Source: Apostichopus japonicus (lineage: Eukaryota > Echinodermata > Holothuroidea > Aspidochirotida > Stichopodidae). From it: a stretch of DNA of 64,000 bases. The stretch covers positions 1,500,501 to 1,564,500 of the forward strand of contig NC_092576.1 of assembly GCF_037975245.1 (NCBI RefSeq), in the 5' to 3' direction. Both the position numbers and the translations under genes were made by a program. Of the stretch, positions 1-64,000 are shown piece by piece. How positions within the stretch are numbered: the first letter of the stretch is position 1; each line of letters starts with the position of its first letter. Under the pieces are notes generated by a model. It saw only the letters and a list, made by a program, of their open reading frames with translations. It was not told the origin of the DNA and made no database searches.

Positions 1-1587
1 GAGATGATTTTTAAAAGTTAACATCATTCTTTGAATTTCCACTCTCACAAGTAGCCTACTACTACTGAGCATCCGGATGCTGAATGGTATGTGTGAGGGT
101 GGGGTATTCTATAGTTGTATAGTGACGAACCGAAGGTTGAACGGGTATCAAAGTTCAAACGCCCCCTAAAACAATTCAAAGTCAAGATGTTGCAGTAAAT
201 CAACCAAGTTCAATCTGCCATTTCCACCATCAAAAATTCAAGACAATGCTTTACTCAACAACATTTATTCAAACTTTCATGAATTTCAAACGTGATTAGC
301 TTAGGTGTTCGAACTTCGATCCCACTATATGCCACCGAAACTAGGTAGGAAATGTCAGCCAATAATACATGACAACTCTGTGGCTCTGTTGGCTCCACTA
401 GCTTGTATGTTATTCTTTGAGGATGAGTGTTAAGCCATTGTAGCCGGTTACACAGAAGACAGATTTTCCTGGTTTTGCTTTCTGCAATTGTGACCAATTA
501 TTAGGCCTTCTATGTACCAAACCTACCGTGATTGCTTAAGAAAATGTTAACAGATAAAGTATACTGTTGTTGTACTATCACATGTTGATCATACACGTCT
601 GTCTGTTACATGACACCATGTGCATCAACAGTTTTACTTTGCCTGGGTTAGTAACAAGTGAAGGCCCTAGTCTACGCCAACTTAGGACTAGGGTAGTCCT
701 CGACCAGGACGTGGTACAATATGGGTCATGGCCAACGACCAAGGCCAACCCCCGGTCCCTATATCCTACCACCTAACTTTTTAATAATCTTTGATGCCTC
801 ACTGACTCTGGTAGGTAATATTAGTTATATAATTATGAAGCCTGACTAACAGTTAAGCCTCAGCTGCTAAGCATTGCATTCAGCGTGGGCGGCGTACGTT
901 TAGGACCCTGCACGTTAGGCCAAACGTACAGAAGCCGATCCCCTCCTGATTGTTCTGTTGGACACAAGTACTGTTGTACTACATCATGATAAGTCTGATT
1001 TCATCAAGAACCGTCCGTAGTCCTTGTACGTATGTACAAGTCTGTGCTACCTCAGTCTCCTAAAAACGTTAAATCTGCCGTAGCAATATTCTCAATAATG
1101 GTCCTGGTCACAAACAGTATCTCGTTGAGAAGTCGTATAGCATAATGGACAGTTGTCGTGAGTCAATCGGCTGTGCACCTTTTAATTGAACTGACGAAAT
1201 TTGGAATAGGGAAATATTTCTTCCAAAGAATCTATACAATCTGTTACGTAATTTAAGAAAGTGAAATCACTGCATGCAAACGCACTCGAACCGAGTTGGG
1301 GCTGGGCCTGTTCCAGGCCTGTACTGTACTGTATTGTGATCTATTCAAGCAATACCCATGAAATCCACTAGATACAGTACGTACGTACGTACACGGTACC
1401 TCATAGAAGGAGACAACTTTGCAAGCCGAGGGCACATTTCCATGAAAACCGCACGCATGTGCGTTTGGAAACCTAGATTTGAAGTCTGATGCTCTGACAC
1501 TTCACTTGTGTGCTAAAAAGGGCTAAGCAAAACAGTAAATACTAGGTAAGCAGGACTCTAGATCCACGATCGTTTAAGTACCCATTC
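1..1587. other. Non-coding stretch, no recognised gene
   Basis: No reading frame here looks like protein and no RNA gene is recognised. The only local pattern is four GTAC units at 1377-1392, a short self-complementary run. It may be intergenic or intronic sequence of a gene whose exons lie elsewhere. Confidence 0.5.
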
Positions 1588-1783
1588 ATGCACATAGGCG
1601 TAGGAGCCCAATTTGATTGGGGGGGGGGGGGGTGGGGCTGTAAAGCGGAGCGCCACCATCACAACATTTTGGCCAAAAATACCCCTCAGATTGCCGGAAA
1701 TGGCACTTTTGAGGCCTTGCAAGTTGCATCTAAAATTCTTTATTTGATAATCTCACGTTTTAGAAATGTACACGTCCCCAAAA
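1588..1783 (+). repeat. Dispersed G-run repeat, same family as 58659-58880
   Basis: After a long G run this segment shares the blocks GCGGAGCGCCACCAT and GCCGGAAA(T/C)GGCACTT, in the same order, with 58659-58880. A related 'GGCC-AGATGCAATTTGG' block occurs at 55533-55852. The copy runs straight into A residues and then a purine microsatellite, as if its A-rich tail seeded the expansion. Superfamily is unknown; it may be a non-autonomous TIR element or a SINE. Confidence 0.6.
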
Positions 1784-2865
1784 AAGAAGAAGAAGAAGAA
1801 GAAGAAGAAGAAGAAGAAGAAGAAGAAGAAGAAGAAGAAGAAGAAGAAGAAGAAGAAGAAGAAGAAGAAGAAGAAGAAGAAGAAGAAGAAGAAGAAGAAG
1901 AAGAAGAAGAGAAGAAGAAGAAGAAGAAGAAGAAGAAGAAGAAGAAGAAGAAGAAAGAAGAAGAAGAAGAAGAAGAAGAAGAAGAAGAAGAAGAAGAAGA
2001 AGAGAAGAAGAAGAAGAAGAGAAGAAGAAGAAGAAGAAGAAGAAGAAAGAAGAAGAAGAAGAAGAAGAAGAAGAAGAAGAAGAAGAAGAAGAAGAAGAAG
2101 AGAAGAAGAAGAAGAAGAAGAAGGAGAAGAAGAAGAAGAAGAAGAAGAAGAAGAAGAAGAAGAAGAAGAAGAAGAAAGAAGAAGAAGAAGAAGAAGAAGA
2201 AGAAGAAGAAGAAGAAGAAGAAGAAGAAGAAGAAGAGAAGAAGAAGAAGAAGAAGAAGAAGAAGAAGAAGAAGAAGAAGAAGAAGAAGAAGAAGAAGAAG
2301 AAGAAGAAGAAGAAGAAGAAGAAGAAGAAGAAGAAGAAGAAGAAGAAGAAGAAAGAAGAAGAAGAAGAAGAAGAAGAAGAAGAAGAAGAAGAAGAAGAAG
2401 AAGAAGAAGAAGAGAAGAAGAAGAAGAAGAAGAAGAAGAAGAAGAAGAAGAAGAAGAAGAAGAAGAGAAGAAGAAGAAGAAGAAGAAGAAGAAGAAGAAG
2501 AAGAAGAAGAAGAAGAAGAAGAAGAAGAAGAAGAAGAAGAAGAAGAAGAAGAAGAAGAAGAAGAAGAAGAAGAAGAAGAAGAAGAAGAAGAAGAAGAAGA
2601 AGAAGAAGAAGAAGAAGAAGAAGAAGAAGAAGAAGAAGAAGAAGAAGAAGAAGAAGAAGAAGAAGAAGAAGAAGAAGAAGAAGAAGAAGAAGAAGAAGAA
2701 GAAGAAGAAGAAGAAGAAGAAGAAGAAGAAGAAGAAGAAGAAGAAGAAGAAGAAGAGAAGAAGAAGAAGAAGAAGAAGAAGAAGAAGAAGAAGAAGAAGA
2801 AGAAGAAGAAGAAGAAGAAGAAGAAGAAGAAGAAGAAGAAGAAGAAGAAGAAGAAGAAGAAGAAA
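1784..2865 (+). repeat. (GAA)n microsatellite, about 1.08 kb, all purine on + strand
   Basis: Essentially pure GAA for about 1080 bases, broken only by single-base slips (GAGAAG, GAAAGAAG) and one GGA near 2123. The slips shift the reading phase, so all frames stay open on both strands and give meaningless Glu/Lys/Arg or Phe/Ser/Leu runs. A shorter GAA patch at 3070-3083 is followed by the same ATTGTTCAACGA sequence that follows this tract, so flank and repeat were duplicated together. Uninterrupted homopurine GAA of this length is known to form triplex structures. Confidence 0.98.
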
Positions 2866-3047
2866 TTGTTCAACGACACGTAGGAGGGATTATGTTGCTG
2901 TGTCGGTTGAGACTGCAATTTGTCTCACAAAAAATATAAAAAATAAATATGATAAACCTGTACTTCTAGGCTTGCAGCTGCAGCTAAGCAAACTTCCAAA
3001 ATTTATCACACTTACTGTCAACGTGAAGATGTTGATAGGAAAGTAAA

Positions 3048-3192
3048 TAACTCAGTGAAAAAAAAAACGAAGAAGAAGAAGAAATTGTTCAACGAAATGA
3101 CATTGTTCAACGTACCTGTACATGTTCTCAATTATTAGAATTTCATTAAAACGCAGTTTCTTCTTAGATACGTTTTTTTTTTCACTGAGTTA
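3048..3192. repeat. Perfect 22 bp inverted repeat with 101 bp spacer
   Basis: The left arm (3048-3069: TAACTCAGTG, ten A, CG) is the exact reverse complement of the right arm (3171-3192). The spacer holds the second copy of the GAA/ATTGTTCAACGA block. It could be the ends of a small MITE or a snap-back duplication; no clear target-site duplication was identified. Confidence 0.7.
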
Positions 3193-4599
3193 TATTTGAT
3201 AATGGAAACAAAAACATTTGCAGCACATTTGCGGAGATTAAATTATTCATCCTGTTGTTGATAAAATAACACAAACTTTGCTAAGAAAATATATCTGTAT
3301 CTTCGTCAAAGAAAATGCTAAGGGTATAAAGTTGTGACTTAATGAGGCAGAAAACTTCCAGCGTTTTTATGGAGCTGTTAACTTCAGTTACCCGGAAAAT
3401 CCCTCGATCATCATATTCGTAATGGATCTTCTATAGCTTGCATTTACTTTTTGTTTGTCAATTGTTTGTCAATAAAATAATGACTGTTTGTATCATACGA
3501 TTGATCTGTATATGATAAAGTTTGCTCAACGAAGGGACATCAATACGGAAAATCTGCAATGACTTACATGAAGTCAAAAGTACAGATAGCCAATAGAAGT
3601 ACTCCATATTGCTTCATGCGCAATTATCAGCCTACAGCAACCAGGGAGTTGTAACATAACAACTCTCTGCAGCAACATACTAATCGTATTCCACGCCCTG
3701 CTGGACGTGTTAAATGTGAACAAAGAAACATACCTGCTGTGATCTTTCGACGAGCACTATTTGGAGCACAACTGCGTTCTCAACTATGCTTAAAGGTGAC
3801 AGTTTCAATGCGCTGGCAATGTTGCAAATAATCCCTGGAAGATTGGTGTCCTAAATACAAGTAGTCAGTTAATTTATCGTCAATCCTTTACGTCTTACTT
3901 TCCAAAAAAAACCCCAAAAAACAAAGTTACTAACACGTACATGAACGTCGCCAAACAAATGTTATACAAGTCTGTTAGAAATAAAGTCTCAGGTTTCGCG
4001 CAGGTTTTTGAACCTTGGACCCTAAGTGAGGCATACGATAATATACGTAGTATATATGCTAATAGAGGTTTAGTCATTGTTTTGTCAATGCAGCAATGGT
4101 GGCGGGAAAGAGACACCGGGCTGAAACCAAGTATTTGATTGGCTGTGCCACATCACGTTATTGCACATCTGCTTCATTGCCTTTGTATATTTTAGGGTAA
4201 TGCAATGTCAACAAATGCAGTCTGCTCTCGGAATTGAACACATGCAGACGTTGATTGGTACTTCAGGTTGGCATGTGTTCAACCCTTAAAAGTGTATGCT
4301 AAGGTGAATACAAGATAAAGCGATCGGCAAGAAAAAGATGGCTCTTACTGCAGGATTGGAAGAGGACGAAATACGATTGAATGAAGGAGACATTGTCGCC
4401 CAAAATAAAATAAAAAATAAGATACTCAACTATCATTTAGAATCCATCAGAAACTATGTAGAATCATGCATACTGAGTGGAAGTGAACTGAACAGGGAAT
4501 CCTCAGAAATGAACCTTGTTTGTACTTGTACACTATCCCAATTCAATTCGCGTAACCGGTAATATATAATATTCTGTATATTATGTAAATTATACGCTA
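3193..4599. other. Non-coding stretch, no recognised gene
   Basis: AT-rich sequence with a few short open frames (up to 74 codons, for example 4338-4562) that resemble no family I know and lack splice or codon evidence. I see no repeat shared with the rest of the window. Confidence 0.4.
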
Positions 4600-5240
4600 T
4601 ATATGCTCAAATCATCGGATATCTGCATTCATTCTTAGTTTAAAACACATCCATTCTTTGAAATGAATACGGTAGACATGTAGAGATGCGCAGGCTATTA
4701 TAAAATATATGGGCTTATAGTCTATCAGTATGAGTCTTTAAATCCGAACAAATACATATTATCACTTATTTATAACGGGTCTTTTCCATGTTTCACAATC
4801 ATGGAATATTAATCCTATTTTAGTTCATTAATTTTCTTTGAAACAGGTGTTTGTTCAAAGTATAACATCGCTCGAAATATAACCGAAGATTCTCATGGCT
4901 TATTTGATGTTGTACGTGCCTGCTGTAGCCATAATTGAGCCTCAGATTACCAGTAGCGGGCGGTATAACAAACACCTTTGGCAAACCATAATTTGGTTAC
5001 TTCGTAAAGGAGGAGTGTCTTTGAATTGCTTTGCGCTATCATTGATACCCTAAAAGTGCACACGTGAGACTGACAAGGTTTACTAATTTATATGTTTCTC
5101 ATTCGCGGAGGACGTCGTGTGTAAGGTGGATGGGGCCAGGTTTGCTGCAGAGGTCCTGACAGTGCCGTACATACCGCTCTGGGTCCTAATGTGCGTGATC
5201 AATTCCGTTTACAGATCTTCACAAATTTGTATAGTGCTTT
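4600..5240 (+). repeat. R1 segment of composite repeat, diverged copy
   Basis: This matches 10500-10787, 17213-17560 and 33260-33760: the block starting ATCATCGGATATCTGCAT, then TGAAACAGGTGTTT, CATGGCTTATTTGATG, and GAGCCTCA-ATTACCA. It is the most diverged R1 copy and is not followed by the R1 tail found in the other copies, so it is either truncated or an older insertion. Confidence 0.75.
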
Positions 5241-6453
5241 AACATATCTCACTATATGTGTTCATTGTGATAACATGTTCACAAAGATCTCGTCTACAAA
5301 AATTACGTGAAGAATTGAAGATCCAGTATATTCCGTTTGGGAGAATCGGACACAATTTCGCTGGCGATCAACGCTCAACACAGTTGGGCAGACGTGATTG
5401 AAAATAAATACTTCAAAGAATCTTTCTGATTGTCTTACAACTAGGTGTGTTTAAAGTTCATCGTCATAAATATAATCAGCAGTTAATTTTAACGACGCCT
5501 TATAAGCCAGCGACCACAAATGTGGGAGAAGCCCGCAGGAGCTTATGGATTACAACTTACACGGCGGGTGGTTTCGAGTTCAACATTTTAACTCAAATTT
5601 GGAATCTTTCCAATTAAGAAAGCCATTTCAGATGGGAAAACCGTATATTGCTCTTGTGTGAAAAACCAACCTTGCAATTACCCGGAGCCGCCCGATTTCT
5701 AAGTCCAATCGCTTTAAATGCACCGCCTTTATCCACTCAGCCACAGTACCGTGTTACCAATCGTACGGTGAGTAACATTTCGTTGATATAACGTGCTAGC
5801 TATGAGTAGTTAATACCATATTTTCGAATATGTCACACTATGTTTGAAGGTTCTTTACTTTCAGGCGTCAGTCAGAGATTCCTCATAGGAATTCGCGGTG
5901 ATTTCAGAAACTGCAGCTTGTCACGGTCAGAGGAACTATAAAGGACCGATATGACAGCGTCCTCTGTTTTGATTCTTTTATTAGGGCTTGGCTGCTGATT
6001 CTCGTGAGAAACACGTGTTATTATAGGAATAAGATCGTAGTTCAAGTCCGACATAAATGGCATTGACTATCACGAACCTTGCTCCTTATAGCCCAGTCAA
6101 CATTTTATCAACCATAATATTACTCTGCAGTAGTACTACTCCGCATTTCTAGATAGTGTAGAACATACATGGTACTGTTGTGTACATGTTGTATTAAGAT
6201 GAATTAATGACCAAATGTGTTGCTAACATACTGTACAATTATTACCAGATAGTAGCAAATGTGGAAAACTGGTATTTTCGGATTCTTACCGCTTTTGCAC
6301 GGTTAGTACATCTCGTCAGTACGGTACATTTGAGCTTTCTGTGCGTTTTGTCAAGATATAGTAGAAAGATTTCTTAAGTTTTGGCCAGAAATACTAAAGT
6401 GTACAAAACGGTTATTATCAGATTTTACCGTTTTGTAATGTGTTTAATTTTTT
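5241..6453. other. Non-coding stretch, no recognised gene
   Basis: No coding signal or repeat relationship recognised. Short open frames such as 5872-6063 on the minus strand show no family resemblance. Confidence 0.4.
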
Positions 6454-6663
6454 AATGAGCTTGTCTTTACTACGCTTCCGTACCAGGACTCAATAAGATC
6501 ACGTGACATCTCTCAATTGGTATGAAGTACAAAAAATAACTAACCACGGCGTGTTCAAGTTATCAATGAGCTTGTCATTACTACGCTTCCGTACCAAGAC
6601 TCAATCACATCACGTGACATCTCTCAATTGGTATGGAGTACAAAAAATAACTAAACACGGTGT
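6454..6663 (+). repeat. Direct tandem duplication, unit about 111 bp
   Basis: Two adjacent copies (6454-6564 and 6565-6663) share AATGAGCTTGTC, ACTACGCTTCCGTACCA, CACGTGACATCTCTCAATTGG and ATGGAGTACAAAAAATAACT with few differences. The duplication stops at the 3' end of the adjoining SINE, so the SINE landed at its edge or the duplication formed afterwards. Confidence 0.85.
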
Positions 6664-6664
6664 T

Positions 6665-6838
6665 CTGTTTTCAGAAAAGTCAACCAAGATATAACCTGGG
6701 CACAAAAATCAAACAACTAAATCACTGATCCGCTCTCAACCCCAGTCCCCTAACATCGAGGCTGTAACTGTGTCATCATCCTCAAGTGTTTATCACGATA
6801 CCCCTAGAAAGAACAGATACTGCACATGATCTTTTCAA
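6665..6838 (-). mobile_element. U2 snRNA-headed SINE, copy A (5'-truncated)
   Basis: Read on the minus strand, 6835-6811 gives AGATCATGTGCAGTATCTG followed by TTCTTT, matching nucleotides about 24-47 of U2 snRNA. It then continues with the family body: AGGGGTATCGTGATA, GATGATGACACAGT, a hairpin region ending AGGGGACTGGGG, GAGAGCGGATCAGT, ATTTTTGTGCCCAGG and a final ACTTTTCTGAAAA snap-back. The ATTTTTG before the last stem looks like an Sm-type site, although other copies lack it. The copy begins where copy B ends. Confidence 0.8.
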
Positions 6839-7030
6839 GAAAAGTCACCCTGCAGGAAGGAACCTAAGAATTAAAAGCCCAACAATGAACCGACTGATCC
6901 GCTCTCATCACCAGTCCCCTTGCATGGAGACTGTGACTGTGTGATCATCGTCAGCTGTATATCACGGTTCCCCTACAAGGCGAATATTATGCTACACATG
7001 ATCTCAGCCAAAAGGCCGCGTACGGCTTAC
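6839..7030 (-). mobile_element. U2 snRNA-headed SINE, copy B
   Basis: On the minus strand, 7022-6988 reads CGCGGCCTTTTGGCTGAGATC, then ATGTGTAGCAT, matching U2 snRNA nucleotides about 9-38. The body follows: AGGGGAACCGTGATATACA, CTGACGATGATCACACAGT, CACAGTCTCCATGCAAGGGG, GAGAGCGGATCAGTCGG, then a GTTCCTTCCTGCAGG stem region and GGTGACTTTTC. It is the longest copy between head and body. Copy A follows it tail-to-head on the same strand. The position equivalent to U2 A30 is T, as in copies A and C. Confidence 0.85.
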
Positions 7031-8736
7031 CGTGTACTGCCAGGAAATCACCCGACATGTAGCATAAAACAGCTTATTGTGTCACTTGACAGCTCTCAGT
7101 ATCTCCATAACAACTCCCTGGTATAACTAAGCACGAGAAATAACTCACTTGAAAGAAACGTCACAACTGCTGTCATTCAACGAATGTGAGTGATTCACTT
7201 ACCATTTCTTAGTGGAATGTAACAACTCTACAAGAACGTGAATTAACAAATCAGACAATATGTCGGCGTCCAGTTACTCTTGCACTCCCAAACCACTTCT
7301 AGTAATTTGATTGGTTGATTCATATATAACTTGGCTCAATAGAGTATACATGTAAACTATATGAAAATGTGACATATATACATAAAGAAGCACAATAATA
7401 TTCCCAGATAGTTACCTTAATCTCTTGTGGTACACTTTCGGCCCCTCAAGTGCCTCTATAACTCGAATTATTTACTTTTGCTAACAAAAGTAATGCATGT
7501 TTTTATAAGGGTTCTTTTTAAATCAAATTTATGATGTTTTCGAATTTCGATTTTCCCAAAAGGAATATCATGTGTTATCCACAATATCTTGTGTGCCGAA
7601 TGATGGATAGAATCATAGAAACCCTACATCTCCCAAGTAAAACGCAACTTCAGCATGGTGGAGTTATTGAGAGCAGGCCCTTTGTCATTTTACTTTTATT
7701 AGTTCAAGCATGCAGCGTTCCACAGTGTAATGGAAATGTTATAGAATCACCCGCTCTCGGCCTGGCCTATATGGTTAGGACGCGTTTTTAACAAAGAAGA
7801 CCTTCATTACTTCACGATAATTATTTCAGCTATTTCACATAACTTGGACGTAACGATGCATCATAGAAGGATAGATAATCGAAGAAATATGGACTATACT
7901 AACCTAAAATTAGTTTGTGTAAAAGTAAGTGTGCCTGACATTTCGATCTTAGCAGGATCTTCTTCAGAGGCTGAATGACAAGACAATACAAGGGACAAAA
8001 TACAAGCACAGAATACAGATAGGTTAATGAGCAGGGTGAACACAAAAGATATTGATGTAAGAGGATTAGTTGAGAAAAGAAATAAAATTGGTTTGGATGT
8101 TACGAGTTTTTAGCTTAAATCATGGAAACCACAATATACTTTTACATTATACAGAATCTCAATAAGATATGAATGAGCATTGTGTATGTATAATAGGATT
8201 ATTTATCGCAAAGCATCTAATATTATCATTGTCTACCTTTACATTATCACCTAACACCGATACTTTACCATGTATCGGTTCCCTGCCCCACTCCCCCCTC
8301 CCCCAACAAACACGAGTTGAGAGTCATGAAAGATTGAACTCATGAATGCAGAAGTCATCAACGAACGTTAATTGCTAATGTTCAATTGTTCTATCGATTA
8401 ATTAGGAAAGATTTGTTAATAACTGCATTTTCATACATTTCCCTCTCGATGTATTATATACATATACACAATAGCCTCAACAGAAGTTCATTGACAATAA
8501 GAGACACTGGAGGTTCAGAAAGTGAGTTGCATTCTGGCTTGACTCAGTCAAAAAAATAAAGAATGAAGAAAACGATGGTAGCTTTGGCAAAATACAGTAT
8601 TGCAACTATCCTTTAGATTTCAGCACGAGCGGGACCAGACTCTGCTTAGCATATACTGTACCCTGCACACCTTATCCGATTCAAATTGAATTCTGGGAAG
8701 ATTTATTCTTTACGACCATGAACCATCGAATTGGTA
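7031..8736. other. Non-coding stretch with one SINE-like motif
   Basis: No gene recognised. At 7928-7975 the block CCTGACATTTCGATC-TAGCAGGATCTTCTTCAGAGGCTGAAT occurs, in spaced pieces, which also lies inside every R2 copy (about 9665, 30118, 38945). Here it stands outside R2, so it is probably a small dispersed element in its own right. Confidence 0.45.
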
Positions 8737-10335
8737 AGTTTGCAGTGGCCCGCGTGATAGTCTCAGGGAGCCTTCTCTAGCACGGGTTACATACAGAAGC
8801 GATCATTGATCATATATACCATGATTTTGTTCTTGAATGCCAACATGTTGGACGATAAAATCGCAAAGACGTAGGTAAAATAAGGAATAGATTCCAGCAA
8901 AAACAGCGTGTCTACCAAAGATACAAACTTTTCAGAATGATTCTTTGTAGCTGTGCTTATTTTCGAGACTGCTTTTTCGTTAATATCTTGATATTTTTGT
9001 TTCATCAATGTGTTTAATGCTACAAAAAGAAATTTAAGATGAATATTCATGATTTTATTCCATTTAGATTTTGTAGTCAATTCAGACTTTTTACAATCTT
9101 CCCCTATAAAATGAAGAGTCACAATGCAGTTAAATAATTACTAAAGCTATTGTATTGATATAATAATAATAATCCGGTAGGTTATGTGAACTTTTTTCTG
9201 TGATATACGTTAACGGATTTCCTTAAATTTGTAAGTGGACTATTCCATGAGAATGGCTCGCAACTAAGGCAAGTTAACACAATATTGACAGCTTCAGCAG
9301 TGACTAAAACTGACTTTGTCTAGTCACTGTAGTTAGGCTATTGCTAAACACGGGGGATTTCCCCTAATGAAAGAGACCATGACGTCATTCAAAGAGTCCA
9401 ACCATACAATAGAGCTTTACCCCCATACTTTAAGTCGTTAATAAAACCGCAAATTTAAATAATAAGGTCGCTTATGAAACACTAAACGTGATGATCACAC
9501 TAACAGCATTAACTTAAACCATCCATCATAACAATAAAATAGGAAATAGCAAGAAAAAATCTTGCTAATTGATGTAATTTTAAAATAAAAAATAAAACAA
9601 AAACTGTTAGTAAACTGCTTATCCAATAAAGAGCCTGTGTAAGAAAATGTGTAAAAGTAAGTATAGGCCTGACATTTCGATCCTAGCAGGATCTTCTTTA
9701 GAGGCTGAATGGCTGAATTGATGTCATTTGAAATAAACATCCCCGGAGTTCTATAAGGTTGATTAAATCTCAACTAGAGAAATAGTGAATATATTTACTA
9801 GGAATTTTGGACATTATCAATTAACTATACGACATTGTCTTGATAAGGATCATATTTACGCTATATAGGTATGCATGGTACCATGTACGCAAGTACACAA
9901 TTTCAAGTGAAACTGAACAGTCAGGGGATCGAAGACGGTAACTTATTGAATCTTGTACACTGACATGTGAACGAAGTGATGTAATGTGTTTATCCTACTA
10001 TAGATGAGTATATACTTTAGGCATGTGTACACGCGCCTCCTCTCCGCACAGTCTTTTAATAATCATATAAAGCTTGTAATGTAAACATCGATAAAAAAAT
10101 TGACAGAAATAGTGAAGCTTTTGTTTAAAAAACACATAATAAAAACTTCGAAATTGTGTTGGTTGATCGCGACGAAAATCACGGCAATTATTTTTTGGAA
10201 GGGGGGGGGGGGAGCAGTGGGAGCTCGGACAAGATTCGCGACCCCCTATTTTTTGGCGACCCGCTTTTGGGTCGCAACCCCAACTTTGGTAACCGCTGAT
10301 TTAGACCTCAGCCACAAGCAGAGAGAACTCTGTTA
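8737..10335 (+). repeat. R2 segment of composite repeat, copy 1 (uninterrupted)
   Basis: This runs collinearly with 38018-39563 and with the split copy 20925-21147 plus 29537-30705. Landmarks in order: GTAGCTGTGCTTATTTTCGAG, GATGAATATTCATGA, TTGTCTAGTCACTGTAGTTAGG, CATGACGTCATTCA, CCTGACATTTCGATCC, GTACACGCGCCTCC, and a hAT-like end (GATTCGCGACCCC, TTGGGTCGCAACCCC, GGTAACCGCTG) near 10235-10306. It carries no intact gene. Because it lacks the insertion at about 9094-9097, it serves as the empty site for the 8.39 kb element. Confidence 0.85.
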
Positions 10336-10787
10336 TTTATCCTACTATTGATCGTTTTAGTATACCAAAAAAAAAAAAAAGGAAGATGAACATTTTAAAT
10401 AAAATAAAAATGAAGGGAAAATACCAACAAAATAAGGAAAATAATTAAATGAAGAAACGACTCTCAACGGATAGTTAATTAGTTGTTTATATTAAATACA
10501 TACAGTAACATGTACAGATCATCGGATATCTGCATACTTTCCAAGAATCAAACACATCCTTTGTGTTGAAGTGCATACGGTAGATATATAGAGGTACGTA
10601 GGCTATTATGCTATGAAGTATAGGCTTATGGTCTAGCAGTATAGGTCTTTAAATCTGAACAAGACATATGATATAAATCCTATTTTAGTTCTTTACTTTT
10701 CTTTGAAACAGGTGTTTATACATTGTATAACATCGCTTGAAACATAACCGAAGCTTTTCATGGCTTATTTGATGCCGTAGCCATCAT
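10336..10787 (+). repeat. R1 segment, unit 1, left part (interrupted at 10787)
   Basis: This matches 33061-33540 nearly base for base through ATTGATCG, AGAAACGACTCTCAACGGATAG, ATCATCGGATATCTGCAT and GGCTTATTTGATGC. It breaks after GTAGCCATCATT. The continuation of R1 (GCCTCAAA-GACCAA-AGAGGGCG) is found 6.4 kb later at 17213, so everything between is inserted material. Confidence 0.85.
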
Positions 10788-10889
10788 TATACCAACTGCG
10801 GAAATGATGAAGAGATTACCGGCCTACGATAATATTAGACGAAAGGAAGAACGAAAAAAGAAGGCAATTGAGGTGGGGGAACAATACTG
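10788..10889 (+). pseudogene. Coding-like remnant of unassigned transposon protein
   Basis: A frame open for about 31 codons to a TGA at about 10889 reads Pro-Thr-Ala-Glu, then LPAYDNIRRKEERKKKA. The basic pattern after a Leu-Pro aromatic resembles regions of transposase-associated proteins (MULE/FLYWCH type), but it could equally be an upstream piece of the LINE whose RT lies at 15364-17212. It is bounded by the R1 break on one side and the TTAGTC-rich element on the other. I cannot assign it further. Confidence 0.25.
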
Positions 10890-11453
10890 AAAACTTAAAT
10901 TGGTTCACCGACTAACATAACGTTAGTCCATCTGGTGCCTCTCCCGACTAACATAGCCTTAGTCAGTTGATATACCGACTAATTTATTCCTTAGTCAGTT
11001 GGATTTCTTAGTGGGTCATCTTAGTCCGTCAACTTAGTCGATCAACAATTTCTGAGTCGGTAAATGTATATTAGTCAGTTACATTAGTTGGTGACATTAG
11101 TCGGTCTTTACCGACTAATTTATATGAGCCACCGACTAGTTTATAGCAGGTTTTACATTAGTCAGGATGGTGCCTCTCCGACTAACCTTTCTTAGTCGGT
11201 ATCGACTGACTAGTTGCACTGACTAGAATCACTGAAAGAATTAAACCCGACTAGTTTCACTGACTAGCATCACTGAAAGAAAAGAGAGCAGAAGAAACAC
11301 AAATAATGTGTACATTGGCAGTATTTATTTCTGATAAAACTTCTGATGTCTACAAAGGCTGACTTTCGACAGATAGAGAAGAAACCACTGTAAACAAAAA
11401 TCTGAAAATATGATTTTATTCCAACAAAGTTAAGACAAGTTAATGGATCAAAC

Positions 11454-11654
11454 ATGAATCGCAAAAGTATAGCACTGCACAATAATGCAAAGTTGAATCT
11501 TGAGCAAGGGTTCCTCATGACTTTCGTTTTAAAGTGGTACCCCAAATCGACACCAGTTAAGTCTTCACGAACAAAGAGTGTTTCTCTTAACTACAAATGG
11601 CCTCCCACTTGTCTTCAGGAAGCCAAATTCTGCACCATTATTGACCTGTGAACA
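11454..11654 (-). other. Possible decayed exon inside TTAGTC element
   Basis: On the minus strand a pyrimidine-CACAG acceptor-like site is followed by GTCAATAATGGTGCAGAA, open for about 26 codons in one frame. An adjacent frame is open through LTGVDLGYHFKTKVMRNP. The frame change suggests a frameshifted or short exon. No family recognised; weak evidence. Confidence 0.15.
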
Positions 11655-11901
11655 GAAAATATGATATACGTGTAAGCACAGATACAGATATAGCACATGA
11701 TAACTCACATTATCATAAACATACATTTACATTAAAATTTTATAACATATTGGGAAGTATACATTTAAATCTAGGTCCCTCAAATTATAAGCCAGGAATA
11801 GCAGCTTTACCAAATAATTATTAGCTTTGCACAGCATAACACCAAGTTATTTTTCAAAGCTTAATAATTATGTTAATCATGTTAATAATGATCCCAATAG
11901 A

Positions 11902-13119
11902 CCGGGAGCCCAGAGGGTTTGGTTAGCTGGGAAGGTAACCAATTGCCTTGTACATCACAATGTTCACAGTGCATTCCTGTATATGAAACCAGACGACTGG
12001 CAAACCGACTGTGGTGGATGTGGCTGGGAGAGCAATTTTAAAGTCACCTGATAGCTAACCTAGATCAGTTTTCATGGTAACACATCAAAGTAAGAACAAT
12101 GTGTCAGGTATGGCCCCAAGAGCAACAAATGGCCATCGCCAGTAATTATTGGTGGTGGGGTACCCCTGCCAGTGATCTATAATTGACCCCTCAAGGCTGA
12201 CCTAGGTCAGCTCATGAGGTAACCACTTGAAACCTACTGGAAAATGTTGGTTAGGACTTCAGATACAACTGATGGGCATAGCCAGTAATTTTTATTGGTG
12301 GGGTACCCCTGCCAGTAGACCCCCAAAATGCCCATCCCCCATTGACCTACAGTAGATGAGCTCATGATGTAACCAGTTGAAAACTACTGGAAAATGATTG
12401 GCAGAACTCTATATGTAAGGGATGGGCATTTCCAGTAATTTATATTAGTGGGGTACCCCTGCCAGTAGACCCCCAAAATGCCCCCCCCCCCCCCTCATTG
12501 ATCTAGGTCAGCTCATGATTTAACCAGTTGAAAACTACTGGAAAATGATTGACAGGATTCTATATGTAAGGGATGGGCGGACTCTGGCAGTGGTGGCCCA
12601 CCAATATAAAATACTGGAAAAGCCCATCCTTACATATGAAGTGATACCTATCATTTTCCTGTAGGTTTCAACTGGTCAAATCATGAGCTCACCTAGGTCA
12701 ATGAGGAGATGGGCATATTGGGGGTCTACTGGCAGGGGTACCCCACCAATAAAAATTACTGGCAATGACCATCCCTTGTATCTGAAGTCCTAACCAACAT
12801 TTTCCAGTAGGTTTCAAGTGGTTACCTCATGAGCTGACCTAGGTCAGCCGTGAGGGGTCAATTGTTGATCACTGGCAGGGGTACCCCACCACCAATAATT
12901 ACTGGCGATGGCCATTTGTTGCTCTTGGGGCCATACCTGACACATTGTTCTTACTTTGATGTGGTTACCATGAAAACTGATCTAGGTTAGCTATTAGGTG
13001 ACTTTAAAATTGCTCTCCCAGCCACATCCACCACAGTGCACAGGAATGCATTGTGAACATTGTGATGTACCAGGCAATTGGTTACCTTCCCAGCTAACCA
13101 AACCCTCTGGACTCCCGCT
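11902..13119. repeat. 1.2 kb foldback palindrome with internal tandem units
   Basis: The left half (11902-12578) and right half (12622-13119) are reverse complements over nearly their whole length. The outermost CGGGAG-CCAGAGGG pairs with CCCTCTGG-CTCCCG, and the innermost ATATGTAAGGGATGGGC pairs with GCCCATCCTTACATAT, around a spacer of about 43 bases. Each arm contains degenerate units of about 150 bp marked by GGGGTACCCCTGCCAGT and CTACTGGAAAATG. The left arm has roughly one unit more than the right, so the arms differ by about 180 bases. A transcript would fold into a very long hairpin. Confidence 0.95.
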
Positions 13120-13280
13120 CTACAGATCAGTGAAAATTTGACCAAACTTATGAAGCTTGCAATAAATGATATACTAGACTGTTTTTTTTTTAAAACAGGT
13201 TATGAAAAGTATCTTTAATATCATTAAACAGTTGGGTACAATAGTTAAACTCACTCTTCCATCTTTTTTCTCTATGGTAC

Positions 13281-13466
13281 TTGTTCCTTTGCTTTTTGGG
13301 CTCTTGGATAAACTCTTTTGTTCTGCGAAGGGTACCAATATATCATCTTAAAACATGTCTTTAAGCCATATATAACACAGTTCTCCTCTTCTGTTGTTGC
13401 CTCCACACTGGTGTCGTACATCACAGGAAACCTCACCCTTGACTTAGATATTTGGCTTTTCAATTC
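13281..13466 (-). CDS. Exon-like open frame, 62 codons, unknown product
   Basis: On the minus strand a strong polypyrimidine tract and tandem acceptor (TTTTTTCCAG then TAG) precede 62 open codons that end at GAACAA|GTACCA, a plausible donor. The peptide contains VRFPVMYDTSVEATTEEEN and YWYPSQNKRVYPRAQ and does not look like repeat translation. It may be an exon of the element's own gene or a captured host exon. I do not recognise the domain and found no partner exon that splices to it convincingly. Confidence 0.3.
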
Positions 13467-15363
13467 CTACTGGAAAAAAGAAACAGCAAAGTATTCATCA
13501 TTTGAAAAAAAAACAAAAAAAAGTTGTCACCACAAAGTTATGTGAGATTTGCTTCCACTATAGTCTCAAAAAACAATCCCAAAGTTTGAAGCAGACTGTA
13601 TGAAGCTGAAAATTTGAACGAGAGTGTCATCACCATTGCAACCAGAATCAAATGCCCAGAATACAGAGATAATAAAACATGGGCTAAATCTTTGTTTGTT
13701 TTTATGATCTTTAAAAATATAAAATTTTAGAAACAGAAATGCACTGAGCCAACTTATTTATAGGCCTAATCGTTTTTAGTTGTTATTTTGCTTGCTCACA
13801 TAACAAGCCTGTTTAGACCTAGGCTAGAGGAGAATCAATACTTTGTTACACTAAGTTTGTCTTTCGGTCGTTTGATTTAGTCTTACCAGTAGTACTAAAG
13901 TATATAATGGACCGGCGAAGACTAGAGAATACCCAGAGTTTTAGCAACTGCGTTAAACTGTATCATCTGATCTATTATTTACGTCAATGAGTTTCATTCA
14001 ATCTAGGATCAAAATGAGAAAACTAATTAATCTTAACCTTTAAACTTTGCTACTAAACAGATATGCTTGAATTACAAATAAATGTCAAAAAACATCATAA
14101 TCTACGAATCGATGCATATACATATACATAAACAGAATAATTTGAATTCGCGCAAGTGAACCCTGCACTACATTGGACAGAAAAAAAAACGTGCAATTAT
14201 AGACCAAACTAAACATACTAAATTTTCCGTTACTTCTACATAAAATATCAATACAAATACAACAACTTACTCTTTTGGCAGTATACTAAAAGCACATGTT
14301 ATAATAACTTCAGACTATCAAGCTTTCCTGAGAAAAAAACGGTTAATACTTCTTACAGTAAACAAGTCGACCGTGAAGGAATGTCGCAATTGTTTCCTGA
14401 GCGTGACCGGAAATTAAATACTAAAAATGATAAATGAAAAGGTTAAATAGAACTGAAGCGTGCATCCTGACTGCTCGCAACATATAATACCGTTGACTAG
14501 CCAACATAATTTGTTCAGCCTACTGTGACTGTACGTTTGAAGGTCTAGCCTTGCTTATTCAATATCACAAAGCCTACCCATTTAGATTCACATGGGAAAT
14601 TACAGGAAATCTTTACCAAATGAGTGTAGACTTCAAATAAACTATTGAGACTTATAGTTCCAGCATTTGTTTGGGAATAAATTAGAAGATTATGTGCCAC
14701 TGTTCAGTCTAGCCCAATACACACATAACACATTGTTAATTGGTGTTTAGAATGCACACTGTAGTGTTGAGAATGCACTGCAGTACCCAGTAGAAGCCTA
14801 TAGGCTACTCACTGTCATTGCACTTGTGTATTGCGAAACGACAGCGTGACAACGGTAGCGTTACACTAACCATAATACATGAGTACTAGTGCCAGTGGCC
14901 TAACAATTAACTTTAATTTTACCTTCAAGTTAAAGGAATAACAGGTAGGCCGATGATGGCAGTTAATACCTCCATTCTTCTGAAGACCTTCTTGGGTGAT
15001 TTACGGTTGAAAGTTGCTTAGAGTGATCGTATGAAACTATGCCAAGTCCAGCAAGCTGCCGTTGCCTCTCGGTTTCCAAATTGAAGTGAATCGAATTGGG
15101 TTAAAATACATTAGTCCGTCGACACCGACTAAGCTACGATTATGGCGTAAATCGGGTGTCCGTATCGTTCTTAGTCCATGGGTTAAAATACCTTAGTCCG
15201 TCGCCACCGACTAAGCTGCGATTATATTTTCCTTAGTCAGTGTAAACTGACTAAGAAGCAGCGATGAAACGAAGATTTTTGCTAGTTCGTGTGCATTGAC
15301 TAACGTTACAAACTAATTTAACGTTAGTCCGTGGCAATATTGACTAGTTTATTTTTTCAGTGA

Positions 15364-17212
15364 ACGCAGAACGGAATAGGTTGCAGCGGACAATACATTG
15401 ATACATCTACAGGAAGAGGAGTGAACACTCCGAGAGGATAGCTACGGATTCCAAGTCATTATGGAAATTTCTGAAATCAGTGCGGAATCCTCACAAAAAA
15501 ATGATAACAATGTCACCATATCGAGGGAGCCTGGATCTGAGCATGGAGCTATAAACAGATAGCTCCGTGATCTGAGCTAGACACCCACTTCGGCCGATTT
15601 AACAGTGCGGTTATAAAGGAAATTACTCTGAACTTACCGCACCGCTCTGTCACTGACATTCCTGGAATAGAACGAGATCAGGTTAAAAGACAGTTTGGAC
15701 TTGTCAAGCGAGGTGTCGCATCAGGTATTGATAACATTCCGTGGTGGGGTTTTTAAATATTGCTCAAATGAAATTGCTGACATTTTCACAGTCATTTTCA
15801 ATGAAAGTATCAAACAGAGTATTATTCCATCTGACTGGAAACATGCCAAAACTACTCCTGTGCCCAAAATTGGCAGCCCTGCTTCAGTAAATGATTATCG
15901 CCCGATTGATATATCAAGCATAGGGTTCAATTGTATGCAATAGTTATTACTTTCGTAGGTCACACAATCCATTGATGAGCATGGTGATCCAAATCAGTTT
16001 GCGTACAGAAAAGGTATCTCGTGCACTGATGCAATCCTCACCCTTGTCCATGGCATAGTGTCTGGGCTAAACTGTAAACAGACGACAATATCTAAAGTCA
16101 TATTTCTGGACTTTTCAAGTGCATTCAATATAGTCCTGCCCAATCGTCTACTAATTGACCTGTGTAACTTCATCGATGAGCCATGGCTCACTCATTGGCT
16201 CGGGGATTTCATGCAGGGATGGTCAAGACAAGTTAAACTAGACAAAGGCTATACAACAACTTCTGAAATCAGAGTAGGAGTTCCACAAGGAGGCCCTCTA
16301 TCAGCCCTATTGTTTACTATTTATACAGATTGCATTCGCTCTAATTCTAATTGCTCAGTAATTAAATATGCTGATGACAATGCTTTATCGTGTAATATCA
16401 CCAAAGGCTCCCACCAGCAAAATCAACATGAGTATCAGGATTTTATCACTAGTGTAGTAAGCACTTGCGACCAGAAGTACCTATACTTCTCAACAAAAAG
16501 AAGTGTAAGGAAATGGTATTCGAAAACATCAATATTAAGCACAGGGGATTAATCGAGAAGAGAGATGAGAAGACAATTATTCACAATACATTCGTTGAAC
16601 GTACTTCCAGTACAATGTATCTAGGAGTCTGCATCGACAACAAGCTGGCGTTTTCAAATCATATTTCGAAGGTATTAGTCAAGGTGTATCACATTGTCGC
16701 CACACTCATGTATATTGCTCCTAATTTCCCTGTCCATATACGGGAGGGTGTTTGAGGAATATATGCTGTCCCGGTCTGGTATCACTTTGTCCAAATGAAA
16801 GATAAGAAAAGATTATTAAGTTTCCTGAGATACTGTGAGAGAATCTTTGGATTAAATTATAACCTACTTAAAGATAAAGTTAATACGGCTGCTAGGAAGG
16901 AATTTGAGAGGTAACTAAATAACATCCATAGAAATGAAGGACACCCACTCCATTGTGCAATAAACTCTCTGTGCAATAAGACAAACTACAATTTGAGGAA
17001 TGCTGCAATAACTCCCAGATTCAGGATTGAACTTTATAGGAAATCTTTTGTTAACAGGGCGTCCATGTTCGTACAGCATGGTGCACTAGAACCATTGTTG
17101 TGATTTTTCAGTGTTATGTCTAGTATTTACTATTTTATATCTTAATCATAATTTTATTTATTTTCCTATTTATAAATTTTTAATGATTTATACTGGAAAT
17201 AAAGAATTGAAT
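15364..17212 (+). pseudogene. Non-LTR retrotransposon RT, broken
   Basis: Pieces of a LINE reverse transcriptase lie in different frames. A linker region is at 15450-15700; a frame with SIIPSDWKHAKTTPVPKIG and NDYRPI is at 15695-15943. The core at 16058-16552 has motif A FLDFSSAFN, motif B VPQGGPLSALLF and the catalytic box YADD (about 16366-16378). A C-terminal piece is at 16465-16755. Stops and frameshifts separate them, so no active protein is possible, though the catalytic aspartates remain. No endonuclease domain is visible: it is 5'-truncated or cut off by the TTAGTC element. The 3' end is close to TGGAAATAAAGAATTGAATTT, then R1 resumes. Jockey/CR1/Rex-like is my best group guess. Confidence 0.85.
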
Positions 17213-17879
17213 TTAGCCTCAAATGACCAACAGAGGGCGTTATAACAAACATCTCTTTACAATTTGGTTAATTTGGTAATAAGGGGATATGTATTTCGAT
17301 TACTGTGAGTTATAATTGATTCCTAAAATTGAACACGTGAGACTGACAAAGTTTACTATATTTATATTTGTTTCCATTTCGCGAAGGACGTCGTGTGTAA
17401 GGTGGCTGGAGCCAGGTTACCAAGGGGATCCTCAACGTTTCTGTAGAGGTCCTGACAGTGCCGTATATACGACTCGTGTCCTAATGCGCGATACTGCGAG
17501 AGCAACCCCGCTTACAGATCTTAAAAGATCTGTTTTATTTGATGTTGTACGGGGATTCTGTAGCCATCATTGAGCCTCAAATTACCAATAGTGGGCGATA
17601 TAACAAACACTCGGAAACAGGGACGGCAAATAAAAATGGCAAAAGAAACATAAATAGGAATGATATATATGATACTGGAAAGGCTACTGTTTTTTATAGC
17701 TTGGCATTTTCTCCTTCCCATAAGGTTTCCCTCATAAGTTATGTACACTTAGCATAGAATAAGATTTCTCCGAACCAGTTAACTTTGATTCAGCAGCTGA
17801 CACATCTATTCACAATTAAGTGTGTCGTATAACCTGGATTGTCTTCTTTAATTAATAGAACCACAACATCTCCATTTAG
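17213..17879 (+). repeat. R1 segment, unit 1, middle part
   Basis: It resumes R1 at GCCTCAAATGACCAACAGAGG and runs collinearly with 33548-34075. It includes a second internal GAGCCTCAAATTACCAATAGTGG block (so R1 has an internal duplication), the block CGGAAACAGGGACGGCAAATAAAA in pieces, and CAGCAGCTGACAC. It stops at CCATTTAG where the 2.0 kb element is inserted. Confidence 0.85.
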
Positions 17880-19885
17880 CCCAGGAAAATATTTACCTCA
17901 AATTTACCGCGGTAACATACCACACTTTTACCACGGTAAACCGGGGTAAAACCGCGGTAAATCTGTTGTACATTACCGCGGTGTTTTGGCCCTATGGATG
18001 CGGTTAACTGCGGTTTACCGCAGTAAATTATCACAAATTTACCTTGGTTTTACCTCGCTTTTACCCCAATTTTACCGCAATTAACCTTGGTGTTACCATC
18101 ATGACTTTTACCGCGCTTTTACTACACTTTTACCACGCTTTTACTCTAAATTTACCACAGTTTTACCGTTCTTTTACCCCAATTTTACCGTATATTTACC
18201 ACGCTTTTTCCTTAGTTTTACCTCAATTTACCATACTTTTAACACGCTTTTATCATTGCTTACCGTTCTTTTACCCCAATTTTACCATGGTTTTACCGTA
18301 GATTTAATTTACTACGCTTCTACCTTAGTTTTACCTCAGTTTACCATGATTTTACACTAATTGTAGGACAGTTTTACCTCACATTGAGCATGATTTTGTC
18401 CTAATTTCAATCAGCATGTACACCATATATTTCTTTGAATTTCACCCATCAGTGTACTGTATCATAATTTGGCTATATGCCTTTACCCTTATTGTAATGG
18501 TTATATGCCTGTAAGTTCACAGTTGTAGCATGCAACAGTTTTTAATTCATCAAATCCATGGAGGTTTCATACATAAAAAAGCTTTGTTGAATTTCAACTA
18601 CCCTAGCTGGTATGACTCCTGACGCTCTTCTTTTGACATAATTGGTAGTCCAGACTGGACTTTTGAACTCCTGTTGTCCTCAAAGACTTGGTTTAAATGA
18701 AGAGGGTACTCTGATGATTGAGATGAAATTTACAAGTAGTTGGTAGAAGTGAGGAGTTTACCCCTGTTCGACCTCGCAAGAGGTCCTGCGGAAGTAGTGG
18801 GTCAAATCAAATAAAAGGAGTTTACCCCTGTTCGACATCGCAAGAGGTCCTACGGGGGATAATATTTAAATTTTGTAGAATAGACACTTTTTTCCACCCA
18901 GATACATAGATTTGTCATGTCATTTAATGGACCTGACAGAAAATACCCAAATCTGAGGACACTGATTGGTCAATTTTCGTGTGCTACAGTGTTGAGGCAC
19001 AGAAGCTATCCCTTATGTGTGCTAGTTTACATAGTTCTTAATTTTCATTTTAAAGGCTTTTAGGTTCTCCCTCATGATGAAAAAAGAATTAATTGTTATC
19101 TCCTCTCAAATTTATCAAGGATTCCATGAAGGAATTCTCTATGTATCTATCCACTGCTTGTTTTTTTTTATAGGAAAAGAGATGCAAAATCATTGAAAAA
19201 TTGCTGTAAATGTACCATCATGTTTCATAGTGTGACCCATTTATGTTCTACTGTGGTAAAATCATGGTACAATTATGGTAAATTTACCATAGTATAATTG
19301 CACCGTATAGTTTTACCCTTTTTTGACTGTGTTTAATCATTGCACAATTGTAAGAATTTCACCTATGTAGTATATGTACCATATAAATTTACCCTACTTT
19401 TACTCCAGTAATATCATGGTAAAACTGCGGTAAATTCACCGTAGTAAAGGTACCACACTTTTACCCTACTTTTACCGCGGTAATACCATGGTAAAACTGC
19501 GGTAAATTTACCGTAGTAAATGTACCACACTTTTACCCTACTTTTACCGCTGTCATACAATGGTAAAACTGCGGTAAATTTACCGTAGTAAATGTACCAC
19601 ACTTTTACCGCGGTGATACCATGGTAAAACCGTGGTTAATTTACCGTAGTAAATGTACCGCACTTTACCCTACTTATACCGCGGTAATACCATGGTAAAA
19701 CTGCGGTAAATTTGCCGCAGTAAATGTACCGCACTTTTACCCTACTTATACCGCGGTATACAATGGTGAAACTGCGGTAAACGTACCGCGGTTGATTTTA
19801 CCACAATTTTACCACACATTTACCCTATTTACCACACATTTACCATAGTTTACAGCGGTAAAATTAGGGTACATTTTTTGCTGGG
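17880..19885. mobile_element. TTTACCG-rich TIR element, 2.0 kb, non-autonomous
   Basis: The ends are CCCAGGAAAATATTTACC (left) and, inverted, CCCAGCAAAAAATGTACC (right). Both terminal zones (17880-18370, 19240-19885) are arrays of TTTACC motifs, many as the palindrome TTTACCGCGGTAAA. The paralogous R1 copy at 34075-34090 reads CATTTAGGTCCC without interruption. Here CATTTAG lies on the left and AGGTCCC on the right, giving a 2 bp AG duplication. CCCAGCAAA ends with 2-3 bp duplications fit CACTA/EnSpm-like elements of animals. The centre has no transposase; it holds two copies of a 'GAGTTTACCCCTGTTCGAC...CGCAAGAGGTCCT' block (18756-18855). Confidence 0.8.
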
Positions 19886-20924
19886 AGGTCCCAGAGATAA
19901 GAGAGAGATGCCTACGTATTACTACCCACTCGTACTATTTTCTATTTGTGAAATACTGTATGTCGTTAAACATACACAGGACGTAGTCATGTGTACACGC
20001 GCCTCTTGCCCTCACAGTTTTCTTAAAAATTTACAGATTTTAATGTAAACATCCAGAACAAAATAGCCGGAAATATACGGCTATTTTTTTTTTTTTTGGC
20101 TAGGGGATGATTCGCGACCCCAAATGGGTCGCAACCCCCACTTTATTAACGGCTGATACTCTACAGGCACAACAAGCAGAAACATACACTGACAATTGCA
20201 CACTAAACCACAATGTAATGGGGGGGGGGGTGGATGCTGCAAGATAACTGAAGCACTAAATGACTTATGTAAGAAAGGAACGAACTTTCAAAGTAAGTAG
20301 GATATGGCCGCATGGATTGCCTTTGAAATAACAAGGTACTTGAACTATTTATGTTTCTTTGATGAATATGGAGTATTTATTAATTTACACATGAAAAGCA
20401 AGAGTCACAATATATGATTAAATCCAGAGCAAAAAAGAACTACAAAAACTTAATCGAAACGAGATACTCCAAGAACCATGATGCGAAGAAAAAAAAATAG
20501 GAAAAAAGGAGGAAAACTTTCACCAAAAAAAGAGATGTCGGTCTTTGTTTAAGGCCTTTCTTATCTCGGTTATTGTACATCTCTATTAAACTTTTATTAT
20601 ATATGGATCTCATATATAAACAATTTTAAATTTGTTAAATGTTCTTTAAATGTTGTTTGTCTATACCGTTTAACTGTAAACGGTGTTATGTGTAAACCTC
20701 AACGACACAGGATCGCTCCTTCGTGTCAAGGTGAACTTTATAAATCGAAACGACCACACGAAGGTGAAGTTTCTAGGGTGTAATGTACCTTAATAACCGT
20801 AAGCTAGTAGCTGAGGCTCGATAGAAGTAACGTAAACACGACATTAATCACAATAGAGGAACACCAGTGAGTTTATATACCTTGAGTTTGTTCATGCATG
20901 ACAACATATTACATGTGAACATTG
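19886..20924 (+). repeat. R1 tail, unit 1
   Basis: Collinear with 34080-35390: AAGAGA-GAGATGCCT-CGTATTACTACCCACTCGTACTA in pieces, GTGTACACGCGC, and a hAT-like end (GATTCGCGACCCC, GGGTCGCAACCCC, ACGGCTGAT) at about 20106-20156. Then come ATGCTGCAAGATAACTG and a purine-rich stretch. There are no genes. It leads into R2 of the next unit. Confidence 0.75.
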
Positions 20925-21147
20925 CAAAAACATAGGTGTAAAAAGCAACAGATTCCATCAGAATCATCGTGGATACCTATCAAACAATTTTTTTAAATTA
21001 TATTATGTAGCTGTGCTTATTTTTGAGACGAGTTTTTCGCTAATATCTTGATATTATTGTTTTGTCCATGTTTTTAACGCTACCAACAAAAGTTAAGATG
21101 AATATTCATAAGTTTGTTCCATTTAGGTTTTGTGATCGTTTCAGAAG
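20925..21147 (+). repeat. R2 segment, unit 2, left part (interrupted)
   Basis: It matches 8867-9095 (GTAGCTGTGCTTATTTTTGAG, AATATCTTGATATTATTGTTT, GATGAATATTCATA). It stops at TTTCAGAAG; R2 resumes at 29537 (AAGACTACAA). The pair flanks one 8.39 kb insertion. Confidence 0.85.
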
Positions 21148-21310
21148 TAGTCCATCGGGGCAGGCTCGATATCGTTCACTGTCGTTGCACATATTTAGTA
21201 CCAAGGTTTGATCACATCTTATGGTGTGTTTTCATATGCTTATTACAATTCTCGATGTTGGATGGTTCGGGAAGTGTTATCTTAAGAGTAAACAGCAGTT
21301 TAAGACGGAC
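21148..21310 (-). repeat. Left terminal repeat: single inverted unit of the 27.6-29.5 kb array
   Basis: In reverse complement this matches the right-end unit of the element (29370-29533), including TTTACTC near the inner edge and CCAACATCG. A segment between GGTTTG and CTCGATGTTGG has been replaced. Confidence 0.75.
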
Positions 21311-23287
21311 TCATTTAGTCCGCTTTGCGTTGTTAGGACTTCTCCGAACGCAGCGATTTTTTCACTCAAGAGCCAATCAAAATCCTTATTGTATGGCATG
21401 TGATATGTAAGCTGATACAGAAACTGCTCGGCTCGGCGTGATGTTTATGCACAGACTGTGTGTATGTAACGTTTGTACGTGTTTACAATTAGTCTGCATA
21501 ACGTACTGCATAACAAGAGAACGATGGGCTGAAGTCTAACGAAATTTAACCGACGTCAAATGTGCCGAGATATGAAGCAGTATTGAAGGTGGCAAATTTT
21601 CATACCTAGAAGGTGCTTCCATGATTCAGTACACAAACGATGAAGGTAATTCAAGGCCTGTTACTAATACTCATGTTAGAGCATTACTGTGACAAGAAAA
21701 CTTCCTCAAGTGATACGAATGCCAACTATGAACATTTAGGACAAGGCTCTTCTATACTATACTATTACTAGTTTGCCTTAGACTAGAAGTGATTAACGTA
21801 GCACCCATGAAGGATAGATCGACAGCTACTATATACTGGTATCTGTTATATTTATTTCATGTTTTATTTGTCATGAAACAAAGAAATGAAATCAACACCA
21901 GTGTAGGTTCGATAGGCAGACTAACGTTAGGCCTATCAATATTCAATGTCAGCCTAGGCCTACGGTCTAGCCTCTAGTCCTGGATTAATTTGTCAAAATA
22001 GGGCCTATCTAAGCCCAGAGCATGTCTCCATGGCTGCTGGTAGTACTGGCACACACACAAACAAATGTAGCGTGTAATTTAGCTTATATACAGGCCACTA
22101 AGTAAATAGGCCTAGGCAATGCTACAGTATTGCCTAGTCTCAGATCCCTTCTTGTATTTTGTATACCTAACAAAGCGAGTTGGCATATGTAAGTTTCCAG
22201 CTAATTTAGCATCAGCATGGCACTCGATTTAGTTGCACCAATAGCCTTGTTACAGCTCTTTAAAAATTTGGAAAAAATATTCCATATCAAAGCATCTTGC
22301 TTGGTTAATTTTACTTTGATGCATGTATGGAGAGGCCTTCTTTTAGTATGGGAAATCCGGTCAAGGAGCGTTGCATGTGTTATCAAACCTTTGTAGTGTG
22401 TGGGTTTGTAACTATACCCTACCAAGCTCATTGCTCCAGACTTACACTGAGATAAATGGAGGCATATTAGTCAGTTGAGTTCCAGTGTAGGTAATTTATG
22501 TGAACCTCAGTGTGATCACCAGGACAATTCAAAATACTGTATCAACCAAACAATTTTTTTTATCTCAATACATTACATGTATAGAGATATTGTAACAGTA
22601 AGTGGGACTTTCTCTTCTCTTAAAAATTTTTCAGCGTCTTCAAACAAAGTTCTTTTTCTCTGGAATTTCCAGAGCAAGAATATATCATATAGACCAACAA
22701 AAGTTACTATTTTTTATTCCAGAATTGTATCTCATTCTGTGACTTTTTCACCGATTTATGTCCAAATCGGGCCAATTTGGACTGAAAACACACTTTGTCA
22801 CAGCTGTTTTGCACACGCTCCAAAACTTATGTTTTATGAAAGAGAATAGAATAGAACTGTCTTTCAACAGTGGTATCGTCTAAGTAGGGTCCTATGTATT
22901 ATATATTTTATTAAAATTTTAAACTTCCATTTGTTGTTTACAGGTAGGTATTAATAAGAATTTTACTACATGTATATGACATTTAATGGCTTTTATTTGC
23001 TTTATTTGATGTTTAAATGATTTTTCTTTCTTAAAACAACACTGAGCTGCCGCCCCTACTTTTAGTAAAAAGGTCCGTTTTTGATGATTAAGCCCCGCCC
23101 CCAAGTCTGTTTTGTAGCAGATTGGCTATGACTCATAACAGCTACATGTTAGATATACGAAAATGGCTACCCTCGCGAACAATTTTCTGTTCTGTAGTTA
23201 GGTACGCGAGGTGTTAGTGTATTGCATGCTAATTACATTCTGTACTGCTGAATTCTACGTAACATCCATTTAAGGATAGTACTGGTG

Positions 23288-25008
23288 TAGTGTTCAACCG
23301 ATTAACCTAATCGGAATCGGGATCGGTACGAATATTGCATAATCGGTACATAATCGGTATCGGTAAAAATTACGTGGAATACCAGTTATGTCATACCGAT
23401 TATTCAAAAACATATGGAAGGTGAAAATATCATTATTCAAAAACATATGGAAGTTGAAAATATCAACTGATGAATTAGGTTTGTTCTTTTACTACGAAAT
23501 ATTAAAAAAAGGCACCCCCTATACGTCTTTCACAGTGTATACTTTCATCAAATTAGGCTGCCAGGGTCGCCGATTTTGCTTCCTTCGTGGTTATTGGCTG
23601 CATATTTCTTGGCACAGTAAGCATAGCAGCAATAGCAATTTCGCGAATTCAGGAATGTGCTGGACAGGGTAGGAAATAAGCGGGGGCAACGGGCGATTCG
23701 CCCTCGCAAGTGCTAAAAAGCCCTCCTAAAGCACAATTACGAGTGCGAAAAAGAAAAATGAAATATAAAAAAATCGCCCTCTTTATATCAGGTGTCTGTG
23801 TAAAATTAATTGTGACATGCGTTTGCTTTAGCTAGGAATTGCAGTTGCATCGCGAATCGCGCAGTTTTCTCACCCCGCATCAAAATTTGAAGCAGTGCGA
23901 GAGGGTCGCGCACAATCACCGGGAACTTCCCGTGGTAAATTACGGCCTGCAGTACCAGCGAAAATAACCTAAAATCCTCACAAATCTCCGACCACATAGT
24001 AGCCTTACTTCACACTAAATCAACTGCATGGAAATCTAAACTTGACATCTGTTTATTCGCTCTAGTTGTGTCGCAAATAAAAACTAAAAATATCCACGGA
24101 AACTGCAATCTTCGACCACATGTTAGCCTAACAACCACACTAAGTCAATGGGAAATGTAGCCTAACCATCGGTTTGCAAAAAAAAAAAAAAAAAAAATTG
24201 CGTAGCTTAGTTTACAACTTTCAATTTGCTGGAAATCGGCATTTGTTTGGAAGGTAATGTAAGTGATATGTCTTATAGAGGGAATGTTATATTTTATATT
24301 GGAGTAGTTTCTAGTTGTTATTATTTCTTTACATCAATCTGGTATTACATTTTAGAGTAATTTTAAACAAGTTACGATGGTGCAATTTGTTTTTCAGTTT
24401 GATTGGCCTAAGCTTACACATTCTAATTGAACCTGAATGGAGTTATATAGGTAACGAATAGGTATGTTTAACTTCAAGTTCGTAACATTTCTATTTGTTC
24501 ATAAACGGTATAATACTGAAAATAAGTACAAAATATTGTCGGAATGAAGGCAATATGTCATTAAAATTTACACTTTGGTAAAGATTGCAGATGGATGGTT
24601 TGTCTGAGATACTTTTTGAGATGGATATTTTGAGTAACTATTCGTAGCCCATTTCAAGCCATTAACAGGTGACATTTACGTCGAGGTGGTTAGGCCATTC
24701 GCTTAGCACAGTGCTGACTAGGTAGGATGTCATATCTCCGTATTTTGGAAATTAAAAAAAAAAAAAATTCTTTCCGAGAAACTCCAGAGGTAATTTGGTA
24801 CATACAAAATGGTACCTTAGAGCCTTGTATAACAACGAAGCAAAAGGAAACTGGGGAAAATCACAACAATAATTGTTTCTGTCAAACTTTATTGCCGATT
24901 TCGTATAAACGGGATATTTTCTCATTTTCAAATAATCGGAATCGGTACGATTATGAAAAAATAATCAGTAATCGGTATTTTCTGTTATGCATAATCGGTT
25001 GAACACTA
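23288..25008. mobile_element. hAT-like non-autonomous element, 1.72 kb
   Basis: The left end is TAGTGTTCAACCGATTA and the right end ATAATCGGTTGAACACTA. Subterminal regions are rich in AATCGGTA-type motifs on both sides. The flanking octamers are TACTGGTG (23280-23287) and TAATGGTG (25009-25016), 7 of 8 identical, as expected for hAT. A paralogous uninterrupted site TACTGGTG-TTCAG lies at 25296-25308. The interior includes a 33 bp direct duplication (23400-23465) and poly(A) at 24178-24197; no transposase seen. Confidence 0.85.
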
Positions 25009-25134
25009 TAATGGTGCTCAGGTAGCTTTTCAGAGCAAGGGCCATGATAAGTTTGTTTGATTGCCCTTCATGTATTTTGTATAATTACGTATACACATTC
25101 TTGTATTTCTGAAGGCTATTTACTGTAGGCCTAG

Positions 25135-25251
<117 letters not shown>

Positions 25252-26183
25252 CCACTAGGCCTATTAGGCTTTCAGTGATAGCCACATTAGCATTGTACTG
25301 GTGTTCAGACAGCTTTTTCTAGGAAGGACCAGGGTAAGTTTGTTTGATGGGTACGTATAAAAGAGGAGCCGGCCATAGCATCACAACTTTGATAAGACAA
25401 TAAAAATTGTATAAGGTTATGTTTTATTTATAAGGATATAGGCCTAAGATGTATAAGGTTATAAGAAGTATGTTTAGCTTTCTTTTGAACCTGTAATGTT
25501 TGACATCAAATGTACAAAGAATTAAAATAAAATAACAAAATGGAGAGGAACTGAGGTGGCTATTAGGGGAAGAGGAGGCCACCCATCACTTGCATATAAA
25601 AACTTGTAATCTTCTTTCACATTATTTTTTCCAAGTCATAAATCCATGAAATCTTCATGTCCGAAAAATTGAGATGGAAAAACGTGGGTTGTTTTGATAT
25701 CTAGAAGTGGACACAGTTTTGATGGTAGTCACCACTACAGTCTACAATAACATACAGTAGGTCAATAGGCCTAGCTCTCAAGGCAGGCATCAAGAATATG
25801 GTCGAGTTGTTCGCCTCTTCTAATTTGGCTGTTGTCATTGACATCAAACTATATGACCAAAAAGTCCAACAGAGACTGACCTAAGATGAAGGATACCACA
25901 TGAAAAACAAGTTCTTAAATATTCTATGACATTACTAAACCTTGCAACGTCGTTCTTTCGACTAACAGGCAATAAGCGCTAAAGGCAAGACTAGCAGGAT
26001 AAAGTGTAACCTGCAGAGACTATTCGTGGCAAAGTAGCAAAAATGCAAGTTATATATTTGTTGTACCATGATTGATATTGATAATTGTAGAGACAGAGCA
26101 AAGATTTGAAATTAGGAATCAAAATGAAAACTTCCAGTATTGAGATACTGCATCATTGATGCTCTTGTTTTGATTTGTTGCAG

Positions 26184-26468
26184 ATGAAAGTGCAGGCCCA
26201 TCGGCGCCAAAGACAAGGATATTTGCGGTGCTCCCTCTACAGAGATTTCTCTGGCACAATCAGGACTCAAGTTTTCAAAAGGAAGAACTGTTAGCGGGCA
26301 GACAGAACAGCTGTCTCAGTGTCTGACACGAGATGCTGAAAAACAGCTCAAAGAAGCTGCTGTGATGAAAGGATGACAGTGCTATTGCCCAAGACATTCT
26401 GTCTTCACATAACAGAGGAAGACTACTTCTTCCTAAGCGAGTGGCTTTGGGTGTTGGTCATGTTGATA
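26184..26468 (+). pseudogene. Exon-like fragment inside 8.39 kb element
   Basis: A TTGTTGCAG acceptor at 26183 precedes about 48 open codons (GPSAPKTRIFAVLPLQRFLW within) to a stop. Other frames then stay open through DSAIAQDILSSHNRG up to a consensus GTGAGT donor at 26469. Frame changes imply decay. I do not recognise the family; it may be a remnant of the element's own gene. Confidence 0.25.
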
Positions 26469-26978
26469 GTGAGTCAGAAAGGATTGTTTGTGTAACCAAA
26501 GCATAACATGGTCAATATTTTGTTGGTGTTTATGTTGATCATTTTTTTTCATTTTCCAATTTTGTTTAATTCATTTGATCTTTTCCGTTCTTTTTCTTAT
26601 TTTGTTTTATTCATTTGACAATGAATAACTTACTTTGGTAGATTGAGGAGTTCCCTAAAGTTTCACTTTTATGCTACTACTACAGGGCAACAGTTTGTGG
26701 TCAGGTGGCCCTGTGTGACCTTTGTCATTTTTGAACATAGTTATTGTTTTGTGTGGCCCTTGTTTTCTAGGACTACATGTAATGGCTCCAAGCCTCTATC
26801 ACTTTTGAGAACTGTGGGAGAAATAGACAGTTTAATAGCTATTTTGTTTTGGTAGGAATATTCTTGGTGATGGATGTGTAACAACAAATTTATTTAAGGA
26901 CACTGATGAGACCCATATATAAGTTTAGATTCGGGTTAAGTAATGTGCCTGGTAATTATTTAGTAACTTAATTGACAG

Positions 26979-27110
26979 CTGATAGGTCAATGGGCCCAGA
27001 TACCAGGGAGTGAAGAGCAAGCTGGTCAAGAGCCGTTCAGTGAGCAAACCTACCCCAGAGACTTCCCCCAACAGAGTGAACCTGCCTCTGATCGAAGTAA
27101 CCCAAGGAAG
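26979..27110 (+). pseudogene. Exon-like Gln/Pro/Glu-rich fragment
   Basis: An AATTGACAG acceptor is followed by about 44 open codons including SEEQAGQEPFSEQTYPRDF, with a possible GAA|GTAACC donor near 27100. The composition is unlike the AT-rich surroundings. No function assigned. Confidence 0.2.
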
Positions 27111-27589
27111 TATTTATATTTCCCGACTTTTAATTTGGTTGACCCGCGCCGTGATTGTGTTCTAACTTAGAACTTTTAGGCATTTTATTTTCAAATAAGT
27201 TCAGTGGATTTCTTGTTAGATGTAACAGCTCTGATATGTTAGTTACCCATTTATATCATTTAAATTTTTTTTAAGTTTAAGTGACCCCATTGTTTTTAAT
27301 ACAAGATTCATGTGCATAGTAAACCTACTATTTTTCCTTATGTTTACTTTTGTGTGAGCGTTACGCCTTTTCAAGTTGTCCCCATGATCTCAGAGTCATC
27401 CGGTCCTTCTCTCATGGGAAGGTGCTACTTGTAATTTTCCCAAACCTAAAAACATATATTTTTGCCTGGTCACTGCGTTTTTGACCAGCTACATTTGCGT
27501 TAAAGGTGAGTCTCGAGGCAGACTTCAGGAGACGGACAGTGTTTAAAAATGCATTTGTTCAAATTATGTTTAACACAACATAAATTTGT

Positions 27590-29515
27590 TGTTTTCGAAA
27601 ATAACACTGCTTTAAGAATCCAACAACTCTTAAAATATTCTTCGGACATTCCTCTTTTACTTCAGCCAACACATCCTGGTTCTTAATTCTGTGTTTAATT
27701 ATTTTATCATCTTGCTGTGACAAGGAACTGCTCTGTTTAATTGTCGTACAGTAAAACGTATAAGAATGACGTTATTTGTTTATTGTTTACTCTTTACATA
27801 ACACCTCTCTTAGCACCCAACAACTGTTAAAATGTTCTTCAGACGTTCCTATATAGCTTTCAACCAACATTACCTGGTCCTAAGTACTGTAAGTGCAAGT
27901 ACATTTAAATTATGTTATCATCTTGCTGTGACAAGAAACTGCTCTATTTTCATCACAGTACAACGTATAAGAGTGACGTCATATGTATATTGTTTACTCG
28001 TAAAATAACACCTCTCCTGGCACCCAACAACTATTTAAATATCATTATGATATCGCTCCATTACTTTCAACCAACACATCCTGTTTCTAAATAAGTGCAA
28101 GAACAATTAAATTATGTCGTTTCCATGTTGCTGTTACAAGGAATGTCCTGAGTTTTAATTGTCGTCCAACCTATAACAGTGACGTCATATGTTTATTGTT
28201 TACTCTTAAAGTATTACCTCTTTAGCATCCAACAACTCTTCAAGCATTCTAAGGACATTTCTTTACAACATCCAACCAACAAACCTTCAAGCTGGTTCTA
28301 AATAGGTTTAGTAACATTTAAAAACTATTATCATGTTGCTGTGAATAGTCGTTGCCGATTTTTAATTTAGCCCACACTTCGTAGTGAGGTCTCTCCAAGC
28401 ATCCAACAACTCCTAAGATAATCTCAGGACATCCCTGTAAAACTATCAACAAAAACATCTAGGTTATAATAAGTGCAAGACCATTTAAATGCCATTTTCA
28501 TGTTGCTGTGACAAGGAACTGCTTTGTAATTGTCTTACACCGTACAAGAGTGACGTCATTTGTTTGTTGTTTACTCGAAAAATAACACCTCTCCAAACAT
28601 CCAACATCGCGAAAAATGTTCCCAGGACATCCCTCTACAACTTCCAACCAACAAACCTTGGCACTAAATATGTGCAACGAAACTCGTATTTTAAGCACTT
28701 TTTGAAGCCTGCCCTCATGAAGTATGACGTCATATGTTTATTGTTTACTCGTAAAGTATTACCTCTTTTAGCATCCAACAACTCTTCAAGTATTCTAAGG
28801 ACATTTCTACACATCAACCAACCAACAAAGCTTGGTTTTAAATAGGTTTAGTAACATTTAAAAACTATTATCATGTTGCTGTAAATAGTCGTTGCTGATT
28901 TTTAATTTAGCCCACACTTCGTAGTGAGGTAATTTGTTGTTTACCAACAAGATAACATCTCTCTAACTATGACGTCATATGTTTATTGTTTACTCGTAAA
29001 GTATTACCTCTTTTAGCATCCAACAACTCTTCAAGTATTCTAAGGACATTTCTACACATCAACCAACCAACAAAGCTTGGTTTTAAATAGGTTTAGTAAC
29101 ATTTAAAAACTATTATCATGTTGCTGTGAATAGTCGTTGCTGATTTTTAATTTAGCCCACACTTCATAGTGAGGTAATTTGTTGTTTACCAACAAGATAA
29201 CATCTCTCCAAGCATCCAACAACTCCTAAGATAATCTCAGGACATCCCTCTATACCTGTCATCAAAAGCATCTTGGTTCTAATAAGTTCAAATGCATTTA
29301 AATGCCGTTTTCGTGTTGCTGTGACAAGGAACTGCTTTGTTGTAATCGTCGTACACCGTAAAAGAGTGACGTCATTTGTTTGTTTTTTACTCGAAAAATA
29401 ACACCTCTCCAATCATCCAACATCGTAAAAAATGTTCCTAGGACATCCCTCTACAACTTCCAACCAACAAACCTTAGTACTAATTATGTGCAACGTTTTT
29501 TAAGCACATTTTGAG
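27590..29515 (+). repeat. Degenerate tandem array, units about 180-260 bp, with CRE octamers
   Basis: About nine irregular units share, in order: CATGTTGCTGTGACAAGGAACTG, GTGACGTCATATGTTTATTG, TTTACTCGTAAA, ACCTCT, GCATCCAACAACTCTT, ATTCTAAGGACAT, CAACCAACAAA and AAATAGGTTTAGTAACATTTAA. Perfect TGACGTCA palindromes lie at 27974, 28190, 28551, 28725, 28970 and 29367. A block at 28700-28910 is repeated almost exactly at 28970-29175. The last unit ends in the right terminal inverted repeat of the element. Confidence 0.9.
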
Positions 29516-29536
29516 GCCTGCCCCGATGGACTAAAG

Positions 29537-30705
29537 ACTACAATTTTTTTTTCAATCTTTCCCTATTATATGAAGCGTCGCAATGCAGTTAAATAACTTC
29601 CTAAAGCTATTGTATTGATATCATAATCCGGTAGGTTATGTGAACTTTTTTCTGTGAAATACGGTTATCGGATTTCTTTAAATTTGTAGGTGGACTATTC
29701 CATGAGAATGGCTTGCAACTAAGGCAAGTAAACACAATCTCGACAGCTTCAACAGTGACTAAAACTGACTTTGTCTAGTCACTGTAGTTAGGCTATTGCT
29801 AAACACGGGGGATTCCCCTAATAAAGGGGTCATGACGTCATTCAAAGAGTACAACCATACAATTGAGCTTTACCCCCATACTTTAGGTCGTAAATAAAAC
29901 CACAAACGTAAATAATAAGGTCGCTTATGAAACACTAGACGTAATGATCACACAAACAGCATTAACTTATACCATCCATCCTAACAATAAAACAGAAAAT
30001 AGTAATACAAAATCTTGCTCATGGAAGTAATTTAAAATATATAATAAAACAAAAATTGCTAGCAAACAGCTTCTCCAATAAAGAGCCTGTGCAAGAGAAT
30101 GTGTAAAAGTAAGTGGGCCTGACGTTTCGTTCCAAGCAGGATCTTGTTTAGGGGCTGAAAGGCTGAATTGATGTCATTTGAAATAAACATCCCGGAGTTA
30201 TGTAAGGTTGATTAAATCTCAACTAGAGAAATAGTGAATATATTAACTAGGAATTTTGGAGATTAGCAATTAACTATACGACATTATCTTGATAAGGATC
30301 ATATTTATACTATATAGGTATGCATGGCACCTTGTACGCAAACACACAATTTCAAGTGAAACCGAACAGTCATGTGATCGAAGACGGTAACTTATTGAAT
30401 CTTGTACAATGACATATGAACGAAGTTTGTAATGTGTTTATCCTATTATAGATGAGTATATACTAGAGGCAGGTGTACACGCGCCTCCTCTCCACACAGC
30501 TTGTAAAGTAAACATCGATAAAAAAAATAGACGGAAATATTGAAGCTTTTGTTGAACAAACATCTAATACAAACTTCGAAATGTTGTTGATTGATTGCGG
30601 CGAAAATCACGGCTAATTTATTTTATGGCTCGAACAAGATTTGCGACACCCTTTATTCTGAGACCCCTTTTGGGTCACAACCCACACTTTGTTAGCCGCA
30701 AAATA
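29537..30705 (+). repeat. R2 segment, unit 2, right part
   Basis: It continues R2 at GACTACAATTTTT and runs collinearly with 9100-10306 and 38375-39560, with few differences, including CATGACGTCATTCA and the hAT-like end. It ends at TTAGCCGC. Confidence 0.85.
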
Positions 30706-30796
30706 GGCTAAAATACCTTTGCTAAGACTATGACTACACCGGTAGTCATAATCTTAGAAATGTGTACGTTTGCAGGTAAAAAAAGGTATATTAGCT
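30706..30796. mobile_element. Small palindromic MITE-like element, copy 1
   Basis: GGCTAAAATACCTTT and AAAAGGTATATTAGC form the ends. Inside, CTAAGACTATGACTAC pairs with GTAGTCATAATCTTAG around CACCG. The same element is at 39564-39652 at the same position in R2, while R2 copy 1 lacks it. Confidence 0.7.
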
Positions 30797-30811
30797 TTTT
30801 TTTAAAGAATG

Positions 30812-30948
30812 GTGATACACACCTGACGATGATCACACAGTCACAGTCCCGATGCAAGGGGACTGGGGTTAGAAGCGGATCAGTCGTTCAGTAGTTTGGT
30901 TTTCGTGCCCAGGTTCTTTCCTGGGCGACTTTTTCTTAAAAAGTACTT
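30812..30948 (+). mobile_element. U2-headed SINE family, copy D (head missing)
   Basis: It starts within the body at GGTGATACACACCTGACG and continues GATGATCACACAGTCACAG, a stem CAGTCCC/GGGGACTG, GGTTAGAAGCGGATCAGTCG, a stem GCCCAGG/CCTGGGC, and the perfect snap-back ACTTTTT-CTT-AAAAAGT. It shares its 3' flank with copy C, so it is a duplicate of that insertion rather than a new one. The U2 part is lost at the junction with R2/MITE sequence. Confidence 0.8.
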
Positions 30949-32047
30949 TTAGCTCAAATTGCCAATGTAGGTAAAACCCTAGGTTGATAGAATTCCCCCA
31001 TCTTTTAAGACAACTAAAATGTAAAATGACCAACATTGGGTATATTGACCAATCTGTACGTGTCACAATCTGTGTACTTTAACTTGATTTTTTTTTATAT
31101 ATTCAAACAAATCGTAATGAATATTGTATGTACACTACTAGAACGGTAACCACTCAATAGATCAAAAAAGTACCATCGATTATTAAAATCAGGTGACTGA
31201 CAATCAGTATGCGATATCCCAGCTTAAATGCAATAATTAATTCAATTATAAATCTTAATTAACGTAGTTATTACCATATGAGTAAATACATGAAAACTGT
31301 GTGATTGACTACGATTTGAATTATTTTAATAATTCACAGTGGCAACAAGTTGAGATGTTTGTGATCTCATTTACAGAGATAGTTAAAACGATAAATGCCA
31401 TCAGATGAAAACCAAACTTGACAAAGTAGTAAATCGTTAAAAAACATGTTAAATATAGTACATGTCTTTTCTGCAGAATTAGATAATTTTCATTTCACGA
31501 CTAGAAATAACATTTTGATTCCAGTCAAAATAATCAACAACATTGAACAACAGTGATGGAAAGAAATGTGTTGAATACCTGAATATATTGACACCTTGAA
31601 TCTTGGCGAAACCTTGTTTTACATCCATCATAATATTTTGCTTCCATTATATACTAATGAGTATAAACTCAGTCACATTTGCCTTGATTTAACTAAATCA
31701 AGGAATTAAAGATCCTTTTATAATTTTGAATTAGAAATAGCAATGGTTCTAAGGTGATATGTTGGGGTAGTTTGCCACTGTATGGGAGCACTATGCTGAT
31801 GTTGCCAATGAGACATTCGTATCGGTGAATTCAATCGCTGGCCTAGATACTTAAAAAATACTATTGTGCTTTTATCCCTGGAAGTTGGGTGACATCTGCA
31901 GGATTTCGTGTGACTAGAACAAACTAGTCTGATATCTATATATGACTTCATGATTATACAACAACTAGTTAAGATTAACAAACAATAGTCTATTATTTGC
32001 TTTCCTGACGGTGGCAGTTTTTTCTTCTTCTTTTCCAAAAGTTTGTT
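30949..32047 (+). repeat. Flank repeat B, copy 1
   Basis: Collinear with 41176-42290, 45130-46066 and (first about 350 bp) 48909-49257. It is about 95% identical by eye and includes GTACCATCGATTATTAAAATC, GATTGACTACGATTTG and CAGTGATGGAAAGAAATGTG. It is non-coding. It ends where LINE sequence begins. Confidence 0.85.
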
Positions 32048-33060
32048 TTATACTTGTACCGCAGAGTGAATGAAGGTCCTGCCAGTGGAGACTGTCCTCG
32101 AAACTGGTACTGTGAAAGCATGGCCAGGCATCGACAAGCTAGAGCGTGTAGCTCTTCTAGCTACAAACGGTTGTTGTAGCATTGCCTTTAGGTCTGGTGG
32201 GCACGAGTTGGTGTGCATCTTATAGAGAACAGTCGCTGCTGCCACCTGACGTCTTAGGTGAAGAGATGAGATGTTCAACTCAGTTCGTGCTTTCTCCTCA
32301 CTTGTGCCAATAATGCGAAGGGCCTTCTTCTGGATCGAGTCAAGTAGTCCTAAGGTGGTGGGCGAGGCACTCATCCATGAAAGAGAGGCATACTCCATCA
32401 CGCTACGGACCAGAGCCTTGTAGACTGTTGCTCGTCCCCTGATGTCCAATTTGTTGGCAACTTTCCTCAGGGCACCCAGTTTCTGTCCAGCTCTAGATGA
32501 TGCCTTGGAGATGTGTTTTGCCCAGGTCAGCTTGCTGTCAATTGTGACTCCCAGAATCTCCAGCTCCTCTTTTTCGGCCAGTTTGGAGTTGCCAAACATA
32601 AGATCCAGCTTAGTAGGGTTTCTCTTCCTTGAGATTGTCAGTGCCTTGCATTTTGATGGCTCAAATGTCACCTTCCATTTGACTGCCCAGATCCTCATTC
32701 GCTCTAGGTCTCTGTTTAAGCTTGCTGTTACCGCCTTGGGATCATCTCTTGATGAGATCTCACAGTACAGAGTAGAGTCATCTGCATAGAGGTAGAGGTT
32801 GTTTTCACATTCGTCGCCCAGATCGTCGATGAACACAGAGAACAGAAGTGGTCCCAGTATTGGGGCACTGACGCATTGATGGAGGAAGTACTTGATGACT
32901 GTCCAGATAAGACAACTTTGATGGATCTGTCTGCGAGGTAGCTCCTGATCCAAGTGAGAAGACTGCCTGAGACTCCTTTTGCCTTAAGTTTGGAGCAGAG
33001 ACCATTGTGCCACACCTTGTCAAATGCATCATTGATGTCCAGGGCAATAAGTCGCACCTC
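32048..33060 (-). pseudogene. Non-LTR retrotransposon RT, 5'-truncated and frameshifted
   Basis: On the minus strand the reading starts exactly at RT motif A (ALDINDAFDKVWH). It continues with LKAKGVSGSLLTWIRSYLAD and NASVPQ, then a small deletion shifts frame inside the VPQG box, and the second frame (301 codons from 32953) resumes at ILGPLLFSVFIDDLG. YADDS follows at about 32776-32790, then the thumb region (LGVTIDSKLTWAKHI; YKALVRSVMEYASLSW; IQKKALRIIG) to a stop at about 32050. All of the endonuclease and the RT fingers are missing. Jockey/CR1-like group by motif style. It is dead because of truncation and the frameshift. Confidence 0.9.
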
Positions 33061-34410
33061 GTTACCTCTATTTATACTACTATAGATCGTTTTTTACACA
33101 CACAAAAAACAAAACAAAAGAAAGATGAAAATAAATATCACTGAAAATCAAATAAAAAAATAAAGGAAAAATATCAACAAAATAGTAGGAAAATAATTAA
33201 ATGAAGAAACGACTCTCAACGGATAGTTTGTTAGTTGTTTATAATAAAGACATAAAGTAACATACGCAGATCATCGGATATCTGCATCCATTCCAAGAAT
33301 CAAACACATCCTTCCTGTTGAAATGCATACGGTAGATATGTAGAGGTAGGCTTACGTAGGCTTTAATGCTATGGAGTATAGGCTGATGGTCTAGCAGTAT
33401 AGGTCTTCAAATCTGAACAAGATATATGATATAAATCCTATTTTAGTTCGTTACTTTTCTTTGAAACAGGTGTTTATACATTGTATAACATCGCTCGAAA
33501 CATAACCGAACCTTTTCATGGCTTATTTGATGCTAGAGCCATCATTGAGCCTCAAATTACCAATAGAGGGCGTTAAAACAAACATCTTTATAATTTGGTT
33601 ACTTTGTAAAGGGGATGTTTATTTCGATTACTGTGAGTTATAATTGATTTCCTAAAATTGAACACATGAGACTGACAAAGTTTACTATATTTATAATTTC
33701 GGGTCCTAATGCGCGAGAGCAATCCCGTTTACAAATCTTCAAAGATCTGTTTTATTTGATGCTGTACGGGGATTATTTAGCCATCACTGAGCCTCAAATT
33801 ACCAATAGTGGGCGATATACCAAACACTCGGAAACAGGGACGGCAAATAAAATTGGCAATGGAAAATTAAATAGCTATGGTATATTTGATACGGGATAGG
33901 CTAATGTTTTCTATAGTTTGGCATTTTCTCCTTCTCATAAGGTTTCCCTCATTTAGCCATACACACTAAGCATAGTTAACTTTGATTCAGCAGCTGACAC
34001 TTCTATTCAAAGTTCCGTGTGTCGTATAGCCTGGATTTTCGTCTTTAATAAAACCACAACATCTTCATTTAGGTCCCTGGGATAAGAGATGCCTGCGTAT
34101 TACTACCCACTCGTACTAATGTGTATTTTACATGCTGTATATAGTTCATATATGCAGGCCTATGACACTGCGGCCATGTGTGCACGCGCTTTCTGCCCGC
34201 ACAAAATTTTCTTAATGATATACAGCTTATAATGTAACATCGATACAAAAAATATAGCAGGAAATGTAGCTTTTGTTTAACAAATATCTAATAAAAACTA
34301 AGGCAAAAATCACGGCTAACTTATCTTATGGCTCGAGCAGGATTCGCGACCCCCTTCATTTTTGGAGACTCCTTTTTGGGTCACAATCCCAACTTTGATA
34401 GCCGCTGGTT
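33061..34410 (+). repeat. R1 segment, unit 2, most complete copy
   Basis: The only R1 copy in the window without internal insertions. It contains both GAGCCTCAAATTACCAATAG blocks (33548 and 33790), CATTTAGGTCCCTGGG (34074-34089, the empty site of the 2.0 kb element) and the hAT-like end at 34335-34407. Its left edge abuts the LINE. Confidence 0.85.
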
Positions 34411-35519
34411 TAGACGTACCCCAGCCATAAGCAGGGAGTTCTCTGCTAAACAGACACTGTACCTGCACAACAAACACTAACACTTACATAGTAAAAAACA
34501 ACGTGGTGGCCATGGGGAGGGAGGAGGATGCTCCAAGATAACTGTGACACTAAATGACCTATATATGAAAGCAACATAGTGAGGAAAATATGTCCGCACG
34601 GAATGCTTTGAAATGACAAGGCACTTTACCATTTATTTGTCTTTGATGGATTTGGAGTGGTTATTTTTTATTCATGGCTCAGAAAGTTGCGATGACTTCA
34701 TTGCAAGTTGCGATGACTTCATTGCTCTATAGGCTTTTGCTTGTTAGTAACCAGAACTAGCTGCACAATAGAAATGGTCCGAACAACCATTTTGATACAA
34801 TTACATTATGGCATGATAAATTCAGGTCAGTCTACTCTGCGATTGTCTTTTCTTATCCTTGGGCGTGATTCGCGACTCCCCTAAATATTTTGGGTCGCAA
34901 CCCCATTTTGGTAACCGCTGATTTAGACCTCAGCACAAGCAGAGAGAACTCTCCTTACTACGCTCTGTACACGCTTACACACGCTTACACTCACACAGTA
35001 AATCACAACATGGTATTAATGGGGGCGGGGGGGGGGTGCTGCACGGATAACCGTGGTGGCAGTAAATGACCTATATATATGAAAGGAACAAACTTCCAAG
35101 TAAGAAAAATATGGCTTTACGGGATTCTTTGAAATGACAAGGTACTTAACAGTACATTTTACTTTGATGGATTTGGAGTAGTTATCTATTCATGCCTGAC
35201 AAAGTGCATTGTTTGCCATGCCAATTTTTATTCGAAGAGCAAAAGAGTAAACAAGATATGATTAATTCAAAGAGTAACGAAAACAACAATTCCATCGAAA
35301 GGACATCGTGGTCTAGTCAAAGAACCATATTGAGAAGAAAAGAAAGAGAAAAAGTTACAAAAAGAAACACTTTAACAAAAATGGTAAGTTAATACCACTT
35401 AAACTTGATTGCTTTTATATTGTATTTCTGTTAATATATAAATGTATATTTGTGTTAGCTGTATTTATATATTGTGCTATTTGTATTATTTGTATAACTA
35501 TAACTAACTGTCAACTAGA
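34411..35519 (+). repeat. R1 tail, unit 2, with internal duplication
   Basis: The tail block (TTAGAC, AAGCAGAGAG, GGTGCTGCA-GATAACTG, ATGACAAGG-ACTT, TTTGATGGATTTGGAGTA-TTAT) appears twice, at 34405-34680 and 34917-35190, and once in unit 1. It becomes purine-rich (AGAAAAGAAAGAGAAAAAG) before the LINE. No gene. Confidence 0.7.
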
Positions 35520-37755
35520 ACTACCAACAGTCCCATTGCATATTAAGAAGGTACAGTTCCGCCGTTTATCCGCGATTGATTGGCATAGTTTTGAGTCCGA
35601 CCTGAAAGCCAGTGATCTAATCGCAGCTCCTGCGAATGACCTAGGTAGTTTGTCTTTACATTACGTTTCTTGTTTACGCTCTATTTTAGATGAGCACGCC
35701 CCACATCTCACGAAGACTATTACTGCTCGTCCGACTGTTCCATTGTATACTACCGAGTTGAAGCAGCTCAAAGTTGAGCGTAGGCGCTGTGAAAAAGTTT
35801 GGAAAAGAGACAAAACTCCTGAGAATAGGTTAAAATTCACTGGAGCTAGAGATGCTTTCAAACAAAATTATAGTGAAGTATCCGATGCCTAATATGACAA
35901 CTTGGTGGCTAACTGTGTGGGTGACGGTCGGAGGTTATATGGCGTGGTTAAATCATTCTTTGGTAAGAGTACGGATTCATCCTTCCCTCCACATACGGAT
36001 AAGTCACAGCTGGCCAATGAAATTTTGCAACACTTCAACTCCAAAGTACTGAATATTCGTACTGAGCTCGATGATGAGACTACCACCTTCAGCTTTCATA
36101 GCAATTCCGACCCTCCTAGTTCCTCTCTGGAACAATTTTCAGAGGTTTCAGAATCGTGTGTCTCGAAGTTACTGCAAAATTGTTCTTCGGCCATTGTGAC
36201 TTAGAACCAGTTCCCACAAAGATTGTTAAATCTGTTAGTGCTACTCTTCTGCCTTCTATTACTAGGCTTATTAATTTGTCAATAACAACCGGTAAGTTCT
36301 TGGGGTCTTGGAAGAGAGCTGTAGTTTGTCTTCTTCTTAAGAAACCTACTCTCCCACCGGAATTGAATAATCTGAGACCCGGTGAGTAACCTCCAATTTA
36401 TCTCCAAGCTTGTGGAGAAAGTTGTAGCCAATCAAGTTTTGCAACATTGCAATCGTCATTGCCCTTTACCTGTATTTCAGTCCGCATATAGACAGCACTA
36501 TTCCACTGAGACTGCCTTGCTCAAGATTCATTCAGAAATCATGCAATCAATCAATCAATCAGAAAACATTTATATAGCGCCAAAATCAACAAAAGTTGTT
36601 CAAAGGCGCAGTCTATTGATAAACAAAATGTTGTGCTTATGGTACTTCTAGACCTCAGTTCCGCCTTTGATACGGTAGATCATTCTGTTTTGGTGAACAT
36701 TTTGGAACATGACTTTGGTATTAAGAACACTGCTCTCAACTGGTTCATCAATTACCTTTACCAGGTCACAGTTTGTCTCGATAGATGATGTATATTCCGA
36801 GGAAATCCCTGTCGAGCATGGAGTTCCACAAGGCTCGTGTCTAGGTCCGCTGTGTTTCACGCTGTACACTGCATCTCTATTTAATGTCATTTCTACACAT
36901 ATGGACACAGGTTTTGCTTATGCTGATGATACTCAATTGATTCACAGCTTTAAACCGCAGCATAACACCACAGAAATCGATGCTTCCAATCTTATGTAAA
37001 ATTGTATCTCTGATATAAGGGATCGGATGGCTGCTCATAAGTTGAAGCTGAACGATAGTAAAACTGAGTTCATTATTCTCGGCACTCCAGTCCAGCTCAC
37101 AAAGGTCGTCAATAAATCTATCACGGTTGGGAGTGCTTCCATTGCTTCTTGTGATCAAGTCCGCAACCTCGGGGTTGTCTTCGAAAAACACATGAAAATG
37201 GATAAACATATCAGCAAAGTTTGCAAGACTGGTTTCTATTATATTTTTAATTTAAAGAAGATTAGGAAACATATGTCTTCTAGAACTATGAGCACGTTGG
37301 TTCATTCATTCATTCACAGCCATTTTGATTATTGCAATAGTTTGCTCCATGGTATTCCAGGGCATCTGATTCAGAGACTGCAACGTCTGCAGAACAGCGC
37401 AGCCAAGCTTGTTGTAGACTGCTATGACTTCAACACACCATCGTTGAGTATCCCCCATTCTTTGCACTTGTTGCCTGTTGAATTCAGAATTAAGTTCAAA
37501 GTACTCATGGTGTATAAGTGCATTCATGGAATGGCACCCGCCCTCTGAAAACCTAGGGCGACCGTGCCTTTCCATCAGCCGGTCCCAAGCTCTGGAATGG
37601 TCTGCTCATGTCTGTGCGGAGTTCTCCCACTCTCAGTCAGTTCAAGTCTTGCTTGAAGACTAATTTTTTCAAGTTGGCTTTCTGTTAGGGTTGTACAGCG
37701 CTTTTGAATACTTCGTAGATGTTAGCGCTTTATAAGTTCATTTATTATTATTACT
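35520..37755 (+). pseudogene. CR1/L2-like LINE ORF2, broken, with its 3' tail
   Basis: Pieces in order: linker 35520-35892 (ends at TAA), 35902-36204, RT fingers 36186-36389 (PVPTKIVKS, GSWKRAVVCLLLKKPT, LNNLRP) and 36382-36545 (FISKLVEKVVANQVL, FQSAYRQHYSTETAL). Then, after a nested 63 bp insert, come motif A VLLDLSSAFDTVDH, motif B EHGVPQGSCLGPL (about 36820), YADDTQL (about 36919) and a long thumb frame 37027-37548 (KTEFIILGTP, NLGVVFEKHMKMDKHISKV, HFDYCNSLLHGIPGHL). It has four or more frame breaks. The 3' end reads TTAGCGCTTTATAAGTTC then ATT repeats, typical of CR1/L2-group tails. No endonuclease domain: 5'-truncated. Confidence 0.92.
36549..36611 (-). mobile_element. Nested solo LINE 3' tail inside the RT frame
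   Basis: Read on the minus strand: CTGCGCCTTTGAACAAC, GGCGCTATATAAATG, then TGATT repeats, which is a CR1/L2-type 3' end with a microsatellite tail. It splits codons of the host LINE between ATGCAATC and TCTATTGAT, leaving about 2 bp duplicated. Almost completely 5'-truncated. Confidence 0.75.
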
Positions 37756-38017
37756 ATTGCAACTGCAGTAGCATTCTGGGTGGACTACAATGAGAAGAAA
37801 AGAAAGAGAAGAACAAATAACAAAAAGGAACACTTTGAGCGAAAAGAGAGGTATTCACCCCTTTTGAACTCCTGCTTATCGCAGGTGAAGTAGGACGCTA
37901 GGAGGACGACTATTTAGGGTTAGAGGGAGCGTCAAATCTCCGATTCTTCGTTCGACTCTGAATTCATAGACATTTCCTCGAAGTAACCAATTAGTTAACA
38001 AACGAAATACAAAGTTT
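37756..38017 (+). repeat. R1 tail remnant after LINE
   Basis: GAGAAGAAAAGAAAGAGAA is shared with 35332-35350, so this is the tail resuming after (or duplicated by) the LINE insertion. It leads into R2. No gene. Confidence 0.45.
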
Positions 38018-39563
38018 GCAGTGAAGGCCCGCGCTAATATACCTAAGTCTGGCATTTTTCACACGGGTTACTTTTGGGGGGAGACCAGTGTTCTTATATA
38101 CCATGATATTGTTCCTGAATGCCAACATGTTGAACGATAAAATTGCAAAGACGTACGTAAAAAAAAGAACAGATTCCAGCAAAAACAGCGTGTCTACCTG
38201 AGAGACAATTTTTTTAAATTATTCTTTGTAGCTGTGCTTATTTTCGAGACGGTTTCTTTTGTTAATATCTTGATAGAATTGTTTCGTCAATGTTTTTAAT
38301 GCTACAAAAACTGTTTTAGATGAATATTCATGAGTTGATTCCATTAAGGTTTTATGATTATAACAACCTGTTTGCATTCTTCCCCTATCATATGAAGAGC
38401 CATAATGCAGTTTTTACTTACTAAACCTATCGCATTGATATAATTACAAGGTCGGTTATGTGACCATTTTTGTGATATACGGTAACAAAGTTCCTTTAAT
38501 TGGTAAGTGGACTGTTCCAAGGTAATGCGCAATAGCATGTACTAAGGCAAGTAAGTAAACATTATGTTGACAGCTTCATCAGTAACGAGAACTGACTTTG
38601 TCTAGTCATTGTAGTTAGGCTATTGCTAAACACGGGAATTCCCCTAATGAAAGAGATCATGACGTCATTCATAGAGTATAACCAGACATTTGAGCTTTAC
38701 ACCATTGTTGAGGTAGTGTATAAAACCGCAAACGTAAATAATAAGGTCGCTTATGAAACATTAGACGTGATGATCACACGAACAGCATTAAATTAAACCA
38801 TCCACTCTATCAATAAAACAGAAAATAGCAATACAAAATCTTGCTAATTGAGGTAATTTTAAAATATATAATAAAACAAAAATTGCTAGCAAACAGCTTC
38901 TCCAATAAAGAGCCTGTGCAAGAGAATGTGTAAAAGTAAGTGGACCTGACGTTTCGTTCCAAGCAGGATCTTGTTTAGGGGCTAAAAAGGCTGAATTGAT
39001 GTCATTTGAAATAAACATCCCGGAGTTCTGTAAGGTTGATTAAATCTCAGCTAGAGAAATAGTGAATATGTTTACTAGGAATTTTTGACATTATCAATTA
39101 ACTATACGACATTGTCTTGATAAGGATCATATTTAAACTATATAGGTATGCATGGCACCTTGTACGCAAACACACAATTTCAAGTGAAACTCAACAGTCA
39201 GGTGATCGAAGACGGTAACTTATTGAATCTTGTACACTGACATGTGAACGAAGTTATGTAATGTGTTTATCCTATTATAGATGAGTATATACTATAGGCA
39301 TGTGTACACGCGCCTCCTCTTCGCACAGTCTTTTAATAATAATATACAGCTTGTAAAGTAAACATCGATAAAAAATAGACGGAAATATTGAAGCTTTTGT
39401 TGAACAAACATCTAATAAAAACTTCGAAATGTTGTTGGTTGATCGCGACGAAAATAACGGCTAATTGATTTGATGGTTCGAACAGGATTTGCGACACCCC
39501 CTTTTTTTTTTTGGAGGCCCACTTAATTTGGGTCACAACCCACACTTTGGCAGCCGCAAAATA
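38018..39563 (+). repeat. R2 segment, copy 3
   Basis: Collinear with 8737-10306 and 29537-30705 throughout. It shares with unit 2, but not unit 1, the following MITE-like palindrome, so units 2 and 3 are closer relatives. Confidence 0.85.
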
Positions 39564-39652
39564 GGCTAAAATACCTTTACTAAGACTATGACTACACCAG
39601 TAGTCATAATCTTAGAAATGTGTACGTTTGCAGGTAAAAAAGGTATATTAGC
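39564..39652. mobile_element. Small palindromic MITE-like element, copy 2
   Basis: Same sequence and same position relative to R2 as 30706-30796, with a few substitutions (CAGTAGTC for CGGTAGTC). Confidence 0.7.
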
Positions 39653-40986
39653 TTCTTTTTTTTTAAGATGATTTTTTTTTTTACTTGAGGTCAATCGAAA
39701 TTCAGATCTTTTTTTTAAAAATATAAAAGCTGGAGTGAACAATAGCCCATGAAGATTGACAAGTCAAGAGCTAATATAGGCCGTGAGGCTTAGGAACTAC
39801 TGACGGGTGGGGGCTGCTGTCCCCCTCACCCCAGAAGCACACCTATAAGCAGTGCGGTGAAAGGTATGCACTATACATGACCTAAACTGAAAGCATCCAA
39901 AGATACACTACTGATACAGTAGATCTATTATGGGTACCAATAAACATCTGTTGGAAGAATACATTACCAGTATATATTTTGGTAGACAATCTGAAATATG
40001 CCAACAAAATAAAAACAAACATCTCACAACTGGAATAATGATAAACTGGATGTAAGATAATGTTATCGAACTCCAAACCTTTAACTTTTTAATCATGACG
40101 CACATGATTGTGACATCACGGCAGCCTACACTTCAAGGCTTCTTTACGGCAAATGTTAATTGAGTTGATAACATACCCAATTCGTATGTATTCTAAAATG
40201 CTTTGTCCGAAACAAGTCAACTTTTAACAGCTTAACCAACTTAATTGCCCCCAAAAAATTGATATCTTGGTCAGAGATTTTGTGCATTTTACTTGTTTGG
40301 GGAAACATTTCATACCACGTTGATTAGTGAATTACGTACCCAATTTGGGGGAAAGTCATAATGCATAACACTGTGCAGATGCCTGATGGTTAAACCTACT
40401 AGTGTGTTGAAATAAATCTTAGTCGGTGCACTCTAAAAAGCAACTGGCCATCTACAATTCATCGGATTTGACAATACAGTATACCCAGCTTATTCTATGT
40501 TCCATATCAGGAATAAAACCTCAATTTTTCAAGAATTAACATTGAGAAAAGCCTGGTCCAGTTTTTTAGCCAATGTATTCGGATAGACTGAAGCTTAGTT
40601 TGCATACGTTATTGTTTGAGGAATATGTAGCTGATTTTTCTAATAGAAGGTATCGTGCCTATAAGTTATCACCTGTCTGCAACTTTTCGTGGAAGAAGAG
40701 GGCAATGTACTTGGACATTGAGTGTTTGTTTATCTGTTTGTTTTATGCATTTTACTGGCAAACAGATTTCATTGATATCTGAAACTATGTGGATCAACCA
40801 CTTTTGAAGCCAAAATTTCTTCATCTTTCTTTCGTATTTTGTTTCTTCTAGGGCCCCAAACATTACAAAACCTGTTTCTCCTTCTTCAGAACAAGACAAA
40901 GGACAGAAAAACAGGTACCGGAACTAAGTTTAAAAAAAAATATTACAAGGGAAATAGAAGAACAGCAATAAAGTATCGCAGTTTAC
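39653..40986. other. Non-coding stretch, no recognised gene
   Basis: Poly-T runs near 39660-39710, then mixed sequence. Short frames such as 40573-40782 have no family resemblance. It forms the 5' flank of SINE copy C. Confidence 0.4.
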
Positions 40987-41187
40987 ACTTTTAGCTCACT
41001 TTTATCGCTTCTCGGCTTTTTGGCTAAGATCATGTGTAGTATCTGTTCTTTCAGGGAGGATGATCACACAGTCACAGTCCCGATGCAAGGGGACTGGGGT
41101 TAGAAGCGGATTAGTCGTTCAGTAGTTTGGTTTTCGTGTCCAGGTTCTTTCCTGGGCGACTTTTTCTTAAAAAGTACTTTTAGCTCA
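40987..41187 (+). mobile_element. U2 snRNA-headed SINE, copy C, with target-site duplication
   Basis: 41004-41052 matches the first 47 or so nucleotides of U2 snRNA (ATCGCTTCTCGG start, GGCTAAGATCA, GTGTAGTATCTGTTCTT, including the branch-point-pairing GTAGTA) with about two changes, one of them A30 to T. The U2 match then stops and the SINE body follows at GATGATCACACAGTCACAG after loss of about 25 bp seen in copies A and B. The body ends ACTTTTTCTTAAAAAGT at 41175. ACTTTTAGCTCA flanks it directly at 40987-40998 and 41176-41187, a 12 bp target-site duplication typical of LINE-machinery retroposition; five extra bases (CTTTT) lie before the U2 start. Confidence 0.9.
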
Positions 41188-42708
41188 AATTGCCAATGTA
41201 GGTTAGGTTGATAGAATTCCCCCATCTTTTTTTAGAAAACTTATATGTAAAATGACCAACAAATTGGGTATATTGACCAATCTGTACGTGTCACAATCTG
41301 TGTACTTTAACTTGATTTTTTTTATTTTTTATATATTCAAACAAATCGTAACGAATATTGTATGTACACTACTACAACGATAACCACTCAATAGATCAAA
41401 AAAGTACCATCGATTATTAAAATCAGGTGACTGACAATCAGTATGCGATATCCCAGCTTAAATGCAATAATTAATTCAATTGTAAATCTTAATTAACGTA
41501 GTAATTACCATATGAGTAAATACACGAAAACTGTGTGATTGACTACGATTTGAATTATTTTAATAATTCACAGTGGCAACAAGTTGAGATGTTTGTGATT
41601 TCATTTACAGAGATAGTTAAAACGATAAATGCCATAAGATGAAAACCAAACTTGACAAAGTAGTAAGTCGTTAAAAATCATGTTAAATATAGTACATGTC
41701 TTTTCTGCAGAACACGCAGAATTAGATAATTTTCATTTCACGACTAGAAATAACATTTTGATTCCAGTCAAAATAATCAACAACATTGAACAACAGTGAT
41801 GGAAAGAAATGTGTTGAATACCTGAATATATTGACACCTTGAATCTTGGCGAAACCTTGTTTTACATCCATCATAATATTTTGCTTCCACTATATACTAA
41901 TGAGTATAAACTCAGTCACATTTGCCTTTAACTAAATCAAGGAATTAAAGATCCTTTATAATTTTGAATTAGAAATGGCAATGGTTCTAAGGTGATATGT
42001 TGGCGTAGTTTGCCGCTGTATGGGAACACTCTGCTGATGTTGCCAATGAGACATTCGTATCGGTGAATTCAATCGCTGGCCTAGATACTTAAAATATACT
42101 ATTGTGCTTTTATCCCTGGAAGTTGGGTGACATCTGCAGGATTTCTTGTGAATAGAACAAACTGATATTTACCCATATGACTTCATGATTATACATCAAC
42201 TAGTTAAGATTAACAAACAATAGTCTATTGTTTGCTTTCCTGACGGTAGCAGTTTTTTCTTCTTCTTTTCCAATAGTTTGTTTCCTCTCCTTTTCCTGCT
42301 TTCCCCTCCTTAATTCTTCTTCTCTTCGTCTTGGAGAACACTTGTCTTGAAGCAGTATTTAGCATTAAGCATGCATTTGATCATCTGTTTCCATATGTTC
42401 TTATGACATGTTAAATAAATGAGTAACTGCTGGTTCAATTGTACAATGGCAATGATGCCAAGCTGCCACTTTTTCAGCATTGTCAGTTTTCACATATGTA
42501 TTCCAAAACTCAAACAGGAAAGTTTTAGGCTTGACTTTTTGTCCTTACTTTAATATTAATCTTGGCTATAATCATGCTAAAGAAATGCCTTTTCATGAGA
42601 TATTATGGTACCTAATAGCATAAAACAGGTACCATCATCCGAATGGAAAAGGCTGCTTTGTTGCTCTGCGTGTTCAATGATCTGGGCCTTCTCTTTCTTT
42701 TGCCGCAG

Positions 42709-42840
42709 GTCTCTCTTGCAGGGACCTACAAAAACGACATCATTGCGGCCCACGTGGAAACGATAAGACCGCCGTACAAACGCAAATGTGGCACAGACTC
42801 CGCCAATGAACAATACATCATTAATGTTTATATGCAATAA
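42709..42840 (+). CDS. Candidate terminal exon, unknown product
   Basis: A strong acceptor (CTTCTCTTTCTTTTGCCGCAG) precedes 43 open codons and TAA. The peptide includes GTYKNDIIAAHVETIRPPYK and SANEQYIINVYMQ; its third positions are GC-richer than the surroundings, and an AATAAA overlaps the stop (42836-42841). No upstream exon was found on this strand and I recognise no domain. An antisense frame is also open for 86 codons, so the direction is not certain. The second copy lies at 46485-46616. Confidence 0.3.
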   Translation, partial: VSLAGTYKNDIIAAHVETIRPPYKRKCGTDSANEQYIINVYMQ

Positions 42841-44015
42841 AGGTTAAAGATCATTTAGGGTCAAAGAAGGTTCACACATGAAAATTCTTCAATATGATTA
42901 TCATCCTAAGGTTTGATGTGATCCGGATTAAGTTTGTTTCAATGGTCCGTAGGTAAAGGAACAAAGATAATCGGTCAAAGGCCATGTTATTTTGACTGGA
43001 AATATAAAATATTTTTCCAATAGGGTTCTCTATTTGGTGTTAACGTAAGTTTAATCTTCACTACCCCAAAGTAAGTATATCTTAACATTTATCTGAAGAA
43101 AATTTGCGCATTAAAGCAGGTGTTTGCGTTGCGTGATTGTCAGTTAATGAAAACTTTCCTGCCAAATTGTTAGTCATACAAAGTTTTACAGTACATATCT
43201 CAAATAACGGATGAATCCCAATGTTGGACTTTACCTGAATGCAACTGTGTTATGATTTACAAAGCAATAATGACAATTTACCAATATCATCACAAGAGAA
43301 AGCCTCGATATGCTAAGTGTAAATGTACAGTCTTACTTATTGCCATAAAAAAAATCAAAATTCCACTTGAATGAAGAAATAATTTTGCATTTTACATATT
43401 ATGCTATTTAACAAGAATTTTCATAATTATGTATATCAAAGGTAAAATTCCATTACTTATAATAGTACGTTGTATTTAAATCAATTCTAGTTCGTCCAAC
43501 ACAGTTGAACACTTACATTTGGTCGTGATATCCCTCCCCCCCCCCCTCGTCCAAAAAAAAATAAAAGAGAAGAGAGAAATGGAACAGCCATTAAACGGAG
43601 TTTTCAACACAAGGACTGTATGCATCGTAAAATGTATTTGTTAATCATACTTTTTGCAAATACTCCAGAAATTGTGAATCTCAGTAGTATGATATATAAT
43701 AAAATGATGATAGTATGCTGTTTTAACAATAGTCCTGTTAATTATACCTCAACAATCATTACTTGGACTCACCTTGAAGCAGTGCATACTAGATCTTTTT
43801 AAAAATTTAATCAAAGTTCATTTTTCATTTCTGAGCGTTTGCAAAATGTATGTTCATGATATTCCGATAACAACCATTTCAAGGAGATTTTAAGCAAAGA
43901 ATCACATTTCCATATACCTATAACCTACCTATTTGAGTGAAAACCACGAATTACATCGACGCTTCCTTTCTGGCTAAAATATATATTTTTTTAACATTTT
44001 TTACTGTCATCAACT

Positions 44016-44400
44016 ATGTCACTACGAAGCAGGATGTACAACCAGTGTGTTCTAACCACGATGACATATGGGGAGGAAACTTGGACTACGACCAGGGAGA
44101 TTGAGAAAAACCCCAATAACAACACAATTAAGAGCAATGGAACGAAAAATGCTATATCCTAACTCTGAGGGATAGAGTTAAACACACGGAAATCAGAAGA
44201 AAGACTAAAGTAAAAGATGCCGTAGTTAAAATCAAAAAATTAAAATGCAGATGAACTGGGCATACTGCCAGATCACAACATGATAGATGGTCAAGAAGGA
44301 CGACAGCCAAGAAATGGGAGAAGAAAAAGGGGAGATGAAAGAGAAGATGGGGAGATGTCACATCAAAAGACACCAACTTGGGCGAGGAAAACTCACATTC
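44016..44400 (+). pseudogene. Decayed LINE ORF2 C-terminus
   Basis: Across two frames and several stops it reads MYNQCVLTTMTYGEETWTTT, RAMERKML, LRDRVKHTEIRRKTKVKDAV, TGHTARSQHDRWSRR and KRRWGDV. This is the standard C-terminal end of a large group of LINE endonuclease/RT polyproteins, where the 'TYG-ETW' and 'GH-AR--D-RW' signatures recur. Only the last 130 or so residues remain. Confidence 0.8.
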
Positions 44401-46484
44401 AACAGTAAATGAACAATACCTGATGATGATTGTAACTTAAGAGCAGTTTAAGCTCTTCAAAATGCAGGCTGTTACAAATTTACTGTTGCAACTAAATACA
44501 GCGAAAGACAATTTCATTGGAATGCAATCAAACGTAGGCGATACAATGAAACACGCCATATGTATAGTACATATATATGATAAACAACAAATATCTTATT
44601 ACATGCATTTGAAATTTTATCAAGCTCATTAGCATTGTACTCAAATATGCAAGAGATTCAGACAATGGCCATCCATGTTCACGTTTCAATGAACATTTCA
44701 CAGTCCCAACATTTTGGTTTTTTGAATAGAGACATTTTCCGTCTATAACTGAAGATGACTTTTTCTTATGGAATTTGTAAAATATGGTTAAATAAAACAC
44801 AGTATGCAATCCATTGACCAAAAAATATATTTATCCTTTTAAACAACAACAAATTTTCATTCCAGTAGACATTTAAACATAATGATATCCTCCACCCCCC
44901 CCCCTCCCGCAAAGAATAAAACATCAGATCAATATAGTTCAGAAAAACACTTTGGTCACAGCTGTGATTGGTTATTCCATTGCATTTTCTTAAAATCTAG
45001 CTGTAAATTAAAACCCAAATATTTTCAATGTTATAACAATTTGTTGATTTTCCAGGAATGTTGCTCCATTTATAAAGAAAGGAATGATACCAAAATTGCA
45101 GAAGTATAGAAAGTATAAATTGCCTTAGCAATATTGTATGTACACTACTAGAACGGTAACCACTCAATAGATCAAAAAAGTACCATCGATTATTAAAATC
45201 AGGTGACTGACAATCAGTATGCGATATCCCAGCTTAAATGCAATAATTAATTCAATTGTAAATCTTAATTAACGTAGTAATTACCATATGAGTAAATACA
45301 CGAAAACTGTGTGATTGACTACGATTTGAATTATTTTAATAATTCACAGTGGCAACAAGTTGAGATGTTTGTGATTTCATTTACAGAGATAGTTAAAACG
45401 ATAAATGCCATAAGATGAAAACCAAACTTGACAAAGTAGTAAGTCGTTAAAAATCATGTTAAATATAGTACATGTCTTTTCTGCAGAACACGCAGAATTA
45501 GATAATTTTCATTTCACGACTAGAAATAACATTTTGATTCCAGTCAAAATAATCAACAACATTGAACAACAGTGATGGAAAGAAATGTGTTGAATACCTG
45601 AATATATTGACACCTTGAATCTTGGCGAAACCTTGTTTTACATCCATCATAATATTTTGCTTCCACTATATACTAATGAGTATAAACTCAGTCACATTTG
45701 CCTTTAACTAAATCAAGGAATTAAAGATCCTTTATAATTTTGAATTAGAAATGGCAATGGTTCTAAGGTGATATGTTGGCGTAGTTTGCCGCTGTATGGG
45801 AACACTCTGCTGATGTTGCCAATGAGACATTCGTATCGGTGAATTCAATCGCTGGCCTAGATACTTAAAATATACTATTGTGCTTTTATCCCTGGAAGTT
45901 GGGTGACATCTGCAGGATTTCTTGTGAATAGAACAAACTGATATTTACCCATATGACTTCATGATTATACATCAACTAGTTAAGATTAACAAACAATAGT
46001 CTATTGTTTGCTTTCCTGACGGTAGCAGTTTTTTCTTCTTCTTTTCCAATAGTTTGTTTCCTCTCCTTTTCCTGCTTTCCCCTCCTTAATTCTTCTTCTC
46101 TTCGTCTTGGAGAACACTTGTCTTGAAGCAGTATTTAGCATTAAGCATGCATTTGATCATCTGTTTCCATATGTTCTTATGACATGTTAAATAAATGAGT
46201 AACTGCTGGTTCAATTGTACAATGGCAATGATGCCAAGCTGCCACTTTTTCAGCATTGTCAGTTTTCACATATGTATTCCAAAACTCAAACAGGAAAGTT
46301 TTAGGCTTGACTTTTTGTCCTTACTTTAATATTAATCTTGGCTATAATCATGCTAAAGAAATGCCTTTTCATGAGATATTATGGTACCTAATAGCATAAA
46401 ACAGGTACCATCATCCGAATGGAAAAGGCTGCTTTGTTGCTCTGCGTGTTCAATGATCTGGGCCTTCTCTTTCTTTTGCCGCAG

Positions 46485-46616
46485 GTCTCTCTTGCAGGGA
46501 CCTACAAAAACGACATCATTGCGGCCCACGTGGAAACGATAAGACCGCCGTACAAACGCAAATGTGGCACAGACTCCGCCAATGAACAATACATCATTAA
46601 TGTTTATATGCAATAA
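46485..46616 (+). CDS. Candidate terminal exon, second copy
   Basis: Identical to 42709-42840, including acceptor tract, stop and overlapping AATAAA. If real, both tandem copies carry it. Confidence 0.28.
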   Translation, partial: VSLAGTYKNDIIAAHVETIRPPYKRKCGTDSANEQYIINVYMQ

Positions 46617-47793
46617 AGGTTAAAGATCATTTAGGGTCAAAGAAGGTTCACACATGAAAATTCTTCAATATGATTATCATCCTAAGGTTTGATGTGATCC
46701 GGATTAAGTTTGTTTCAATGGTCCGTAGGTAAAGGAACAAAGATAATCGGTCAAAGGCCATGTTATTTTGACTGGAAATATAAAATATTTTTCCAATAGG
46801 GTTCTCTATTTGGTGTTAACGTAAGTTTAATCTTCACTACCCCAAAGTAAGTATATCTTAACATTTATCTGAAGAAAATTTGCGCATTAAAGCAGGTGTT
46901 TGCGTTGCGTGATTGTCAGTTAATGAAAACTTTCCTGCCAAATTGTTAGTCATACAAAGTTTTACAGTACATATCTCAAATAACGGATGAATCCCAATGT
47001 TGGACTTTACCTGAATGCAACTGTGTTATGATTTACAAAGCAATAATGACAATTTACCAATATCATCACAAGAGAAAGCCTCGATATGCTAAGTGTAAAT
47101 GTACAGTCTTACTTATTGCCATAAAAAAAATCAAAATTCCACTTGAATGAAGAAATAATTTTGCATTTTACATATTATGCTATTTAACAAGAATTTTCAT
47201 AATTATGTATATCAAAGGTAAAATTCCATTACTTATAATAGTACGTTGTATTTAAATCAATTCTAGTTCGTCCAACACAGTTGAACACTTACATTTGGTC
47301 GTGATATCCCTCCCCCCCCCCCCCTCGTCCAAAAAAAAATAAAAGAGAAGAGAGAAATGGAACAGCCATTAAACGGAGTTTTCAACACAAGGACTGTATG
47401 CATCGTAAAATGTATTTGTTAATCATACTTTTTGCAAATACTCCAGAAATTGTGAATCTCAGTAGTATGATATATAATAAAATGATGATAGTATGCTGTT
47501 TTAACAATAGTCCTGTTAATTATACCTCAACAATCATTACTTGGACTCACCTTGAAGCAGTGCATACTAGATCTTTTTAAAAATTTAATCAAAGTTCATT
47601 TTTCATTTCTGAGCGTTTGCAAAATGTATGTTCATGATATTCCGATAACAACCATTTCAAGGAGATTTTAAGCAAAGAATCACATTTCCATATACCTATA
47701 ACCTACCTATTTGAGTGAAAACCACGAATTACATCGACGCTTCCTTTCTGGCTAAAATATATATTTTTTTAACATTTTTTACTGTCATCAACT

Positions 47794-48178
47794 ATGTCAC
47801 TACGAAGCAGGATGTACAACCAGTGTGTTCTAACCACGATGACATATGGGGAGGAAACTTGGACTACGACCAGGGAGATTGAGAAAACCCCCAATAACAA
47901 CACAATTAAGAGCAATGGAACGAAAAATGCTATATCCTAACTCTGAGGGATAGAGTTAAACACACGGAAATCAGAAGAAAGACTAAAGTAAAAGATGCCG
48001 TAGTTAAAATCAAAAAATTAAAATGCAGATGAACTGGGCATACTGCCAGATCACAACATGATAGATGGTCAAGAAGGACGACAGCCAAGAAATGGGAGAA
48101 GAAAAAGGGGAGATGAAAGAGAAGATGGGGAGATGTCACATCAAAAGACACCAACTTGGGCGAGGAAAACTCACATTC
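47794..48178 (+). pseudogene. Decayed LINE ORF2 C-terminus, second copy
   Basis: Tandem copy of 44016-44400, with the same stops; one base differs after GAGAAAA. Confidence 0.8.
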
Positions 48179-48908
48179 AACAGTAAATGAACAATACCTG
48201 ATGATGATTGTAACTTAAGAGCAGTTTAAGCTCTTCAAAATGCAGGCTGTTACAAATTTACTGTTGCAACTAAATACAGCGAAAGACAATTTCATTGGAA
48301 TGCAATCAAACGTAGGCGATACAATGAAACACGCCATATGTATAGTACATATATATGATAAACAACAAATATCTTATTACATGCATTTGAAATTTTATCA
48401 AGCTCATTAGCATTGTACTCAAATATGCAAGAGATTCAGACAATGGCCATCCATGTTCACGTTTCAATGAACATTTCACAGTCCCAACATTTTGGTTTTT
48501 TGAATAGAGACATTTTCCGTCTATAACTGAAGATGACTTTTTCTTATGGAATTTGTAAAAAATGGTTAAATAAAACACAGTATGCAATCCATTGACCAAA
48601 AAATATATTTATCCTTTTAAACAACAACAAATTTTCATTCCAGTAGACATTTAAACATAATGATATCCTCCACCCCCCCCCCCTCCCGCAAAGAATAAAA
48701 CATCAGATCAATATAGTTCAGAAAAACACTTTGGTCACAGCTGTGATTGGTTATTCCATTGCATTTTCTTAAAATCTAGCTGTAAATTAAAACCCAAATA
48801 TTTTCAATGTTATAACAATTTGTTGATTTTCCAGGAATGTTGCTCCATTTATAAAGAAAGGAATGATACCAAAATTGCAGAAGTATAGAAAGTATAAATT
48901 GCCTTAGC

Positions 48909-49257
48909 AATATTGTATGTACACTACTAGAACGGTAACCACTCAATAGATCAAAAAAGTACCATCGATTATTAAAATCAGGTGACTGGCAATCAGTATG
49001 CGATATCCCAGCTTAAGTGCAATAATTAATTAAATTATAAATCTTAATTAACATAGTAATTACCATATGAGTAAATACATGAAAACTGTGTGATTGGCTA
49101 CGATTTGAATTCTTTTAATAATTCACAGTGGCAACAGTTTGATATGTTTGTGATCTCATTTACAGAGATAGTTAAAATGATAAATGCCATAAGATGAAAA
49201 CCAAACTTGACAAAGTAGTAAATCGTTTAAAAAAAACATGTTAAATATAGTACGGGT
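48909..49257 (+). repeat. Partial third copy of flank repeat B
   Basis: It starts like each tandem unit but has more substitutions (GACTGGCAATC, ATTAAATTATAAATC) and ends after TAGTACGGGTCTTTTCT, about 350 bp in. It is probably the original right-hand repeat that allowed unequal exchange to make the tandem copies. Confidence 0.85.
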
Positions 49258-50959
49258 CTTTTCTTTCTTTTGAACATGCGATGGTAAATACCCAGAGTCA
49301 CAAAATAGTTAAAAGTGACCAAACAAACTGTAGAGATCATCATGTGGTTGGGTATGCATTGAACACCTTCCTAGCATGAATATTATAATGTACCCAATGA
49401 ATGGTTTCCTCTTTCTTTATAAATAAACAAGACAATCACACAATTTACTTAATATGCTTGACGATCAATCAAACAATTACGTTTTACAATGTTACAACTG
49501 ACTGGTACATCTCAGATATATTAAACTAAACTCTTGTGGGTTTTATATTAATTTGTGTGTGTGAGTGTTCATATATCTTTAGTCTCATTTCGCTTCTCTC
49601 ATGTCTTTTTAATTGATGCAGCAATGAGTTGGAAATACAGAACAGTGAACAATTTCTGGGGCCTCCCACATTATACGTGGATACCCTTTATATTAAAGAT
49701 GTAGTTTGGATTCTACAATGAAACACAAAATAATGAAACAAAACATATCCAGCAAAGTTTATTTCTCACTTTCTGAGAATAACTACAAAACTTGATGTGC
49801 TATTCATGATCAGTAATTATATTCTTTTATTAACTTTGAATATTAAATATTAAAGTTATTAACATATTTACTAAAAAAAGTTTTCTAGAAACACAAGACC
49901 TGGAAGGTAGGAAAAGACACCGATTTAAATGACCATTATTAAGCAAACAAATAACATTTTAAAATATTCCCACATAATTCCTTTGTAGTTATGAAAGTAA
50001 GAGTAGTTTATAATTCAAATTTAAATGAATTTCATTAATTAATTGAAACCAAGTGACAAAGAATTTGATCCATAATACATAAATGACTAGCAAAACAATA
50101 AAGCAAAACAAAGATAAACAGAAAGTAAGAATAGGCTTTGGTTTTCAATGACTTTTAGTTGATTATATGAAACTTATTGAAGCAGGCATAAACTTTACTC
50201 TCATGCTTACAAGTTTTCCACTGTTTTTCCTCTACTGGCCTCAAGTGACCTTTAAATTTGACCTCTACTAAATACAATGCGACTTATGTACCCATTATTA
50301 TGATAAACCTTACATCAAAGTCAAGATATTTGTCTCCAAATGCTACCGATTTGATAGGAAACTAAAAGACTGAATTGTATTACAACAGAAAAAGGAAAGA
50401 AAGGCAATATTCACAGAAAGTTTTCAAGTACTGTAAGTTAAGAAAAGTAAAATGTGAGATAAAATTCCAGAATGATTGTTTGTTAAGTGCATGGAGGAAC
50501 AAAAGTGCATCTAATATTGCCTAAGTGCATAGTTTGCTAAAAAGAAAGTTACTATCAGCTAAGGATGACATACATCTCAAGAAAACATTTAACATAGCAA
50601 TATAAACAAATGCATATATATAAATGCTTATATAAAGTGAAATAAAAAGAGAACATGGTGATTTATAGCATCATGATCTGCATTATTCATTTACCTCTTT
50701 GATTTGGTCATGCAACTAATAATTGTTCTTAAAAATAATTTGTTGATAAAAGGGTCTTGTTTTTTACACTCTTTTTACAACTAAAAGTTCTATTCTGAGT
50801 ACAGATAAAGCAATTGTCAACCTACATTTTAAACTCTGATACTACTTTTCAAGAACAGATTTAGCATATATACAAATGAAATTTTAGTTAATTTTTTTAA
50901 GTACACAATATGGCAGACTGGTGGTATCCAGAGGCCCTATAGTCTTGGCTTCTTGGCTT
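49258..50959 (-). other. AT-rich flank, probable 3' UTR and beyond of the helicase gene
   Basis: No coding signal. On the minus strand, downstream of the helicase stop, AATAAA motifs occur at 49826-49831 and 49758-49763; either could end a 3' UTR of about 1.1-1.2 kb. No closer AATAAA was noticed. Confidence 0.4.
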
Positions 50960-51093
50960 CTAAGACGATGTCTTCTTTGTCTTTTGTGCACCTTTTGCCG
51001 GGAATTGATCAGCAGGTATCACAGCATTTATATTTTCAAAGTGCTCCAAAAGTTTTCTCCATATTTTGCAGGTTTTCAGCAAGTTCCTGTTAC
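50960..51093 (-). CDS. Helicase exon 10: C-terminus and stop
   Basis: Acceptor CAATTTTTAG; it starts GNRNLLKTCKIWRKLLEHF, ends in a short basic tail (GAQKTKKTSS) and TAG at 50960-50962. No zinc finger or other domain follows motif VI. Confidence 0.93.
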
Positions 51094-54000
51094 CTAAAAA
51101 TTGAAAGAATATATAAATAAGGGAGAAGTTTAGGAAACGTTTTGTCAGTTATCTTTGCACAATATACAGAACTATATTGCAACCATAGCAAATTGGAAAG
51201 CAGTAAGGGGAAAATATAAACTCCTCCTTGTCTTAGGGTCTGATGAAATTTACCATGATAACTATAAATGTATGACATCACCATATTCGAATCAGTCTGC
51301 AGTGTTTCAAACAAACAAAACAAGCATTTCAAACAATGTTCTACCTATACCCATATGATCAACGTAGGCCTATAACTTGAGATGACCATATTTTGTGCAG
51401 GAAATATGGGGATATTATTTGACCCTCCATGAATGGGGTTCACTTTGTCAAACTTTGAACAAAGAACGATAAAAGATAATTTTAGCTAAGAAGCTCTGAA
51501 CATCATGTGTGTATATGCCTGTGTGTGTCTGAGGATATGAACAGTCCTCAGATGTCATTTTAAAAGGACCACCATGTCCTCAGAAGAATTCTATTGTTGA
51601 AGGATCTTGTTTAGGTTAAGGTACATGGATTCGAACAATGGGACAATAAAAAATGGGGTCCACAGTCTGCATGTGAAACACACTTACGTGTACATGTGGT
51701 TATGACATATGGTAAACCAATGCAGTCTCCAGAAGACGACAATCATTTTGGGAATTGTTTAGGAGTTTAAGAATATGGGAACATTTTCCCCAACATGTAA
51801 TATTGCTCAGTGTGTAAAAGCAGGCTTTGGTTCCTCTGCGCTGCTGCATAGGAAATTCGATTTGTACATACCAATAATTATCAGGCCTTGCATGGCTCTG
51901 GTTATACCAACGTTCATCTGGTTCTCATCTTCGATGAATCCCAGGTTAGTCCGTCTCCAACTCTTTCCCGGAGTCTCTGGAATCTCGTCTTCCGGTAATG
52001 ATCGCACGGTGGACAACAATACATAGTCCCATTCACTACCTGTCATTAAAAATATCAAAGAAATTGACTCATGGACGAAACAATCAGACAGTCAAGGAAG
52101 CGAATACATGTAGCCAACCTGGTTACCCTCGAGCGAATCAATAAATTATTTCATTACAGAATAGTATTGACATATATCACAGCAAAACAATTCAGGATTG
52201 TATTAAAACTTAACACTGTATTCTACTAGATAATGATCCATTTAGATCCTGGCTTTAGTTGGAAGCCTTCCACTGAAAAGCCCTAATGTTGTTATGATCT
52301 TCTTCATGTAATATGACAACGATATGCTAATACATAGATAGACAAATGTCTACTTATTACTTATGGCACAAATTGATCACACCTCATGTAATTTCTTCAC
52401 TTTTTTTCACAGAGGAACCTGTCCAGTTTGCATCATATACAGTGTATAGAATTAAAAAAAAAAGGATTTCATCTTGCCCAACATGGTACATTCTGTTGAG
52501 TTACAACCTAAGAGGAGTAGACAATAGAGGAAAAGGATATTAAGAGGAAGGAATCATGCAGTATAAATTAACATTTAAAGAGTATCTACAATTTGGTTTG
52601 GGGTTCTTGTAGAGTTATGAAGAGAAAGGCTGATTCATTTAAAGAATCTGGCTCGTTTCAATCTTAGTTATACCTTGGCTCTTGATAATTGTCTGAACTT
52701 TGATCTTGGGGTGTGTCTTCTGCAGCATCTTATGTATTATATTACACTGAAGCTTGTACTGAGATAAAATTGCCACATCTTCTGGTTTCACTTTCCTCTG
52801 GTCCACAAGGTATTTTGCTACTCGAACCTGTTAAGAAAACAGAATGATACAGGAGACGTTTGACATTGACCTAATCTAGGTTGGATTTTAAAAGTATATT
52901 GCTGTTGCTGTGCTTAGTCAGTTTTTGCAATATGTATGAGTAAATGGGAATAAGCTGTGGGAAAGGGTATGCTCTAATGTTTGGCAGCATATGGTCGCCT
53001 TTTGCAGTTTGATATCAAGTGCTTTTTTGCCTACTATGAAAATGTGCACACTATTATTGAACAGTTGACATTTATCAAAATGTTGCTGACTCATGACACA
53101 AAACAATCCGTAATAGTGCAGTTGGCCAAATAACTGATTTACTGAATGTAGAAACAATGGAATAGTGAGTGAAATGGTCATAATTACTGTTGCATACCAA
53201 CATGTAACAGATTAACAGTATATCAAGAATTCCCAGCTTCCATCATATACTTTACATGTAGTGTCACAAAAGGAGCTAGAATTGCCAAAATGGGTCAACC
53301 GTTTCTACAACCATCCACGCGTTCAGAATTGGTAAATCCAAGAAGAATGTACAAAATTTTGCATGGTATTCACAATTTCGTGACAATATTTGATGTGTAT
53401 AAAGTTCCATGGCAACACAAACTTATGAATGCATAATACCAACATGGTACCACCAAACTATTATCATTCTTATCATTCGAAATAAGGGTATGTAAATAGG
53501 CTAACTTAACTATACATTTTCTTCTATACTATTTGATAATCTTGAAACAATAAAACAGAATGTTGTTAAAAAGTAGTTTCAAGTTCATACGTACAATTTC
53601 CTTTGCTTCAATGCGGTTACTTCTTGAATTTTCGTTGCCTTCTGATGTTTTGACAGTCTGTGTGTCTTCCAAGCCTTCTATGTGGCAGAAAACTTGTGGC
53701 ACTCGACCTTTGCCTGGCCAAATATAACTTGGCAATCGAGGCGTGCGTTGGTTTACTGATTTGTCAGTAATGAGCTGGTTGTCATAAAATTCTTTAGATG
53801 GAAACTTGCAGATTTCTTCATGCTTCAAAATAGAATGTGCAAACAAATTTCAATAAATAAAAATGGCCGACCTTCATACACAAACTAGACAATTCTTTTA
53901 TGTAATAAGATCCATGTTTAAATAAATACACGCAGGTGCGCACTAATCTTACAGTGGTGTAAAGAGTGCTACAGCAAATTGTGACCAATTAAAGGTTTCA

Positions 54001-57000
54001 CAAACACTGAAAGTAACTCAGTGTCCATAGACTAACACAGTGCATCATGACAGTATGATATATGGCATGGAATCCCAACGGAATTATATATAACTAACTG
54101 TATTATTTGTGTTAGGTATCTTGTCTCCCATGTCATTTGTTGGTGTATGCACATTCTGTGTGTTTCCTACGTACCTTTTCTTATACTTCACCAGTATGTG
54201 TAACAGAGTCCAATATATAAAACACTGACAATTAAATGGCTGACTTACCATACGGTATTGAATCGACAATGTGTGTGCAGTGCCTTGGTACTTTTCCATC
54301 AGTGAAATATCAGCTCCAAGTTGCTTGACGCGTGGTTCTTGGACAATGGGTCTATATGAGATGCATTTAATAAAGAATAAGATTCCAAATTTATAAGGAT
54401 TTTTAGGCTAAATCATCGCAGAATAACAATTTTCACTCTACATCACAAGAGAAAACCCTGCTTGCATTCATCATGGTAAAAAAATGAGTGTATGACAGGA
54501 TTATGACACACTGACACTGAAGGACAGAGTGATATATGACAGAGAATGAGAGTTTAGCTTAAGCTTGATTAACAGCAGGTCTATGAACTTTTTTATTGCA
54601 AAACATTAGAGCGATATGGGTAATTATTTTCTTGATACACATTCTGAAGATATTCACACAGCTTTTAAAAAGATGAAGCACACACACACAATATACTTTA
54701 ATTCTGATATTGAAGTACTCTTAGCTTCGACAATAAAATGATGGCAAATACTACAACCAGCTATACTTTAAAGCAAAGATTAACAGCTGGACTACAGGTG
54801 TCTATTAGTGCAAGCTTACTTCAACTTTGTGCAATTTGGACTGCACAATCGCTACACAAGATAGTATAAGCTTCCACGAGCTAATTGGAAGATAACTGTT
54901 TTCCTTCAAGTGGGCATGACAACAAGACAGTCCTTAATATGATTGACAGGTTGTTAATTAGTAATCAATCTATTACTTAACATGGATTGCATGTTCTGCT
55001 TTTGCTCCTTTTCATCATTTCCTTGAATATTAAAGGTTTAAAAGCACAACACTGAGTGTACTAAATTATACAAACTGGCTCTGCATTCTAATCTAAAATC
55101 CTTCTTTGAAAGAAGTCAAGGATTGCGAAAGGAGATTTAGCAGATCACTTTACAATTGTATATATTTTTAATATTTGATGTGAATAGAAATATTAGCCAT
55201 TTCTATTGTAATATGTTTTACTCATTAAAGAAATGTTTTATGTCATAATTTGATGCCTACCTCAATTGTTTGTGATCGCCAATCAACACAACCTGTTTGG
55301 GTGTATGACACACTAGTGGAACAAGGGTATCTAGTTCAAAACACATCCCTGCTTCATCAATGACACACTGTAGAATGTCCAAGCTTTCCTTCAGAATGAA
55401 ATGACCTGATGCGCTGCATGTACAGAGTATCACCTCCATCTTCTTGAGAACTTCAATCTATGATGATTTCAAAAAATAATTTCAAAATTTCAAATTCAAA
55501 AAACATTTTTTTTTCATTCATCGACACCAATACAGTGGCGTAGGAAGGTACTTTTGAGTGGGGGGGGGGCTGAAGACTGATGGCCGGCCTGGGGGAGGGG
55601 TCAAAGGGGAGGGGTGTCCCCCTCCCCTTTTTTTGCATTTCCAGGTGGCCTCAGATGCAATTTGGTGCAATATAGCACACTTCAACACTCACTCCATTTT
55701 GTAAACTTAATTTTGTATTTTCACCTGGCCTTAGATGCAATTTGGTGCTCCAAATGAGATTTTTTTTCTCATTTGGAAATGAAAAAGGGGTTTTCTGAAT
55801 TGCGAAGCGGGGGGGGCGGAATGATACTTCCGCCCCTCCACATTTTTCACTGTCGTTGTCGGACCGGTTCAACAACCAGAAGGAAATAATCAAGATATCG
55901 GATAGAAAAAGCTGTAGAGAGAGTTAGTCTTTATGATCATAATGCATATTGTAACTGATGCCAATGAAATGTTTGGCATGCTAATCATAGTTGGAGAGCT
56001 CTTCAATTCTCTAGTAATAGTTATACCCAAAGATAGGCTAGGGTTTACACTTTACACCCCTGTTATATCAAGTGGATGTAGTCAATTGGATAATACAAGG
56101 CTAGCTCAAATCTTGTAGTGTTGTTAGCTATTGAAATGTCTCACGATTACAAGATAAAAACGTTTAAAGAGACCTTAAAGTTTCATTAGGTTTTGGTTCG
56201 ATATGATTACGTTACTGTTGTTGTTGATCGAGCTTACCTTCAACTCATGCACTGCAATTGTAAAAAAAATAGCCTTCTCTGTGTAGGGCATCAACATCTA
56301 ACATTGTTTATTAAGCTTTTGACACACAGCCATCATGACTGCAACCAGACTCCTTGACTGCAACTCGACTACTTTAATATGGAAATTTGTAGTCATAGTC
56401 AGGAAGTTTGCATTGCATGAATGCAACTAATATAAAGTTTACATAAATGTACTAAACAATCACAAAGAAATAATTAATATTAATATTAAACAATCACTGG
56501 TTAACAGAAAATGCTCATTACTGGTTCACTGCCCAGGGTGAGTAGTATGACTATGGATCTTGACAAAAAACTATCGAAAACTTAGATCAATGGAGGAGTT
56601 GATTTGGGTACCCATTCAGACGGGAAGTGTGCACATGGCTTCATAATATTTGACATGTGCATGCAGCATACATGAGCTTTCATGGTAACATCAACTGAGT
56701 ATTTGATTCTGCAAAATAATGTATCAATGCCAGGAAACTAATATTCTGTTGTATGAACATGAAAATCAGACATACATTTGCCGACCATATCCGCCAAATA
56801 TCACTTCTTGCTCTATATTGTTTGTAGGGTGCAGTGCATGAAAAAGTCATAACTAACTACTGAATTGTAGGAAATATAAGGAAAAGAAATAAGCAATATA
56901 TATGGACTTACTTTAGCGAATTTAACAAGCGCTTTGTATTTCCTGATATTTTGCAATGTTGGATCGAGAGTACCTTCCTTCAGCTTCTTGTACATTTGAT

Positions 57001-60000
57001 TGATTTTTCCACTCAAAGTGCAATTCTGTGACCTTATGAGGTAATGGAGGGAGTCTTTTTGAATATCTGTCTTCTGTACCTCTTCAATGTCACGTGTGAA
57101 CTTCCTCTCTGCACTTTCAACACCAGGGATCGGAAAATCTAGCTGTTCTATGAAGTCACTGTATACACGAACAAACTTCATCTTCTTTGTTTTATATTTT
57201 TGGAGGTACACTGACGAAAAAAATGGAAATGAATTACACTTAAGCCAATTATAACAATTTGATGCATTCCTTGTTATTGATATTTTGTTTGAAGTAAAGA
57301 AATAGCTCCACAGTTTTATATTAAAATGAAAGCTTACGAAAATAGATAGTGACCTAAATATCATCTGTATAATTGAAATATTTAGGAAACAATTCATATA
57401 GAATATTGGCAAGTAAACTATTTGAACTAACTATTACTATATTAGATAGTTGTCATATTACAAATGAACATGACACATTGATATCTTCTGGTCAGTTCAC
57501 TCCAAGTTTTACAACCAAATACTTGCATTGGAAGACAAAAGCCCAAACTGACCAAGCGACTAGCACAAGTCATCCCTAATTTGACCTGGCATGTTTAACC
57601 GCACTTTTGAAGATATCTTGTGAAAAGTTACTTACTAACTAGTAGCATTACTTTAATATTGCTGTCACTTTAAATGAGTCTCTCGTGATGACAATTTCTA
57701 AGTTAAAGTAGAACGATAGTGACAGAAAAAAAATCTCTCATTTTCATATATAATGTAGTTTATTTGTTACCAAGCAATATATTTTTTTAATTTTCCAAAT
57801 AGCACACCGGAAAGTTATAAAAAAGGGATTATAACATCGTTTTTTCGTCTCCGTAATTTAGGAATTTGCAAACACTGCAAAGACCTTGAACAGCCCTCAT
57901 GTCAGTGAATGACGTCACTGTGATGATCTTTTCTGTTTGTGCACTGTTCAGTACGGAGCTGTGCGTGCATTTCGTGTCAGCATAACTGTTACTTTAGTTT
58001 AATTTTCCGGCGTAATGTTCAAGACATAAATAGATAATGAATATCATGGTGTTTCTTGATTTCTTCACCACGTGTTTACAAGTTTTTTTTTACGAAATTT
58101 GCGGCGATTTCGCAACGATTTCCCAATATCTGAAGAGGTAACTCGCAAGCTGACCCAAAGTAACGTAAATCTCAAGATCACGTTTTTGGCGGGTTTTATA
58201 CAGAGTGATGTATGAATGTGCTCACCTACCAGTCAAACTGGCACAATAACAATAGTGATGATAGTCTCAAACATAGATTAGTATAACATCTGAAAGAAAA
58301 TACAAAGTTCTAAACAAAGTAGATTCGCTTGTATGCACTAGGCCTACTGTAAAACATAAACGTTCCTTGTTCCGTGCGTCATTAAATCCAACAGAAAGGT
58401 TTCATTGAGCTTGAAATACAACCGCATTTGAACTCAATCGAGTAGTTAGTCTAGCTCGAAAAATTTTCTCACTACATGCAATACCTATTGCGTTTATTCA
58501 CATGCATGCCTCGTGGTTTGGGCTTCAGAAGGAGACGTATTCTAGCACAACTTCACGTAGGTCCGCAAACGGTACTTTCACACTGTGCAAACATAAGTGA
58601 CAGTGTGCGCTACCATAAGTAATACTTATTCGATGTTTTGTTTCACTCGAGCATACACCAGGCGCGGCGGAACGGAAAAATTATTGGGGGGGGGGTTAAT
58701 GTGTGGAGACTATCTAAGCGGAGCGCCACCATGAGTTGGCGCGGAGCTTACAATAAAATTTGGGGTTTTTCAAACCCCCAGGTGGCCGGAAACGGCACTT
58801 CCCGAGTGTTTTATGCTGCGAATAACTAGCCCTAAAATATTGGTCTCAAGCCTGCAATTTCTCAGATTGCACCCAAAAATCTGTAAAAACATTGTAATTT
58901 GTATATTCGATGGTGTTTTAAGAGAGTAGATATTACTCGTAGTGTACTCGCAAAGACGTTTTTGAGTGTAGTAAGGGGATGTTGGAGAACTGGCTGAAAT
59001 GAGTCAAGTCATTGGCTTAAGACGAAGTTGTGTTGCGCTTACCGGTATCCACACTCACTGCTTCCACTTTTCACGGGGCGTGAAGACACGGTTGGGCTGA
59101 CTATGTGGTCTATAGCCAGGGGACGGGCCGAGGGTCCCCCCAGCTTTTACTTAAATTATTACACCTATATAGTATACGTGTGCATCGGACAGATCGACAA
59201 GTATGCATTGAAAAATGGGCAGATGCACGTTTCGGAGCCTTGGTAAATATTGGGGGGGGGGCTTATCAAGCATTTGCCCCCTCAACTTTTTCATTGGGGG
59301 GCTGAGCCACCCCCCAAGCCCCCCCCCCCGGTTCCGCCGCCACTGGCATACACACATTTCCTATTCGTATTACATTTAAAGTGGTTTGGAGGGTATGAAC
59401 ACATCTCTGCCCCCCCAAAAAAAATCTGCCTAAGCGACGTCCATGCCCCAATTGAAATTTGCACGTGGATTCTCTCCTCATATAGTCATTAGGTTGTTCA
59501 CGTCTGACATGTCTTCCAGTTCCAACACTTACTGTTGCATTTATCGGGATATATATAAATAATGCGGCATAAAAGCATCAATCTTTCAAACTTTTTTTAC
59601 TTTAGTGACCTTGCCACACAATGATGGAAAGACGACGTCTTTTCTTCATAGGCGAATCCGTGTTTTTCTTCGCCAGCTTTGGTGGCACTGCAGTGGTCTT
59701 TAACATCGGTCTGAATTTTCCTGACACATTCAACTTTTTCTGCATCAAATATTTAGGGTCCCAATCATCTTCTGTGAATTGGGCAGAACAAACTTTCACA
59801 TTCTTGCCATGAGAAACTCCTGGTGCGATGAAGTCTTTCCTGGTTCTCCTCACAAATCGTATCCAGAGTTTCCGATTTCTCTCACTACTTTTTCCGCTTG
59901 GAAAATTGAAAAAAAAACTTATTGTAGAGTCCACATTCGTTCTGTTGCATCCCCCTACAACGAAATTTCTTGGCATTTTGCTAGTGGTTTAGGTTGTTTG

Positions 60001-63000
60001 TCGAGTCCAATATAGAGTAGGTTGCAACTAAACTTACACACTAAGTGCACACAGCTGAAGTACGCTATGCCGAGCTCACTTTGTTATCATCATAACGACG
60101 TCACATGTCACTGTAGATCACGTGATCATCACATCGCTTTTCGCGAAAAGCCCAATTTTTGTTTAAAAAATCAAGGAGTTTAGGAATTTTTTTTAAGCCT
60201 TTCCCAACATCGGATTGACTTGAATTTTCACATGTGTAATATGGAAACCAACTAGAATACTCTTGAATAAAATCGTATTTTTTCGTCGATGCTGAAAAAT
60301 CACTATTGTTCATCTTTAAGTATAAGCCAATTTAGTTCCATAAGTAATTCCCCTGGTCACCATCACACTTTGGTACAGCTGAAAAGGTGAAGTAGATATG
60401 ATCACTACCGACTTGTATTTCTGTCATCATTGGTTTGGAACCCTAGTGAATGATTTCATGTTCTTGCAAGATTCTGTACACATGTACATTAATTGTACAT
60501 ATATACATACACACATACCGGTGTTGTTTTGGATTCTAACAGAGAACTTGAACAAAAGAATTCCAGGTCCTCGGATGTGACTTCTAAAGAACCACCATGT
60601 CCTCGCAAGAATTCTATTGTTAAGAATTCCAGGTCCTCGGATGCGACTTCTAAAGAACCACCATGTCCTCGCGAGAATTCTATTGTTAAGAATTCCAGGT
60701 CCTCGGATGTTATTTCTAAAGAATCAGCATGTCCTCGCAAGAGTTCTATTGTTACGTGGTATTATTAAGGTTAGGGTACATGGATTTGAACAATGGAAAA
60801 ATAATGGGTCCTCAGTCTGAATGTAAAACATAGTTGTGTGTTCATAACTTTTGTACACATGTACACATGTATGTGTGAAGTGGAAGCTAAAGCGTGGCTG
60901 AAAGGAAATGTTGATTGAACTTACTTGCAATGACATCCACTGACTTGTTTGATGGTCCGCAATATAGAATCTGCTTCTTATTTTTAACCTCTCTGTTGAT
61001 ATCAGCCAGGAGAACTGTGAGGTAAGCACCCGTTCTTGTTTTACCGGTTCCTTCAATAACAGAAAAGTGTCAAACAATTTAATTGCAGACTATACCTTTA
61101 ACTTTTTTCACAATAAATTGAACCAAGTTTGGTTTTAATAAGTGAAAAGATTGGTTCATTAGAGCAGCAGTTTCTATCTATAAATAATATTTTCTACATC
61201 ATTTAAGGGCCTCTATTACATCAGTTAAAAGTGGGGTATTGTTATTCTTATAACAGAACAATGAAGAACCAGTAAAACTGTGGAAATTAAAATTGCATGC
61301 AAGAATTGCTTTAGCCAGCTACCTGGCCGCAGCCATCCAAACAACTAACTGAGGATGATCTGACAGAAAATACCCCCAAAAAAAATCAGATTTAGTTATT
61401 AATGCAGCTTCTACTAACAAACAGTGGAATAATGCCTGAGTCAAACATTACTAAATATATAACCAGTTTACCTGCATGCTATCTTATGTTAATATTATGA
61501 CTAAATTTGATGAAAATAGAAGATGAGGCTTTGATATGATTTTAGCTGCTTCGACGTTTGGCGACCCCAACGACTTTTGACATTGAAGTAAACTATAAGG
61601 TTTGGATCTAGCATCTGCTGATCACATTATGAAGATCGAACATAAAGACTAGGTAATTAACATTTGCACGATTTCACTACAGCCATGAAATGTATTATGC
61701 ATAACAACATATTGCTTTCATTACTGCTGACCATTTATCGTCCAGTATCTCAGACTTGGCTTTTCTTTCCTTTATGTAGTATTCTTTTTTAATCCAGGTT
61801 TCTTTCCACTTAAAATGCTTCCTTTCCCTCCATTCTTTGTGTATTTTGGTAATCACTTTATCTTTAAGCACGACTTGTAAATATATTTCTAGTAAGTGTT
61901 GTAATACTTGTGTAAAAATAGGACATATTTAAAGCAAGCAACTTGCATTCTCACTTCACTGTATGACTTGCAACCAGCCACTTATTCTACTATTGAAATC
62001 ATGATCCTATTCAGAGTTACTATATATTTTTTTCTTTCTTTATTATAGGGGTTTTTACATCAAGTCATTGCATTAACTTAACTTGTTTATTCCTTATAAT
62101 TGTTAACTCTTGTACTATAGTATTTTATGTTCCATCATACAGTTAGGACTCCTGAAACTCATGTTGAGATGCGATTAATCCAGACATGCTCTTACAAAAC
62201 CAGTGACAATTTTAACCATCGTTTTACTGATTCTGCAAGAAAAATCATATTCAGTATTACATGTAAACGCAAGAAGCCTAACTAAGATTAACGTTGCTAT
62301 AAATTATCTTCTAAACGCACTTGAAAACCATGATTTAATTTTATTGCAGTAACTGAGACCTGGATAAGTAGCAATATGACTACAAACCTCCTTGACATTG
62401 ATGGGTACAGATTCATACATTAGGATAGAAATTCAAAGTGAGGTGCAGGTAGTGTAGCCATATGACCTAAAATTACTGCTAGAATCTTCTTACCTGGAGG
62501 CCCTTGAATGACAGTAAAGGGCTGTATCAATGCCAAACGGACAGCTTCCTTCTGAGAATCATTTAGGCTTGCATTATCGACGTTAAAACATCTGACGAAA
62601 ACATCCTCGTTATCAAGTTTTCTTTTTCCATGATCCAATATTGTTTGAAGTTCGTCTGGTGTTGAAAAGAAAAATGGTTATTTTGATGTTGTTTTTTTTT
62701 CTTGCACCTATAAAAGTATGCAGCCAATGGCAGAGAATAGCTTTCAGTTCTCTTAATTCTGAGCGCCTGAACTCAATCGCAGTCTACCTACTTGGAAGGA
62801 GATAAACATGAATTACTCTCAATTACATTACTTGCAATTGATTGAAATAACACAGCCTACTACATACATTCACCAAAAGAGTAAAGAATGATGAAAATCA
62901 GTTCCGAAAATTTTGTTACTTGATGACAGTAAAATACATCATCATAAGAAATTTGTAACTTGTTGACATCACCTTAACTAAAATTGTAGAGGGAAACTAT

Positions 63001-63492
63001 TTTATCACGCTACAAACTTTATTATAAGCATTGAACATTTACCAAATCAAGACACAAAGCTTCTAAAAATTTGATAATGGGACCATTATTTCCTAGCATT
63101 ATGAAACTAAGCTTCATAGATGAAGATGTGTTTCTGATGTGTTGTCCAGTTACATGCAAATTGTGAAGATGTCATGCTTTCATGACTTGTCAATTGCAAT
63201 CAACATAAACAACATTTTTGCAGGTATCATAGATGGTTAAGAAAGCACATGAACTGAATCCACTTTGCAATAGTTAGGTCCTAATTAATATATGAGTGAA
63301 CTTTAAACTAACATCTCATTGCTATATATTAAGTACTTTGAATATAGAGGTACAATGCACAGTCCTGAATAAAGATAGTTGCAATTAGCATATGTATCCA
63401 TACCATCAATATGGAAGTCTGGTTCTTGAAGGACAATGGTTTTTACAAGTTCACCACCATTACCAATAGTAGCTAGTGCTGCCTCCATTCTC
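50960..63492 (-). CDS. HELZ2-like SF1 helicase, C-terminal module, ten exons, 5'-incomplete
   Basis: Ten exons (each listed separately) join on the minus strand with consistent phases at every GT/AG junction, giving 552 codons plus TAG and no frameshift. Superfamily 1 UPF1-like motifs in order: Walker A GPPGTGKT (residues 81-88 of the visible part), Ia CGPSNKSVDV, II DEAG (259-262), III GDHKQLR (285-291), QYRM (322-325), V SQGSEWD, VI GITRA (497-501, with arginine finger). The CGPSNKSVDV and CTCSASG signatures and the short tail after motif VI point to HELZ2 (helicase with zinc finger 2) rather than UPF1 or ZNFX1. In vertebrates HELZ2 is an interferon-induced RNA helicase and nuclear-receptor coactivator; an antiviral or RNA-decay role here is inference. 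N-terminal domains (zinc fingers, first helicase, RNB) lie outside the window. All key residues are present, so it looks functional. Confidence 0.93.
51541..51715 (+). repeat. Dispersed repeat shared with 60690-60860
   Basis: Shared blocks: CACCATGTCCTC-AAGAATTCTATTGTT, AGGTACATGGATT-GAACAATGG, GTCCTCAGTCTG / GTCCACAGTCTG. It lies in the last-but-one interval of the helicase gene; the other copy is in a different intron of the same gene. Confidence 0.7.
51872..52039 (-). CDS. Helicase exon 9: motifs V and VI
   Basis: Acceptor TTTTAATGACAG, donor TATTG|GTATGT. It starts GSEWDYVLLSTVRSLP and carries NQMNVGITRAMQGLIIIG (motif VI with arginine finger). Confidence 0.95.
52674..52827 (-). CDS. Helicase exon 8: motif V approach
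   Basis: Acceptor TTTTCTTAACAG, donor CCAAG|GTATAA. It contains VKPEDVAILSQYKLQ and ends VQTIIKSQ. Confidence 0.93.
53595..53822 (-). CDS. Helicase exon 7: start of RecA domain 2
   Basis: Acceptor TTCTATTTTGAAG, donor AAATT|GTACGT. It starts HEEICKFPSKEFYDNQLI directly after QYRM, as in UPF1-like proteins, and ends GNENSRSNRIEAKEI. Confidence 0.93.
54249..54351 (-). CDS. Helicase exon 6: motif IV region
   Basis: Acceptor CTCATATAG, donor CGTATG|GTAAGT. It reads PIVQEPRVKQLGADISLMEK and ends SIQYRM, the conserved QYRM box of UPF1-like enzymes. Confidence 0.93.
55261..55457 (-). CDS. Helicase exon 5: motifs II and III
   Basis: Acceptor TCATCATAG, donor TTGAG|GTAGGC. It contains VILCTCSASG, CVIDEAGM (Walker B, DEAG) and LIGDHKQLR (motif III). 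Confidence 0.95.
55533..55852. repeat. Dispersed G-rich element, CAGTGGCGTAGG start
   Basis: It begins CAGTGGCGTAGGAAGG, has long G and C runs and two copies of GGCCT(C/T)AGATGCAATTTGGTGC, and ends CCGCCCCTCCACATTTTTCACTG. CAGTGGCG-type starts followed by G runs are common for non-autonomous elements in marine invertebrate genomes. It sits in the intron between helicase exons 5 and 4. No clear target-site duplication. Confidence 0.65.
56912..57210 (-). CDS. Helicase exon 4: insertion region 1B
   Basis: Acceptor TTTTTTTCGTCAG, donor CTAAA|GTAAGT. 99 codons, charged (MKFVRVYSDFIEQLDFPIPG; IRKYKALVKFAK), corresponding to the 1B/1C insertions typical of UPF1-like helicases. Confidence 0.9.
57211..58658. 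other. Large helicase intron, non-repeat part
   Basis: AT-rich intron sequence with no recognised gene. A GTCAGTGAATGACGTCACTG block near 57900 contains TGACGTCA but has no other promoter feature I can support. Confidence 0.4.
58659..58880 (+). repeat. Dispersed G-run repeat, second copy
   Basis: CAGGCGCGGCGGAACGG start, G run, GCGGAGCGCCACCATGA, GTGGCCGGAAACGGCACTTCC, then CTCAGATTGCACCCAAAAAT. Same family as 1588-1783, inside the third visible intron of the helicase gene. Confidence 0.7.
59110..59346 (-). repeat. Dispersed CAGTGGCGGCGG element, minus orientation
   Basis: On the minus strand it starts CCAGTGGCGGCGGAACCGG followed by G runs, GGCTCAGCCCCCCAATG and GATAAGCCCCCCCCC. Related in style to 55533-55852. 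Frames on both strands are low-complexity. Confidence 0.65.
59602..59976 (-). pseudogene. THAP-domain protein, 124 codons, zinc ligands altered
   Basis: An intact ATG-to-stop frame begins MPRNFVVGGC and has the THAP landmarks: FFFNFPSGK (20-29), RKLWIRFVRRT (36-45, with the invariant Trp), VCSAQF (62-67) and AVP (96-98), then a basic tail. THAP domains are C2CH zinc-dependent DNA-binding modules, also found in P-type transposases. Two expected ligands are missing: position 5 is Phe where the first Cys belongs, and position 66 is Gln where the His belongs. It lies within a helicase intron, on the same strand. It is probably a decayed transposon or retrocopy fragment; a neofunctionalised exon is possible. 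No transposase core follows. Confidence 0.75.
60557..60756 (+). repeat. 66 bp minisatellite, three copies
   Basis: Three copies (starts near 60559, 60625, 60691) of AATTCCAGGTCCTCGGATG, then CTTCTAAAGAACCACCATG and TCCTCGCAAGAATTC. The period is divisible by three, so frames stay open on both strands without being genes. The array lies in a helicase intron, and its last unit merges into the repeat shared with 51541-51715. Confidence 0.92.
60925..61050 (-). CDS. Helicase exon 3: second half of Walker A and motif Ia
   Basis: Acceptor GTTATTGAAG, donor GCAA|GTAAGT. It begins GTGKTRTGAYL, completing Walker A, and ends LYCGPSNKSVDVIA (motif Ia, single-strand nucleic acid contact). Confidence 0.95.
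61051..62493. other. Helicase intron, no other feature
   Basis: A 1.44 kb intron that splits the Walker A codons. AT-rich; I see no repeat family shared with the rest of the window. Confidence 0.5.
62494..62655 (-). CDS. Helicase exon 2: Q-like motif and first half of Walker A
   Basis: Acceptor TTTTCAACACCAG, donor CCAG|GTAAGA. It contains LNDSQKEAVRLAL (the segment before motif I that contacts adenine in SF1 helicases) and ends in VIQGPP, with the codon for the next Gly split by the intron. Confidence 0.93.
63404..63492 (-). CDS. Helicase exon 1 of visible part
   Basis: Acceptor TTTTTGTAG, 29 whole codons (starts RMEAALATIGNG) and donor GATG|GTATGG. One base at each end is shared with neighbouring exons. 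It precedes the helicase core; more 5' exons must lie beyond the window. Confidence 0.85.
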
Positions 63493-63625
63493 CTACAAAA
63501 ATAAAATACAAAGACCTGTCACATATACTCTAATCTACAAAAGTCATGTAAAATTCATAAGCCTGCTGTACATTAAATGGTAAAAGCAGCTTTTTGAGTT
63601 GGTTTTCATCATCATTTATGCTATT

Positions 63626-63835
63626 CAATTTACATAGCAATGAAAAACTAATCAATTAACATAGCAATAACAAACTAATCAATTTACATAGCAATGAAAA
63701 ACGAATCAATTTACATAGCAATAAAAAACTAATCAATTTACATAGCAATAACAAACTAATCAATTTACATAGCAATAACAAACTAATCAATTTTACATAG
63801 CAATAACAAACTAATCAATTTAAATAGCCATTACA
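63626..63835 (+). repeat. 27 bp tandem repeat, about 7.5 copies
   Basis: Repeats of TCAATTTACATAGCAATAAC followed by AAACTAA, with small changes (GAAAAACG, TTAACATAG). It lies upstream of the first visible helicase exon, probably in another intron. Confidence 0.93.
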
Positions 63836-64000
63836 TAACATCTAGCTCGTTAAGGGTTGAGGTATTTGTTAAAGTCACATGTCATTTCAAATGATGAAAA
63901 ACAAATGAAAATATCTAAGCCATAAACTGTGATTGAATTTAATTTCCTAAATAGTATTTAACAAAATAAAAAAAATTCAATCTTGAACTTCACAACTTGA
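63836..64000. other. Right edge, no recognised feature
   Basis: AT-rich sequence, presumably an intron of the helicase gene continuing past the window. Confidence 0.4.

What the first reader, a model, noticed from the sequence alone, without database searches (positions are those of the whole stretch)
40987..41187. A SINE whose head is the 5' end of U2 snRNA, in an invertebrate-like genome
Seen: 41004-41052 matches U2 snRNA from its first base for about 47 nt, then switches abruptly to a structured non-U2 body of about 130 nt that recurs at 6665-7030 and 30812-30948. Three copies carry U2 sequence, and all share T where U2 has A30 (GATCATGTG), so they come from one chimeric source and are not separate U2 pseudogenes. 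Known: most SINE heads derive from tRNA, 7SL or 5S rRNA; U1/U2-headed SINEs (SINEU) have been reported from crocodilians. A U2-headed family here would be a separate origin. Inference: the element uses a Pol II-type snRNA head rather than an internal Pol III promoter.
Basis: partly seen in the sequence, partly recalled or inferred. Interest (0 to 1): 0.88.

Follow-up and report, generated by a model that had tools for sequence, protein, structure and literature searches.

The report
U2-headed SINE born inside U2 genes
A short jumping element in an animal genome (probably an echinoderm) carries the first ~50 bases of the splicing RNA U2, and the same genome suggests how it got them: the element inserts into U2 genes, apparently borrows their promoter, and then scatters through the genome with the front of U2 attached.

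Summary
Window 41004-41054 is the 5' end of the host's own U2 snRNA joined to a foreign body, flanked by a 12-bp target-site duplication. The head occurs at 1,511 genomic places (<=2 mismatches; reversed control 0; true U2 genes included). All 30 loci read that were chosen by exact head alone run into the same body.

The source of the head was not expected. Seven U2 genes (six in the C16 array, one on C20) are interrupted by this body, all at one site, with 4-16 nt of U2 duplicated. Keno-like APE/RT LINEs sit at the same site in the same array. The U2 promoter is intact (299-300/300) above the four resident copies where it is held.

Best model: U2-resident copies are transcribed from the U2 promoter as U2-body chimeras, and Keno-like machinery inserts them into U2 genes and, leakily, at ATCT-like sites elsewhere, leaving "U2-headed SINEs". 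There are no RNA data; transcription, mastership and the helper LINE are inferred. New variant of known kinds.

The parts
40987..40998 (+). left copy of the 12-bp target-site duplication ACTTTTAGCTCA
40999..41003 (+). five extra bases (CTTTT) between duplication and head
41004..41054 (+). U2-derived head = host U2 nt 1-52 with one substitution and one missing T
41055..41174 (+). non-U2 body, ending ...CTTTTTCTTAAAAAG; shorter at its 5' end than in most other copies read
41161..41165 (+). T5 run before the 3' end, inside a predicted terminal hairpin
41175..41175 (+). T after AAAAAG not found in the target; equals U2 T37
41176..41187 (+). right copy of the target-site duplication
30808..30943 (+). 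headless body: the same insertion in another copy of the surrounding larger repeat
6831..7019 (-). older copy with a 5'-truncated U2 head, first of a head-to-tail pair
6668..6842 (-). second copy of the pair, head from about U2 nt 25

Best explanation
A non-autonomous, SINE-like retroposon whose home is the U2 snRNA gene. SHOWN by sequence: its body interrupts seven U2 genes at one site (U2 resumes at nt 37, or at nt 39 if the terminal TA belongs to the element), with 4-16 nt of U2 repeated on the 5' side, leaving the U2 promoter and about U2 nt 1-40/52 upstream; Keno-like LINEs occupy the same site in the same array; dispersed copies start at U2 +1 or are truncated within the head, carry the same body and mostly have TSDs. 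INFERRED: such a gene is transcribed by Pol II from the U2 promoter into U2(5')-body-U2(3') RNA. A Keno-like reverse transcriptase starts at the body's 3' end, with the nicked target pairing to the UAUCU of U2 that follows, and copies back to U2 +1. In a U2 gene this makes a new resident copy; at off-target sites with an ATCT-like core it leaves a 'U2-headed SINE'. Dispersed copies have no U2 promoter, so the residents would be the masters, and heads are captured by insertion into U2, which would explain the several junctions.
For: 7 of 7 AAAAAG-type interrupted U2 sites found genome-wide were read and hold the body, 8 insertions in all; they include a headless truncated body flanked by TATCTGTTCTTTTCAG on both sides (L094) and two stacked bodies in one gene (L095). 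U2 promoter 300 bp identical 300, 300, 300 and 299 of 300 for the 4 residents where it is held. LINE A and B at the same site, ORF2 with Exo_endo_phos + RVT_1. The four residents have identical 116-nt bodies, and 5 of 63 other copies compared are identical to them. Head ends (nt 45-52) fall in the U2 stretch that insertion duplicates (37-52). Off-target sites: A 28/30, T 18/30, C 16/30, T 19/30 at the positions of U2 A38 T39 C40 T41, with no preference upstream. Bases after AAAAG not from the target match U2 37-39 in 15 of 17 copies that have any.
Against: No RNA data. The SINE tail has no sequence match in LINE A or B, so the helper is unproved. LINE B shows no clear dispersal (exact 5' ends 6 of 6 and exact 3' ends 12 of 12 on C16 at or near the array), whereas the SINE is mostly off target. 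Extra T/TA/TAT could be the element's own 3' end. No dispersed copy with a longer U2 3' piece was seen. Only 5 of 63 copies equal the present residents; other lineages need earlier residents. One resident 5' junction repeats only 4 nt of U2 (L095), and U2 G at register +5 is not favoured at off-target sites (3/30).
Confidence: 0.76

Rival explanations
1. A conventional SINE: dispersed copies are transcribed by an internal Pol III or a read-through promoter, another LINE with no U2 preference moves it, and the U2-resident copies are incidental insertions.
For: By subtraction most heads are outside U2 genes. No tail shared with LINE A or B. Box-A-like (TGGCTAAG) and box-B-like (GGTTCTTTCC) words can be picked out by eye (recalled consensus, not scored).
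Against: Seven U2 genes hit at one site, the LINE site, is hard to call incidental. T5 in 21 of 30 and T4 in 25 of 30 copies before the 3' end would stop Pol III. U2's own promoter is external (recalled). U2-like ATCT core at off-target sites.
Confidence: 0.14
2. The head was gained once or a few times by template jumping of reverse transcriptase from the body RNA to U2 snRNA during integration.
For: In vivo template jumps of R2 to small RNAs, U12 snRNA included, are reported in PMC3414825 (abstract and passages seen). Junctions vary.
Against: A jump normally enters the 3' end of the new RNA (recalled), whereas the head here is the 5' 45-52 nt, ending where insertion into U2 duplicates the target; and U2 genes carrying exactly this chimera exist.
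Confidence: 0.06
3. The resident copies are products of recombination or gene conversion between dispersed copies and U2 genes, not insertions.
For: The shared 45-52 nt of head could seed an exchange.
Against: Constant 3' junction at the LINE site, repeated U2 stretches, a headless truncated copy with a 16-nt repeat (L094), and tandem stacking (L095).
Confidence: 0.04

Closest known systems
SINEU (crocodilian SINEs with U1/U2 heads; Kojima 2015, PMC4494074; recalled, paper not held; seen only as a citation)
   Same: short elements with an snRNA 5' head and a non-snRNA body, thought to be moved by a Tx1-group LINE (recalled)
   Different: here copies are found inside U2 genes at the LINE target site, giving a visible source for the head; host not a crocodilian; body relation not tested
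Keno and Utopia, U2-gene-specific non-LTR retrotransposons (PMC4640811: abstract, section 6 and passages seen)
   Same: same insertion site in U2 (the paper gives U2 from nt 39 downstream); LINE A and B here have the Keno type of endonuclease
   Different: the element is ~190 nt, non-coding, and mostly off target; the two LINEs read in full are not Utopia-like (no restriction-like endonuclease; APE instead)
R2 and R2/R1 SIDEs in Drosophila 28S genes (PMC3414825: abstract and passages seen)
   Same: short non-autonomous insertion at the site of a site-specific LINE in a multicopy RNA gene, with expression by co-transcription (inferred here)
   Different: SIDEs are internally deleted R2/R1 whose ribozyme trims host RNA; here the body matches neither LINE A nor LINE B, the host RNA stays as the head, and copies lie genome-wide

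Membership tests
SINE | short, non-coding, many dispersed copies with TSDs | tested here: met
   ~190 nt; 1,511 head matches, U2 genes included; TSD by my rule in 48 of 60 loci, 9 of these repeats of one TSD
SINE | Pol III transcription from an internal promoter | tested here: inconclusive
   T5 before the 3' end in 21 of 30 and external U2 promoter at resident copies speak against; no RNA data
SINE | 3' tail shared with a helper LINE | tested here: not met
   no significant match to LINE A or B; one stray exact hit to the 16-nt tail with changed upstream bases; other LINEs not examined
SINEU | U1/U2-derived 5' head | tested here: met
SINEU | crocodilian SINEU body and Mariner-N4 target | not tested
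   sequences not available; paper not held
SIDE | resident in the multicopy RNA gene at a LINE site | tested here: met
SIDE | derived by internal deletion from the autonomous element | tested here: not met
   no significant similarity to LINE A or B; LINE C seen only at its 3' end
Keno (for LINE A and B) | APE endonuclease + RT, inserted at the U2 site | tested here: met
Keno (for LINE A and B) | RT tree within the Tx1/Keno group | not testable with these tools
   no reference Keno/Tx1 sequences at hand
Utopia (for LINE A and B) | restriction-like endonuclease | tested here: not met
   Exo_endo_phos found instead
U2 retropseudogene | U2 sequence only, without a common foreign body | tested here: not met
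   30 of 30 head-selected loci carry the body

The most novel reading that the evidence does not exclude
A promoterless SINE-like parasite keeps its masters inside U2 gene arrays at the site of Keno-type LINEs, uses the U2 promoter and U2 5' end as its head, and rebuilds that head at each homing event; snRNA-headed SINEs in general would then be off-target progeny of elements resident in snRNA genes.
Probability: 0.55. Interest if true: 0.82.

Novelty: new variant of a known kind. Interest (0 to 1): 0.74.

Why it matters
An snRNA promoter lies outside the transcript, so it is unclear how a SINE could gain an snRNA head and still be transcribed. Here candidate source and progeny sit in one genome: chimeric insertions in U2 genes behind an intact U2 promoter, and a large dispersed family that starts at U2 +1. 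That makes the origin of snRNA heads directly testable, adds a SINE-like element to the known LINE parasites of U2 genes, and shows one U2 array carrying it together with at least two LINE families at a single site.

Tried and rejected
A30T as a chimera signature: rejected, host U2 is T30. Plain U2 pseudogenes: rejected. The 30825 copy as an independent headless insertion: rejected. Body as an internally deleted LINE A or B: no significant match. A LINE sharing the exact 16-nt tail: one stray hit on C21, not followed. Utopia as helper: the two LINEs read in full are APE type. Naming the species from assembly size in print: no paper held the five size strings tried. Rfam at E<=1 names only U2 at the element. 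No U2-gene-resident SINE showed in the listings of paper searches or in the passages read; the library is open-licence only and lacks the SINEU paper.

Counting notes; the printed intact/interrupted counter was wrong (regex fault); I classed the 42 rows by reading them (30 intact, 12 interrupted), and independently gives 30 intact 5' parts. sees only interruptions whose end resembles AAAAAG; 12 of 60 loci gave no TSD by my rule (one is L008, inside U2); 9 were repeats of one TSD; some short ones (7-8 nt) may be chance. TSDs under 9 nt and exact repeats were dropped, leaving 30; L013 and L030 in it are from one tandem cluster, so not fully independent; the match for L013 and L033 is a neighbouring copy in the same locus; the 30 loci are the first listed, all exact heads, on C1 and C2; inexact heads were not read this way. 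An earlier form of this report gave the U2 duplication as 9-16 nt; L095 has one of 4 nt, now corrected, and the odds of the best model and the novel case were lowered slightly for that and for the open helper question.

Full report
WHAT IS THERE. The window lies in a 671.6-Mb assembly of 35 contigs (G000, C16:1500501-1564500). On the 16.1-kb contig C35, COX1 reads Asn at AAA: all 9 AAA codons in the aligned stretch face Asn in a mammalian COX1, and TGA stands for Trp. That fits the echinoderm/flatworm mitochondrial code; that the protein looks like an echinoderm's is recall. At 41004-41054 the window has the 5' end of U2, joined at 41055 to a foreign body ending at 41174, flanked by the 12-bp duplication ACTTTTAGCTCA. 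The copy at 30825 is the same insertion in another copy of a larger repeat. A minus-strand pair at 6668-7019 is older (70-72% to the 41004 copy).

FAMILY. A DNA search of the host genome with 41004-41175 gave 1,694 first-look candidates, of which 40 were scored, with 45 matches. A 26-nt piece of the head (U2 nt 20-45, T30) matches at 751+760 = 1,511 places with <=2 mismatches, and at none when reversed. That count includes the true and the interrupted U2 genes; the Rfam U2 search scored 46 places, all over the cut-off, and the array spans about 0.2 Mb of 645-bp units, so more than a thousand must lie elsewhere (by subtraction, not checked one by one). Thirty loci taken in listing order by the exact head alone (L061-L090, C1 and C2) all run into the same body, one with much of the body deleted. 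By my rule 48 of 60 loci have a TSD, 9 of them repeats of one TSD.

A30T. The host's true U2 genes that I read on C15 (L031, L032) and C16 have GATCATGTG, so T30 is the host's own U2; exact A30 versions occur at 6 scattered places.

SOURCE. One match, L008, lies inside the C16 U2 array. There the body interrupts two U2 genes, followed by U2 at 100% identity. In the 49,051 bases of array then held, 42 U2 3' parts comprised 30 intact, 4 with the SINE body, 3 with LINE A ends and 5 with LINE B/C ends (30 intact 5' parts). A genome-wide pattern for such interruptions (<=3 mismatches) gave 30 places: 7 with AAAAAG, 16 with LINE B/C-type ends and 7 with LINE A-type ends; 29 on C16 and one on C20. 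All 7 of the AAAAAG type were read and hold the body: four; L094, a 5'-truncated body directly behind a LINE B/C-type end with TATCTGTTCTTTTCAG on both sides; L095, two stacked bodies in one gene; and L093 on C20, an old, diverged U2 gene. The stretch of U2 repeated at the 5' side is 16 nt (31134561, L094), 9 nt in most others (one with a mismatch at 31059303), and only 4 nt for the upstream copy of L095. U2 resumes at nt 37, or at nt 39 if the terminal TA belongs to the element; PMC4640811 (abstract, section 6 and passages seen) gives nt 39 for Utopia and the same flank for Keno. The 300 bp upstream of the four residents held is 300, 300, 300 and 299 of 300 identical to the commonest intact unit.

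LINES AT THE SITE. LINE A (L091) has an ORF1 with CCHC knuckles and an open ORF2 frame of 1,157 codons, between U2 nt 1-30 and nt 38. LINE B has open frames of 510 and 1,162 codons and repeats U2 from nt 37 to about 50. Both ORF2 proteins have Exo_endo_phos and RVT_1; the nearest solved relative of LINE B is human L1 ORF2p. The repeat length and AAAG end of LINE B resemble the SINE's more than those of LINE A, so LINE B/C is my guess for the helper. Against this, LINE B 5' ends (6 of 6, exact) and exact 3' ends (12 of 12) are all on C16 at or near the array; a further 24 matches with 2 mismatches lie on other contigs (reversed control 5) and were not followed. The SINE tail has no significant match in LINE A or B. 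The helper remains open.

OFF-TARGET INSERTION. In 30 copies with a TSD of at least 9 nt (median 13.5) the target reads A (28), T (18), C (16), T (19) at the positions of U2 A38 T39 C40 T41 (binomial p 2e-12, 1e-3, 2e-5, 3e-4), with no preference for U2 bases upstream, at nt 37 (13/30, p 0.11) or at nt 42 (3/30). In 17 copies 1-3 bases after AAAAG are not from the target; 15 are T, TA or TAT as in U2 37-39, one is TT and one A. This suggests that the template RNA carried U2 after the body and that the nicked target paired with it. An intrinsic ...GTAT end would look the same. No dispersed copy with a longer U2 3' piece appeared.

RESIDENT AND DISPERSED COPIES. The four residents have identical bodies over 116 nt; the downstream copy in L095 has at least one difference and the C20 copy is diverged. 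Of 63 other copies compared, 5 are identical to that body, and the rest run from 98.3% to 58.4% (the lowest has a deleted body). Heads end at about U2 nt 45 (the commonest class), 49-50, or 52 (window copy, L002, resident 31134561), within the stretch that insertion into U2 repeats. This is as expected if heads are captured by insertion, but later mutation could make some of the variants.

TRANSCRIPTION. T5 before the 3' end in 21 of 30 copies, T4 in 25 of 30, and the U2 promoter at residents favour Pol II. A resident-type body and a piece of the window copy fold more stably than shuffles (z -2.8 and -3.2). There is no RNA evidence.

NOVELTY. U2-specific LINEs (PMC4640811), snRNA-headed SINEs (SINEU; recalled) and rDNA-resident SIDEs (PMC3414825, abstract and passages seen) are known. 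A SINE-like element resident in U2 genes that takes its head from them did not appear in searches. Those ran on an open-licence library that lacks the SINEU paper, so a similar proposal there cannot be excluded. I rate it a new variant of a known kind.

Noticed in passing
host U2 genes, e.g. L031, L032 (C15) and the C16 array 30.97-31.17 Mb: U at U2 nt 30, where the Rfam consensus has A, next to the U6-pairing and branch-site regions; A30 versions of the 26-nt piece exist at only 6 scattered places.
   Followed up: partly
C16:30966000-31168300 (L091, L092 and neighbours): U2 array with at least two APE-type LINE families with open ORF1 and ORF2, and a third type of LINE 3' end, all at one site of U2.
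   Followed up: partly
C12 and C22, e.g. C12:31297940 and C22:23985943: Repeated 3'-end-like word TGAATAAACTTAACAGAAAAG, two mismatches from the LINE B end; possibly a related element outside U2.
   Followed up: no
C29:14745-16086 and C29:30842-31219: Pieces of COX1 with TGA codons on a second contig besides the 16.1-kb contig C35: nuclear copies, or extra mitochondrial sequence in the assembly.
   Followed up: no
C11:20354628-20355219 (L013, L030): Three SINE copies head to tail about 200 bp apart outside U2, with a short shared stretch between them: apparently re-insertion beside an earlier copy.
   Followed up: no
window 39527-39661 + 41055-42283 versus 30669-30803 + 30824-32048: Two copies of a larger repeat, 94-96% identical, which carries the SINE insertion.
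   Followed up: partly
window 19639-19725 and 17934-18066, minus strand: Weak, sub-threshold microRNA-family hairpin matches (E 0.0095 and 0.028), more likely inverted-repeat transposons.
   Followed up: no
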